A stretch of DNA of 53,837 nucleotides. Origin: Oligoflexia bacterium (GTDB lineage: Bacteria; Bdellovibrionota; Bdellovibrionia; JABDDW01). Under the pieces are notes generated by a model that searched no databases, was not told where the DNA came from, and saw only the letters and a list, made by a program, of their open reading frames with translations. The translations under genes and the position numbers were made by a program. Where the stretch lies: positions 131,093 through 184,929 of the forward strand of contig JAWXAT010000031.1 in the NCBI GenBank assembly GCA_034439615.1. Direction: 5' to 3'. Of this stretch, positions 1-53,837 are shown piece by piece; position 1 is the stretch's first letter; each line of letters begins with the position of its first letter.

Positions 1-90
1 GCTCGCTTTTTTAATGCACTCGACAGTGAGGCTTCCATAATAGTTTTGCTGGGTATCTTGGGGTTGCTTTTATTTGGGAGATTGCCATGA
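1..90 (+). CDS. C-terminal end of a membrane protein (5' part outside window)
   Basis: An open frame enters from the left edge and ends with TGA at 88-90, giving a 29-residue tail that starts ARFFNALDSEAS and continues as one hydrophobic helix ending in GRLP. The TGA overlaps the ATG of the next gene in an ATGA junction, so the two are translationally coupled. A terminal single helix is common at the C-terminus of NuoL-type antiporter subunits, and the genes that follow are complex I genes. A NuoL-like identity is therefore plausible, but too little is present to assign it. Confidence 0.6.
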   Translation, partial: ARFFNALDSEASIIVLLGILGLLLFGRLP

Positions 91-1214
91 GAATTAAATT
101 CCCAATTGTCTTAATAGGGATGTTGATTTTATTTTCAGCATCAATAGCTTTAGGAGAAGTCTCAAGAGTACCCTGGTTGGTTGTCTGTGGATTAAGTTTT
201 ATTGGAATATTTATTTTTGATACCGAAAACGCAATTACAAAAAATATCGCAAACAGCACCCTTTTTCTCACGGTTTTTGGCTTAGTTTTAAAATCTATAT
301 TAGAACCATCTGTTGAATATTTCTGGAGAGATGTGGCTGGAGCTGTATTTTTAATTGCACTTGGTTTTGAGCAAAACTCAGAATCTTGGGATGGCCACAT
401 TCTGTTGCGCTCGATGCTTACGCCGGCTGTATTGTTTTTTATCTTGGTGATGGGGCAAAGCTTGCCCGCTTTGCCTGCCGAAGCCACACTGATTTGTTCA
501 TTGGCGGGAATTTTTTTACTTGCACTCTTAGAGCTTTTTTCAATGCTACGTAAGCAAGGTGATGTGCAAACAACAGCCTTTATGTCTGCCACGCGCTCAG
601 CCACTAGTAGCATTGTTAGTCTTTTTTATTGCGCAACATTTTTACCAAACCTTATTCATGAAGCTCCTTTTATCAACATTCAACTCTTGGTGCCGGTGAT
701 GGGGGTTTGTCTCGCAATGTTGGGATTTTTTCTTCGTAAGTCGAGAGAGAGATACATTTTGTTTTGCAGTGGATGGTCATTATTTATTTTATGGACTGCG
801 CTGAGCTTTGAACAAAATCGCATTTTTGCAGGAATTGGTGGAGCGGTGGCTGGAGCCTGGTCGACAGTTATTGTAAGTCGAGCGCCAATTAGAGGAAATG
901 ATCTTCGATATATATTCTTGAAAATATCTGGTTGGGGAATTCCAGGGTCGATTTTATTTACATTCATACTCTTGGGCCTTCTACCCTCCACAAATATGAA
1001 TTTGCGTATCGGAAGTGTTATTTGGTTACTTGGTTTTTTCATTTATTGGTCAGGCCTTGTTGGCAATGCAGATAGTGATCGCAGCACCCCCGAGCAAAGT
1101 TGGGGATGGAGGCAAAGTATTGCGCTTGCGTTAACTATTGCAAGCACAGCTTTACTTTCAGAGCCTGGAATGCTTGCTCGCGCAATGTCTGTCTGGTGGG
1201 GTGGTGGTAAATGA
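87..1214 (+). CDS. Polytopic membrane protein upstream of nuo genes, possibly a degenerate antiporter-like subunit
   Basis: The 375-residue product is almost entirely hydrophobic, with about ten predicted membrane helices, a short conserved-looking stretch around residues 165-175 (SATRSATSS) and a C-terminal GGGK. It overlaps both neighbours by four bases (ATGA), so it belongs to the same operon as the complex I membrane-arm genes. The stretch LRKSRERYILFCSG followed by a helix sits where NuoL/M proteins carry the IKK-LAYST helix, which suggests a diverged relative of the antiporter-type subunits. The canonical lysines and glutamate of that family are not evident. No confident family assignment is possible; it could instead be an unrelated assembly or accessory membrane protein. 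Confidence 0.7.
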   Translation: MRIKFPIVLIGMLILFSASIALGEVSRVPWLVVCGLSFIGIFIFDTENAITKNIANSTLFLTVFGLVLKSILEPSVEYFWRDVAGAVFLIALGFEQNSESWDGHILLRSMLTPAVLFFILVMGQSLPALPAEATLICSLAGIFLLALLELFSMLRKQGDVQTTAFMSATRSATSSIVSLFYCATFLPNLIHEAPFINIQLLVPVMGVCLAMLGFFLRKSRERYILFCSGWSLFILWTALSFEQNRIFAGIGGAVAGAWSTVIVSRAPIRGNDLRYIFLKISGWGIPGSILFTFILLGLLPSTNMNLRIGSVIWLLGFFIYWSGLVGNADSDRSTPEQSWGWRQSIALALTIASTALLSEPGMLARAMSVWWGGGK

Positions 1215-2659
1215 ATTTTTATGAGTTGTTTATTCCCCACGCGACACTTCTGTTGGGTGTTTTTATTATTAGTGCTTTAGAAATTTGGGGAGAAGAAGAT
1301 CGCCTCAGTCATCAATGGATAGTTCATACCTTTGTACTCTTGCTAGCAACAATTCAACAGGTTTTGCTTTATCGAGTTCCCTCTACAGTTTTTGGGCGTG
1401 GGGGTTTGGTTCTTGATGGCGTAAGCCAAACACTTAGTATTTCAATTTTGCTTTTAGGTATTGTAGTTCAGCTCTGGAGAAGGGGTGAGTACACACAGCT
1501 CACGCCCCAGGCCAATCTTCTCACGCTCGGAGCCACGCTCTTTGCACTTTTTAGTGTACAATCGAATCGTATATTTTTTGGTATACTGGCGATTATCGGA
1601 CTTCTATGGGCTATACAAGGGGCATTAGCGGCCGAAGGCCACAGAAAAAATCAGCCCGCGTTAGTACACTCAGCTCTCGTGCGATCGTTAATCATTTTTC
1701 TTGTTGGCGGATTACTGAGTCTATTATGTTTTTCTGTATTCACCGAAACGCGTATTGATGAAATGCAAAGAGTAATTGCGAGACCAAACTTAAGTGTTTC
1801 TGGGCTCATGTCTATTCAAATACTCACATTATTTTTAGGGGCCCTTGTCATGGGGATTCCGCCTTTTCAAGGATTGTTGGGGTATTCTCGACGACAAACC
1901 TCGTGGCCTTTGGCAGTTGGTGCAACCACACTTTTAGCAATAGTGGGTTTAAATATTTTTCTTCGCTGGGTTATTTTGATTTTTTCGCGACCAAATATTG
2001 GAGCCCTTGAACTCGAAGCGCTGGGTACAATTAATGTTTTCTTAGATGTGCGTATTGTTTCTGTTGTCGGACTTGTATTGGTGCCACTTTTAGCGCTTTT
2101 CAACAATGATCTTAAAAGTAGTTTTCTTGTTTTTATATTAAATCCATTTGTTCATGCTCTATTTGCTTTTTCATTTGGCCAAAGAGAAACCTTTGGATTT
2201 GCTATGAGCCAAATATTAGTTTCAGTTTTTGTTATGGGTCTTTTAATCTCCGCCATTGAATCTTTACAATTGCCACCACAGTTTTCTTGGAAAGAGTGGC
2301 GAGGCATGGGCCGAAAAGATCTTATAAGTTCGCTCCTTGTAATAATGAGCCTCGTTGCGGCTGCGGGCTTGTCGCCCTTTTATGGGAGTATACTTTTATA
2401 CAAAACGCTATGCATCAATTCTTGGTTTGGACTTTTTTTACTTCTAAATGTGGCTTTAAGTGGTTACTACGTGATGCGTCTTACAGCTTTGGCATTTCAA
2501 AAAGGCGCGACAAGTGCGACGCGCGTACGTGAACTTACAAAAAATCAACGACTATGGGGATTAGGCCAACTTGCCCTTCTGATTTTCATGGGAATCTTTT
2601 GGGAATCTTTGTATAAATATGGAGCATTTTCAATTCGCAATTTCTTTGGTGATATTTAA
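1211..2659 (+). CDS. Divergent NuoN/NuoM-like proton-translocating subunit paralogue
   Basis: This is a 482-residue protein with about 13-14 predicted helices. Two regions resemble NuoN. Residues about 198-240 (LGALVMGIPPFQGLLGYSRR) match the place of the NuoN helix containing FKVSLFPFHAWTPD. Residues about 385-425 (AAGLSPFYGSILLYKT then a tyrosine-rich helix) match the NuoN LAGIPPTAGFIGKFYIF region followed by YYYLR. The broken-helix lysine and the WTPD motif are missing, so proton pumping by the classical residues is doubtful. The start overlaps the previous stop (ATGA), and nuoA begins 9 bases downstream. A true NuoN is encoded at 8813-10288, so this is a paralogue. Homology is inferred from pattern, not from a search. 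Confidence 0.7.
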   Translation: MNFYELFIPHATLLLGVFIISALEIWGEEDRLSHQWIVHTFVLLLATIQQVLLYRVPSTVFGRGGLVLDGVSQTLSISILLLGIVVQLWRRGEYTQLTPQANLLTLGATLFALFSVQSNRIFFGILAIIGLLWAIQGALAAEGHRKNQPALVHSALVRSLIIFLVGGLLSLLCFSVFTETRIDEMQRVIARPNLSVSGLMSIQILTLFLGALVMGIPPFQGLLGYSRRQTSWPLAVGATTLLAIVGLNIFLRWVILIFSRPNIGALELEALGTINVFLDVRIVSVVGLVLVPLLALFNNDLKSSFLVFILNPFVHALFAFSFGQRETFGFAMSQILVSVFVMGLLISAIESLQLPPQFSWKEWRGMGRKDLISSLLVIMSLVAAAGLSPFYGSILLYKTLCINSWFGLFLLLNVALSGYYVMRLTALAFQKGATSATRVRELTKNQRLWGLGQLALLIFMGIFWESLYKYGAFSIRNFFGDI

Positions 2660-2668
2660 AGGACGTCA

Positions 2669-3040
2669 GTGATGATTCAACAACTTGCGCCGGTTCTTGT
2701 GCTCATCGTTGTGGTTGTGGGTTTTGTAGTAGTGAGTTTGAGCCTAACCTTCTTGGCTGGGCCAAAAAGAAAACCTACTGCACAAAAACAAATGCCATAT
2801 GAATGTGGAATTCCTGGCATTGATAATCAAACTACAAAATTCTCGGTTAAATTTTATTTAACAGCGATACTTTTTATTCTATTTGATATCGAGGTTATCT
2901 TTCTTTATCCGTGGGCGTTGATATACACAGATTTTTTAAACTACGGTCCATTCATTTTCGTCGAAATGATGGTTTTCATGGCGATTCTTACATTTGGCTT
3001 TATTTATGTGTGGAAGGCCAATGCCTTAGATTGGGATTAA
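2669..3040 (+). CDS. nuoA: NADH-quinone oxidoreductase subunit A
   Basis: NuoA is a small membrane-arm subunit of complex I that helps shape the quinone site together with NuoH and NuoJ. The 123-residue product has the three-helix layout of the family, with the signature PYECGIPG at residues about 44-51 in the first loop and the helix LTAILFILFDIEVIFLYPWA that carries the conserved acidic residues. The start is GTG at 2669, directly followed by an ATG, and either could serve. The length is normal for the family. nuoB-G and nuoI, which often follow nuoA, are absent here; nuoH follows after 3 bases. Confidence 0.95.
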   Translation: MMIQQLAPVLVLIVVVVGFVVVSLSLTFLAGPKRKPTAQKQMPYECGIPGIDNQTTKFSVKFYLTAILFILFDIEVIFLYPWALIYTDFLNYGPFIFVEMMVFMAILTFGFIYVWKANALDWD

Positions 3041-3043
3041 TCA

Positions 3044-4198
3044 GTGGGATCAGGACTACTTGAATTCATTATCAATACATTAAAGATTGCCCTTATTTTC
3101 GTAGGTATTGTGAGCACTGTTCCACTCCTTGTTTGGGTAGAAAGACGCGGATCTGCATTTATGCAAAATCGTCTTGGGCCCAACCGCGTTGGCCCTCTAG
3201 GGCTTTTACAATTGGCCGCAGATGCGGTGAAATTTATTTTCAAAGAAGAGTTTATTCCTCAAAAAGCTGAAAAAGTTCTCTATTTTATGGCTCCGGGGCT
3301 TGCGCTCTTGCCTGCGGCATTAACCTTTGTAGCTGTTCCACTTTCAACTCCAGTAACGGTCATGGGTCATACGATCAATATGCAAATGGCCGACATCAAT
3401 GTGGGCATTATTTATATATTTGCCGTAGCATCACTTGGAGTTTATGGAATTTTAGCTGCCGGTTGGTCTTCAGGAAATAAATACTCATTACTTGGTGCGC
3501 TGAGAGCTTCATCACAAATGATCAGCTATGAACTTGCGATGGGTTTGAGCATTGTTGGAATACTCATGATCTTTCGAACGTTCAGTCTTAATGAAATGAT
3601 CACAGCACAAACGGGGCATTTGAGTTTTATCTGGCAAGGAAGCACCACAACAGTTTCTTGGCTTCCTAATTGGGGAATCTTCTTTCAACCCGTAGCTTTT
3701 GTTTTATTTATCACATCTGGATTTGCAGAAACAAATAGATTGCCCTTTGATTTACCAGAGGGCGAAGCAGAACTCGTCGCGGGTTACCATACTGAGTATG
3801 GTGGTTTTAAATTTAATATGTTTTTCATGGGCGAATATGGCCACATGATCACATCGTCGGCGTTGATAACCACTTTGTTTTTTGGTGGTTATGCAATTCC
3901 GTTTATGTCACCTGATGAAGTTTTAAAATTTTGGATGGGGCATGCTCAAGGTATGGCGGGGTTGATTTCTTTATCTGCCGCTGATATCGCCAGCATTTTA
4001 ACCACACTTACACATCTAGTTTCATTTTTATTAAAAACTGGTTTTTGGCTTTTTGTTTATATTTGGGTGCGTTGGACGCTCCCTCGATTTCGTTATGATC
4101 AACTTATGGATTTAGGATGGAAGACGCTGCTTCCATGGGCGCTGGCCAATCTCGTTATAACAACGGTGTTCATGTTTTTTGCGCGAGTAAAGATGTAA
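3044..4198 (+). CDS. nuoH: NADH-quinone oxidoreductase subunit H
   Basis: NuoH (ND1) forms much of the quinone-binding chamber and the start of the proton path in complex I. The 384-residue product has eight predicted helices and the family hallmarks VWVERRGSAFMQNRLGPNRVGP near the N-terminus and GFAETNRLPFDLPEGEAELVAGYH in the middle, with the acidic residues that line the E-channel. The start is GTG at 3044, three bases after the nuoA stop. It is longer than typical (about 325-345) because of extra residues in loops between helices, for example the segment after the FRTFSLNEMI stretch. Confidence 0.96.
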   Translation: MGSGLLEFIINTLKIALIFVGIVSTVPLLVWVERRGSAFMQNRLGPNRVGPLGLLQLAADAVKFIFKEEFIPQKAEKVLYFMAPGLALLPAALTFVAVPLSTPVTVMGHTINMQMADINVGIIYIFAVASLGVYGILAAGWSSGNKYSLLGALRASSQMISYELAMGLSIVGILMIFRTFSLNEMITAQTGHLSFIWQGSTTTVSWLPNWGIFFQPVAFVLFITSGFAETNRLPFDLPEGEAELVAGYHTEYGGFKFNMFFMGEYGHMITSSALITTLFFGGYAIPFMSPDEVLKFWMGHAQGMAGLISLSAADIASILTTLTHLVSFLLKTGFWLFVYIWVRWTLPRFRYDQLMDLGWKTLLPWALANLVITTVFMFFARVKM

Positions 4199-4207
4199 AG
4201 GAAACTT

Positions 4208-4927
4208 ATGCTAGGAATTACACCAGAAGACATGTTGTTTCATACATTCGCTGGCATCGCCACGATCGGTGCGATTCTTGTCGTCTTAGTACGAAATCCA
4301 ATTTATTCAGCTTTGTTTTTAGCGCTCACAATGTGTGTTCTTGGCGCCATATTTTTTACACTAGAAGCATATTTTGTCTCAGTGGCTCAAATCACAGTTT
4401 ATGCGGGCGCCGTAATGGTACTCTTTGTTATGGTGCTGATGCTTTTTGATTTAAAGCACGAGCATGAAGATATTTTTAGAATCACACCTTTGAATTTATC
4501 AAAGATTTTAGCGGTAGCCGTGATGTGCGGATTCTTAGTCGGCACAGGTTGGCTTGCTGTAAGTGCTGTGAATGGAAATCCAGGTGCTCATGTAGCACCT
4601 CAAACAGTAGCGCAAGATCTTGAGAAAAAAGAGTTGCCAAATGAGCTTCCCGCTAAACAAACACACATCAATCCAGACGAAGATTTTACCAATGCCGAAG
4701 ACGCCGCACTTATTGATGAAGCTAAAAAAGAAGAAGTCGTGTTACCGGATCCTAACGTTGTGGCAAGTACATCTGATGCTGAATTTGGATCAACCGTAAG
4801 CTTAAGCCGTAGACTGTTTTCAAAGTACGTATTTGCGTTTGAGGCTGTGAGCCTTTTACTTTTAGTTGCAATTGTTGGCGCTGTCGCTCTTGCAAAGTCA
4901 AAAGGAGGGACTCATCATGGCGGTTGA
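4208..4927 (+). CDS. nuoJ: NADH-quinone oxidoreductase subunit J with an extended loop
   Basis: NuoJ (ND6) is a five-helix membrane-arm subunit next to NuoA, H and K. The first four helices are canonical, including the third with [21 protein letters not shown], which holds the conserved YAGA pi-bulge region. Between helices 4 and 5 lies a charged, proline- and acid-rich insert of roughly 70-80 residues (about 125-205). This makes the product 239 residues, against about 165-185 in many bacteria. The last helix and the tail GGTHHGG follow. The 3' end overlaps nuoK by 11 bases. A Shine-Dalgarno sequence (AAAGGA) precedes the ATG. Confidence 0.94.
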
Positions 4928-5246
4928 TTTTAATTCCATTATACATGTCGGTTTAAATCACTATTTGATATTAAGTGCTGTTTTATTTTCTATCGGTGTC
5001 TTGGGTGTATTAATGAGGCGAAACGCCATCGTCATTCTTATGAGTATTGAACTTATGCTCAACGCTGTGAATTTAGTTTTTGTGGCGTTTTCAAAATACA
5101 ATCAAAACATCGACGGTCAGATAATGGTATTTTTTGTAATGACTATTGCTGCTGCAGAGGCGGCCGTGGGTTTAGCAATCGCAGTTGCAATTTATAAACG
5201 ATTTAAAGAAGTGAACATCTCGCGTTTTGAGAATTTGAAGGGATAA
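4917..5246 (+). CDS. nuoK: NADH-quinone oxidoreductase subunit K
   Basis: NuoK (ND4L) is a three-helix subunit carrying two membrane glutamates used in proton transfer. The ATG at 4917 was chosen because AAAGGAGGG sits 8 bases upstream and the resulting 109-residue protein starts [20 protein letters not shown], matching the family N-terminus. A longer reading from 4866 would add 17 residues with no family counterpart. The glutamates are visible in [12 protein letters not shown] and [13 protein letters not shown]. The gene overlaps nuoJ by 11 bases. Confidence 0.96.
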
Positions 5247-5248
5247 CA

Positions 5249-7168
5249 ATGAGTACAAGCCTTCTAATATCAGTTTTATTGTTATCACCATTAGTCGGTT
5301 TTTTGATTAACGGTTTATTCGTAAAACAAAATAATAAAAATTATAAACTTGCAGGTTTTATTGCAACGCTGGCAAGCACAGTTTCTTTTGTATGTGCAGC
5401 CTTGCTTTACTGCCAACTATTAAAACTTGAGCCCCAAGCTCGTAAAATTCACGAAGTGTTTTTCAATTGGATCAATGTTGCAGATTTTAAAGCCAACATG
5501 GGTTTCATGGTTGATCCGATTAATGCCATAATGATTATGATTATTACTGGCGTTGGTTCACTTATTCATCTTTACAGCGTGGGCTACATGAGCCACGACG
5601 CAAAACCCGCAAAATTTTTCGCATACCTCAATCTATTTTTATTCAACATGCTCATTCTCGTTTTGGGCGACAACCTACTTGTTATGTTTGTGGGCTGGGA
5701 GGGTGTTGGTCTTTGTTCTTACTTACTCATTGGTTTTTGGTTTCAAGATCCAGAAAAAGCCGCAGCCGGTATGAAGGCGTTTATAACAAATAGAATTGGC
5801 GATGCCGGGTTTCTTTTAGGGTTATTTTTAATTTTCACAACATTTGGTACGATTGATTTTCAAGAGCTCGCCAAAATTACTTATCAAACTGATATGGGTT
5901 GGGGCGCGCTAACTTTAGCAACTTTGTTTTTATTTGTTGGTGCCACAGGAAAATCAGCACAAATACCTCTGTACGTATGGCTTCCAGATGCGATGGCAGG
6001 TCCTACTCCCGTTTCAGCACTTATCCATGCTGCGACTATGGTGACAGCAGGTATTTATATGATCGTACGCTTAAACTTTATGTTTGTAGCAGCGCCAAAC
6101 ACAATGATGATCATTGCATGTGTGGGTGCGGCAACGGCATTGTTTGCTGCGACAATTGGTTTATTTCAATACGACATTAAAAAAATATTAGCTTACTCCA
6201 CTGTAAGCCAATTGGGTTTTATGTTTTTAGCAGTTGGTGTGGGTGCTTTTGGCGCTGGTCTTTTTCATCTCATGACCCATGCTTTTTTTAAAGCACTCAT
6301 GTTTCTTGGTGCTGGTTCAGTAATTCATGGCATGCATGAAGAACAAGATGTGAGAAAAATGGGTGGTTTAGCTAAAAAAATGCCCATTACTTACATTACT
6401 TTTCTCGTTGGCTGGCTTGCAATTATAGGAACCCCCTTATTTTCTGGCTTCTTTTCAAAAGATGAAATTCTTTGGAAGGCGTATTCTTCGCCGCTCGGTT
6501 CAAAAGCACTCTGGGTTGTTGGTGTACTAGCGGCTATGTGTACAGCGTTTTACATGACAAGACTTATGGCGCTTACATTTTGGGGCAAGAGTCGCGTGAA
6601 TGCTTCAGTACATGTACATGAGTCACCACTGGTGATGACCATACCGTTAATAATTTTAGCTATTCTCTCACTTGTTGGTGGTTGGGTTGGAATACCCGCA
6701 GTTATTGGCGAACATTTTCATATTCCAAATATATTAGAACATTGGTTACACCCAGTGATTGCTGAGGTCTCAGGTCACGGCTCACATCTTGAGGAGTGGC
6801 TGACCATGGGGGCCTCCGTTTGTTTGGCGGCACTTTCTGCTGGAACAGCTTATTACTTGTACGTAAAGCGTCCTGAGTTAACGGCAGTGAAGCCAAACTT
6901 AAAAGCAGTTCATAATATTATTCATAATAAATATTTTGTTGATGAGGCCTACTTCGCAACAATCATTAAACCACTTGTACAATTAAGTCGCGGTCTTTGG
7001 GCTTTTGTTGACGTAAAAATTGTCGATCGTACAACTTATCTAATAACTGATTTTGTTAAAGGCACAGGTAACGGCCTTCGTTTAATGACAAATGGTAACG
7101 TGCAACAATATGCGCTCTATATTATTTTTGGAATCGTAGTTTCCCTAGCTTTTGTATTCATGAGGTAA
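5249..7168 (+). CDS. nuoL: NADH-quinone oxidoreductase subunit L
   Basis: NuoL (ND5) is the distal antiporter-like subunit of complex I, with a long lateral C-terminal helix along the membrane arm. The 639-residue product contains the family motifs GWEGVGLCSYLLIGFW (the conserved helix-5 glutamate), GKSAQIPLYVWLPDAMAGPTPVSALIHAATMVTAG (helix-7/8 lysine and histidine) and DIKKILAYSTVSQLGFM. The C-terminal part from about residue 500 carries the lateral helix and the anchoring helix ending VVSLAFVFMR. It starts 2 bases after nuoK. Confidence 0.97.
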   Translation: MSTSLLISVLLLSPLVGFLINGLFVKQNNKNYKLAGFIATLASTVSFVCAALLYCQLLKLEPQARKIHEVFFNWINVADFKANMGFMVDPINAIMIMIITGVGSLIHLYSVGYMSHDAKPAKFFAYLNLFLFNMLILVLGDNLLVMFVGWEGVGLCSYLLIGFWFQDPEKAAAGMKAFITNRIGDAGFLLGLFLIFTTFGTIDFQELAKITYQTDMGWGALTLATLFLFVGATGKSAQIPLYVWLPDAMAGPTPVSALIHAATMVTAGIYMIVRLNFMFVAAPNTMMIIACVGAATALFAATIGLFQYDIKKILAYSTVSQLGFMFLAVGVGAFGAGLFHLMTHAFFKALMFLGAGSVIHGMHEEQDVRKMGGLAKKMPITYITFLVGWLAIIGTPLFSGFFSKDEILWKAYSSPLGSKALWVVGVLAAMCTAFYMTRLMALTFWGKSRVNASVHVHESPLVMTIPLIILAILSLVGGWVGIPAVIGEHFHIPNILEHWLHPVIAEVSGHGSHLEEWLTMGASVCLAALSAGTAYYLYVKRPELTAVKPNLKAVHNIIHNKYFVDEAYFATIIKPLVQLSRGLWAFVDVKIVDRTTYLITDFVKGTGNGLRLMTNGNVQQYALYIIFGIVVSLAFVFMR

Positions 7169-7171
7169 GAG

Positions 7172-8812
7172 ATGTTACTTACAGTAATTACATTTTTCCC
7201 ATTAGTTATAGGCGCGCTCTTATTTTTCATTCCAAATGATAAAATGGCAAGAGTCGTAGCCTTGGTGGCCACATTAATTGAATTTGTATTAAGCCTTTTA
7301 ATTTTTAACCACTTTGACGCTTCATCGGCACAAATGCAGCTTGTAGAAAAGCAAAGTTGGATACCGGCATTTGGAATAAATTATTTTTTAGGAATAGACG
7401 GTATCAGCCTTTGGCTTGTGATTTTAACGACGATTTTAACTCCTATTACAATTTTGGGAAGCTGGACTTCCATTGATCAAAAAGTAAAAGGTTTTCTTGC
7501 ATGTATGTTGATTTTAGAAACAGCCATGATTGGAACATTTTTATCTTTAGACGCAGTTTTATTTTATTCCTTTTGGGAGCTCATGCTTATCCCAATGTAT
7601 TTACTTGTTGGAGTATGGGGCGGGGAAAGACGCATATACGCCTCGGTAAAGTTCTTCATTTATACAATGTTGGGCTCTGTGTTTATGCTCGTGGCAATCA
7701 TTGCATTGATGTATTACGCAAAAGAACAAACGGGTGTAATCTCAGCAAGTTTTCTTGATTTTTATAAGCTTAAACTTCCCTTTAACGCCGAAACATTTTT
7801 TAATCCACAAACACTCATGTTTTTTGCTTTTGCTTTGGCATTTACGATTAAAGCTCCGATGTTTCCGTTTCATACTTGGTTGCCCGACGCCCACGTTCAA
7901 GCGCCCACAGCGGGTTCAGTAATTTTAGCTGGTGTGCTTTTGAAAATGGGCACTTACGGTTTTCTAAGATTTGCTATTCCACTTTTTCCAGATGCTTCAG
8001 CTCAATATGCTTGGCTCTTTATAGCCCTTGCAGTTTTTGGAATTATCTATGGTGCATTGGTGGCAATGGTACAGCCTGATATGAAAAAACTTGTGGCATA
8101 CAGCTCCGTAAGTCATTTGGGATACGTTGTGCTTGGACTTTTTGCTTTTAATACCGAGGGTGTTACCGGTGGTCTTTATCAAATGCTCAATCACGGTGTA
8201 AGTACTGGTGGTCTTTTTCTTTTAGTTGGAATGATTTATGAGCGAACACATTCTAGAGAAATTTCAAAATACGGGGGGCTAGCAAAAGCACTTCCTATTT
8301 TTTCAATCATCTTTTTTATTATTACACTTTCAAGCATTGCCGTTCCGGGTACAAACGGTTTTATAGGAGAGTTTTTAATTCTACTGGGCGCATTTAAGGA
8401 AAATAAACTGGCCGCAGCCTTAGCTCTTACGGGTGTTGTTTGGGGCGCAGTTTACATGTTGTGGCTTTATAAAAGAATTTTCTTTGGCCCAGCGGGTGAG
8501 CTTGTGCCTGAGGTGGTCGACGATCATGGCCACGGCCACGGCCACGGTCACGGGGGCGAATCTCATGCACAGGCAGATCATAAAAAACATCCACTATTTG
8601 ATTTAAATGTGCGCGAAATCGCGGTCATGTTGCCGCTCTTGGTACTTGTTTTTTGGATGGGTTTATTTCCAAATCACTTTTTAGATAAATCAAAAGCCTC
8701 AATTGAGTTTTTTGTTAATAATAGAACTCAATATCACTTAACTGTGTACGATGAAAAACCCTCACAAGAAAAAGTTGTCGCCGATAGTGCAACAACTTCG
8801 AAGGAATTTTAA
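7172..8812 (+). CDS. nuoM: NADH-quinone oxidoreductase subunit M with a histidine-rich loop
   Basis: NuoM (ND4) is the middle antiporter-like subunit of complex I. Family motifs are SFWELMLIPMYLLVGVWGG (conserved Glu), IKAPMFPFHTWLPDAHVQAPTAGSVILAG and DMKKLVAYSSVSHLGYV. The protein is 546 residues, longer than usual (about 500), because of a loop after residue about 448 that reads DDHGHGHGHGHGGESH and continues with further histidines, and a soluble tail after the last helix. The loop is encoded by an imperfect GGCCAC tandem repeat near 8528. The gene abuts nuoN with no spacer. Confidence 0.97.
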   Translation: MLLTVITFFPLVIGALLFFIPNDKMARVVALVATLIEFVLSLLIFNHFDASSAQMQLVEKQSWIPAFGINYFLGIDGISLWLVILTTILTPITILGSWTSIDQKVKGFLACMLILETAMIGTFLSLDAVLFYSFWELMLIPMYLLVGVWGGERRIYASVKFFIYTMLGSVFMLVAIIALMYYAKEQTGVISASFLDFYKLKLPFNAETFFNPQTLMFFAFALAFTIKAPMFPFHTWLPDAHVQAPTAGSVILAGVLLKMGTYGFLRFAIPLFPDASAQYAWLFIALAVFGIIYGALVAMVQPDMKKLVAYSSVSHLGYVVLGLFAFNTEGVTGGLYQMLNHGVSTGGLFLLVGMIYERTHSREISKYGGLAKALPIFSIIFFIITLSSIAVPGTNGFIGEFLILLGAFKENKLAAALALTGVVWGAVYMLWLYKRIFFGPAGELVPEVVDDHGHGHGHGHGGESHAQADHKKHPLFDLNVREIAVMLPLLVLVFWMGLFPNHFLDKSKASIEFFVNNRTQYHLTVYDEKPSQEKVVADSATTSKEF

Positions 8813-10288
8813 ATGGATCAGTTTTCATTACCAACATTAGCCGAGGCGATTTTTCTATTACCCATGACTGTGCTAACAATCTTTGCATGTATTCCGATCA
8901 CGATTAAAGTGTTTAGCAAAAATCAAGAGCCCGCTAATTTACTCACCTTAGGATTTTCGGTTGTAGGAATTCTTTTGGCGGCAGTCTTAACAATTTATCA
9001 AGGTAAAGCTCCACCTCAAACTGTCTTCTCTGGCGCCCTTATTTTTGATCGTATGGCTATTTACGTAAACCTTGGGGTACTTGCCATCACACTGTTCACA
9101 CTTTTTTTATCAATCAATAACGTCAATACCAAAGGAAATAGTTTTGCAGAGCACACCTTTTTAATTCTGCTAAGTGCTGTTGGAATGCTAACGCTGACGA
9201 GCTCTGGTGATTTGATGGTAGCTTTTATTGGGCTAGAGATTATGTCCATCGCACTTTACGTTTTAATTGCACTAGGGCATGAACAGCTTTTTTCAAAAGA
9301 AGCGGCTTTTAAATATTTTATATTAGGAAGTTTTGCCTCAGCGATTTTTCTTTACGGTGTAGCATTTATTTTTGGCACCACAGGCTCTACACAACTTGGC
9401 CCGTTAGCAGCACAGGCATTGATCTTATCGTCGACAAATCGACTTTTTTTAACAGGCCTTGTACTTTTAATTGTAGGGATCGGTTTTAAAGTAAGTCTTT
9501 TTCCGTTTCACGCTTGGACGCCTGATGTTTATCAGGGGGCCCCCACTTCTATTTCTGCTTTTATGGCAACAGGCGTAAAGCTTGTAATGTTTACGATTTT
9601 TTTACGCCTTGCTGTATTACATGTTTTTGAGGCCGACGAGAAACTACTTTTAATTCTTCAGGTAATAGCTGTGGCAACGATGACTATCGGAAATATTACA
9701 GCCATTGTTCAAGAAAACATTAAACGCCTGATTGCATACTCAAGTATCGCCCACGCAGGATATATTTTATTGGGGATAATAGTAGCAGCAAAAAGTAATA
9801 GTCCAGATGCCGGAGGCGCTACATTGTTTTATCTTCTCGCATACAGCGTGATGAATATCGGGGCCTTTGCAATTGTTAGTATTTTTGAAAAAGAAGAGCG
9901 CGGAAATCTCAATGTAACAGATTACGCAGGGCTTGGATTTCGTTATCCACTTTTAGGAATTAGTCTCACAGTGTTTATGCTTTCACTTGCAGGTATTCCA
10001 CCAACGGCTGGGTTTATTGGTAAGTTCTATATTTTTGCAGCGGCAGTTAAAGAGGGATACATCTGGCTTGCAGTATTTGGGGTGATCAATAGTTTGTTGT
10101 CGGTTTATTATTACTTACGTATTCTTGTTTATCTCTACATGAAACCAGAAATTTACGATGTAAGACCTCAGCCAGCGAATTTATCGCGGTTTGTGGTTGC
10201 CGCTTCGGTGATTCTAACTTTGGTTATGGGAATTGCTTCGACGCCGTTTTATCGTCCAGCGTTAAAGAGTGTGCTCGCCCTTTTCTAA
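8813..10288 (+). CDS. nuoN: NADH-quinone oxidoreductase subunit N
   Basis: NuoN (ND2) is the antiporter-like subunit closest to the NuoAHJK core. The 491-residue product holds the expected GLEIMSIALYVLIAL (conserved Glu), GFKVSLFPFHAWTPDVYQGAPTSISAFMATG (lysine and WTPD) and NIKRLIAYSSIAHAGYI motifs, and LAGIPPTAGFIGKFYIF near residue 395. Its ATG directly follows the nuoM stop. It is the last gene of the nuo cluster; no clear intrinsic terminator was seen in the 167 bases before the next gene. Confidence 0.96.
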   Translation: MDQFSLPTLAEAIFLLPMTVLTIFACIPITIKVFSKNQEPANLLTLGFSVVGILLAAVLTIYQGKAPPQTVFSGALIFDRMAIYVNLGVLAITLFTLFLSINNVNTKGNSFAEHTFLILLSAVGMLTLTSSGDLMVAFIGLEIMSIALYVLIALGHEQLFSKEAAFKYFILGSFASAIFLYGVAFIFGTTGSTQLGPLAAQALILSSTNRLFLTGLVLLIVGIGFKVSLFPFHAWTPDVYQGAPTSISAFMATGVKLVMFTIFLRLAVLHVFEADEKLLLILQVIAVATMTIGNITAIVQENIKRLIAYSSIAHAGYILLGIIVAAKSNSPDAGGATLFYLLAYSVMNIGAFAIVSIFEKEERGNLNVTDYAGLGFRYPLLGISLTVFMLSLAGIPPTAGFIGKFYIFAAAVKEGYIWLAVFGVINSLLSVYYYLRILVYLYMKPEIYDVRPQPANLSRFVVAASVILTLVMGIASTPFYRPALKSVLALF

Positions 10289-10310
10289 GCGGCAAAAAGA
10301 ATCAGTTGAT

Positions 10311-10385
10311 CAATTTGACCCATCTAAAATAATTTTAAACTTTAATCTGAGTCAAATTGACAAGATTTAGCTCCAATTTAAATAA
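10311..10385 (+). promoter_or_regulatory. Inverted repeat overlapping a possible promoter
   Basis: A 9-bp perfect inverted repeat CAATTTGAC (10311-10319) / GTCAAATTG (10351-10359) lies upstream of the SIMPL-domain gene. The right arm runs into TTGACA (10357-10362), a good -35 box; 17 bases later a weak -10 (AAATAA, 10380-10385) is possible. Arms separated by 31 bases could be two operator half-sites or a weak hairpin. Function is inferred. Confidence 0.35.
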
Positions 10386-10455
10386 AGAGAATATAAAGCT
10401 GTGTATATTTCTTGCACAACGATCTCCTGGGTAAATCAACACACAGGAGAAACTA

Positions 10456-11160
10456 ATGAATATAAATAGTGGCTTTATAAAAGCATTGGCAGTTATTGCT
10501 TTAGCATTTGTTCCCGTTACTGCGTTTAGTTCAATAGATGGTATTAATGAAGCAGGCGATTTGATTATCGTCACGGGCACGGGCCAAATTGTTGTAGACC
10601 CTGATTTAGCTAATGTCGACATATCAGTCGTAACAAAAGCTACAACCGTGACCAAAGCCCAAGAGTTAAACAGCATAAGATCAAAAAATTTAGTGACGTC
10701 CGTTGTGTCTAAATTTGAACTTCAAAAAGATGATTATAGAACTACAAATTATTCAGTTCATCCTGAGTATACAACTCAAGGAAACACACAGGTTCTCACT
10801 GGATACTCTGTTACCAACTCATTCTTATTTACCCTAAGAAATCTTTTAAGACTTGGAGAGTTTCTAGATGTAGCGGGCGCTACAGGTGGCACTCATATTG
10901 GAAATATTTCTTTTGGAATATCAAATCTTAAAGAATTACAACTCCAAGCGCTGAGTCTTGCAATGAATGATGCGCGCGTTAAAGCGGATGTGATTGCTCA
11001 AACTGCAGGCCGCGCTGTGACTCGCGCTGTGAAAGTTATAGTAGACGATTATCAAGTCGAAGCTAAGCAAGTAAGGGCCGCTGACAGAAGAGAATCAACG
11101 GTGATTTATGCAGGAAAACTTTCAGTTTCGAGCAGCTTAAAGGTTGAGTTTGAATTTTAA
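10456..11160 (+). CDS. SIMPL (DUF541) domain periplasmic protein
   Basis: The 234-residue protein has an N-terminal signal peptide (MNINSGFIKALAVIALAFVP, cleavage near TAFS) followed by a SIMPL/DUF541 domain. Family features are ITVTGTGQ-like LIIVTGTGQIVVDPDLANV at the start of the domain, a central GYSVTNSFLFTLRNL strand, and the helix LQLQALSLAMNDARVKADVIAQTAGRAV near the C-terminus. Members form periplasmic or outer-membrane-associated oligomers, and some are linked to oxidative stress defence (for example E. coli YggE); the molecular role is unclear. AGGAGA lies 7 bases before the ATG. It stands alone, convergent with the next gene. Confidence 0.85.
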   Translation: MNINSGFIKALAVIALAFVPVTAFSSIDGINEAGDLIIVTGTGQIVVDPDLANVDISVVTKATTVTKAQELNSIRSKNLVTSVVSKFELQKDDYRTTNYSVHPEYTTQGNTQVLTGYSVTNSFLFTLRNLLRLGEFLDVAGATGGTHIGNISFGISNLKELQLQALSLAMNDARVKADVIAQTAGRAVTRAVKVIVDDYQVEAKQVRAADRRESTVIYAGKLSVSSSLKVEFEF

Positions 11161-11162
11161 TA

Positions 11163-12038
11163 TTAAAAATGAAACATACTTGAAAAACTAACACCTGAAT
11201 AAAGTTCTTTGGTGATGGCGCCTGTATTTTTGTTGGCCAGAATCATTTCTGTACTAACAAGAGAGGCGCCAATATTTAAAAGATAAATTTCTAAAAACCC
11301 ACCATAGGTAAAGCGTTGCATTTTCCATGTGCTCTGAAGGGCATTAATGTCAGATTCTAAAGTTGTCTGATATTCAACGCGTCCTCCTAAAAAATTTAAT
11401 AGATAAAGTTTGGCCTCAGCCCCTAGATAAGTTGCGTAATGGGAATATGAATTTTGTGTGTTTGACCACAGGCCCGTTTGATTCATAGACATATAGCCTG
11501 CTTTTACAAGAAGACCCGTGTCTTGTGAGCTGCGACCAATGGGGCGAATTAAAAGTGCCGCACCCATTTCATTATATGTGTGTGAATTTTGAGTGGAAGG
11601 AGGTTCAACTAAAAAAGAAGTTGTTTGTGAGTAAAAACCCTCAACTCCTAAATCAATGTTTAAAGATCGAGTACGATTACCCTTAGTAAATAGATCGTCG
11701 AGTAAAAATTGAAGTCGTCCTGAAGCGCGAGTGTCTTTTCCTAATTTATCGCCATTACGCGTCACGGGCCCTGAATCTTGAGAGTATGTGAGAACAAAAT
11801 CGGTATATGGCCCACTTGAGCTTCCACCACCGCGTCCGTATTTAGAATCTTGAGCGCTTGTGGCTTCTTTTTGTTTGCGAATAAAATCTAAAATGTTGAA
11901 TCGTTCCGATGACCTACGGCTTTGAGTCTGGCCCACGCTTGACCCTCCACCTGCACTCGCACCCCCACCACCTTGGGTATAAGCCAGGGACGGTAAAATC
12001 AATAAAGTCGCCATAATCAATATAATTTGTCTAGACAA
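11163..12038 (-). CDS. Predicted outer-membrane beta-barrel protein
   Basis: The protein begins with a hydrophobic signal peptide (SRQIILIMATLLILPSLAYTQ), followed by a low-complexity Gly/Ser-rich linker and then about 200 residues of alternating beta-strand pattern ending in SSMFHF. A terminal phenylalanine is typical of barrels inserted by the BAM machinery. The TTG at 12038 was chosen because the signal peptide then starts the protein and the divergent histone promoter stays free. An in-frame extension to 12164 is open but would bury the signal peptide; an ATG at 12014 is another option. No family was recognised. Function is unknown beyond probable outer-membrane location. Confidence 0.7.
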   Translation of the reverse strand: MSRQIILIMATLLILPSLAYTQGGGGASAGGGSSVGQTQSRRSSERFNILDFIRKQKEATSAQDSKYGRGGGSSSGPYTDFVLTYSQDSGPVTRNGDKLGKDTRASGRLQFLLDDLFTKGNRTRSLNIDLGVEGFYSQTTSFLVEPPSTQNSHTYNEMGAALLIRPIGRSSQDTGLLVKAGYMSMNQTGLWSNTQNSYSHYATYLGAEAKLYLLNFLGGRVEYQTTLESDINALQSTWKMQRFTYGGFLEIYLLNIGASLVSTEMILANKNTGAITKELYSGVSFSSMFHF

Positions 12039-12095
12039 CGAGAGCCCCCACTGTTTAATTACGCCCGATAAGCCGTCATTATACAAGGGTTGAGT

Positions 12096-12124
12096 TTGAC
12101 GTGCCGCAAAAACAGCTGTAATTA
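12096..12124 (+). promoter_or_regulatory. Putative sigma-70-type promoter of the histone gene
   Basis: TTGACG (12096-12101), a 17-base spacer and TAATTA (12119-12124) give a near-consensus promoter reading toward the histone gene, with a predicted leader of about 78 bases. A second, weaker pair (TTGAAT 12150-12155, TCTAAT 12173-12178) lies closer. Seen by eye only. Confidence 0.45.
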
Positions 12125-12208
12125 ATTGTAGTGGGTTTATAGAATTAACTTGAATCAATAACACAACGCTTTTCTAATTATTTAACTTCACCTTGAGGAG
12201 AAAAACCA

Positions 12209-12403
12209 ATGGCAGACGTATTAGTCGTAACCAGTAAAGTAAAAAAGTATATTAAAGAAAAGGGCGATTGCAACACCAGCTCTGAGACAATCGATATCTT
12301 AAGCAAAGCAGTAGAGCGTCTTTGTGAAAAAGGTATGGAGCATGCAAAAAATGATGGCCGCAAAACCGTAATGGCGCGCGATATCATCATCGATCACATT
12401 TAA
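12209..12403 (+). CDS. Bacterial histone-fold protein (Bdellovibrio-type)
   Basis: This 64-residue protein is a single histone fold: a first helix (VTSKVKKYIKEKG), the long central helix (SSETIDILSKAVERLCEKGMEHAKNDG) and the signature RKTVMARDI leading into the last helix. The RKT-V-x-RD motif matches archaeal and bacterial histones. Closest in kind is the small histone described from Bdellovibrio bacteriovorus (Bd0055, HBb), an abundant chromatin protein reported to bind DNA unlike archaeal nucleosomal histones. It likely acts as a dimer on chromosomal DNA. GAGGAG lies 8 bases before the ATG, a near-consensus promoter lies upstream and a strong terminator downstream, so it is a monocistronic, probably highly expressed gene. 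Confidence 0.92.
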   Translation: MADVLVVTSKVKKYIKEKGDCNTSSETIDILSKAVERLCEKGMEHAKNDGRKTVMARDIIIDHI

Positions 12404-12432
12404 TCGCGATTTAATTTAATCTATATTTTTAT

Positions 12433-12472
12433 AAGGCACTATTTGCTTAGGTAAGTATGTGCCTTTTCTTTT
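12433..12472 (+). terminator. Intrinsic terminator after the histone gene
   Basis: AAGGCAC (12433-12439) pairs with GTGCCTT (12459-12465) around a 19-base loop, and the run TTTTCTTTT follows. It ends the histone transcript. Confidence 0.8.
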
Positions 12473-12480
12473 GTCTAAAA

Positions 12481-12984
12481 TTATCGAGGCATAGTTGGTG
12501 GAGCAATTGGTGGCGGTGCATCGTCTGAGTTTGGTCCTGGCGCAGTTGTTTTGGAGTCGTCTGTAGTGGGTGTTTCTGCATTATCTGATGAAGAATTTGC
12601 AGGCGCTGCGGGTGATGATTGTGGTTGAGTTGCTCTTGGTGTTTCTTTAATCACAAATCGAAGTGGGTCTTGTTTACATTTATAAGAACCATCACGCAAA
12701 ATGGTGCATCGATCAGAAGCAAGTGCATCGGCAGTAACGGTAGAGCTAAGTGTTTTTGGTCGCTCGCTCAGACGATAGGCGATACATTCTTTAAGCCTTT
12801 CATTCTTGTCACAATATAATCGTTTTTTCTTTAGACACAGATCGTATTTTAAAACCTCTGTAGGAATAGACATATCAATTGGGCGTTTGCAAATCGGTAT
12901 GGTGGCAGTACTTGGTTTGGTTTCAGCGAAGGCTGAATTCATCATAGAAAATATAATCAGATATACGAAAGTCCACATTGGCAT
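12481..12984 (-). CDS. Secreted or periplasmic hypothetical protein, proline-rich tail
   Basis: The product (about 167 residues) starts with a hydrophobic leader ending NSAFA before ETKPS, a plausible signal-peptidase I site. The mature part has six cysteines spread over residues about 30-105 (for example CKRP, DLCLKKKRLYCDKNERLKEC, RCTILRDGSYKC), suggesting disulfides. A low-complexity Pro/Ser/Thr/Asp tail ends PPPIAPPTMPR. The ATG at 12984 is used. Another ATG 6 bases later has better spacing to the AAGGAAG ribosome site, and an upstream TTG at 13023 is possible. No family recognised. It is transcribed toward the histone terminator region and is divergent from the TPR gene at 13064. Confidence 0.6.
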   Translation of the reverse strand: MPMWTFVYLIIFSMMNSAFAETKPSTATIPICKRPIDMSIPTEVLKYDLCLKKKRLYCDKNERLKECIAYRLSERPKTLSSTVTADALASDRCTILRDGSYKCKQDPLRFVIKETPRATQPQSSPAAPANSSSDNAETPTTDDSKTTAPGPNSDDAPPPIAPPTMPR

Positions 12985-13063
12985 CTTCCTTAGAGCATGG
13001 TCGAGCTCACTTAGTTCTGTCAACGGCCTTGTCTGAAAGGGCCATTACCGTTAGCCTAATAGT

Positions 13064-16162
<3,099 letters not shown>

Positions 16163-16318
16163 TTATATTTAATCCACATTTCCCACACATTACACCGCGC
16201 GTTAAAAGCAGAAGGTGATTGATTAGATCTCTGTTTTCTTCTAGTTTCTAGTGTTCGTTTTTAAAACAAGTGCGTCGATTACAAAAAGTAACGGCGTACC
16301 TAATTGGAGGTTTTTTGT

Positions 16319-16603
16319 ATGTCGTTGTCCGAAGAAACAATTAAAAAAATTGCTGATTTGGCGCGGTTAGAGCTTACTCCAGAAGAGCACACCCTTTATT
16401 CAAAACAACTTACAGCAATTGTTGATTTCATTTCGCAATTATCAAAAGTAAACACTGATGGCGTAGCCCCGCTTGTAACACCCACTGAAATGGCGCAATC
16501 ATTTCGCGAAGATGTTGTGGGAAAAGGTTTTGAACCCGGCGCCGCTACAAGCAATGCACCCCAAAATTCTGGAAACCTCTACAAAGTGCCGCCCGTTTTA
16601 TAA
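16319..16603 (+). CDS. gatC: Aspartyl/glutamyl-tRNA amidotransferase subunit C
   Basis: GatC (94 residues) wraps around and stabilises GatA in the GatCAB complex that converts Glu-tRNA(Gln) and Asp-tRNA(Asn) to the amidated forms. The N-terminal MSLSEETIKKIADLARLELTPEE is typical, as is the FREDV segment near residue 65. The ATG at 16319 is preceded by GGAGG; an upstream in-frame start at 16304 would overlap this ribosome site. It is the first gene of a run that continues with gatA 25 bases downstream. Confidence 0.95.
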   Translation: MSLSEETIKKIADLARLELTPEEHTLYSKQLTAIVDFISQLSKVNTDGVAPLVTPTEMAQSFREDVVGKGFEPGAATSNAPQNSGNLYKVPPVL

Positions 16604-16628
16604 GAAATCGAATTAAGGAGTATAAGAA

Positions 16629-18092
16629 GTGGATTTGAGTGAATTAACAATTAAATCTTTACGCGACAAAGTTCGAAGTGGCGAAATCAAAGCGCGAGCT
16701 GTGGTTGAAGACTCACTTAAAAGAGCCAAAGACACACAAGGTAAGCTTAACGCCTTTATTACGATTTGTGAAAAAGAAGCGCTCCTTCGTGCTGATCAAA
16801 TAGATAAAACAGTAAGTTCAAAAAAAGATCCGGGTGCACTCGCGGGAGTTTGTGTCGCCGTAAAAGATCTACTTCTCACTAAAGGTGTTAAAACAACGGC
16901 TGCATCAAAAATATTAGCAGATTTTATTCCCCCCTATTCTTCAACTGTTGTTGAAAAACTTGAAGCTGCTGGTGCGATCATAATTGGAAAAACAAATCTT
17001 GATGAGTTTGCTATGGGTGCGAGTAACGAAAACTCAGCATTTGGCCCTGTGAAAAACCCCTGGGATCTAACTCGTGTGCCTGGTGGGTCAAGCGGTGGTT
17101 CTGCAGCAGCTGTTGCTGCACGCATTGCTCCAGCCTCTATTGGCACAGACACGGGCGGAAGTATTCGTGAGCCCGCAAGTTTTTGTGGAGTAGTTGGAAT
17201 AAAACCAACCTATGGAAGAGTATCACGCTACGGTGTTGTGGCTTTTGCGTCGTCACTTGATCAAGTCGGGCCCATGGCTCAAAATGTTGAAGACGCCGCA
17301 TTAATGCTTGAGGTGATCTCAGGAAAAGACAAACACGATTCCACATCAGCAGATGTTTTGGTTCCTGCGTTTAGCGAAAAAATTATCGATAATATGAAAG
17401 GCCTTAAAGTTGGTCTTCCAAAAGAATATTTTGTAGATGGAATTGAACCTGAAGTTCGTAAAGCTGTTGATCAGGCGGTGAGTGTTTTAAAAGCTCAAGG
17501 TGCAGAAGTGGTTGAGGTTTCTTTGCCACTTACTGAATATGGAATCGCAGTTTATTATTTAATAGCACCTTGTGAGGCAAGCTCAAATCTTGCTCGTTAT
17601 GACGGCGTACGATTTGGTCATCGCACATCAGAGGCAAAAGATATTCATGAGCTTTACAGGCGCTCACGTGGTGAAGGTTTTGGAGCAGAGCCAAAGCGTC
17701 GGATTATGCTTGGCACTTATGCACTATCAAGTGGGTACTATGATGCGTATTACAAAAAGGCCTGTCAGGTACGAAGACTTATTCGCGATGATTTTTTAAA
17801 AGCATTTTCAAAATGCGATGTAATTGCAACACCCGTTGCAACAGGCCCCGCATTTAAATTAGGTGAAAAAGCCACTGATCCACTGGCCATGTATCTCAAT
17901 GACGTTTTTACTTTAAGCCCATCACTTGCGGGTATCCCCGGTTTAAGTGTGAATTGTGGTTTTACAAAAGAAGGTCTTCCAATCGGTTTGCAGCTTTTAA
18001 GTAAACACTTTGATGAAGAAAAGATCATTCGCGCCGCTTATACGGTTGAAAAACATTCTGGCTTGCCCGTAAGGAGACCCCATGGCTTTTGA
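16629..18092 (+). CDS. gatA: Aspartyl/glutamyl-tRNA amidotransferase subunit A
   Basis: GatA is the glutaminase subunit, an amidase-signature enzyme that releases ammonia from glutamine for GatB. The Ser-cisSer-Lys triad is visible: Lys79 in VCVAVKDLLLT, the cis-serine in PGGSSGGSAAA (154) and the nucleophile Ser178 in TDTGGSIREPAS, the same numbering as in well-studied GatA proteins. Length is 487. The start is GTG with GGAG upstream (AAGGAGTATAAGAAGTG). Its end overlaps gatB by 11 bases, consistent with translational coupling. Confidence 0.97.
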   Translation: MDLSELTIKSLRDKVRSGEIKARAVVEDSLKRAKDTQGKLNAFITICEKEALLRADQIDKTVSSKKDPGALAGVCVAVKDLLLTKGVKTTAASKILADFIPPYSSTVVEKLEAAGAIIIGKTNLDEFAMGASNENSAFGPVKNPWDLTRVPGGSSGGSAAAVAARIAPASIGTDTGGSIREPASFCGVVGIKPTYGRVSRYGVVAFASSLDQVGPMAQNVEDAALMLEVISGKDKHDSTSADVLVPAFSEKIIDNMKGLKVGLPKEYFVDGIEPEVRKAVDQAVSVLKAQGAEVVEVSLPLTEYGIAVYYLIAPCEASSNLARYDGVRFGHRTSEAKDIHELYRRSRGEGFGAEPKRRIMLGTYALSSGYYDAYYKKACQVRRLIRDDFLKAFSKCDVIATPVATGPAFKLGEKATDPLAMYLNDVFTLSPSLAGIPGLSVNCGFTKEGLPIGLQLLSKHFDEEKIIRAAYTVEKHSGLPVRRPHGF

Positions 18093-19518
18093 AGCAGTAA
18101 TTGGTCTTGAAGTTCACGCGCAATTATTAACAAACACAAAAATATTTTGCTCATGCTCTTCTTCATTTGGAGCAGGAGATAATGAAAACACATGTCCCGT
18201 TTGCACCGGAATGCCAGGAGCCCTGCCCGTTTTAAATAAGCAAGTTGTGGATTACTCAATATTGACGGGCCTCGCATTGGGTTGTGAAATTCGAGAGAAC
18301 AATGTTTTTTCACGAAAAAATTATTTTTATCCAGATTTACCCAAGGGTTATCAAATTTCTCAATACGACGAACCCATTTGCATTAAAGGAAAAGTTACTT
18401 TTTTAGTAGATGGCGTTGAAAACACAGTTGGCATCACACGGGCTCACATGGAAGAAGACGCGGGTAAAAGCACTCATCATGGTGATTTTAGCCTCGTGAA
18501 TCTTAATCGTAGCTCTGTCCCACTTTTAGAAATCGTAAGTGATCCTGATATTAGATCGGCAAAACAAGCGGGTGAGTATTTAAGAAACCTCAGATCAATT
18601 TTACTTTATCTTGGTGTTTGCGATGGAAACATGGAAGAAGGCAGTCTTCGCTGTGATGCAAATGTGAGTGTGCGGCCTGTAGGGCAAAAAGCTTTTGGAA
18701 CACGAGTGGAGCTTAAAAATATCAATAGCTTTCGTTTTGTAGAAAAAGCTATCGAGTATGAAATTGGTCGGCAAGTAGATGCAATTGAGCAAGGGCAAAA
18801 AATTTCACAAGAAACACGGCTGTATGACCCAGATAAAAATCGCACAATGCCTATGCGATCAAAAGAAGAAGCTCATGATTATCGGTATTTTCCAGATCCA
18901 GATCTTTTAACTCTAACAGTTGATCGCGCATGGGTTGAGAAGGTGAAGGCTCGATTGCCTGAGCTTCCATTGCAAAAATTAAAGCGGTTTGTAAGTGAAT
19001 ATCAAATTCCTGAATATGACGCGCAAATTCTTACAACCTCTAGGCCACAAGCCGAATTTTATGAAGATGTGGTTAAACAAGGTGGAAACCCCAAAGCCGC
19101 GAGTAACTGGATCATGGGTGATCTTTTACGCATCTTAAATGAACAAAAATTAGAAATCACACAATCGCCCATTACAACAACACAACTCGCAGATCTTTTG
19201 AAGCACATGGATGCCGGAAAAATTTCCGGAAAAATCGCAAAAACAATTTTTGAAGATTTAGCTCAAAAGAAATATGTAGGTCTTAGTGTTGAAGAGATTA
19301 TTCAAAAAAACAACCTCACCCAAGTAACAGACACAAAAGCTATTGAAGTTGTCATAGATAAAATCATGACAGCAAACCAAGGCCAAGTAGATCAATTTCG
19401 AGCTGGTAAAGAAAAAGTTTTTGGATTTTTTGTAGGACAAGTGATGAAAGAAATGAAGGGCCAAGGCGCCCCGCAAGTCGTCAATGATTTGTTGAAAAAG
19501 AAATTAAAGGGAGAATGA
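18082..19518 (+). CDS. gatB: Aspartyl/glutamyl-tRNA amidotransferase subunit B
   Basis: GatB phosphorylates and then amidates the misacylated Glu/Asp on the tRNA. The 478-residue product begins with the family motif AVIGLEVHAQLLTNTKIFC, has the zinc-binding cysteines C-S-C...CPVCTGMPG, and the conserved KNYFYPDLPKGYQISQYD and ELKNINSFRFVEKAI segments. The C-terminal third is the helical GatB/YqeY tRNA-binding domain. A complete gatCAB operon implies that the organism makes Gln- and/or Asn-tRNA by transamidation. Confidence 0.97.
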   Translation: MAFEAVIGLEVHAQLLTNTKIFCSCSSSFGAGDNENTCPVCTGMPGALPVLNKQVVDYSILTGLALGCEIRENNVFSRKNYFYPDLPKGYQISQYDEPICIKGKVTFLVDGVENTVGITRAHMEEDAGKSTHHGDFSLVNLNRSSVPLLEIVSDPDIRSAKQAGEYLRNLRSILLYLGVCDGNMEEGSLRCDANVSVRPVGQKAFGTRVELKNINSFRFVEKAIEYEIGRQVDAIEQGQKISQETRLYDPDKNRTMPMRSKEEAHDYRYFPDPDLLTLTVDRAWVEKVKARLPELPLQKLKRFVSEYQIPEYDAQILTTSRPQAEFYEDVVKQGGNPKAASNWIMGDLLRILNEQKLEITQSPITTTQLADLLKHMDAGKISGKIAKTIFEDLAQKKYVGLSVEEIIQKNNLTQVTDTKAIEVVIDKIMTANQGQVDQFRAGKEKVFGFFVGQVMKEMKGQGAPQVVNDLLKKKLKGE

Positions 19519-19522
19519 CCTT

Positions 19523-21820
19523 ATGCTTAAGAAGCTGTTAATTTTCGTTGGTGTTCTCGTGGGTCTATTTGTTTTGGCCTTGGTTTTGGTTCCGCTTTTT
19601 GTAGACGCTAATAAATTTCGTCCACAGATTGTAAAAACTGTTGAAGATAATTTGAATGCTGATCTTGAGTTGGGCAACCTTAAGCTTTCACTTTGGGGTG
19701 GTGTTAATATCCAAATTGAAAAACTTGTACTTTCAGAAAAAGGTTCACAAGGTAAGGCCATTGTATTTGCAATGACTGATGCAAAATTAAAAGTTCCTTT
19801 TAGCTCAATACTTTCTGGCAACCCATCGGTGACACTCGTTGTTCAAAAGCCCCAAATTCGAGTTGTTTCAGGCCTTGATGGTAAACTTAATGTTTCAAAA
19901 CTTATGAAGCCAGCAGCTCCAGGCTCTGAGGCAGCTAAAGCACAAGAACAGGCTAAAGCTGACGCTGCTGCAGGTAAAAGCTCAGGTGGAAGTGGTGCGC
20001 TACCTGTTGAATTGAGTTTTAATATTGTAGATGGTCAAGTGACATACCTAGATGAAAAAGCAAATACTAAAACTGAAATCACAGGTTTTGATTTTGATTT
20101 GTTACGTTTTGGTGTGAACAAACCTTTTAATTTTAAAATGAAATCAAATTTAAATGTTCAACAAATGAAAGAGCTTACTCTAAAGGGTTCATTCACTCTT
20201 GAGGGTAAGGCTGGCATTTACATGGCCTCAAATGGATTTGAAAAACTAGATCTTGATGCTGATGCTGACATGACTGATCTTGTTGTTCGCTACACAACAT
20301 TGATGAATAAAACTGATAAAGTTCCATTAAAGTTGGGTGTTACGCTAACAACAACTGATAAAAATTTAAAAATCACACGAGGGCATTTGCAAATTGCTGA
20401 CGCGGCCGTTGATTCTGTTGGTACGATTGATAACTTTGATGCGCCAGTCGTAAATATGACCCTCACCGGAAAAAACTTTAATTTTGAACATTGGCAACAA
20501 GCCCTTGCTCCTTTGAAAGATTTCGACATGAAGGGTGGAGCTGAGTTTAATATTAAAATTTCAGGGCCTGTTTCTAAGTTGGTATTTGATGGTAAGGCAA
20601 ATGTGAATAATGCCAGCCTTCAAGCACCGGGAATCGTTCCACGCGTGACTGACATGAACGCAAATCTTAATTTCACAAGTGATACGGCTGCAATTAGTAA
20701 GGCCTCACTAAAAATTGGTGCAAGTGATTTATCAATGGATGGAACGATTAGAAATTTTTCTAAGCCTGTAATCGTCGTAAATGTGAATAGTAAACTTTTA
20801 GACGTAGACAGCATGCTTCCTCAAAAAACACCTGAACAGAAAAAAGCTGATGCAGCCGCCGCAAAACAAGAAGAACAAGCGCAGCAAGCTTCGGGTCAAA
20901 CGGCACCTGATGCTGAAAAATCAGCAAGTGGCCCTATTAGTGTGATGAAGAAAAATCCAACAGCGCGCGCTGTTGATTTTACGGGTCGAATGAAAGTTGC
21001 AAAAATTATTGTGAATAAGGCCGAACTCACAAGCCTTGATACAGAATTAACGTTTAAAGATCTTGTCATGGCATTAAAGAAAGCAAGTGCCAGTGCATTT
21101 GGTGGAAATTTGAATTTTAATTCCACAATCGATTTTAGAGGTGTTGACCCCACATACTCCGCAAGTGGTGATGTCTCAGCTCTTGATATAAATGCCGCGA
21201 TTACAAACCAAATGCCTGTGATGAAAGATACGGTTTTGGGTAAAGTCTATAGTAAGTTTGCCGTAAACGGTTCGGGGCTTTCAAAACCTAAAGTGAAACA
21301 ATCAATGAAGGGTAACGGAAATTTTAGGATCGAAAAAGGTACTTGGTCAGCTCTTAAGGCCATGCAGGGTGTGGGTGAAAAACTTAAAAGCATTCCTGGT
21401 GCAAAAGATAAATTGGGCGCTGTGGATATTTCAGGAAAATTTAAACAATTAAAATCTGATTTTACTATTTCAGATGGCAAGTTTAATATTGTCGGCATGA
21501 TTGCAGATATGGAAGAAGGAAACACTGGGGTTAACGGGAATGGTTTTGTAGATTTTGATATGAATCTTTCTCTAGCTGGTAAAATTTTAATTCCCGGTGG
21601 TGGTGATGTTCCAGGAGAGCTTAAGAACAGCGACGGTAGAACAGCTATTCCCTATGAAATGGGATGCTCAGCTACTTCACCGTGTTTGAAAATGGATGGT
21701 CCTGCGCAAATTGTGGCCAAAGCCTATTTGAAAAAAGAAGGTGGAGCTGCGGTGAAAAAAGCGCTTGAAAAAATCGATAATCCTCAAGTTAAGGAATTGC
21801 TTAAAAAATTACCGTTCTAA
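19523..21820 (+). CDS. AsmA-family membrane-anchored periplasmic protein
   Basis: An N-terminal membrane helix (KKLLIFVGVLVGLFVLALVLVPLFVD) is followed by the AsmA N-domain pattern FRPQIVKTVEDNLNADLELGNLKLSLWGGVNIQIEKL and a long beta-rich periplasmic region. A Lys/Ala/Gln-rich linker lies around residues 435-475. The C-terminal part (PKVKQSMKGNGNFRIEKGTW onward) matches the AsmA-like C-terminal domain. Family members (AsmA, TamB, YhdP) are implicated in phospholipid transport between membranes and in outer-membrane biogenesis; the exact role here is inferred. It follows gatB by 4 bases and probably shares its transcript. Confidence 0.85.
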   Translation: MLKKLLIFVGVLVGLFVLALVLVPLFVDANKFRPQIVKTVEDNLNADLELGNLKLSLWGGVNIQIEKLVLSEKGSQGKAIVFAMTDAKLKVPFSSILSGNPSVTLVVQKPQIRVVSGLDGKLNVSKLMKPAAPGSEAAKAQEQAKADAAAGKSSGGSGALPVELSFNIVDGQVTYLDEKANTKTEITGFDFDLLRFGVNKPFNFKMKSNLNVQQMKELTLKGSFTLEGKAGIYMASNGFEKLDLDADADMTDLVVRYTTLMNKTDKVPLKLGVTLTTTDKNLKITRGHLQIADAAVDSVGTIDNFDAPVVNMTLTGKNFNFEHWQQALAPLKDFDMKGGAEFNIKISGPVSKLVFDGKANVNNASLQAPGIVPRVTDMNANLNFTSDTAAISKASLKIGASDLSMDGTIRNFSKPVIVVNVNSKLLDVDSMLPQKTPEQKKADAAAAKQEEQAQQASGQTAPDAEKSASGPISVMKKNPTARAVDFTGRMKVAKIIVNKAELTSLDTELTFKDLVMALKKASASAFGGNLNFNSTIDFRGVDPTYSASGDVSALDINAAITNQMPVMKDTVLGKVYSKFAVNGSGLSKPKVKQSMKGNGNFRIEKGTWSALKAMQGVGEKLKSIPGAKDKLGAVDISGKFKQLKSDFTISDGKFNIVGMIADMEEGNTGVNGNGFVDFDMNLSLAGKILIPGGGDVPGELKNSDGRTAIPYEMGCSATSPCLKMDGPAQIVAKAYLKKEGGAAVKKALEKIDNPQVKELLKKLPF

Positions 21821-21831
21821 AAAGGACTGTC

Positions 21832-22749
21832 ATGAAAATCGCTGCGGTTGATCTTGGCACAAACACCTTTCTCTGTCTTATTGCGGAGGTGATAGGTCAA
21901 TCGCCTACGCGATCGCTCAAAGTTATTGAAGACGTTGCGCGCGTTGTGCGTTTGGGTGAAAAAGTTCATGAAAATCGTGCTTTTTTACCTATTGCGCTTG
22001 AACGCGCAGCTCGTTGTCTCACAGAGTTTCAAGAGCTGATTAAAGAAAATAAAGTCGATAAAGTAATTGCCACAGCGACTAGTGCAGCACGCGATGCAAC
22101 TAACGGGCATAAGCTTATTCAATTGGGTCGTGGTCGTGGGATTCCCATTCACATTATTGAGGGTCGTCGAGAGGCATCATTAAGTTTTGCTGGTGCTGTG
22201 TCTGCAGTACCCGATGCACACAAAAGAAAAATACTTGTAATTGATGTGGGCGGTGGTTCAACGGAGCTTATTTTTTCTGAAAATGGAAACACGCTTAAAG
22301 AAAGAAGTTTTGATGTGGGGTGTGTTCGCCAAACAGAAATCTATCTTAAGAAAGATCCCATTGATTTTACAGAATATGAAAACATGAAACAAGTTGTTCT
22401 TAAGGTGTTAAAAGAATATGGGCGTGTTGATCCAGATCTTATTATCGCAGTTGCCGGTACACCCACTACTTTAGCGTGCATTGATCAAAAAATTTCTTTT
22501 GATGACAGTAAAGTTGAGGGGCATGTTTTGACAAAATCACGTATTCAAGAACTTGCTAAAGAATTAGGGAGCCTTACTTTAGAAGAAAGAAAAAAGGTAA
22601 AAGGCTTAGAGCCGTTGCGAGCCGACGTTATAGTCGCAGGTTGTGCACTTCTTGAGTGTGGTCTTGATGTTGCTCAGCAATCAGAACTTCGCGTTTCGAC
22701 TAGAGGGCTTCGTTACGGTGTTGCTTTGAATTACGAGAGTTTCAAGTGA
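21832..22749 (+). CDS. Ppx/GppA-family phosphatase
   Basis: The 305-residue product has the actin/Hsp70-like ASKHA fold of exopolyphosphatase/pppGpp phosphatases: the phosphate-1 motif AAVDLGTNTFLCLIAEV, ATSAARDATNG, the phosphate-2 motif VIDVGGGSTELIF, and AGTPTTLACID near residue 212. It is the short form without the HD domain found in E. coli Ppx and GppA, so activity on polyphosphate or (p)ppGpp is not settled. AAGGA precedes the ATG. It overlaps the next gene by four bases (GTGA). Confidence 0.88.
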   Translation: MKIAAVDLGTNTFLCLIAEVIGQSPTRSLKVIEDVARVVRLGEKVHENRAFLPIALERAARCLTEFQELIKENKVDKVIATATSAARDATNGHKLIQLGRGRGIPIHIIEGRREASLSFAGAVSAVPDAHKRKILVIDVGGGSTELIFSENGNTLKERSFDVGCVRQTEIYLKKDPIDFTEYENMKQVVLKVLKEYGRVDPDLIIAVAGTPTTLACIDQKISFDDSKVEGHVLTKSRIQELAKELGSLTLEERKKVKGLEPLRADVIVAGCALLECGLDVAQQSELRVSTRGLRYGVALNYESFK

Positions 22750-23165
22750 TTCCATTCCTGCTATTATTTTTTATTGCCGACGTACATGCAGATTTAATAT
22801 TCAAAATGAAAAAAATAACGTTAAATCAAACAGAATTACTGGTTGAAGTGGCTGATAATCCAGAGTTATCATCTCAGGGCTTAATGTTTAGAACTTCTTT
22901 AAAAGATGGAGAGGGAATGATTTTTATTTTCCCTCGTTCTCAAGAACTTGGTTTTTGGATGAAAAACACGTTGATCCCATTAAGCATCGGCTACTTTGAT
23001 GAAAAAGGAATTCTTTTTCAGATCACAGATATGGAGCCGGCTAGCCCCATGGATCAAAAACCAAAAACATATTCCAGTATAAAGCCTGGTAAATACGCTC
23101 TTGAGGTGCCCAAGGGGTGGTTTGTGCGAAAAAATATTAAACTTGGCGCAAAACTAAAATTATAA
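22746..23165 (+). CDS. DUF192 periplasmic protein
   Basis: A short signal-peptide-like N-terminus (IPFLLLFFIADVHA) precedes a DUF192 domain of about 115 residues. Family features are VEVADNPELSSQGLMFRTSLKDGEGMIFIFP, LGFWMKNTLIPLSIGYFDEKGIL and ALEVPKGWF. The WMKNTLIPLSI-type motif is the best-conserved part. No biochemical role is established for the family. It starts with GTG inside the Ppx/GppA stop region and is the last gene of the gatC-to-DUF192 run; a terminator-like hairpin follows. Confidence 0.85.
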   Translation: MIPFLLLFFIADVHADLIFKMKKITLNQTELLVEVADNPELSSQGLMFRTSLKDGEGMIFIFPRSQELGFWMKNTLIPLSIGYFDEKGILFQITDMEPASPMDQKPKTYSSIKPGKYALEVPKGWFVRKNIKLGAKLKL

Positions 23166-23178
23166 ATTTAATTTAATC

Positions 23179-23232
23179 AGAAACTTTTATAGGAAGTTGG
23201 TTTGATAAAAATTTTTTTAAAGTTTCTTTTTT
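23179..23232 (+). terminator. Probable intrinsic terminator of the gatCAB-DUF192 run
   Basis: AGAAACTTT (23179-23187) can pair with AAAGTTTCT (23219-23227), followed by five more T residues. The loop is long (31 bases) and the distal arm lies inside the 3' end of the convergent gene, so strength is uncertain. Confidence 0.5.
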
Positions 23233-23984
23233 AACTCTAATGCGAGTTCTCTAAATTCAGTTTGTTCAATTCTATGTTGAGGATCATCTTTCATATTTAA
23301 AACAGCCTCAATCTGTGGCCGCGCAAGATCTTTATTGCCTGTATGTTTTAGTTCTGCCTGCGCATAGTAAATGCGATTTCCATAATGTTCAGGGGCTAGA
23401 GCAACGGCTTTTTTCATATGCTCTAATGCTTTAGGAAAACTTCCAAAACTGAAGGGCCAGCCTGGTAGTTCATAATAGAGTCTTCCCATAGCTCTGTGGG
23501 CACCCGCTTGTTCAAATTTTTCATCGATACTTAAAATAATCTCTAAATGTTTTTTCATTGCAGGTGCGTTGCCAAAGGCTTTGCTGATTCCGATATCTAA
23601 GCCCTGCTTGCCAATTGCGGCGGCTTTCCAAAAATTTGCAGTTATGTTTTTTGTATTCAGTGCCAAGCTTTTGTCGGCGGCATCAATTGCTTTTTGATAG
23701 CGTTTAATGCGCTCATCTTTTTTGTCGTGATCAACAGCATAGAAAAAATTTACTCTCGATAATTGTGCGAAACACTCATCGTCTTTACCATCTGCTAAGC
23801 ACACATCTTCAAGCCACTTCGATGTTTTAAGTACTTCATCCACCGCGGTTTCATGAATTTCTGCAATACGATCCACTCGTTTTAACTGGTCTAATGTCAG
23901 TGCTTGAATAGTTATTGTCTTCATGAGGAAAACAGAAAAAATAATTGCAGCAAAAGTTTTATGTACCAAGGTCTTGGTTTTCAT
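23217..23984 (-). CDS. Secreted TPR-like protein resembling the RMD/TatT type
   Basis: The product (about 255 residues) has a signal peptide (MKTKTLVHKTFAAIIFSVFL) and helical repeats. The segment ANFWKAAAIGKQGLDIG, then AMKKHLEIILSIDEKFEQAGAHRAMGRLYYELPGWPFSFGSFPKALEHMKKAVALAPEH resembles the helical-repeat family of regulator-of-microtubule-dynamics proteins and bacterial TatT-like proteins. This is a pattern resemblance only. The ATG at 23984 has GGAGC upstream; a TTG two codons earlier is also in frame. It is convergent with the gat run and its stop lies in the shared terminator hairpin. Confidence 0.65.
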   Translation of the reverse strand: MKTKTLVHKTFAAIIFSVFLMKTITIQALTLDQLKRVDRIAEIHETAVDEVLKTSKWLEDVCLADGKDDECFAQLSRVNFFYAVDHDKKDERIKRYQKAIDAADKSLALNTKNITANFWKAAAIGKQGLDIGISKAFGNAPAMKKHLEIILSIDEKFEQAGAHRAMGRLYYELPGWPFSFGSFPKALEHMKKAVALAPEHYGNRIYYAQAELKHTGNKDLARPQIEAVLNMKDDPQHRIEQTEFRELALELKKKL

Positions 23985-24153
23985 ATTCAAAAGCTCCTTT
24001 TACACACCAAAGTAGAGGATAAATCTACCATAGTAGTCAAGCCCTCGGTCTCACAATTAATTTCTATTTCGAGAGTGGCACAGAGTGTGGTTAAATAGTA
24101 ATAGGAGCTTAGGAAAGGCTCACACGCTGTTAACAACACCGAAGGATTGGATC

Positions 24154-25344
24154 ATGAGGAAGACATCAGTTGTTTTGCATTTACTCCTTTCAGCTCTGCT
24201 TTTCACAGTTGTATCTTGTAGCTCAAGCGACGAACAAGCAGAAGAAGGTTCATCTGACGTAGCAGAAGCTTCAGCAGATGACGGAGCTCCCGTCGAATCA
24301 GGCGATAGCTCAATGACAGCTGGTGGTGAGCAATCACCTCCGCCAGAATCAGCTGAGGGTGAAGTAGCTGCCGCACCTACTGACGGTGAACAACCTTCAA
24401 CTGATGGAGTTGCAACAGAACAAGCGCCCACAGACTCTGCATCAACAGATACAGCCGCAGCTCCTACTGAATCAGCTCCAACTGAGACAGCTCAAAATGA
24501 TTCAAACTCTGGAGATTTATTTGGAGCAGGTACAACGGATAGTTCTGGAGAACCACCGGCTCCTAGAAAAAAACTTCCGCTCACACATATTAAAGATGTG
24601 CCTTTTGAAAAAGGCGGACAATTACTTAATACAGTTTATCTCGCTAGAGAAGGCGATGACCTAGCAGGTATTAGTCAAAAACTTTTCGGCGAAGACAAAT
24701 CAAAACAACTTAAAAAAGCTAATCCACATTTGAAAAAGGGTGTGAAGACGGGTGACAAAGTTTATTTCAACTCACCTACAAGACCTGACGATCGCGAAAA
24801 ACTTATTACAGTATATGAAGATCAAGGTTTACCAGCATCGACTTACACCACCAAAGAAGGTGATACACTTAAGACTTTAGCTTCTGAGTGGTATGGCGCT
24901 GAAGGTTCATATCGTGAGATTTTTTCAATAAATAAAAATCTTGCTGCTCCTACTGATTTACCTCCTGGAACAGAACTTCAATACTGGCCACCAGCTGCAA
25001 CAATTGCTGCTTATGGTGCGAAGCCAGGAACAGAAGTTGCACAAGCTCCACCACCACCACCAGTTGAAGAACCCGTGGTTGCAGCACCACCAACAAACAC
25101 AGTGCCAACACCGGTGCCTGCGATTGGTGCAATTGACCCAAATATTCCACCCGTGTCTCCTCCCACCGATTTAAATGCTCCACCACCACCACCCATCGCA
25201 AAACGTAAAAAAGAAAAAGATGGAATGGATAAAGACACAGTTATGTATGCAGCTGTGGGCGGAGTATTACTTATTGGTGGCGGTGCATTGGTCGCAATCA
25301 GACGCAGAAATGCCCGTAAGAGCCAGGGCCTCACACAAGTTTGA
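24154..25344 (+). CDS. LysM-domain lipoprotein with a C-terminal membrane helix
   Basis: The ATG at 24154 gives a lipoprotein signal (MRKTSVVLHLLLSALLFTVVSC with the lipobox cysteine at residue 22). A Glu/Ser/Thr/Ala-rich disordered stretch to about residue 125 follows, then two LysM-like units, one around VYLAREGDDLAGISQKLFG and one around TYTTKEGDTLKTLASEWYG. After a Pro-rich spacer comes a terminal helix (MYAAVGGVLLIGGGALVAIRRRNARKSQ). LysM binds peptidoglycan. Lipid at one end and a basic-flanked helix at the other suggest anchoring at two points, similar in layout to FimV-type proteins. Upstream in-frame sequence to 24085 lacks signal features. Confidence 0.8.
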   Translation: MRKTSVVLHLLLSALLFTVVSCSSSDEQAEEGSSDVAEASADDGAPVESGDSSMTAGGEQSPPPESAEGEVAAAPTDGEQPSTDGVATEQAPTDSASTDTAAAPTESAPTETAQNDSNSGDLFGAGTTDSSGEPPAPRKKLPLTHIKDVPFEKGGQLLNTVYLAREGDDLAGISQKLFGEDKSKQLKKANPHLKKGVKTGDKVYFNSPTRPDDREKLITVYEDQGLPASTYTTKEGDTLKTLASEWYGAEGSYREIFSINKNLAAPTDLPPGTELQYWPPAATIAAYGAKPGTEVAQAPPPPPVEEPVVAAPPTNTVPTPVPAIGAIDPNIPPVSPPTDLNAPPPPPIAKRKKEKDGMDKDTVMYAAVGGVLLIGGGALVAIRRRNARKSQGLTQV

Positions 25345-25360
25345 TTAAATTAAAATTTAA

Positions 25361-25744
25361 TTAAGCAACTTTACTGAGAATTGATTCTAACAAGTCTTTG
25401 TTAGAAGAAGATTTTTCGGTGGCGTAATAAATAATATCATCCACGATTTGAAGATCGCGATTATTAAAAGGCTGAAATTGTAAACCAGCACCTTTATCGC
25501 CAACCCATACTACAGTAGCTACCACTTTACGTGTGCGTCCGCTTACTGATAAAAATACATGAATTTTTTCAGAGAGTTTTAAGGGTTGTTCAGTTTTAAC
25601 CAGAGCACCAGTTAAAGAAATGTTACGAACTTCAGCCTTATTGGTCTGACGTGCATAATTTCTCTTAATCTCAAATGCAAGCTCGACATTAAAGCGCTGT
25701 GCAGGTGTTTCTGTTTGCTCTGTGGTGTTAGTTTGGTTTTCCAT
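25361..25744 (-). CDS. PilZ-domain protein
   Basis: The 127-residue product has a short disordered N-terminus rich in Thr/Glu/Gln and a PilZ-like barrel: AQRFNVELAFEIKRNY, VRNISLTGALVKTEQPLKLSEKIHVFLS, and VVATVVWVGDKGAGLQF. PilZ domains usually bind cyclic di-GMP through RxxxR and (D/N)xSxxG. Here NISLTG is present but a full RxxxR is not, so binding is doubtful. The ATG at 25744 is chosen for the GGAGAGGG upstream; the in-frame extension to 25786 is unlikely. It is convergent with the LysM lipoprotein gene. Confidence 0.8.
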   Translation of the reverse strand: MENQTNTTEQTETPAQRFNVELAFEIKRNYARQTNKAEVRNISLTGALVKTEQPLKLSEKIHVFLSVSGRTRKVVATVVWVGDKGAGLQFQPFNNRDLQIVDDIIYYATEKSSSNKDLLESILSKVA

Positions 25745-25873
25745 ATTACGACCCTCTCCTCTAATATACTTCTCGGAGTCCCCCACAAAGACTTGATGAA
25801 AAAAGTCAAAATTTTGGCGGTATATTTCATAAATGCTATCAGGTATTTAGGCGAGTTAGACCTATGGGTAGGT

Positions 25874-25903
25874 AAAAAGAAACCCTCTATTGCACTTAGA
25901 GGG
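25874..25903 (-). terminator. Intrinsic terminator of the lipoprotein gene
   Basis: Read on the minus strand, CCCTCTA and TAGAGGG form a 7-bp stem with a 7-base loop and are followed by TTTCTTTTT. It lies just past the 3' end of the gene at 25930-26988 and before the PilZ gene. Confidence 0.8.
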
Positions 25904-25929
25904 CCTCTGCAAGTGGTTGATTTTACACG

Positions 25930-26988
25930 TTATTGGAGGGTGAAATCGGCTCTATCAACTCTAAAATCAGATTCACAAATTCCATAATCAGGTGATGTTA
26001 CAGTGGCTGCTAATCGGTAACGAGCAGGTGGAGTAGCATTGTTACGTGACCGTGGCGCACCTACTTCGATATGTGTAATATGTTGGGGATTTATTTGTTT
26101 CAAAACATGAATGCGACCAACTAAACCTGGAAAACTTGCAATGAGAGTTCCCGCACCTGGGTTACCAGTATTAAATCCGCTATCAAAATAAGGATTGTTT
26201 GGTTGATGGGCTGCTGGATTAGGATTTTGTCCAATTTGGAAATCAGGATTAAATCCACCCGAACCTAAATCACTATTTCCATAGTTGCCATTTCCAAAGA
26301 GGGGTTCGTTATCCCAACTTCCATTAAAACCACCGTCGATTGAAGCATTGATATCAATGTTGATGTTGCGATCACGGCGATTGCGTGAGCGATCGTCACG
26401 GTCGTCTCTTGAATCAAATCTTCGGCGTTCTCTTTCTTGAAGAGCAGCTAAGCGAGCAGACATTTCTTGTTGTTTACTTACGTAAACCATACTGGGGGAA
26501 CCTTCTAATGCGAAGCGATTGATTTCAATAGTCTGTGAACCACGATTAAGTTTGTACTGAATGGGCTGGCTGTTTTTCAACATACCAATGGGAGTTACCA
26601 TGACAATGTTGAGATTTCCTTGGGCATCGAAGTTCAAATTAATGTCATAAACATTGCGAGCAAAACGACCTTTTCTTCTTTCGGGTCTTGGGGAATCATA
26701 CAAATCTCTGACATTGCATGATTCAAGTGATGTCTCTTCAAATGTTCTTGATTGAGCTGGCTGAACAAAAAGCGTGCGATTGCTAATGCGTCCACCAGCA
26801 ATGTGTACTTGTTGAAAATTAACGGGCCCTTGACCTTGAACATTATTCCAAGGCTGACCTGTTTGTGGATTTAAACCATTATGTACACCGGGGGGCACAC
26901 CTTGGCCGTTATTGTCGCTGCTTTTATTACAAGCAACGAAACCTAACGCTAAAATTACGACTACAGCAGTTTTCATTGAGGGGCGCAT
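25930..26988 (-). CDS. Hypothetical lipoprotein
   Basis: The ATG at 26988 is preceded by GGAGGAAG and gives a lipoprotein signal (MRPSMKTAVVVILALGFVAC, lipobox cysteine at residue 20). The mature protein (about 330 residues) has an Asn/Gly/Gln-rich start, a beta-rich middle, a very basic/acidic patch (RRFDSRDDRDDRSRNRRDRN), an Asn/Gly/Pro-rich region and a final part ending in GICESDFRVDRADFTLQ. Cysteines are few. No family was recognised. It is likely anchored in the outer or inner membrane; aspartate is absent at +2 (Asn follows Cys). It has its own terminator and is divergent from rho. Confidence 0.65.
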   Translation of the reverse strand: MRPSMKTAVVVILALGFVACNKSSDNNGQGVPPGVHNGLNPQTGQPWNNVQGQGPVNFQQVHIAGGRISNRTLFVQPAQSRTFEETSLESCNVRDLYDSPRPERRKGRFARNVYDINLNFDAQGNLNIVMVTPIGMLKNSQPIQYKLNRGSQTIEINRFALEGSPSMVYVSKQQEMSARLAALQERERRRFDSRDDRDDRSRNRRDRNINIDINASIDGGFNGSWDNEPLFGNGNYGNSDLGSGGFNPDFQIGQNPNPAAHQPNNPYFDSGFNTGNPGAGTLIASFPGLVGRIHVLKQINPQHITHIEVGAPRSRNNATPPARYRLAATVTSPDYGICESDFRVDRADFTLQ

Positions 26989-27123
26989 GTCAACTTCCTC
27001 CAAATACAAAAGGACACGTTCGAACTTAATGATATTCAACTTATGGGCCAGAGAATGACGACTTAAGGTGCAATTAGCTTGAAATGAGGGAGCTTTTTTA
27101 AAAAATCGGTGACGATTCTGAGC

Positions 27124-27182
27124 TTCAGTGACTGAAATTGGCTTTAAAAAGCTATTGACATTAAAGCCAATAACCGTAAATT
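27124..27182 (+). promoter_or_regulatory. Promoter and paired dyads upstream of rho
   Basis: TTGACA (27155-27160), a 16-base spacer and TAAATT (27177-27182) form a likely promoter for rho, with a leader of about 100 bases. Two dyads sit on it: TTCAGT-G-ACTGAA (27124-27136), and GGCTTTAA (27140-27147) / TTAAAGCC (27161-27168), whose arms flank the -35 box. These could be operator sites for rho or for the divergent lipoprotein gene. Inferred from sequence only. Confidence 0.5.
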
Positions 27183-27289
27183 AGGGTTGTTCCAAAGGCG
27201 AAAACCATTAACCACTTAAGAAACTAATAAGAATTTCCTGAAACAAAACCCCACACATTTTAAATCTTATTTAAGGAGCTGTTTTCCTC

Positions 27290-28534
27290 ATGAATCTCAA
27301 AGAACTAAAAGACAAAAAGATTAGCGATCTTAATGAGCAGGCCAAATCTCTCGGTATCGAAAACGGAGCGGGGCTTAGAAGACAAGATCTGATCTTTGAA
27401 ATCCTCAAGAAACAAGCCGAAAAAGGCGAAATTTATGGTGAAGGTGTTCTTGAGATTTTACCCGATGGTTTTGGTTTCTTGCGCGCTCCAGATTACAATT
27501 ATCTCCCGGGCCCTGACGATATTTACGTTTCACCCTCACAAATCAGACGTTTTAACTTAAGAACTGGTGACACTGTTTCAGGTACCATTCGCCCACCTAA
27601 AGAGGGTGAGCGTTACTTTGCTCTCTTAAAAGTTGAAGTTCTCAATCACGAAGCTCCTGAAAAAGCTCGCGATAAAATTCTCTTTGATAACTTAACTCCG
27701 CTTTATCCCCAGCGACGCATCAACCTTGAGTACAAGCCTTCAAATTACTCCACTCGAATTTTAGATATGCTTGTTCCTATGGGGATGGGTCAGCGAGCTT
27801 TAATTGTCGCGCCTCCCAGAACTGGTAAAACAGTTTTACTCCAAGACATGGCAAATGCGATTTCAACGAACCATCCTGATATTGTTTTGATTGTACTTCT
27901 GATCGACGAGCGTCCTGAGGAAGTAACAGATATGCAACGTAACGTTAAGGGTGAAGTAATTAGCTCTACATTTGATGAGCCCGCAACTCGTCACGTTCAA
28001 GTTGCTGAAATGGTTATTGAGAAAGCAAAGCGTCTTGTTGAGCATAAAAAAGACGTCGTTATATTGCTTGATTCCATCACTCGTCTTGCTCGTGCGTACA
28101 ACACGGTTGTACCACCATCGGGTAAAATTCTATCAGGCGGTGTTGATTCTAATGCTCTTCATAAGCCTAAGCGCTTCTTCGGGGCAGCTCGTAATATTGA
28201 AGAAGGCGGAAGTCTTACGATCATTGCTACAGCCCTAATCGATACTGGTTCACGTATGGATGAGGTAATTTTTGAGGAATTTAAAGGAACTGGTAACTCT
28301 GAGGTTCATTTAGACCGTAAACTCATGGAAAAACGTATATTTCCATGTCTTGACATTAATAAGTCAGGAACCCGTAAAGAAGAGCTCCTAGTGGGTAAAG
28401 AGACAGTAGGGAAGGTTTGGATCCTGCGTAAAGTCCTGCAGCCCATGAACGTAGTGGATAGCATGGAGTTTTTGCTGGATAAAGTATCGGCCACGAAGAC
28501 TAATTCTGAGTTCATGCAAAGCATGAACGCCTAA
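27290..28534 (+). CDS. rho: Transcription termination factor Rho
   Basis: Rho is the hexameric RNA helicase that ends transcription at Rho-dependent sites. The 414-residue product has the N-terminal helical domain ([21 protein letters not shown]), the cold-shock-like RNA-binding domain ([37 protein letters not shown]), the Walker A motif APPRTGKT, the Walker B region [17 protein letters not shown], and the [31 protein letters not shown] segment. Length is normal with no N-terminal insert. AAGGAG lies upstream of the ATG. Confidence 0.98.
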
Positions 28535-28641
28535 ACCCTGAAAAGGGCTTGCCAAAAGGCTCTTAGGTTTGTTAAAAACATTCTTTAATTTCGTAACGGT
28601 TTTAAAGAGTTGGCGCAAAGCGCATAATTGAGGTTTGAAAA

Positions 28642-28860
28642 ATGCAAGATGGAATTCACCCTGAATATTACAAAGTAAAAGTAAACTGCGTTTGTGGAGC
28701 AAGTTTTGAATTGAATTCAACCAAGAAAGAATTTGGTACTGATATCTGTTCACAATGTCATCCGTTCTTCACAGGAAAACACAAACTCATGGATACGGAA
28801 GGCCGCATTGATCGTTTCCGTAAAAAATACGCTGGCAATACTGCAGCCGTCAAAAAATAA
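28642..28860 (+). CDS. rpmE: Ribosomal protein bL31, zinc-binding form
   Basis: The 72-residue protein starts [46 protein letters not shown], the typical L31 sequence with the cysteines of the zinc-binding (C+) form (C-x-C and C-x-x-C). It is a late component of the large subunit bridging to the 30S head. It sits between rho and a DUF1385 gene, a neighbourhood shared by many bacteria. Confidence 0.96.
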
Positions 28861-28903
28861 GTTTTCTCTGAGAACAACCAACTTTTTAAAACACAGCTGG
28901 TTG

Positions 28904-29953
28904 ATGGCCACAACTATGGCCGTTGGCGGACAAGCCGTTATTGAAGGCGTAATGATGCGCTCACCAAATTCAATGGCTGTCGCCGTTCGTCGTCCAAGTG
29001 ATAAAAAAATCATTGTTAAAGAATTTCAGTGGGTCAGTCTTTCTGAGAAACATCCGTTTCTTAAAAAACCAATTCTTCGCGGCATGACCATTCTTGTTGA
29101 ATCAATGATGAATGGAATAAGTGCTTTAAGTTTTTCAGCAGAACTTGCCTCACTTGAAGAACAAAAAGCCGATCCAACAAAACAAGCAGATAATAAATCT
29201 GAAGCGCTGACAAAGGGCGCTATCGTTGCAAGTATCGTGGTGGCTTTTGGAATGGGAATTTTCATGTTCGTAGTACTCCCGCATTTACTCACAGAGCTTT
29301 TTGGAAGATTTTTTCTAAATTCATTAGCTGTTGATACGTTTTCTTTTCATTTCATTGATGGACTCATAAAGATGTCGATTTTTATTGGGTATGTCATGGC
29401 CATTTCATTAATGAAAGATATCAAGCGCGTTTTTCAGTATCACGGTGCTGAACATAAAAGTATTTTCGCTTTTGAAAAACAATTACCATTAGTTATTGAA
29501 AATGCTCGCATTCAATCAAGATTTCATCCGCGATGTGGAACCAGTTTTATTTTAACTGTCATTTTAGCGTCGATACTTATTTTTAGTGCTGTGTTTCCAC
29601 TTTTACCGCGCCCTGATCTTTCGCCTGTTTTGACAAGTCTATTGTTTGCATTAATCAAAATTCCATTGATGCTCCCCATTGTTGGATTGTCATATGAATT
29701 TATTAAGCTCATGGGTAGTGATTCATGCCCAGCATGGTTAAAAACATTAAGTAAGCCTGGGCTTTTTATGCAAAATCTCACAACACGTGAACCTGATGAT
29801 GAGCAAATTGAAGTAGGTCTTGCTTCTCTCAAGGCATGTTTGTGGAGAGAAGAGAATTTATCGAAAGATCCTAAAAAGAAACGTGAAAGTTTAATTGAAT
29901 TTGAATCTATTTCTTCACCTGTTTTTGAACAGCGTCTCGCTGAACAAGCCTAG
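28904..29953 (+). CDS. DUF1385 family membrane protein
   Basis: The product (349 residues from ATG at 28904) begins [31 protein letters not shown], the diagnostic DUF1385 (YqhQ-type) N-terminus. Four predicted helices follow, around [53 protein letters not shown] and [16 protein letters not shown], with the conserved [15 protein letters not shown] and HPRCGTSF motifs. The His/Cys pattern suggests metal or cofactor binding, but no function is known. The frame is open upstream to 28733, but that part overlaps rpmE and has no family match; an ATG at 28916 is an alternative start. Confidence 0.85.
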
Positions 29954-29969
29954 CTCATGGAAACTTTGA

Positions 29970-31034
29970 ATGTTTAAAAAACTACACGTCTTTGAGGCGC
30001 GCTATACTGAGCTGGGTTCACTTTTATCTGATCCTAATGTTACGAGTAATCCAAAAACATATACGGCTTATATGAAGGAGTACGCTTCACTTCAAGAGTT
30101 GGTGGATTCTTATCGCGAGTATAAAAAAATTAAATCCGATTTTGAATCTACAAAACTCATGATGGATACAGAAAAAGATCAATCGCTTCAAGAGATGGCA
30201 AAACTTGAACTACCAGGCATTGAAGCAAAACTACACAAGCTTGAGGCAGAATTAAAACTTCATCTTCTGCCAAAAGATCCAAACGATGATAAAAATATTT
30301 TTGTAGAGATTCGATCGGGAGCTGGTGGTGATGAGGCCGCTTTATTTGTTGAATCGCTTTATACAATGTATATGAAGTTTGCGCAAAAAAATGGTTGGCA
30401 AATTGAAATGATGTCCATGGCCCCTGGTAACATGGGTGGATTTAAAGAAATTATCATGGGCATTAAGGGCAAAAAAGTATTTAGTAAGCTTAAATACGAA
30501 AGTGGTGTTCATCGAGTTCAGCGTGTTCCAAAAACTGAAACACAAGGTCGCATTCACACATCAACAGTTACTGTGGCTGTTTTACCCGAAGTTGAAGAGG
30601 TTGATATTAATATTAACCCCTCAGATTTAAAAATCGATGTTTTTAGAAGTGGTGGCCCTGGAGGGCAAAGTGTTAACACGACTGACTCTGCTGTTAGAGT
30701 AACTCACGTTCCTTCGGGTGTGGTTGTTGTCTGCCAAGATGAGAAATCACAAATTAAAAACAAAGCTAAAGCACTTAAAGTTTTATATGCACGCATGTAT
30801 GATGCTGAAATTCTTAAAGCGCAAAATGAATTATCTTTTCAAAGGCGCGGGCAAATTGGCACGGGTGATCGCAGTGAGCGAATTCGCACGTATAATTTTC
30901 CACAAGGTCGTGTGACGGATCACCGCATTGGTCTTACGCTTTATCAAATAGATAAAGTGATCGCTGGTGATCTTGAAGAAGTGATTGAGCCGTTAATTGC
31001 ACATCACCAGTCTGAAGCGTTAAAGAGTCAATGA
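29970..31034 (+). CDS. prfA: Peptide chain release factor 1
   Basis: RF1 recognises UAA and UAG and triggers release of the nascent protein. The 354-residue product has the catalytic GGQ (231-233, in FRSGGPGGQSVNTTDSAVRVTH), whose glutamine is the substrate of the downstream prmC product. The stop-codon recognition loop reads VQRVPKTETQGRIHTS; the PxT tripeptide marks it as RF1, not RF2 (which has SPF), with Lys in the middle position. The start ATG at 29970 follows the DUF1385 stop by 16 bases with no strong ribosome site. Confidence 0.97.
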   Translation: MFKKLHVFEARYTELGSLLSDPNVTSNPKTYTAYMKEYASLQELVDSYREYKKIKSDFESTKLMMDTEKDQSLQEMAKLELPGIEAKLHKLEAELKLHLLPKDPNDDKNIFVEIRSGAGGDEAALFVESLYTMYMKFAQKNGWQIEMMSMAPGNMGGFKEIIMGIKGKKVFSKLKYESGVHRVQRVPKTETQGRIHTSTVTVAVLPEVEEVDININPSDLKIDVFRSGGPGGQSVNTTDSAVRVTHVPSGVVVVCQDEKSQIKNKAKALKVLYARMYDAEILKAQNELSFQRRGQIGTGDRSERIRTYNFPQGRVTDHRIGLTLYQIDKVIAGDLEEVIEPLIAHHQSEALKSQ

Positions 31035-31056
31035 TGACTGTTATGAGGGTGTTTAA

Positions 31057-31950
31057 TTGAGTACTGCTGAAGCATGGACAATTCAAAAAATCATTGATTG
31101 GACGACTAAACATTTTGTCTCAAAAGGCATTTCATCAGCGCGTCTGGATACTGAGCTTTTACTTGCGCGAGCACTTAGTTGTCGTCGATTAGATCTTTAT
31201 CTCAAATTTGATCAGCCGCTTAAAAATGAAGAGCTCAGTACTTTTAAAGAAATGGTAAAGCGTCGAAGTCAAAAAGAACCGGTTGCATATATTCTTGGTG
31301 AAAAAGAATTTTACGGCCGTGGTTTTTCTGTTGGCCCTGGTGTTTTGGTTCCAAGGCCAGAGACTGAGCATTTGATTGATGAAGTTCTAACTTGGGTGAA
31401 GCAAGGTGGTTTTACTTACAACGAACTTCGCATTTTAGATGTAGGCAGTGGTTCAGGTTGCATTGGTTTAACATTAGCAGCGGAACTTCCAAATGCCCGT
31501 GTAGTTTTATTAGATAGTTCACAAGTCGCGTGTAGTTTTACAGAAAGTAATGCACTTAAGCTTGGTGTTTCTGAAGTCGTTGAAGTTATTAATCAAGACT
31601 TTGAGAGTTATGCACAATCCACAACAGAGCAGTTTGACATTGTGGCTAGTAATCCCCCTTACATTGGCACCCTAGTTAAGTCTGAACTGCAAGAAGATGT
31701 GCGTCGCTATGAGCCAGAACAAGCACTCTTTGGTGGAAGTCGAGGTGATGAACTTATAAATCGCTGGATGCCTTCGTACATTAAACTTTTAAAACCATTA
31801 GGACTTTTAGTTTTTGAAATTGGCTCAGACCAAGGTGAAGTTGCTAAAAAAATTCTGGCTGATTCAAAAGATCTAGACCAGGGCCGCTTGGCCGCAGATT
31901 ATTCTGGCCACCCGCGAATCGTGCGTGCCATCAGAAAAGAAAATCTGTAA
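31057..31950 (+). CDS. prmC: Release factor glutamine methyltransferase
   Basis: PrmC methylates the GGQ glutamine of release factors with S-adenosylmethionine. The 297-residue product has the helical N-domain, the SAM-binding motif ILDVGSGSGCIGLTLA (residues 126-140) and the catalytic NPPY (199-202) that holds the glutamine side chain. Start is TTG at 31057, the only reasonable start given alignment of the N-terminal helix. Its place directly after prfA is the usual arrangement. Confidence 0.95.
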   Translation: MSTAEAWTIQKIIDWTTKHFVSKGISSARLDTELLLARALSCRRLDLYLKFDQPLKNEELSTFKEMVKRRSQKEPVAYILGEKEFYGRGFSVGPGVLVPRPETEHLIDEVLTWVKQGGFTYNELRILDVGSGSGCIGLTLAAELPNARVVLLDSSQVACSFTESNALKLGVSEVVEVINQDFESYAQSTTEQFDIVASNPPYIGTLVKSELQEDVRRYEPEQALFGGSRGDELINRWMPSYIKLLKPLGLLVFEIGSDQGEVAKKILADSKDLDQGRLAADYSGHPRIVRAIRKENL

Positions 31951-32005
31951 AATAAACATATAAAGTGTGAATTGCAGCACCAGTACAACAACAAGGTAAA
32001 ATAAA

Positions 32006-33271
32006 ATGGATAAAATCATAGTTGAAGGTGGTCACGTTCTTGAAGGGACCGTTCGTGTGAGTGGTGCGAAAAACTCAGCACTTCCCATATTGTTCGCCTC
32101 ACTTCTGGCTTCAGGAAAACATACATTTAAAAATGTTCCCCATCTTAAAGATGTGGAATCAACATTAGAACTTTTGGGAAGTCTTAATTGCAAAACTTCA
32201 TTAGCTGACAACACAGTTATTATTGAAAGTGAAGAAGCAAAAAATCTTGAAGCACATTATGATCTTGTTCGAAAAATGAGAGCCAGCGTTTTATGTCTTG
32301 GCCCACTTATTTCTCGCTACGGTTTCGCGCGCGTGAGTCTTCCGGGAGGTTGTGCCATAGGTGCGAGGCCCATTAATCTTCACCTTGAAGCTTTAGAAAA
32401 AATGGGCGCGACTATTAAAATTGAAGAGGGTTATGTCGAAGCCACGTGTAAGAAACTTCAAGGCACGACTATTATTTTTGACACAGTAACTGTTACGGGA
32501 ACTGAAAACATAATGATGGCCGCTGTTTTGGCCGAGGGTACAACTCTTTTAGAAAATGCTGCTAAAGAGCCAGAGATCGTAGATCTTGCTGAGTATCTCA
32601 ATAAAATGGGCGCAAAAATCACAGGTCATGGCACAAGCATTATCACTATTAAAGGTGTGGGAAGTCTTAAGGCTACACAACACGAGGTGATGCCTGATCG
32701 TATTGAGGCGGGCACACTTGTGATTGCGGGTGCCATCACAGGTGGTGAAGTAACGGTTGAAGGGTTTAACCCGGTAATTATTGAATCACTTATTATGAAG
32801 CTCTCTGAAATTGGATTTAAAATTCAATCACTCACTGGGAAAGCTTCGGGCGTTCGTGTTTCATCATCCGGAAAATTTTTCCCCGCTACCGATATTACAA
32901 CCCAACCATATCCTGGTTTTGCCACAGATCTTCAAGCGCAGTTCATGGCATTAATGTGTGTTGCTCAGGGGACAAGCATTATTACTGAAACTATTTTTGA
33001 AAATCGATTTATGCACGTAACAGAACTTTCACGATTAGGCGCAGATATAGCACCAAAATCAAGAGTAGCGATCGTTCGCGGAAAACCAAATGGCCTCACC
33101 GGCGCGCCAGTAATGGCAACCGATCTTCGAGCCAGCGCTTCACTTGTGCTTGCAGGTCTTGTGGCAAAAGGAAAAACCCAAGTCAGTCGCATTTATCATT
33201 TAGATCGCGGCTATGAAAACCTAGAAAAGAAACTTCAAAGCTTAGGCGCATCGATTCAGCGAGTTCCTTAA
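32006..33271 (+). CDS. murA: UDP-N-acetylglucosamine 1-carboxyvinyltransferase
   Basis: MurA makes the first committed precursor of peptidoglycan by transferring enolpyruvate from PEP to UDP-GlcNAc, in the cytoplasm. The 421-residue protein begins with the conserved [29 protein letters not shown]; the catalytic cysteine is present at position 116 in [16 protein letters not shown], so fosfomycin sensitivity would be expected from this residue. [10 protein letters not shown] and the [12 protein letters not shown] segment are also as expected. It closes the rho-to-murA run. Confidence 0.97.
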
Positions 33272-33288
33272 ATTTTGTCGGAGGGCAT

Positions 33289-33331
33289 AAAAAAACCGTC
33301 TCAGTTTCGATGGGGATGGAGCCTGAGACGG
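33289..33331 (-). terminator. Intrinsic terminator of the minus-strand secreted protein gene
   Basis: CCGTCTCAG (33296-33304) pairs perfectly with CTGAGACGG (33323-33331) around an 18-base loop. The run of seven A at 33289-33295 makes a T-tract on the minus strand, so it terminates the gene at 33360-33998; there is no T-tract on the plus strand after murA. Confidence 0.8.
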
Positions 33332-33359
33332 CTAACTTCAATACAAAACAGGGGATTGG

Positions 33360-33998
33360 TTACTTGAGTGCTGCGCTGACACTCATCGGAACGATGGCTG
33401 GGGAGCCATTGTTCTGAACAACAACATAACCGGAAATTCTTACGAGGTTACCTTGGAAGTGCTCAAGAGGTAATCGAGGGGCGATTACCTGAAGTGTTTC
33501 ACTGCCATTTTTAATAACGTATCCGCGATCTGTGTAGTAGGCTAAGTTGCCTTTAAAACTTTGTTTTAAGGAAGTTAGTTCCTCATCTTCTTTTTTTACA
33601 TGTGGAGCTGTGTACTTAAGATTAACCTCTTCGCCGACATAATTTTCAAACTCTAATGTATATGTGCGGCCGGGAATCGCGCGAACAGATTGTAAGTCAT
33701 AAACTAAATCGAAATCTTGAATGACTTGTGCGCAAATTCCAGTGTTAGGTACTGTTAAAACTGCGAGTTGTATAACGTGGGAATACGCATCTACTTTAAG
33801 TATTCGTACCAAAGCTTTTTCATGACACGGATTCGGCGCTGTTGCATGAATTGAGAGAACACCTCGTTCAGCATCTAATTTAACACTCTCTATATGTGCA
33901 GTGCCGTGATCGACTTTGTGGTCTGCAGCCTTTGCGAAGCCTGAGATTGCTAGTACGGTTGCGATATAAACTAAGATCAATATTCTTTTTGTTGCCAT
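33360..33998 (-). CDS. Secreted hypothetical protein
   Basis: The 212-residue product has a clear signal peptide (MATKRILILVYIATVLAISGFAKA, cleavage before ADHKV). The mature part looks all-beta: an Ig-like stretch (AHIESVKLDAERGVLSIHATAPNPCHEKALVRILKVD) and a C-terminal stretch with alternating hydrophobics ending VPMSVSAALK. Two cysteines (PNPCHEK and NTGICAQ) may form a disulfide. The ATG at 33998 has GAGGGT upstream; a GTG five codons earlier overlaps that site. No family recognised. Confidence 0.65.
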   Translation of the reverse strand: MATKRILILVYIATVLAISGFAKAADHKVDHGTAHIESVKLDAERGVLSIHATAPNPCHEKALVRILKVDAYSHVIQLAVLTVPNTGICAQVIQDFDLVYDLQSVRAIPGRTYTLEFENYVGEEVNLKYTAPHVKKEDEELTSLKQSFKGNLAYYTDRGYVIKNGSETLQVIAPRLPLEHFQGNLVRISGYVVVQNNGSPAIVPMSVSAALK

Positions 33999-34171
33999 TT
34001 TCTTTACCCTCACGGGTACTCACTAGAGCAACCGCTGTGCCAATAATTTACACACTTAATGAAGAATTTATTTGATTTGGCGCGTGACGCACTGCTTTAG
34101 TGGTTCCAGAGTTGGTTTGAATTAAACTTGTGCCTAGTTTCAATTTGGAACTTTGCACGCACGGAGGACCC

Positions 34172-34531
34172 ATGTCGGAACTAGAGAATTGTCTGTTTTG
34201 CAAGATCGTGAAAGGGCTGATTCCCTCTCAGAAGGTATATGAAGATGAGAAGATCCTAGCGTTTAAAGACATCTCAGCTCAAGCCCCCATTCATTATCTT
34301 TTTATTCCAAAGAAGCACTACCAAAGTCTTGCGGATGTACCACTTAGTGAAATGTCAATAATGACGGAGCTCTTCACAGCTATGCGTAAGGTTGCTGATC
34401 AAGAGGGTGTTTCTGTAGGTGGTTTTCGAAACGTTATTAATACCCGGAAACAGGGTGGCCAGACTGTGGACCATCTGCACGTGCACCTGTTGGGCGGACG
34501 CTTAATGGGGGGGGATATGACGGGAGCTTAA
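34172..34531 (+). CDS. HIT-family (HinT-like) nucleotide hydrolase
   Basis: The 119-residue product is a typical branch-1 HIT protein: NCLFCKIVKGLIPSQKVYEDEKILAFKDISAQAPIHYLFIPKKH at the start and the histidine triad VDHLHVHLLGG near the C-terminus. HinT enzymes hydrolyse purine nucleoside phosphoramidates and AMP-lysine. The ATG at 34172 is preceded by GGAGGA; an in-frame ATG at 34130 would add 14 residues with no counterpart. Its last 95 bases overlap the convergent selB frame. Confidence 0.92.
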   Translation: MSELENCLFCKIVKGLIPSQKVYEDEKILAFKDISAQAPIHYLFIPKKHYQSLADVPLSEMSIMTELFTAMRKVADQEGVSVGGFRNVINTRKQGGQTVDHLHVHLLGGRLMGGDMTGA

Positions 34532-36104
34532 AAGGTTTTCTCACCAACTCTTTTCTAAAAGTAAAATGCAGGCGATCACAAAACTCTAATAAATGAATGA
34601 AATGCTTGCGGCCAATTTTAAAAAAGTCACGAGCATGATCAAGGGTGAGTTCTTCGTGTTTTTGAAAGTGAGATTCAAGCCAATTTAAAAGTTCATTGTA
34701 ATGATCATTATGTAAAAAGTGATTTGCCTTCACATGTTTTACAAAATGAGCCTTCACTAATGTATGGGCTCGATCTAGTTCATCTTCTTTAACAAAACCT
34801 TCCCATTTTTTTTCTTCTAGTTCACGAAGAAGTCTTTCATCAATCATTTTGGGTTTTTCGGGTTTCACTTGTGGAATATTTTTTCGAAATAGATCGACGT
34901 ATTGTTTTACTTCTTCATTGGGTAGGCCAAGTCGTAATGCCCAATCTTCAAGATCATATTTTTCTGAGCCTTCACTCTCACGACACCATTTAATAAACTC
35001 ACGTGTATCTTGTGGTGGTGCGCTTTTAATTTGTCTAGTTGGAAGATACGCATCAAGTACATTACCCGCGGCAACTGTTTGGCCAAGACCTTCGATTCTC
35101 TCAGGTAAACGAACCACGAGTTTATCACCACGCATAATGGGTGCTGGCATTTCTAGATACGCGCGCCAAAAACCTTTGGGGTGTAATCGTAATTTTGCTT
35201 GTAGGCATAAGGTGCCCACTTGAATTGTAGCTGTGAATTGTTTTTTCTGTTCAATCGCCCAATCGAGATTAAGCGCAAGGCTTCGTGCAAGGGGAGGTAG
35301 TTTTTCTTGAAATAATAAAACACTTCCACGCGGAACTTCTTCGGGTGAAACGCCATCTAAACCAAAAGCTACTCTACCCGCTGTTAACCATTTCTGTGGA
35401 GCAAAGTGTTCATGTCTTATGGTCTTAACAACTACGGGGCGTGGCTTTTTATTATTTGAGAGCCAAATAAGGCCGCGAGTTCCTGTTTCAATTTCACCCT
35501 CAGAAAATGAACCAGTAACAATAGAGCCCGCACCGTTGATGGTGAATATACGATCAAGAAAGAAGCGGTTATAAAAATGATTTGTGATTTGGCGAATTGG
35601 TTTAAAAAAAGTTTTTATTTTATTAATAGCATCGTGACGCGGAATATGATGAGAGACCAAAAGAAGTTCAGTTCTTACGTCGGGTAAAAAAAGCTTTTGG
35701 GCTTGTTCATATATTTCACTGGCTTGGTACTGAGCATCTTCTTTGGTGTCGGTGAGATCAGTTTTTGTCACAACGATCATGACTTGTTTTGTGCCTAGCC
35801 AATTTAGAATGCGAATATGCTCTAGGGTTTGTTCTTGGATTCCTTCATTCATTGCGATGATCAGACAGGCGCCGTCTACAGCACTTTGTCCAGCTACGAG
35901 GTGTTTAATGAAACTTTCGTGACCGGGACAATCAATAAATGAAATTCCAGGCACAGAAGCAAAACCAAGGTCTAGTGTCATGCCGCGAGTTTTCTCTTCG
36001 GGCAGACGATCGGGATCAAGGCCAGTTAGATATTTAACAAAGGTAGACTTACCATGATCAACGTGACCCGCTGTGGCAAGTATTAGGGATCTCACAACAA
36101 TCAT
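34437..36104 (-). CDS. selB: Selenocysteine-specific elongation factor
   Basis: SelB brings Sec-tRNA(Sec) to UGA codons marked by a SECIS hairpin. The G-domain is canonical: ATAGHVDHGKSTFVKYLTG (G1), LPEEKTRGMTLDLGFA (G2), DCPGHE (G3) and VVTKTDL (G4). EF-Tu-like domains follow, and the C-terminus is winged-helix, ending with FFKIGRKHFIHLLEFCDRLHFTFRKELVRKP, which matches the last SelB wing. The ATG at 36104 (GGAG upstream) fits the family start. At 555 residues it is shorter than E. coli SelB (614). About 30 residues past the natural end are proline-rich and antisense to the HIT gene. selA, selC and selD are not in the window. Confidence 0.92.
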   Translation of the reverse strand: MIVVRSLILATAGHVDHGKSTFVKYLTGLDPDRLPEEKTRGMTLDLGFASVPGISFIDCPGHESFIKHLVAGQSAVDGACLIIAMNEGIQEQTLEHIRILNWLGTKQVMIVVTKTDLTDTKEDAQYQASEIYEQAQKLFLPDVRTELLLVSHHIPRHDAINKIKTFFKPIRQITNHFYNRFFLDRIFTINGAGSIVTGSFSEGEIETGTRGLIWLSNNKKPRPVVVKTIRHEHFAPQKWLTAGRVAFGLDGVSPEEVPRGSVLLFQEKLPPLARSLALNLDWAIEQKKQFTATIQVGTLCLQAKLRLHPKGFWRAYLEMPAPIMRGDKLVVRLPERIEGLGQTVAAGNVLDAYLPTRQIKSAPPQDTREFIKWCRESEGSEKYDLEDWALRLGLPNEEVKQYVDLFRKNIPQVKPEKPKMIDERLLRELEEKKWEGFVKEDELDRAHTLVKAHFVKHVKANHFLHNDHYNELLNWLESHFQKHEELTLDHARDFFKIGRKHFIHLLEFCDRLHFTFRKELVRKPFKLPSYPPPLSVRPTGARADGPQSGHPVSGY

Positions 36105-36139
36105 TGAACACTCCAGGTGCATACCATAAACTTGAGTGA

Positions 36140-38980
36140 ATGGTAGCACAAGTCAAAAAATGGATTGTTAGAAGTTCTGACGGGCATATCTACGGCCCTT
36201 TTGAGGCGCACAAAGTTGGAGAACTTTTAGGCAAGGGTGTATTTTCTGGAGAAGAACAAGTTGCGATTTATCCAGCAGGTGATTGGATACCAATGTCTTC
36301 TGAAACAGAACTTTATAATTTAGTTCTGCAAGCACTGAGTGGAAGTTCGCCTAAAGCTCCACAATCTCAAAATCCACCAACTCAACAAAATCCAAAAGAT
36401 CCAATAACACAAACCGGGACACAAACCGGAACAGGAAGTGTTTCTACAAGGCGGCTTAAAAATACTCAGCGCACAAAAACTGTAAAAATTGCAGATGAAG
36501 ATGTAAGTCGCATCGATGTGCCACCATTTAAAAAACCCCAAGTCCCTACAGGGCAAAATAATCAACAACATAAAAATCAGCAGGTAAATCATCAGCCCAT
36601 TGAATTGAGTGATAAGAAAAAAATAAAACGAAAACAAGTTACTCTTGTTCCTTTAATATTTTTAGCTCTTGCGGGTGTGCTCTTTTATTTTGCGTTTAAT
36701 TATCCAAAATTAAATTCAAAGCGAAGTGCCATAAGCTTACTTCGACCGCAGATTTCAAAAAACAATGATCCTGCAAAATCAAAAGAGTTGGTAAATAAGG
36801 GTTGGGGGTATTTTTATAAAGATACCTATACAAATTATGTGCGTGCAGCTGAATCATTTGTTTTGGCGATTGAGGCTTCGCCCGCAAATGCTGAGGCGAT
36901 ATTAATGCTTCTCATGGCTGATCTTGAGCTCTGGCCGTTTGCAAAACAAGACAGTGGTGATCAAAGTACTGTCCAGGGTTTGTTGCAACTTATTGCTAAG
37001 GCTGATCCCTACGGTACACAAAGAAGTATTGCTGCAGCGATTGTTGATATTATTCTGAGTCGCGACGCAGAGGCGGGTGCAAAGATTGATGCAAGTCTTC
37101 AGACTCAGCCGGGGGAGGGGCGACTTTATGCGCTTAAGGGCCATCTCTTTTTTAACTCAGGTGAGTATCAACAAAGTATCGCCTACTACCAAAAAACTGC
37201 GTCACTACTTACGAGTTGGGTTAAATCAAATTACATGACGGGTGTTAATCATAGTAAGGCGGGTCTTGCTGGGCCTGCTCAGCAATTTTTAATTCAAGCA
37301 TTAAAAATGAATCCAAGTCATGCGGCTGCGCGATTGGAGCTGGGAATAGTTGAAGCGAAGTATTTTAATCACGATGAAAAAGCACGTGAGTATTTAACTG
37401 TTGCACTTGATTCTAACGAAAAGATATTGCCCGCAAACGAAGCTCGTGGGCGTATTTATTTGGCGATGCTTCTTGCGAAGTCAGGTGATAAAACGCGCAG
37501 TAAAAAAGAAGCAGAAAAAGCCTTGGCATTAAGTCCGTCTGATCCAGAGATTAAAGATCTTGTCTCTCGTTTTGCTGGGGGTGGTGTTAGTCCGGTATCA
37601 TCGGGTGATGATCGTCAGCACATGAATATTGGTGATCAATATATGCGCACGAATAATTATTTGGCTGCACAAGCGCAATTTAAATCAGCATTTTCTCTAA
37701 ATCCAAAAAATGCAAGAGCTGCTGTTCGTGCAGCCGAAGCCCTTTGGGGTCTTCATCAAAGCGCTGGAGCCATTGAGTATTTGCAAAAAGCAATTGCTGC
37801 GGATCCGAAGTTTATTACAAGTTACACTTTGCTTTCTGATTATAAAGCTCAGAGATTTGATTTTGACGGAGCTACACGTGCTTTAGAAATGGCTTTAAGA
37901 GTTAATCAAAAAAGCTATGAAGTATATCGTGGGTACGCACAGTTATTTTTAAGGCGTGCTGATTATTCTTCTGCCGAAGTTTATGCCAATCGTTCGCTCC
38001 AACTTTATGAGACCGACGTAAAAACAAATGAAATGATGGGTAGAATTCAATTAGCAAAAAAAGATGTTGTGAAGGCCCTTCAATACAGTAAACGCGCTAT
38101 TGATTTAGATCCAAGTAATGCTGAGGCTCAGGTTGAGTATGCAAGAGCAAAAGCGACATATGAAGGTGTGAAAGGTGCGTCTAATTATTTAAATCAACTT
38201 ATTGAAAAATATCCGATGCAACTTACATATCGTGTGGGTTTAGCGGAAATACTTTTAACTGATGAACAATATGCACCCGCAAGACAAATTCTTGAGCAAG
38301 TAGTAGCTGCTGATAATATGCATAAAGAAGCTTATTTGTTATTGGGTGATGCACTTTTTTTATCAAATGAACTTGAGGCAGCCCTTTCAAATTATCTTTC
38401 TTCCGCAAGAGTTGACCCCTCAGACCCGGCGGGATTATTTAGAGCGGGGGAGCTTTATCTAAAAGCAAAGAGACCAGCAGATGCTGAAAAACAATTTAAG
38501 CTCGTTATTCAGATCAATCCATTATTTCCAAGAGCGTATTTTAATATGGCCCGGGCTCATTATGATATGGGCACTGGAGATCTTGCACTTAAAGATTTAG
38601 AACAAGAAAAAAAGATGAATCCTAAATTGGCGGATCCCTATGAGTTTTCAGGAGACATCTTGCTTGCTTCGCGTAAGTATCAATTAGCCACGAAAGATTA
38701 TCAAAAAGCTGCTGAGATTAGACCTCTGGGAGCTGCAATTTATGTGAAACTTGCAAAGGCCTATAGGGGGCAGGGTTCTCTAGATGCAGCCCTTGCAATG
38801 TTAAGACTCGCATCGGCAAAAGAATCAGGTGTGGCTGAGATTTATAAAGAACAGGGCGCTATTTTTGAAACTAAGGGTATGGCCTCTGAGGCAGTTTCTA
38901 GTTATAAAAGATATTTGCAACTAGACCCCAGCCCACCTGACAAAGAAGCGGTTTTAAGTAAAATAAGAGAGTTAGAATAA
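36140..38980 (+). CDS. GYF_2-domain membrane protein with a long TPR array
   Basis: The 946-residue product starts with a GYF_2 (DUF4339) domain: KKWIVRSSDGHIYGPFEAHKVGELLGKGVFSGEEQVAIYPAGDWIPMS. A Gln/Thr/Pro-rich cytoplasmic linker to about residue 165 and one membrane helix (VTLVPLIFLALAGVLFYFAFNYP, about 172-194) follow. The rest, some 750 residues on the far side of the membrane, is a near-continuous TPR array, for example AEVYANRSLQLYETDVKTNEMMGRIQLAKKDVVKALQYSKRAIDLDPS. Such a protein may link a cytoplasmic GYF_2 sensor to a periplasmic scaffold. The start lies 35 bases from the divergent selB start. Specific function unknown. Confidence 0.85.
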   Translation: MVAQVKKWIVRSSDGHIYGPFEAHKVGELLGKGVFSGEEQVAIYPAGDWIPMSSETELYNLVLQALSGSSPKAPQSQNPPTQQNPKDPITQTGTQTGTGSVSTRRLKNTQRTKTVKIADEDVSRIDVPPFKKPQVPTGQNNQQHKNQQVNHQPIELSDKKKIKRKQVTLVPLIFLALAGVLFYFAFNYPKLNSKRSAISLLRPQISKNNDPAKSKELVNKGWGYFYKDTYTNYVRAAESFVLAIEASPANAEAILMLLMADLELWPFAKQDSGDQSTVQGLLQLIAKADPYGTQRSIAAAIVDIILSRDAEAGAKIDASLQTQPGEGRLYALKGHLFFNSGEYQQSIAYYQKTASLLTSWVKSNYMTGVNHSKAGLAGPAQQFLIQALKMNPSHAAARLELGIVEAKYFNHDEKAREYLTVALDSNEKILPANEARGRIYLAMLLAKSGDKTRSKKEAEKALALSPSDPEIKDLVSRFAGGGVSPVSSGDDRQHMNIGDQYMRTNNYLAAQAQFKSAFSLNPKNARAAVRAAEALWGLHQSAGAIEYLQKAIAADPKFITSYTLLSDYKAQRFDFDGATRALEMALRVNQKSYEVYRGYAQLFLRRADYSSAEVYANRSLQLYETDVKTNEMMGRIQLAKKDVVKALQYSKRAIDLDPSNAEAQVEYARAKATYEGVKGASNYLNQLIEKYPMQLTYRVGLAEILLTDEQYAPARQILEQVVAADNMHKEAYLLLGDALFLSNELEAALSNYLSSARVDPSDPAGLFRAGELYLKAKRPADAEKQFKLVIQINPLFPRAYFNMARAHYDMGTGDLALKDLEQEKKMNPKLADPYEFSGDILLASRKYQLATKDYQKAAEIRPLGAAIYVKLAKAYRGQGSLDAALAMLRLASAKESGVAEIYKEQGAIFETKGMASEAVSSYKRYLQLDPSPPDKEAVLSKIRELE

Positions 38981-38997
38981 AACTTGGAGAAACTAAA

Positions 38998-39285
38998 ATG
39001 CTAAAGAAAATGCAGGGACGTTTTAAAGAATCAAGTCGAGGATTAGGCCTGGCGTTATTAAAAATTTTTTCAGGATTCATAATCGGCTTAACGTTTGCAC
39101 TTATTTTTAAGCAGCTCTTAGATGTGGGTAATTTTGTATTTACCTTTATCATTGTGCTTTTTATTGGGGTGTTCTTTAAGCTCAGTGGCAAATGGCAATA
39201 TACGGGGGTTTTGCTTTTCAATCTTTTTTGTGTAATGACTGCCATGCTTCTTAGAATGTATATTGTTGTAGCGCCAGGCCAATAA
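38998..39285 (+). CDS. Small hypothetical membrane protein
   Basis: This 95-residue protein has a basic N-terminus (MLKKMQGRFKESSRG) and about three predicted helices (LLKIFSGFIIGLTFALIF, FVFTFIIVLFIGVFF and VLLFNLFCVMTAMLLRMYIVV). GGAGA precedes the ATG. It lies 17 bases after the TPR gene and 23 before serS, so co-transcription with both is likely. No family recognised. Confidence 0.7.
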   Translation: MLKKMQGRFKESSRGLGLALLKIFSGFIIGLTFALIFKQLLDVGNFVFTFIIVLFIGVFFKLSGKWQYTGVLLFNLFCVMTAMLLRMYIVVAPGQ

Positions 39286-39308
39286 AGGCACGGTAAAGGA
39301 ATCAAAAA

Positions 39309-40586
39309 ATGTTAGATTTAAAATCCCTGACCGTGAATCCAGAGCGTTTTCGAAAAAGTCTTTCAAGTCGTGGCGGTGACCCTACAGAGATCGATCGTAT
39401 TTTAGCGGTCAATGATGAGCGTAAAAAAGTAATTTCCAAAGCTGAAAATCTCAAAGCTCAACAAAACAAAGTTAACCAAGAAATTGCAATGCTTAAAAAA
39501 AATAAACAAGACGCAACTGAGCTTTTAAATCAGATGAAAGAACTTAGTGTTGAGGTAAAGCGCTTAGAGGCAGAAGCCGGTGTTGTTGATGAACAAGTGC
39601 GTGATTTACTGATGCGCATTCCAAATGTTTGTCATGACTCTGTTCCTGTGGGTTCGCCTGAAGCAAATAAAGTGGTTCGGCAATGGGGCGAAAAACAACA
39701 AATCACGGGTAAAGCTTTAGAGCATTGGGAGTTAGGTGAAAAATTAGGAATTCTTGATTTTGAGCGCGCAGCACGTGTGACGGGTGCAAGGTTTACGTTT
39801 GTGCGTAGTTATGCTGCAAAAATTGAGCGGGCATTAATTAATTTTATGCTCGATACGCACACAAAAGAGCATGGCTATGAAGAGATGATACCGCCATTTA
39901 TTGTGAATCGTGCAAGTATGACGGGCACAGGGCAGCTTCCTAAATTTGAAGAAGATTTATTTCATTTAAAAAATGTAGATTATTTTTTAATCCCAACAGC
40001 AGAAGTGCCTGTTACAAATTATTTTCGTGAAGAAGTATTATTAGAATCACAATTACCAATCGCGTTCACAGCATATTCACCGTGCTTTCGAGCAGAGGCG
40101 GGATCATACGGCAAAGACACAAAGGGCCTTATTCGGCAGCATCAGTTTAATAAAGTTGAGGTTGTGCGTTTTGTAAAACCAACAGAATCATATGAGCAAC
40201 TAGAGCTTCTCGCGGGGCATGCTGAGATTATTTTACAAAAATTAGGACTTCATTACCGTACGATGGCTTTATCAACACAAGATATTGGTTTTGGTTCTGC
40301 GAAAACATATGACCTTGAAGTTTGGCTTCCGGGTCAAAATGCGTATCGCGAAATTAGTTCGTGCAGTAACTTTGAAGACTTTCAAGCCCGCAGAGCCAAT
40401 ATTCGCTTTAAGCCCAATGGCGGCGGAAAACCTGAATTCGTGCACACCCTCAATGGTTCAGGCTTAGCGGTTGGACGCACTTTAGTGGCGATCTTAGAGA
40501 ATTTTCAACAACCTGACGGCAGCGTGCTTATTCCAAAGGTTCTTCAGTCTTATTGCGGGTTTGATAAGATTCCAGCTTCTAAATAG
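39309..40586 (+). CDS. serS: Seryl-tRNA synthetase
   Basis: SerRS charges tRNA-Ser, including the tRNA encoded just downstream and, where present, tRNA-Sec. The 425-residue product has the N-terminal antiparallel coiled coil (residues about 25-110) and the class II catalytic core: [43 protein letters not shown] (motif 2) and [19 protein letters not shown] (motif 3). Length is normal. The neighbourhood links the charging enzyme to its substrate tRNA-Ser(UGA) 60 bases away. Confidence 0.97.
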
Positions 40587-40646
40587 CCTTGATTTTCTAG
40601 CGGTAAAATCTTAAATTGCACAATCAAACAAAGTTCGCTCATACAC

Positions 40647-40736
40647 GGAGAGGTGGCAGAGCGGTTGATCGCACCAGTCTTGAAAACTGGAGACCCTTCA
40701 CGGGGTTCGTGAGTTCGAATCTCACCCTCTCCGCCA
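40647..40736 (+). tRNA. tRNA-Ser (anticodon UGA), CCA encoded
   Basis: The acceptor arm GGAGAGG (40647-40653) pairs with CCTCTCC (40726-40732), followed by discriminator G and an encoded CCA. The anticodon stem is CAGT/ACTG with loop CTTGAAA, giving anticodon TGA. The long variable arm (around ACCCTTCACGGGGT) is typical of class II serine tRNAs, and the T arm contains GTTCGAATC. The last 16 bases form the attachment core repeated twice downstream. Confidence 0.97.
40721..40736 (+). repeat. attL: 16-bp core at the 3' end of tRNA-Ser
   Basis: CTCACCCTCTCCGCCA is the 3' end of the tRNA and recurs exactly at 46812-46827 and 48758-48773. This three-copy direct repeat, starting in a tRNA 3' end and bracketing accessory genes, is the classical mark of site-specific integration. 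Confidence 0.85.
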
Positions 40737-41100
40737 TTCTTTATTTTCCTGCCAGGAAGCCAATCTCGCGACCGAACTAATTCTTGTAGGCGCTTCAGCC
40801 CAGGCCTTTTCTCAGTGCTGCCAGAGAATCCGTGGTCGACAACTTCCTCGCATACTTCAAAACCTCGAGCCTCACAGTATCTTCTCAGTTCTTCGACTTG
40901 AACTTCTGGTCTCTGATCGTGCTGGGTTGTCGAGCACCGTGCATAAATTAAAACTTTCTTAGCTGCAGCAGGTTTCAAAAAGCCTCCGGGCTCAAAAACG
41001 CCCTCCACTTTTTCAAATTTTGCTTCTGCGCGTTCAATAAAGCTTCTGAATTGTTCTTGGAGTGGAACAATACTTGTTCGAAAGAATCGAAACCTACGCG
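40737..41100 (-). pseudogene. Serine recombinase N-terminal fragment
   Basis: The minus frame encodes KVLIYARCSTTQHDQRPEVQVEELRRYCEARGFEVCEEVVDHGFSGSTEKRPGLKRLQELV, the start of a resolvase/invertase catalytic domain with the YARxS nucleophile motif. It stops matching at about 40780 and then runs into the antisense of the tRNA, so the arginine-containing core, the long E helix and the DNA-binding part are gone. The N-terminal 45 residues before KVLIYAR are unusual, and the frame runs into integrase-derived sequence at 41101. It is a broken gene, not a functional recombinase. Confidence 0.7.
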
Positions 41101-41193
41101 CACCAGGAGACAACGCTAAAGTACACGCACATTTATCAACAATCAGCGAATACGGCTCGTAAGAAGAGACAGAAGATTAAGTTGATTGACTAA
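41098..41193 (+). pseudogene. C-terminal remnant of a tyrosine integrase
   Basis: The plus frame ending with TAA at 41191-41193 reads HQETTLKYTHIYQQSANTARK and continues as a basic tail. ETTLKYTHI is the segment around the catalytic tyrosine of phage-type integrases (TT-x-x-YTH). Everything upstream of about 41098 is replaced by the antiparallel serine recombinase fragment, so only about 31 residues remain. It points to the enzyme that once moved an island at this tRNA. Confidence 0.65.
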
Positions 41194-41242
41194 AATTAAA
41201 CCGAGGATAAATCCTTGTACAGCGAACGATTGGAGTGAAGAT

Positions 41243-41518
41243 ATGGATGAAGATTTGAACTCAAAAACAAAAGACGAATTGATCCTGGAGGTAACACGTC
41301 TTCGCGATGGAATTCGTGAACACAGGAATAGTTCGGGTCATAACTTATGCGGGCACCATCCTAAATTATGGTCCTTACTGCCTGAAAAAATGGCTCCGAG
41401 CATTGAGGTTCCAGAGTGGCCGCAATTCTTAAGTGGTTGCATTAAGTATCGCCAGTCTTTGGATGAACAACTGCAGGGTGCGCCGAGAACGGAAAAAGAA
41501 TTTGATCGGAAAAGTTAA
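41243..41518 (+). CDS. Conserved small hypothetical protein
   Basis: The 91-residue product starts MDEDLNSKTKDELILEVTRLRDGIREHRNSSGHNLCGHHPKLWSLLPE, a pattern seen in a widespread family of uncharacterised small proteins (helical KDELI-EV-KLR-GIR-HR followed by HDLCWHHP-LW-LLPE). GGAG lies 9 bases before the ATG; an in-frame TTG at 41186 lies upstream but overlaps the integrase remnant. The Cys/His pair (LCGHH) might bind a metal. Function unknown; the family recall is from memory. Confidence 0.65.
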   Translation: MDEDLNSKTKDELILEVTRLRDGIREHRNSSGHNLCGHHPKLWSLLPEKMAPSIEVPEWPQFLSGCIKYRQSLDEQLQGAPRTEKEFDRKS

Positions 41519-41612
41519 CTGAGGCGGTCAGACAGTTCTCTTGAAATAAGTCCGGTAAATATCCCACCAAGAGAAATTTGGAAATCCGGCATATCGACGT
41601 GTACTGGATAAA

Positions 41613-41631
41613 TATGTTGATTATCAATATA
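41613..41631. promoter_or_regulatory. Putative MarR operator
   Basis: TAT-G-TTGAT-T-ATCAA-T-ATA is an imperfect 19-bp palindrome 37 bases upstream of the MarR gene, the size and symmetry expected for a MarR dimer site. Autoregulation is inferred. Confidence 0.45.
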
Positions 41632-41668
41632 AAGCGAAGTGGGGTTTGAATGCGAAGGACTTTGATGC

Positions 41669-42118
41669 ATGCGCCATGAAGGGAAAAATCTTGCCGATCT
41701 TCATTTCTCATTGATGCTCTCGTTAAGAAAGTTTGTGGCGGGAAATGAGCCTTTTGTTAGAAGCCTGACCCCACAGCAAATGATGGTACTGATAATCCTA
41801 GATATGAATGGATCAATAAGGCTTTCCGATCTTTCAAAGAGAGCGATGGTCACGCACGGAACTATGGTAGTGGCGATACAAAAATTAGTAAAAAAGGGGC
41901 TCATTCTCAAAAAGAAAGACCCAATTGACGAACGAGCTGTTGCCTTGAGCTTAAGCGCAAAAGGAAAAGCTATTCCCAAGGGGATTAAAGAACGTCTCAG
42001 TCAGCGGTATAAATTGCTTTGCGAGAATCTTCCTGCTGATGAAGCTAAAAAGCTTGCTGATTGTTATCGGTTTATGACGAAGACCTTTTGGGAGTTTGAG
42101 AAGGAGCGCGAGTCATGA
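41669..42118 (+). CDS. MarR-family transcriptional regulator
   Basis: The 149-residue protein has the MarR winged-helix layout: a dimerisation helix at the N-terminus, LTPQQMMVLIILDMNGSIRLSDLSKRAMVTHGTMVVAIQKLVKKGLILKKKDPIDERAVALSLSAKGKAI (helix-turn-helix plus wing with the DERA motif) and a C-terminal dimerisation helix. The ATG at 41669 is the only one in frame near AAGGA. Its stop overlaps the next gene in an ATGA junction, so it probably controls a two-gene operon with the membrane protein. The inducer is unknown. Confidence 0.85.
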   Translation: MRHEGKNLADLHFSLMLSLRKFVAGNEPFVRSLTPQQMMVLIILDMNGSIRLSDLSKRAMVTHGTMVVAIQKLVKKGLILKKKDPIDERAVALSLSAKGKAIPKGIKERLSQRYKLLCENLPADEAKKLADCYRFMTKTFWEFEKERES

Positions 42119-42723
42119 CACCTCGACTTCGCAAATTCGCACTCACTGCACATGTCACATTCTCAGTTGGTTGGCTCGGTGCGGTCGTTGCTTACCTAGC
42201 TCTCGCCATTTTCGGCATGAATAGCCAGGATGTTCAGCTGGTGCGTGCCGTTTATCTCGCGATGGAATTGATTGGCTGGTTTGTCATCGTCCCATTAAGC
42301 ATCGCTTCGCTGTTAACCGGGATTATCCAGTCGCTCGGAACACCTTGGGGACTCTTCCGGCATTACTGGGTTCTAGCGAAACTTCTGCTGACCATTGGTG
42401 GTACCATCATTTTAGTGGTGCATATGAAGACTGTGAGTCATGTGGCAAACATAGCGGGAGAGACCACATTCTCCTTAGCTGGTCTCGACCAACAGCGAAT
42501 TCAACTCGTGATCCACCCATTAGGCGGCCTACTGGTGTTACTCGTAGCCACAGTGTTGGCGGTGTACAAGCCGTGGGGGAAAATTTCTTGGGGGCGCCTG
42601 ATAGAGCGAATTAAAGCGCTAAAGTCGGTCCGTCCGCAGTCGTACATTCTGCTAGGATTCATCGTATTATTTTTGTTGTTTATCGCGTGGCACCTAATTG
42701 GGGGCCGATCACCCGGGTCGTGA
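42115..42723 (+). CDS. Membrane protein (possibly DUF2269-like)
   Basis: The 202-residue product has about five predicted helices: LTAHVTFSVGWLGAVVAYLALAI, LIGWFVIVPLSIASLLTGII, LAKLLLTIGGTIILVV, GGLLVLLVATVLAVY and ILLGFIVLFLLFIAWHL. The first helix with H-x-x-F-S-V-G-W-L-G resembles DUF2269 and related predicted integral membrane proteins. It is translationally coupled to the MarR gene (four-base overlap), suggesting it is the regulated target. G+C is higher than in the core genes, consistent with transfer. Confidence 0.7.
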   Translation: MTPRLRKFALTAHVTFSVGWLGAVVAYLALAIFGMNSQDVQLVRAVYLAMELIGWFVIVPLSIASLLTGIIQSLGTPWGLFRHYWVLAKLLLTIGGTIILVVHMKTVSHVANIAGETTFSLAGLDQQRIQLVIHPLGGLLVLLVATVLAVYKPWGKISWGRLIERIKALKSVRPQSYILLGFIVLFLLFIAWHLIGGRSPGS

Positions 42724-42875
42724 TGAAACTGATAGCGATACGAAGCTTTGAAAGTAACTTATTAAGATTTGTGATGTTGTTTGAGAAAGAGAAACCCAAA
42801 ACATCCTCTGCGGACATCTGGGTTTTAAAACTGGTGAATTGGTGGAGCGAAGTTTTGAAAACGAAAGGGGCGAAA

Positions 42876-43278
42876 ATGATTGTACGTGGTGAGTTCGATG
42901 TGAAATTAAACCCACTTGAGGCTTATGCCACTGGTTTAGAAGGGACCAAGCTTGGAAGAATGTCGATTGATAAAACCTTTCGTGGAGAATTATCAGCAAC
43001 CAGTAAGGGTGAGATGTTAAGTGCCATGACTTCGGTCAAAGGATCTGCAGGATATGTGGCAATTGAGCAAGTCACTGGAACATTAAACGGAAAAAAAAGG
43101 CTCCTTTATTTTTCAGCACTTTGGAATTATGGATCATGGCACTGACAGACTTATCCTTGAAGTCATTCCAGATTCTGGTGCGGGCGAGTTGATGGGTCTG
43201 ACTGGAAAAATGGAGATTAAAATAGAATCAGGAAAACATTTTTACGTCTTCAACTACGAGTTGGGATCTAAGGCATAA
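42876..43278 (+). pseudogene. DUF3224-like gene with a frameshift in an A8 run
   Basis: From ATG at 42876 (AAAGGGG upstream) the frame encodes MIVRGEFDVKLNPLEAYATG through VTGTLNGKK, the first half of a DUF3224 beta-barrel protein. At the eight-A run 43091-43098 the frame goes wrong and stops at 43143. Skipping one A restores GSFIFQHFGIMDHGTDRLILE and the rest up to GSKA with TAA at 43276-43278, about 133 residues in all. An extra A in the homopolymer explains this: true mutation, sequencing error or slippage cannot be told apart here. Confidence 0.75.
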
Positions 43279-43344
43279 ATTTGTTCTACTCAGAAGTTCT
43301 CGAGATTACAAATTTTGGATTGCGAGCGAAAAGTGAAATTGAAT

Positions 43345-43609
43345 CAGGTTCCGTAGATGGTGGAGGCGTTCAAAGTCGGAACCTGCATCAGCTAGGATCT
43401 TCGCCCCTGTCGCCCCCGGAATTTTGGGCAAAGACCCAAATCCCTTCTCGGATACCCGCCTTATGCAGAGCCTCTGGACCAGTGTTGTTCCCGGCGCGGG
43501 CGGGCGGGCCCAACCCAGAAGGAAGAGTTCCTCTTGGCGTGTGGCAGAGGCCTTGGACACCTTGTGCAAATGGCCGCCCCGGCGAGAAACAGTCGGATCA
43601 AGGTTTCTC
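43345..43609. other. GC-rich stretch with many perfect stem-loops (possible structured RNA)
   Basis: No convincing gene lies between 43279 and 43614. The stretch is far richer in G+C than its surroundings. It contains CAGGTTCCG/CGGAACCTG (43345-43353/43377-43385), TTTGGG/CCCAAA (43423-43428/43435-43440), CAGAG-C-CTCTG (43466-43476), CCCG-GCG-CGGG (43490-43500), a 23-base hairpin at 43515-43537 with GGAA-GAG-TTCC at its tip, and GAGAAAC/GTTTCTC (43584-43590/43603-43609). Open frames exist on both strands but none resembles a known protein. It may be a structured RNA, a recombination site or leftover foreign DNA. Confidence 0.4.
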
Positions 43610-43614
43610 TCCCC

Positions 43615-44439
43615 CTAACCCAACATTAATTTTTTTAATTCGAAGGTAATCTCATCGGGCCGTTCTTCAGGTAAAAAGTGACCTGCTCCATCCAGAGCAA
43701 TGAATTTGGCTCCAGGTATGGCACTGGCCGTACGCTTTCCCTGGTTGACACTAAAAAATGGATCTTTTGTTCCCCAGATAACGGTCGTTGGGATTTTTAT
43801 ATTTGGAAGTGAATCCTCCACAGCTTTATACCTGTACTTCAATTCTCTTAGTGCAGAGTCGAAAATTGTAGCGATAGCTCGAGTTTGCAGTTCATCGCCA
43901 AGGGCAGAATCTGAATCTAGGGATGTGGCTTTGTTGCCAACTCCCTGCTTGAGCATCATGCGAAGACTGAGCTTTGAAAAAATGGCTTTACCCCAAAGTT
44001 TGCCGATGATTGGAGCTTTAATTAAAACCAAGGGGGGCGGGATTGGGGTATCTGTGAAAGTATTTGTTGCTAAAAGGGTTAGACTTTTCACTTTGCCAGG
44101 TATCATTTTGTAGAGTGTTACGGAAATGGGTCCGCCATAGTCGTGTCCCACAAGGTGAAATCTGTCGACACCCAACTGTTCTAATCCTTCTGATAAAGCT
44201 TGGGCCTGAGCCTCAAGCCACAAACCTGAAATATCTGATGGTCTTGCGCTTAGCCCAAACCCCAGTAAGTCAGGCACAAGGACTGTGGAGCTTTCGCCTG
44301 AAAGTTTGGTAGCTACCCTATCCCAGGAGTGGGCTGAGCCCGGAATGCCGTGCAAGAGAAGATAGATTTTAGTGCCGGACCCATGCCGCTTAAAGGTCAA
44401 ATGTAAACCGTCTTTAAGTTGTGCTTTTACAATCTCCAT
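43615..44439 (-). CDS. Alpha/beta hydrolase with aspartate nucleophile
   Basis: The 274-residue protein has the alpha/beta-hydrolase fold with oxyanion motif LLLHGIPGSAHSWDR, nucleophile elbow LVGHDYGGPIS (Asp instead of Ser), acid region VIWGTKDPFF and catalytic histidine GAGHFLPEERP. An Asp nucleophile in GHDxG is typical of epoxide hydrolases and haloalkane/fluoroacetate dehalogenases. Substrate is unknown. It has no signal peptide, so it is cytoplasmic. It is divergent from the HxlR regulator, which probably controls it through the shared operator. Confidence 0.88.
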   Translation of the reverse strand: MEIVKAQLKDGLHLTFKRHGSGTKIYLLLHGIPGSAHSWDRVATKLSGESSTVLVPDLLGFGLSARPSDISGLWLEAQAQALSEGLEQLGVDRFHLVGHDYGGPISVTLYKMIPGKVKSLTLLATNTFTDTPIPPPLVLIKAPIIGKLWGKAIFSKLSLRMMLKQGVGNKATSLDSDSALGDELQTRAIATIFDSALRELKYRYKAVEDSLPNIKIPTTVIWGTKDPFFSVNQGKRTASAIPGAKFIALDGAGHFLPEERPDEITFELKKLMLG

Positions 44440-44456
44440 CAGGTGCCGCCTTCTTT

Positions 44457-44498
44457 ATACTATACATTATATACCTTTAACTATAAAATGTATAGTAT
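44457..44498. promoter_or_regulatory. Inverted-repeat operator between hydrolase and HxlR genes
   Basis: ATACTATACAT (44457-44467) and ATGTATAGTAT (44488-44498) form a perfect 11-bp inverted repeat with a 20-base spacer in the divergent promoter region. The right arm overlaps the start codons of the regulator. A centre-to-centre distance of three helical turns suits a dimeric winged-helix repressor. Confidence 0.65.
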
Positions 44499-45135
44499 GA
44501 AAAATCATAAGCAAATGTGTGGGCTTGCGGTGGCCATTGACTATCTGGGTGACCGTTGGACACTTCTTATTGTTAGAGAGCTACTTATTACACCTCGAAG
44601 TTTTTCGGAACTCCAGGGCTGTTTGCCTGGCTGCTCGCCTAACTTACTTGTCAGTCGTCTTAAAGAGATGACTAGAAATGGTTTGGTAGATCAGAGGAGT
44701 GAGGATTCGAAAAAACGCGGGCTTTATCAACTAACCGAATTAGGACACACTTTGCGAGAGCCCGTCGAATCACTTGTGCGTTGGGGTGGAAACCTGATTC
44801 CAATTCAGAAGAGCCTTCGTGATAAAAGACCGCACTGGCTAGAAGTCGCCATTCCTGCGCTCCTCCGGCCAAAGCTAAAAATTGGATCTCGATATAAAAT
44901 TCAGTTTTTGGTGGATGAGTATGAGTTTGCTATTTTCGCAAATGATTTGGAGCTTGATATTATTAGAGGCAAGGCTGAGAACCCAGAAATCAGTCTTAAA
45001 ATGCCTTATGAAAAGTTATTGGGCTTAGTCTCCGGATATATCCCGGCTAAAGCGTTGGCCAGCGATGAGGTCAGCTCAAAAAAATATCCAACAAAAATGA
45101 CGGCAGTGCAGCGGCTGCAAGAGGTTTTGGCATGA
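44497..45135 (+). CDS. HxlR-family transcriptional regulator with C-terminal extension
   Basis: The 212-residue product contains an HxlR winged helix: CGLAVAIDYLGDRWTLLIVRELLITPRSFSELQGCLPGCSPNLLVSRLKEMTRNGLVDQRS and a wing ending YQLTELGHTLREPVESLVRWG. The DRWTLLIVREL motif and the leading cysteine are diagnostic. A C-terminal part of about 95 residues (RPKLKIGSRYKIQFLVDEYEFAIFANDLELDIIRG) looks like a small ligand-binding or SCP2-like domain. An alternative ATG lies at 44488; both overlap the operator, so leader and operator coincide. Confidence 0.85.
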   Translation: MKNHKQMCGLAVAIDYLGDRWTLLIVRELLITPRSFSELQGCLPGCSPNLLVSRLKEMTRNGLVDQRSEDSKKRGLYQLTELGHTLREPVESLVRWGGNLIPIQKSLRDKRPHWLEVAIPALLRPKLKIGSRYKIQFLVDEYEFAIFANDLELDIIRGKAENPEISLKMPYEKLLGLVSGYIPAKALASDEVSSKKYPTKMTAVQRLQEVLA

Positions 45136-45331
45136 AATCTACAGGGGTTCACTTTTCATTCGAGTTGGTGAGGATAAAAAACAGCAGATGATTTTGGCGA
45201 GAATAGCCAAACCGTTCCGTGCGAAGGGACGTGAAATGAAGCAGTACATCTCTATTCAGCGGCCTCTTGATATTAAGGGTGCGACTTTGAATAGACTGGT
45301 AAGAGGTGCATTGACAGCGCTGCAAAGATAA
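45134..45331 (+). pseudogene. TfoX N-terminal domain remnant
   Basis: A frame without a start codon runs to TAA at 45329-45331 and encodes IYRGSLFIRVGEDKKQQMIL, then AKPFRAKGREMKQYISIQRP and a final helix ending LTALQR. This matches the second half of the TfoX N-terminal domain (LFIRVGEE..., KPFEPKGRPMKGYV). The first half is missing, replaced directly by the end of the HxlR gene. It is a leftover fragment. Confidence 0.55.
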
Positions 45332-45625
45332 AGAGGAACTTGTTTGCTCGTGCTGGTTGGCGTCCGCCGGGCGAGAACGCCGAGAACAAAATTTCTGACT
45401 GAGAACATCAAGAAGAGCTACCGAGAACAAACTCATGTTGAATCTGAACCAAGAGGAAAATACAGTAATTTTAAGTGGATAGATTAGGACGCCCAAGCCA
45501 TGCACTCAGTTCTGAATTCGGCGACTTCTCTCCGCCATATCATAAGATATTGAAATTACTAATAAAAAATTAAATATTACAGCGCTCCGCTACAGTCAAG
45601 GATCAAGAAATAAGAATTTAATAAT
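45332..45625. other. Non-coding stretch without recognisable gene
   Basis: About 290 bases with only short broken frames. Four copies of GAGAAC occur between about 45371 and 45429. A minus-strand frame over 45149-45505 is open but shows no protein-like features and overlaps the TfoX remnant. The last 80 bases are very AT-rich and lead into the palindrome before the next gene. Confidence 0.4.
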
Positions 45626-45667
45626 TTGTATTGTTATACCATACAATTGTATGGTATAACAATACAA
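45626..45667. promoter_or_regulatory. Perfect 42-bp palindrome directly before the wHTH-MNT gene
   Basis: The sequence reads identically on both strands over 42 bases, with centre CATACAA/TTGTATG and arms starting TTGTATTGTTATACC. It ends one base before the ATG at 45669. It contains TTGTTA (45631-45636) and TATAAC 18 bases later, so a promoter could lie inside it and the mRNA would have almost no leader. It most likely is the operator of the regulator that follows. Confidence 0.75.
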
Positions 45668-45668
45668 T

Positions 45669-46250
45669 ATGAATCAATTGGAAAAACTCTTTTCGTCAAA
45701 AGTTAGAGCTGAAATCTGTGGTCTCCTGTTCGATGAGCCTAAGGAACTTCATATGCGTGAAATTGAGAGAAAAACAGGGTTGGCTATAGGCACTATTCAG
45801 CAAGACCTGAAAGTTCTTTCCAGTCTTGACCTTGTCGCTTCTCGCCGAGACGGAAACAGACTTTATTATTCAGCCAATCGTGAACATCCTTTGTATCCCG
45901 ATATTCACAACTTGGTAGTAAAGACAGTTGGAATGATCGGGACTCTAAAAAAAGCTCTCTCTTACAAATCAATTACATGCGCTTTTATCTTTGGTTCCGT
46001 TGCTCGCCAAGAGGAAAAAGCAAAGAGTGATATTGATTTATTTGTGGTTGGTGATCTTGGGCTTCGTAAGCTTTCTGAAATTTTATCAAAGACTAAAACG
46101 GTCCTTGATCGAGAGATTAATCCTCATGTCATGACAGAAGAAGAGTTTGCACAAAAAAGGAAGGCAAAAGATCATTTTGTGACTCAAATTTTAAAAGGTG
46201 AAAAAATATTTATAAAAGGAAGCGATGATGAGCTTAAAACAATGGGCTGA
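45669..46250 (+). CDS. Winged-helix DNA-binding protein fused to a minimal nucleotidyltransferase
   Basis: The 193-residue product joins an ArsR-like winged helix (LHMREIERKTGLAIGTIQQDLKVLSSLDLVASRRDGNRLYYSAN, residues about 25-75) to a minimal nucleotidyltransferase domain (FIFGSVARQEEKAKSDIDLFVVG, residues about 115-137) with the GSxAR and DxD motifs intact. MNT proteins partner with HEPN proteins in MNT-HEPN toxin-antitoxin pairs, where MNT adenylylates the HEPN toxin. The fused DNA-binding domain would add autoregulation through the adjoining palindrome. It overlaps the HEPN gene by about 23 bases. Confidence 0.85.
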   Translation: MNQLEKLFSSKVRAEICGLLFDEPKELHMREIERKTGLAIGTIQQDLKVLSSLDLVASRRDGNRLYYSANREHPLYPDIHNLVVKTVGMIGTLKKALSYKSITCAFIFGSVARQEEKAKSDIDLFVVGDLGLRKLSEILSKTKTVLDREINPHVMTEEEFAQKRKAKDHFVTQILKGEKIFIKGSDDELKTMG

Positions 46251-46677
46251 AAATGGTTGGCTGAGACCACATAAAACTTCAGCTCAAGAGATTTCAAATT
46301 TATTTGAAATCGTCGAGCGGGATCTTAGAGATGCCGAGGGTAATGTCTCTCCCGACTGGCAGTTTGGGATTGCTTATAATGCTACGCTTAAGCTTTGTAC
46401 TATTCTCCTTTACGCTAGCGGATATCGGCCTGAAAAAAATATGGCCCATTACCGCACGCTACAGGCATTGCCAGAAATCCTTGGAGATAAGTTTAAAAAG
46501 GATACGGACTATTTGGATGCCTGTCGTATAAAGAGAAATAGTGTTGAATATGATTTTGTTGGAGGCGCGACGGCTGCCGATGCCAAAGAGCTTATTCAAT
46601 ATGCTTTGGAGTTAAGAGAAAATATCCTTAATTGGTTGAAAAAGAGTCATCCAAATCTTCTACCAAAAAAGAAATAA
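46228..46677 (+). CDS. HEPN-domain protein, partner of the nucleotidyltransferase
   Basis: The 149-residue all-helical product resembles HEPN proteins paired with wHTH-MNT genes: DWQFGIAYNATLKLCTILLYASGYRP and ACRIKRNSVEYDFVGGATAADAKELIQYALELRENILNWL. HEPN ribonucleases have R-x4-6-H; here the arginine is in RNSVEY but tyrosine replaces histidine. RNase activity is therefore doubtful and the tyrosine could be a modification site. AAAGGA precedes two consecutive ATG codons at 46225 and 46228. The pair forms an operon at the distal end of island 1. Confidence 0.75.
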   Translation: MSLKQWAENGWLRPHKTSAQEISNLFEIVERDLRDAEGNVSPDWQFGIAYNATLKLCTILLYASGYRPEKNMAHYRTLQALPEILGDKFKKDTDYLDACRIKRNSVEYDFVGGATAADAKELIQYALELRENILNWLKKSHPNLLPKKK

Positions 46678-46811
46678 AATGATCCATTCGTGGAACGTCC
46701 CATGTCCACTGACCGTCAGTGACCGACTAGAGCGACAATTGAGTCATGGCAAGTTATTGAAGGCACACAAAACTGAAAATTAACAAACACTTAGAAAAGC
46801 GGATCGAGCAA

Positions 46812-46827
46812 CTCACCCTCTCCGCCA
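46812..46827 (+). repeat. attR1: second copy of the tRNA-Ser core
   Basis: An exact copy of CTCACCCTCTCCGCCA. The 63 bases ending here (46765-46827) align without gaps to 48711-48773 with 49 identities, so the flank inside island 1 is related to the flank inside island 2, as expected for arms bound by related integrases. Confidence 0.85.
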
Positions 46828-46832
46828 AATCT

Positions 46833-46864
46833 CCTTAACATATTAAATGTTAGGGATTTTTTTT
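46833..46864 (+). terminator. Intrinsic terminator just inside island 2
   Basis: CCTTAACAT (46833-46841) pairs with ATGTTAGGG (46847-46855; one G-T pair) around loop ATTAA, followed by A and eight T. It starts 5 bases after the att core. If island 2 once sat directly at the tRNA, this would have terminated the tRNA-Ser transcript. Confidence 0.8.
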
Positions 46865-47075
46865 AGATTAATTCCGTGAGCCCAATCGTGAGACGAGTGG
46901 AGTCCCTATTTAGACCGGGCACATTTACACGAGGTATAAATAGGTCCAACTCCAAGACACGTTAGCGATGGTTCTTCTATGCGACCATTGGGAGTCCCTA
47001 GTTTCTCGCGCTCACGACGTAAAAAAACCAGAATAAATCAATATCTTAGACGTTTATCCCGCCAATCATTACCCC
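46865..47075. other. Intergenic stretch with hairpin and direct repeat
   Basis: No gene is supported here. GGAGT/ACTCC (46899-46903/46949-46953) and CCTATTTA/TAAATAGG (46905-46912/46937-46944) form a bulged stem with a 24-base loop. GGAGTCCCTA occurs at 46899-46908 and again at 46991-47000. A frame from 46979 continues into the toxin remnant, but its first 44 residues look non-coding. Confidence 0.4.
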
Positions 47076-47103
47076 TTGACTATACCACTAAGTGTTCTAT
47101 ACT
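47076..47103 (+). promoter_or_regulatory. Promoter of the toxin-antitoxin remnant
   Basis: TTGACT (47076-47081), 16 bases, TATACT (47098-47103) is near consensus. The dyad CACT-A-AGTG (47086-47094) lies in the spacer and may be an operator for the XRE protein. The predicted start of transcription falls at about the GTG of the toxin remnant, so the message may be leaderless. Confidence 0.6.
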
Positions 47104-47110
47104 ACTTGGT

Positions 47111-47230
47111 GTGTTGAATAGACTATTTGTAGAGTTATCTATATTCAAAAAGAAAGTGGATGCTTGGGGTGGCCCTAAGCTACTCAAGGCGATTCTGAAG
47201 GCGTTTGCACAGGCAGTAAAAGGAGAATGA
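47111..47230 (+). pseudogene. RelE/HigB-type toxin with internal deletion
   Basis: Only 39 codons remain, from GTG (or the following TTG) to TGA: MLNRLFVELSIFKKKVDAWG, then GPKLLKAILKAFAQAVKGE. The first part matches the start of RelE-like toxins paired with XRE antitoxins (MNRLFIELPIF...LLRKIQ). The end resembles the last helix of the same proteins. About 75 residues with the catalytic strands are missing, in frame, so no toxin is made. The TGA overlaps the antitoxin ATG. Confidence 0.6.
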
Positions 47231-47571
47231 CAATGAAGAAAACTAAATTAGACCAAGAACTTATAAAAGGAATGATGGAAGTAATGGCCCACCAAGAGGG
47301 TAAAATCACTTTGCGCACGACAAAGATGGAAATGCCTGAGCCACCTCCTGAATTATCGGGTGCTGCCATTTCAAAGATCAGGCTTAAAAAACTTCATATG
47401 AGCCAAGGGGCATTTGCAAAACTTTTGGGTGTGAGTGTTAGGGTTATTCAATCCTGGGAACAAGATGAAAAGAAACCCTCGAGTGCTGCAAGACGGTTGC
47501 TACAAGTGGCAGAAAAAAATCCAGATGCACTTTTATCTGCGGCTACCCCGCATAGAAAAAAAGCAGTCTAG
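47227..47571 (+). CDS. XRE-family antitoxin-like regulator (toxin partner deleted)
   Basis: The 114-residue product has an N-terminal helical part (DQELIKGMMEVMAHQEGKITLRTTKMEMPEPP) and a Cro/CI-type helix-turn-helix: ISKIRLKKLHMSQGAFAKLLGVSVRVIQSWEQDEKKPSSAARRLLQVAEKNP. This is the layout of the antitoxins encoded just downstream of RelE/HigB-type toxins. ATG at 47227 overlaps the toxin stop (ATGA); a second ATG at 47233 follows. With the toxin gene gutted, it may persist as an orphan repressor or protect against related toxins. Confidence 0.8.
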   Translation: MTMKKTKLDQELIKGMMEVMAHQEGKITLRTTKMEMPEPPPELSGAAISKIRLKKLHMSQGAFAKLLGVSVRVIQSWEQDEKKPSSAARRLLQVAEKNPDALLSAATPHRKKAV

Positions 47572-47656
47572 ATTCGTCTCACCGTGAGACAAGTCTGTCC
47601 ATAAAGGAAAATCTAGGTTTTCATACTATTTGTGGGTAATGTAAGTAGGTCGCTTT

Positions 47657-47983
47657 ATGATGCACGTTCTAGATGAGAAAAAAACAAGCTTCACACTAGT
47701 GCAAACAAATACCCTTGATAAGGAAAGCTGTGATTATCGGATAAAAAAAATTGAAAGAATTTTGAGAAATGGTAATCAAATTTACCTGGCGGGTATAGGC
47801 GATTTTCGTGAACACAGAAAAACAGGGTTGCGTAAATACACATTTCCCCGTTTTGGCACGGTTGAAGATAATGGCCGATCCCTTCAGTTTATTGCGATTA
47901 AGAATGAGCGCGATCAATGCTTTGGTGCATTCTCTGCAGAAGAGCAACCCTGTCCTCCAGAGCCATTTCCGATAAAAAACTGA
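47657..47983 (+). CDS. Hypothetical protein of island 2
   Basis: The 108-residue frame begins MMHVLDEKKTSFTLVQTNTL and contains YRIKKIERILRNGNQIYLAGIGDFREHRKTGLRKYTFPRF, a plausible alternating alpha/beta pattern. No family, signal peptide or membrane segment is apparent. No strong ribosome site precedes the ATG. Its last 70 bases overlap an antiparallel Phd-like frame; at most one is likely to be real there. Coding status uncertain. Confidence 0.4.
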   Translation: MMHVLDEKKTSFTLVQTNTLDKESCDYRIKKIERILRNGNQIYLAGIGDFREHRKTGLRKYTFPRFGTVEDNGRSLQFIAIKNERDQCFGAFSAEEQPCPPEPFPIKN

Positions 47984-48132
47984 TTTGCAGAATAGCGATC
48001 ACCATAAACGGGGAATCTTCGCAGCCCTGGGATTTCAATTTTCATTTTCTCAAACACATCTGCGTTTAATAAAACAAAGACTTCCCCGCTTTTGCGAGTG
48101 ATTTTAACAGGCTCGCTCCGTGCGGCTTCCAT
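47914..48132 (-). pseudogene. Phd/YefM-like antitoxin fragment
   Basis: The first 30 residues (MEAARSEPVKITRKSGEVFV, then LLNADVFEKMK) resemble the core of Phd-type antitoxins (AR-EPV-ITR-G-VFVLL). The N-terminal strand-helix that normally precedes this is missing because a stop lies ten codons upstream. The C-terminal 40 residues look unrelated and antisense to the neighbouring frame. No toxin gene adjoins. Likely a remnant. Confidence 0.3.
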
Positions 48133-48169
48133 CCACTCTTGTCGTATTTTATTGTGCTGCTATTGGAGG

Positions 48170-48661
48170 TTATTTTTTACCGGAAGCGGGCATTCGCTCG
48201 GGAGAAAAAGCTTTCTGTATGCGTGCCATGCGTTCAATATTGGCTTTTTCTTCCTGGTTTTGCTGGTTAATCACGTATTCTCGACGATATTTTTCTTGCT
48301 GTTGCTGCGAGGCCATTTGTTGCTTGATATATTGTTCCTCTTGCCTAGATTCATCGACATCAACATTTTTATACTCATTGTTGATGTAGTGAATGCGGGC
48401 CTGTTCATAGGCGGCTTGTTCTGCTTGGCGTTGTTTTTTGTTATCGAGGTAAGCTGCCTCTTCTAATTTTTTCTGATGTTCACGATCTTTTAAATACTGC
48501 AAGAAATCGGGATCTTCCTCTGCTCGAATGACATCTTCGATGTCGACTTGTTGGAGTTCAGAAAAATGCTTTCGCGAAGCTGCCCCGCGGGCTTTAACAA
48601 TATCTGCCCTGGTGACATCGGCCACGAAAAAAACGATAAGGAAAAGTCCCAAACAGTTCAT
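48170..48661 (-). CDS. Secreted coiled-coil hypothetical protein
   Basis: The 163-residue product has a signal peptide (MNCLGLFLIVFFVADVTRA, cleavage before DIVKA) and a Glu/Gln/Lys/Arg-rich helical body with strong coiled-coil character (LKDREHQKKLEEAAYLDNKK and EEQYIKQQMASQQQQEKYRR). The tail ends ERMPASGKK. It is probably periplasmic. It lies just inside the distal end of island 2, about 95 bases from the att core, and may be cargo. No family recognised. Confidence 0.6.
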   Translation of the reverse strand: MNCLGLFLIVFFVADVTRADIVKARGAASRKHFSELQQVDIEDVIRAEEDPDFLQYLKDREHQKKLEEAAYLDNKKQRQAEQAAYEQARIHYINNEYKNVDVDESRQEEQYIKQQMASQQQQEKYRREYVINQQNQEEKANIERMARIQKAFSPERMPASGKK

Positions 48662-48757
48662 ACTTACTTGTCGGCTAGTTCAATGCAAAAATTGAGTGTA
48701 GTTGGAAATTACACAAAACAGAGCACAAACAATCACTTAGAAATGCGGCCTGGGGCT

Positions 48758-48773
48758 CTCACCCTCTCCGCCA
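48758..48773 (+). repeat. attR2: third copy of the tRNA-Ser core
   Basis: Exact third copy of CTCACCCTCTCCGCCA; here the preceding base is T as in the tRNA, giving 17 shared bases. Ordinary chromosome (rsmG) resumes within 100 bases, so this is the outer boundary of the tandem islands. Confidence 0.85.
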
Positions 48774-48865
48774 CTTCAACTTGCCTTAGGGGGCCTCTTC
48801 CTTGGCATCATTATGTTGTGGGTAAAATTCTTTACTGATATCAATATACAAATTAAGGTATTTGA

Positions 48866-49480
48866 ATGTCTCAATTTAATAAACAAACACAAATAATGAT
48901 TGAACTTGGTTTTCGCGAAGAGGCATTGCCTCAACTTAAAGCATTTCTTGATTTACTATGGGCGGCTAATGACGAACTTAATCTGGTTAGTCGTAAGATG
49001 ACATTTGAAGATCTAATAGACAATCACGTTATAGATTGTCTATTGCCGCTTAAAAAATTTCCTCAAAACATAAAAACAGTTGCTGATTTTGGAACCGGTG
49101 GTGGTCTGCCTGGTATAATCTATGCCATTCAGTTTCCACAAATTGGTTTTCATCTTTTTGAAAAAAGTAAAAAGAAACAAGATTTTTTGAATCGCTGTAG
49201 CGCGATCGCTCCCAATATTGAAGTTAAAGGAGAAATTCCACCTGAATTAGGAAAAGTCGATCTTGTTGTCGCAAGAGCCTTTAAACCGCTAGATGTTTTA
49301 TTAGATGTGAGTCGCAGCCATTTTAATAGAGGTGGTAAATATTTTCTTTTAAAAGCGCGAAAAGAGAAAATTAATGAAGAGCTAGCCCAGGCGCAAAAAA
49401 AGTTTAAAGATCTTAAAGCCACAATTGAACCGTTAAAATCGCCAGTGCTTGATGTTGAGAGACATTTGCTGTTAATTTAA
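48866..49480 (+). CDS. rsmG: 16S rRNA (guanine-N7) methyltransferase RsmG
   Basis: RsmG methylates G527 of 16S rRNA; loss can give low-level streptomycin resistance in other bacteria. The 204-residue product has the family N-terminus with LLWAANDELNLVSRKMTFEDLIDNHVIDCL, the SAM-binding motif VADFGTGGGLPGIIYAI, and LVVARAFKPLDVLLD followed by KARKEK. AAGGTATTTGA precedes the ATG, a weak ribosome site. In many bacteria it adjoins mnmG and parAB; here it stands alone beside the island boundary and its end overlaps yheU by 9 bases. Confidence 0.93.
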   Translation: MSQFNKQTQIMIELGFREEALPQLKAFLDLLWAANDELNLVSRKMTFEDLIDNHVIDCLLPLKKFPQNIKTVADFGTGGGLPGIIYAIQFPQIGFHLFEKSKKKQDFLNRCSAIAPNIEVKGEIPPELGKVDLVVARAFKPLDVLLDVSRSHFNRGGKYFLLKARKEKINEELAQAQKKFKDLKATIEPLKSPVLDVERHLLLI

Positions 49481-49744
49481 ATTTTGATTTAAAAGACTGA
49501 TTTGTTTTTTCCAATCGATTTCATTCATAAGACTTACTGTCTCATCATTCGGATCATAAACGATTTTTATTTTTCCAGCAGCTAGTTGTTTTTTAACCCT
49601 TGCCACTTTTGATTCGTGGGGAAGCTCCGTGGCTCCATAGTCTGTACCTTCGCGTAAAATAAAATGATCGATTATTTTATCTAAGGCTTCAGTACTTATG
49701 GAGCTCATCGGAACTTCTACTGGTGGTGTGGGTTGTTCACTCAC
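49472..49744 (-). CDS. YheU/UPF0270 family protein
   Basis: The 90-residue product contains [58 protein letters not shown], which matches the YheU family ([21 protein letters not shown]...KV-VK-QL--G-----W----ETV). The N-terminus is slightly longer than in E. coli YheU. Function of the family is unknown. Its ATG overlaps the stop of the upstream subtilase gene (ATGA), so the two are co-translated. Confidence 0.85.
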   Translation of the reverse strand: [90 protein letters not shown]

Positions 49745-51039
49745 TTCAATGTCGTCTGTGCTTTTTTAACTGCAGCCGCAACGTCAAGTTGACCGCCGGT
49801 AATGACTTTGTCTTTCAAGTGTATGCTTGGCGATGCTGTTGATAAGACAATGTCTCTAGCTTGAATATAATTAAGCTTTGGATTAACAGCGTATACCATT
49901 GCAAGTGCGCCAGTAACATGAGGAGCTGCCATCGAGGTACCACTGAGTTCGCAATAGTAATGAGATAATCCGGAGCCGCTTCCACATGATGTCGTTTGAT
50001 ACATTGGACTAAAAGTACTATTCACTCTATCACCTGGGGCTGCAATGCTAACTGTGGCTGCACCGTAGTTTGAAAAATAGGCGAGCTTACCACCTGCATT
50101 ATTTGTGGCAGTAACACTGATAACATTAGCAAGATCAAAGCCTGAAGGATAATGAGGATACTTATCATGGTTTTTACCAGAATTTCCGGCAGCCGCAACA
50201 ATGAGTACACCTTTTTTCTGCGCATAAACAATAGCATCATAGAGTGATTGAACAAATTCGGACGTACCCCAACTGCAATTAATAACGCGAGCTCCGTTAT
50301 CAACAGCATAAACAATAGATTTTATAGCTGCTGCATCACTGCCTTCGCCGTTTGGTGCAATGAATTTCACTGTCATCAGGCTGACATTTCCAGAAACACC
50401 TATAATGCTACCGTTACCACCAAGGGCACCAATAGTGCCAGCAACGTGGGTACCGTGATAATGGTTTTCTCGTGGTAAACTTGAATTGGCTTCAAAGTTA
50501 TAGCCAAACACGTCGTCGACATAACCGTTACCATCATCATCTATTTTATTTTTTGACTTATCTTTTCCCTGAGCATCTAAACCGATTTCGCCTTTATTTT
50601 TCCAGAGATTATCTTTTAGTTCGCGATGCTCTAAGTAAGTACCCGTATCAGAAACGGCAACGATGACATTGCGATCACCGTGGGTGATTTTAAATGCATC
50701 TTTAAGCTTTATGGCTTCCATGTTCCACATTTGCTTCGCTTCATTTTCCCATGACCCGCCAAAAAGTTGGGGCGAATCATCAAGTTTAATGATTCCGTTT
50801 TTCTCGATGTACTCAATTACTGATGAGTGTTCATTTGTGAGGGCTTTAAGATTTTGCAATGACCCCGAGGCTACGGCCATATTGAGCTGTGGAATCGTGG
50901 ATACAATTTTAACGTTTAAGGTTTCTAAAGTTTGAAGGGAGTTCTGATTAATAGAGCTCTTAAACTTAATAATATATTCTGTGGCATTAACATTATGTGA
51001 GAAAAATATAAAAACACTTATTAGTAATAGATGTTTCAC
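49741..51039 (-). CDS. Secreted subtilisin-like serine protease (S8)
   Basis: The 432-residue protein has a signal peptide (MKHLLLISVFIFFSHNVNA), an I9-like inhibitory propeptide (EYIIKFKSSINQNSLQTLETLNV to about residue 85) and an S8 catalytic domain with Asp in VAVSDTGTYLEHREL, His in NHYHGTHVAGTIGALGG and Ser in ELSGTSMAAPHVTGALAMVYA; the oxyanion asparagine is in AAAGNSGKN. A calcium-binding-like DDDGNGYVDDVFGYNF loop lies after the Asp. It is probably exported and self-processed. Proteases of this kind are common in predatory bacteria, but substrate is unknown. Confidence 0.92.
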   Translation of the reverse strand: MKHLLLISVFIFFSHNVNATEYIIKFKSSINQNSLQTLETLNVKIVSTIPQLNMAVASGSLQNLKALTNEHSSVIEYIEKNGIIKLDDSPQLFGGSWENEAKQMWNMEAIKLKDAFKITHGDRNVIVAVSDTGTYLEHRELKDNLWKNKGEIGLDAQGKDKSKNKIDDDGNGYVDDVFGYNFEANSSLPRENHYHGTHVAGTIGALGGNGSIIGVSGNVSLMTVKFIAPNGEGSDAAAIKSIVYAVDNGARVINCSWGTSEFVQSLYDAIVYAQKKGVLIVAAAGNSGKNHDKYPHYPSGFDLANVISVTATNNAGGKLAYFSNYGAATVSIAAPGDRVNSTFSPMYQTTSCGSGSGLSHYYCELSGTSMAAPHVTGALAMVYAVNPKLNYIQARDIVLSTASPSIHLKDKVITGGQLDVAAAVKKAQTTLK

Positions 51040-51054
51040 ACATCCCCCTTTGTT

Positions 51055-51948
51055 TTAGAGATTAATATTTGCTGTTAGTGCAACAGTTGTTTTTTCAGCT
51101 TTCATGTCAGCCCAAACCCATTGAACATTTGGATATAAATAAAGATCCCGCGTTACAGAAATACCAACGCCTGTTGATTCTGTTGCGTCATCATGAATGA
51201 AAGTCTCAGGAGCTGAAGCCATATTGTAAAAAGTCAAACCACGATAAACAGTTCTGATGGAAAATGTTTTATTAAGCGTGTATTCAACAGACGGAAAAAG
51301 TGAAAATTGATCTTGTAGGCCACCCGTGTATTGAGTGTAAAACTCGCGGCTGTAAGATGCGTTTGCTGATAAATTCCATTTTGTATTTGGAATTGATTTT
51401 AAAATTGTATGATTCATTCCATATTCATATGCAAAATGCCGTTTTGTAGACGCCGCTGCAGTGTATCGTTGAACGATTGCAGTAAACACGTTTTGTAATC
51501 CGGCAGCTTTAAAAACTCTTCCGTATCCGAGATATGGATTTTCAACTTGTCCTTTTTGACCTTCATGAGAAGGGGTGAGCCACCCTACACCGACTCCTAA
51601 TAAAATATTGTCATGATCTGTGGCGCGATATTTAAATGCTACGGTTCCCGCAATTTTTGCTGGGTCGTACTCAAGAGCGCCTACATTGAGTTGGGGTCTT
51701 TCTTTACTCAAGGGCTCTTGAATTGAACCGCCATTATAAGTAAGTGCTGTTTGAATTGAGAGTAATTTTTTTGCGCCACTTGTTGCTCTTAAGCGAGCAT
51801 TTGTGATTTCTTGGTCGATATCTTTTCTTTTTGGAGTCGACTCTGTGGCAGAATTAATAGTTGTCGAGGTTGCACTGCTTGGTGTAGCTTCTTGAGCTTG
51901 AACGTTGAATGCAAAAAACAGAACTAAAAATCCTGTGATTGTTTTCAT
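51055..51948 (-). CDS. Predicted outer-membrane beta-barrel protein
   Basis: From ATG at 51948 (GGGAGA upstream) the 297-residue product has a signal peptide (MKTITGFLVLFFAFNVQAQ), a Ser/Thr-rich linker, and then alternating amphipathic strands with many aromatic residues (NVFTAIVQRYTAAASTKRHF and VEYTLNKTFSIRTVYRGLTF), typical of a barrel of roughly 12 strands. It ends ALTANINL. No specific family was recognised. It lies 15 bases upstream of the subtilase gene and may share its transcript. Confidence 0.7.
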   Translation of the reverse strand: MKTITGFLVLFFAFNVQAQEATPSSATSTTINSATESTPKRKDIDQEITNARLRATSGAKKLLSIQTALTYNGGSIQEPLSKERPQLNVGALEYDPAKIAGTVAFKYRATDHDNILLGVGVGWLTPSHEGQKGQVENPYLGYGRVFKAAGLQNVFTAIVQRYTAAASTKRHFAYEYGMNHTILKSIPNTKWNLSANASYSREFYTQYTGGLQDQFSLFPSVEYTLNKTFSIRTVYRGLTFYNMASAPETFIHDDATESTGVGISVTRDLYLYPNVQWVWADMKAEKTTVALTANINL

Positions 51949-52061
51949 TGGTCTCCCGTAATGGTAAGTTGATGTTAAGGCAATACCCCACATCTTAGTC
52001 ACATTGGCCTTTGGTAGGGGATAGAAAAAATAAATTCTAAACTTTGGTCGAGGAGATTTTC

Positions 52062-52253
52062 ATGGCTGCTGATTGGCAAAATAAAGTAAAAGAATGGAAG
52101 AAGACCTTTCCTTGGTACAAACGACTTCTATATTTCGTCGGTGGTTGGCCTCCAATGCATCAAATCACCTCTGAGCATACTTGGAAGCAATGGAGTGGCC
52201 GTTATGACAAGCCAGAGTATGACTGGAAGAATCATTCAGGTACTAAAAAATAA
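52062..52253 (+). CDS. Small hypothetical protein
   Basis: This 63-residue protein (MAADWQNKVKEWKKTFPWYK, then RLLYFVGGWPPMHQITSEHT and a Trp/Tyr-rich tail ending HSGTKK) is rich in tryptophan (7) and basic residues. GAGGAG lies 9 bases before the ATG at 52062; an in-frame start at 52044 lies before this site. No family recognised. It could be a small membrane-surface or nucleic-acid-binding protein. It is convergent with the next gene with no gap. Confidence 0.6.
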   Translation: MAADWQNKVKEWKKTFPWYKRLLYFVGGWPPMHQITSEHTWKQWSGRYDKPEYDWKNHSGTKK

Positions 52254-53522
52254 TTATATGATTCGGTAATCTTTGAGACCACGAAAAGTATGTTGAATGA
52301 TTGCTTTTAAAACCACAATCGTGGGAATTGCTAAGAGCACACCTGTCATACCAAACAACATTGATGCTGCCATGATTCCCAAGATTACAACCAGCGGGTG
52401 AAGATTCACTGCACCGCCTAATACGATTGGTTGAAAAACAATATTATCTAAAACTAAAACAATACCTATGACGACAAACACGGCCAGTGGCAAATTATCC
52501 ATATCAACCATTGGTAATATGGGTGAAATGTCCTCGGCAATCAGAGCGTAAGTTAAAGCAAAACTTAAACCTACTACCGGGCCAAGGAGAGGAATTGCTG
52601 TGGCAATACCTGCGAGTAGGCTGATGAGTAATGCCATCTTGATAGGAATCCCAACAATTACAAGCCCAAGCGCCATTGAGGCTGCGACGAGTCCGCATTC
52701 TAAAGATATTCCCCGTAGATATTTACCAATGGCATAGTCGACTTCTTCGCGCACCGTAAGTGCTAATTCAAAATAACGATTGGGAACTAGTTTGATAAAA
52801 AATTGTTGAATAGCTCCGTCATCTAAAAGAAAAACAACAAATACTATCGGCAATACAAACCAAATTGAAAGAATATTTACGATCGTTAACAAGAAGGATT
52901 GGTCTGAAGAAGTGCTTTTGTCGTTGCTCTTTGACGGTTTTGAAGCAGTGGTGCGAGGCTCTACTAATTTTTCTCGGTGCTTATTATTGGAGCGAAAATA
53001 CTGATAGTATTTTTCTGGAACAGGTTCGTAACCATCAACGCCATTATAATAATCTAAGAAGTCTTCAATTTGTTCAGGTGTCAACTCAAGATACTTATTA
53101 AGGCCTACGCGTAGAGGGTTAATGTCGCGAGAAATAAGATTGTAAAGCGCATTGCCTTGCCCGGTCGCTGGGTCAATGTTCATCATTTTTTCAAATTTTT
53201 CATTAAATTTATATTTCATACGAACGATGATCTCTAATTTTTCTTTATCATTAGGAATATTATCTTTTACAAACTTAACGCTCATTAATATTCCTCCTGT
53301 CAATATAGAGAACACGAGGACAACCCGAATTCCATTTGGCAACCATCGATATTTAAATGCAGTTTTCAGTGGCTTAAAAAGATACGCAAACAATACACCT
53401 AAAATTATTGGTAAGATAAGTGGTCTTAAAGACCAAACTAAAAAAGCGGCAATTGAAACTACTGTTATGGCAGTTATTGTATTAAATAAAATACCACGAA
53501 TTCGTCGATTGGGGTCGGTCAC
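52254..53522 (-). CDS. AI-2E/PerM family membrane protein
   Basis: The 422-residue product fits the AI-2E transporter family (DUF20): N-terminal helices (FNTITAITVVSIAAFLVWSLRPLILPIILGVLFAYLFKPL), a long soluble segment between about residues 95 and 215, and the conserved C-terminal half with GISLECGLVAASMALGLVIVGIP, LLAGIATAIPLLGPVVGL, and NLHPLVVILGIMAASMLFGMTGVLLAIPTIVVLK. Members have been linked to AI-2 export or Na+/H+ exchange. The soluble segment is longer than usual and Ser/Lys-rich at 195-210. It starts with GTG immediately after the stop of the upstream gene. Confidence 0.88.
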   Translation of the reverse strand: MTDPNRRIRGILFNTITAITVVSIAAFLVWSLRPLILPIILGVLFAYLFKPLKTAFKYRWLPNGIRVVLVFSILTGGILMSVKFVKDNIPNDKEKLEIIVRMKYKFNEKFEKMMNIDPATGQGNALYNLISRDINPLRVGLNKYLELTPEQIEDFLDYYNGVDGYEPVPEKYYQYFRSNNKHREKLVEPRTTASKPSKSNDKSTSSDQSFLLTIVNILSIWFVLPIVFVVFLLDDGAIQQFFIKLVPNRYFELALTVREEVDYAIGKYLRGISLECGLVAASMALGLVIVGIPIKMALLISLLAGIATAIPLLGPVVGLSFALTYALIAEDISPILPMVDMDNLPLAVFVVIGIVLVLDNIVFQPIVLGGAVNLHPLVVILGIMAASMLFGMTGVLLAIPTIVVLKAIIQHTFRGLKDYRII

Positions 53523-53837
53523 TTATGCCACCTTTTGTGCTGTGCCTACGTGGCGATTCGTAGCTTTAAGTCGTTCTCCAATTATACATGCGAGTGTTTT
53601 AAAAATCTCACATGCTATCTCAGGCTCTAGATTTGCTAGCCGATTAAGATCACTTCTAAAAAGTGCAAATGCCTGAGTTGGTGTAGTAGCGCGAGCTGAG
53701 GCTGATCTTGGAGTGTCATCAAGCAGTGCTAATTCACCTAAAAAATCACCAGCCTTAATTGTGGCAAGCTTTTGTGAAGCCGCGCGATCACTTGAGGTTT
53801 CAACAACGACTTCTCCACGCATGATGATGAAAAGTGC
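53523..53837 (-). CDS. Cyclic-nucleotide-binding-domain protein (5' end outside window)
   Basis: The frame is open to the right edge, so only the C-terminal 104 residues are seen. ALFIIMRGEVVVETSSD...LATIKAGDFLGELALLDDTPRSASARATTPTQAFALFRSDLNRLANLEP is a cNMP-binding barrel with the phosphate-binding cassette GELALLDDTPRSA. It ends with a helix and no helix-turn-helix follows, so it may be a stand-alone binding domain rather than a CRP-type regulator. The stop directly abuts the start of the AI-2E-family gene. Confidence 0.8.
   Translation of the reverse strand, partial: ALFIIMRGEVVVETSSDRAASQKLATIKAGDFLGELALLDDTPRSASARATTPTQAFALFRSDLNRLANLEPEIACEIFKTLACIIGERLKATNRHVGTAQKVA

Follow-up and report, generated by a model that had tools for sequence, protein, structure and literature searches.

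An orthologue of the Bdellovibrio histone HBb at a conserved locus beside ligA in a Bdellovibrionia genome

The window analyzed here, a stretch of 53,837 nucleotides, belongs to a genome of 3.0 Mb (70 contigs, 96% complete) whose nearest relatives are MAGs of the class Bdellovibrionia. Its relevant features are collected in Table 1. The gene under study starts with ATG and encodes a protein of 64 aa containing RKTVMARDI (MADVLVVTSKVKKYIKEKGDCNTSSETIDILSKAVERLCEKGMEHAKNDGRKTVMARDIIIDHI); on this point the sequence and the list of ORFs bore out the original prediction. The ORF is a real coding gene, because phmmer matched its product to the histone HBb with an E value of 3.2e-28 and the orthologues share its start residue across the class. 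The predicted GAGGAG ribosome-binding site could be read directly from the sequence, and the predicted terminator also proved genuine. Its hairpin (12433-12465), followed by TTTTCTTTTG, gave -17.8 kcal/mol when folded with its flanks (z -3.7), with 1 of 200 shuffles equally good, and a hairpin plus T-run was found within 110 nt of the stop codon in 59 of 81 histone orthologue loci. This hairpin was not listed by a simple terminator scan, probably because its long stem is bulged. The proposed near-consensus promoter, on the other hand, was no better than chance. The best σ70-like match, TTGACG-15-TGTAAT, agreed at 10/12 positions with a short spacer and was equalled in score by 10% of shuffles; when the spacer was 16-18 bp, the best match reached 9/12 and was equalled by 36%. 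A consensus promoter scan of the + strand 5' of the gene found none, and by-eye comparison of the 5' regions of ten orthologues revealed nothing in common beyond the ribosome-binding site. The gene 5' of the histone gene (11163 to at most 12164) is divergently oriented, which makes a separate promoter for the histone gene likely. With a convergent gene (12481-13023) on the 3' side as well, the histone gene is most probably a single transcription unit.

Table 1. Features of the histone locus and its conserved neighbourhood
Feature	Position	Strand	Basis
Best σ70-like match, TTGACG-15-TGTAAT, not above chance	12096..12122	+	Shuffle test
GAGGAG ribosome-binding site	12195..12200	+	Read from sequence, 8 nt 5' of ATG
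HBb-type (bacterial dimer, α3-truncated) histone gene, 64 aa	12209..12403	+	ORF, phmmer, Pfam, AF2 and Foldseek
Intrinsic terminator, hairpin 12433-12465 then T-rich tract	12433..12475	+	RNA fold
ligA (NAD-dependent DNA ligase), conserved convergent neighbour in class	14030..16159	-	Pfam
gatC-gatA (gatC 16304-16603, gatA 16629-18092), next conserved neighbours	16304..18092	+	Synteny

The identification of the product as a Bd0055-type bacterial histone was right by four routes, namely phmmer, the orthologues, the ligA locus and Foldseek. Against PDB sequences, phmmer gave HBb first (8fvx, E 3.2e-28; 8cmp, E 3.6e-28), and the next relatives had E values of 6e-6 or weaker. Identity to HBb/Bd0055 of Bdellovibrio bacteriovorus was 78% (50/64) over the whole length. 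Pfam returned PF00808 at its cut-off (21.4 bits), and no NCBIfam model reached its cut-off for this protein. The AF2 monomer model (pLDDT 88) contained a helix at residues 2-19, another at 25-48 and a third, of one turn, at 56-58, and each of the five Foldseek matches below 0.001 was to an HBb chain (E 2.5e-6 to 1.2e-5). Because the model was built as a monomer, with the orthologue being dimeric, and deviates from HBb by an rmsd of 2.4-3.0 Å, it backs the fold and says little about the dimer.

The protein shares with HBb (PDB 8CMP, 8FVX, 8FW7, 9EZZ, 9F0E) its length of 64 aa, the fold, the compared side-chain DNA contacts, the R51-D58 clamp and C39, and the two genes share the ligA-convergent locus and the terminator. 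It differs by 14 substitutions, among them M21C, A25S, L40E, S45H and A48N. The roles of the contact and clamp residues were taken from HBb (PMC11317129). In the alignment with Bd0055, the compared side-chain contacts were all kept: T8, S9, K10, K12, K16, N22, T23, S24, K52, T53 and R57 are present and near-invariant in 80 distinct orthologues, as are D49 and the R51-D58 clamp. The A25 of HBb is replaced by Ser, a residue found at this site in 23 of the 80 orthologues.

We considered which group of histones the protein belongs to. The truncated α3 (3-4 residues) and short α2 were found in the AF2 model (α2 25-48, α3 56-58), and the RKT...D motif (RKTVMARD, 51-58) is accompanied by the α1 lysines K10, K12 and K16. 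Face-to-face histones are defined by an R48/N52 dimer-dimer pair (PMC11390915), which is absent here, the aligned sites being H45 and D49; the residues for face-to-face tetramer formation are thus missing. The face-to-face histone HLp of Leptospira perolatii (PDB 9QT0) has a similar α3-truncated fold and DNA-binding loop, but it forms tetramers and wraps DNA (PMC12701072), and it was a far weaker match (phmmer E 4.9e-5 versus 3.2e-28 for HBb). The archaeal nucleosomal histones HMfA and HMfB have the histone fold and RKT...D motif in common with the protein (Foldseek E about 0.05-0.15 with the AF2 model), whereas their longer α2 and α3 and tetramer interface (PMC11317129) set them apart. ZZ histones are distinguished by a zinc-finger domain at the N terminus; none is encoded here, as the ORF is 64 aa long with just 4 open codons 5' of the ATG, although in relatives the longer histones have a C-terminal histone domain about 33-56% identical to the protein. 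A low-expressed ZZ histone has been reported in B. bacteriovorus, presumably Bd3044, and the histone search found no longer (ZZ-like) histone in the source genome. On sequence, monomer-model fold and locus, the protein groups with HBb in the bacterial dimer histones (α3 family, HBb type).

The gene is widely conserved. Of 99 relatives in Bdellovibrionia, 93 have a full-length orthologue scoring at least 78 bits, and in a wider phylum sample 164 of 192 genomes gave a match of some kind at an E value no higher than 1e-5, a count that takes in longer, probably ZZ-type, and other histones. Of 80 orthologue loci fetched, 75, including that of B. bacteriovorus kdesi (L073), have ligA in convergent orientation on the 3' side of the histone gene, and gatC and gatA, names which we assigned by recognizing the sequences rather than by family search, were found in 60 and 53 of the 80 loci. 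Unlike the HBb locus, the present one has two extra genes before ligA (12481-14035). The first (12481-13023) encodes a small protein that no Pfam family matched and the second a TPR protein, and besides the present genome this pair was found only in the two genomes of the same family. A mobile origin of the histone gene was rejected, given that phage and plasmid collections held no match and the synteny is conserved. The HBb histone is an inherited, near-universal and syntenic core gene of Bdellovibrionia, and results obtained with HBb should therefore carry over to uncultured relatives in the class. The gene studied here is ordinary for its class, being an orthologue of a characterized protein, and adds no new mechanism. 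Among the 99 relatives, one genome (G075; 92% complete, 2.0 Mb) was the sole one without a histone match at E 0.01; HU-family genes are present, and either histone loss or an assembly gap is possible. Two genomes of 1.5-1.6 Mb (G063, G092) carry diverged orthologues beside ligA (L146:5004-5204, +; L147:4700-4894, -) which have DKLKT... in place of the GRKTVMARD signature and RD clamp. HU-family genes remain in these genomes, and a change of function of the diverged orthologues is possible.

It is highly probable that the protein, as an HBb/Bd0055 orthologue, acts as a dimeric, sequence-independent DNA-bending nucleoid protein. This reading draws on the sequence, monomer-model fold, contact residues, synteny and terminator of the present gene, and borrows the dimer, DNA binding, bending and nucleoid role from HBb, for which crystal structures with and without DNA have been published. 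The product is predicted to adopt a short histone fold of α1, α2 and a one-turn α3 and, by analogy, would form a head-to-tail homodimer. The dimer would bind the DNA backbone at minor grooves with no sequence preference, through the α1 helix (T8-S9-K10, K12, K16) and through paired L1-L2 loops, in which N22-T23-S24 of one chain would act with K52-T53-R57 of the other. DNA would thereby be bent and the nucleoid compacted jointly with HU/IHF-type proteins. The net charge (K+R-D-E) of only +1, versus +2 for HBb, and the average-like codon usage described below count against this reading. The published accounts of HBb itself are at odds, with one describing the coating of straight DNA (PMC10627809) and the other bending (PMC11317129). 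In the model that Hocher et al. proposed for Bd0055, the protein binds end-on and coats straight DNA as a sheath, with no bending. PMC10627809 describes this mode for the very orthologue of our protein, whose contact residues are all identical. However, bending was reported on the basis of a second crystal form together with solution data and simulation (PMC11317129) and was adopted in PMC12701072, and we consider the sheath mode unlikely. The bending mode is kept as the preferred reading.

The original prediction had singled out Cys at residues 21 and 39 as differences that might matter for dimer contacts or redox. The positions were correct. However, HBb itself also has C39, as do 77 of 80 distinct orthologues, and Cys is the commonest residue at site 21 (48/80), followed by Met (25/80), the rest being Phe, Tyr, Leu or other, in a tally where one or two rows were shifted by one residue through an indel. 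Neither cysteine is therefore special to this protein. The near-invariance of C39, the frequency of C21 and the position of C39 next to L38, a dimer-interface residue of HBb, would suit a redox switch altering dimer contacts. Residue 21 nevertheless appears to be under no thiol-specific constraint, since a large minority of orthologues, that of B. bacteriovorus among them, have Met at this site and others have Phe, Tyr or Leu, and the thiols of a cytosolic protein are expected to be reduced. No such switch has been reported for HBb, though it has C39, and the main text of two HBb papers held no cysteine, disulfide or redox role, the one match being a mass-spectrometry setting. We regard a redox switch as extremely improbable; a redox role for C39 by itself is conceivable but unsupported.

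A second stand-alone histone gene is present in the source genome (G000:C33:36816-36980; L002 1498-1692, -), encoding 64 aa (MAKKGGGGPALVVQSKVKAFIKKNKMNCASDVVKGLTSLVEHHLSKAVVRAKSNGRKTVRAGDL). Where face-to-face histones carry their tetramer pair, it has R and N (R....N before GRKTVR). Its AF2 model (pLDDT 80, with low confidence at the N-terminal residues 1-7) was closest to HLp of Leptospira, but its best PDB sequence match was HBb (E 9.7e-7 versus 2.1e-5 for HLp), so that a face-to-face (HLp-type) class is suggested for it.

By analogy with Bd0055, which ranks 12 of 2,125 proteins in abundance in strain HD100 (PMC10627809), it is plausible, and fairly drawn, that the protein would be a major chromatin protein in the source organism. 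Codon usage was examined by the log-likelihood ratio (LLR) of ribosomal over average codons, with each genome's own ribosomal genes as the reference. The B. bacteriovorus (kdesi) histone, whose protein is identical to HBb of the PDB entry, served as the positive control and scored 24.05, beyond all average-like draws and in line with the high abundance of Bd0055 in HD100. The gene studied here lacked this strong bias, with an LLR of -1.19 against 1.61 ± 1.81 expected for a ribosomal-like gene and -1.64 ± 1.79 for an average one. Its codons are average-like, yet 6% of ribosomal-like draws scored as low. The source genome shows little difference between ribosomal and average usage, which makes the test weak there, and with this low power codon usage neither supports nor refutes high expression. 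In two same-family genomes the histone LLR was 8.81 (strong) and 1.03 (weak).

The second histone, in comparison, was ribosomal-like, with an LLR of 2.41 that 1.6% of average-like draws reached, and its CAI was 0.670 versus 0.588 for the HBb orthologue. These values, together with four HU/IHF-family genes in the genome, raise the question of whether the HBb orthologue is now a minor nucleoid protein, with the second, face-to-face-like histone or HU proteins packing most of the DNA. The weak separation of ribosomal from average usage, with the proportion of low-scoring ribosomal-like draws given above, argues against this, as do the tight conservation of the protein, the same as elsewhere, and the histone codons of the two nearest relatives, which lean ribosomal. 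The second histone is, moreover, patchy in the class. We judge such a minor role decidedly unlikely, and more doubtful still is a shift of labour among histones in the source family, in which the ancestral HBb gene would be weakly expressed and a face-to-face-type histone would be the main packager. Some other Bdellovibrionia carry genes akin to the second histone, many of them with N-terminal tails rich in lysine, although PMC11390915 gives Bacteriovoracia as the class of this phylum in which face-to-face histones predominate. At six loci of other Bdellovibrionia (L114, L115, L117, L118, L119 and L120), the second histones carry long N-terminal tails rich in Lys, Arg, Thr and Ala.
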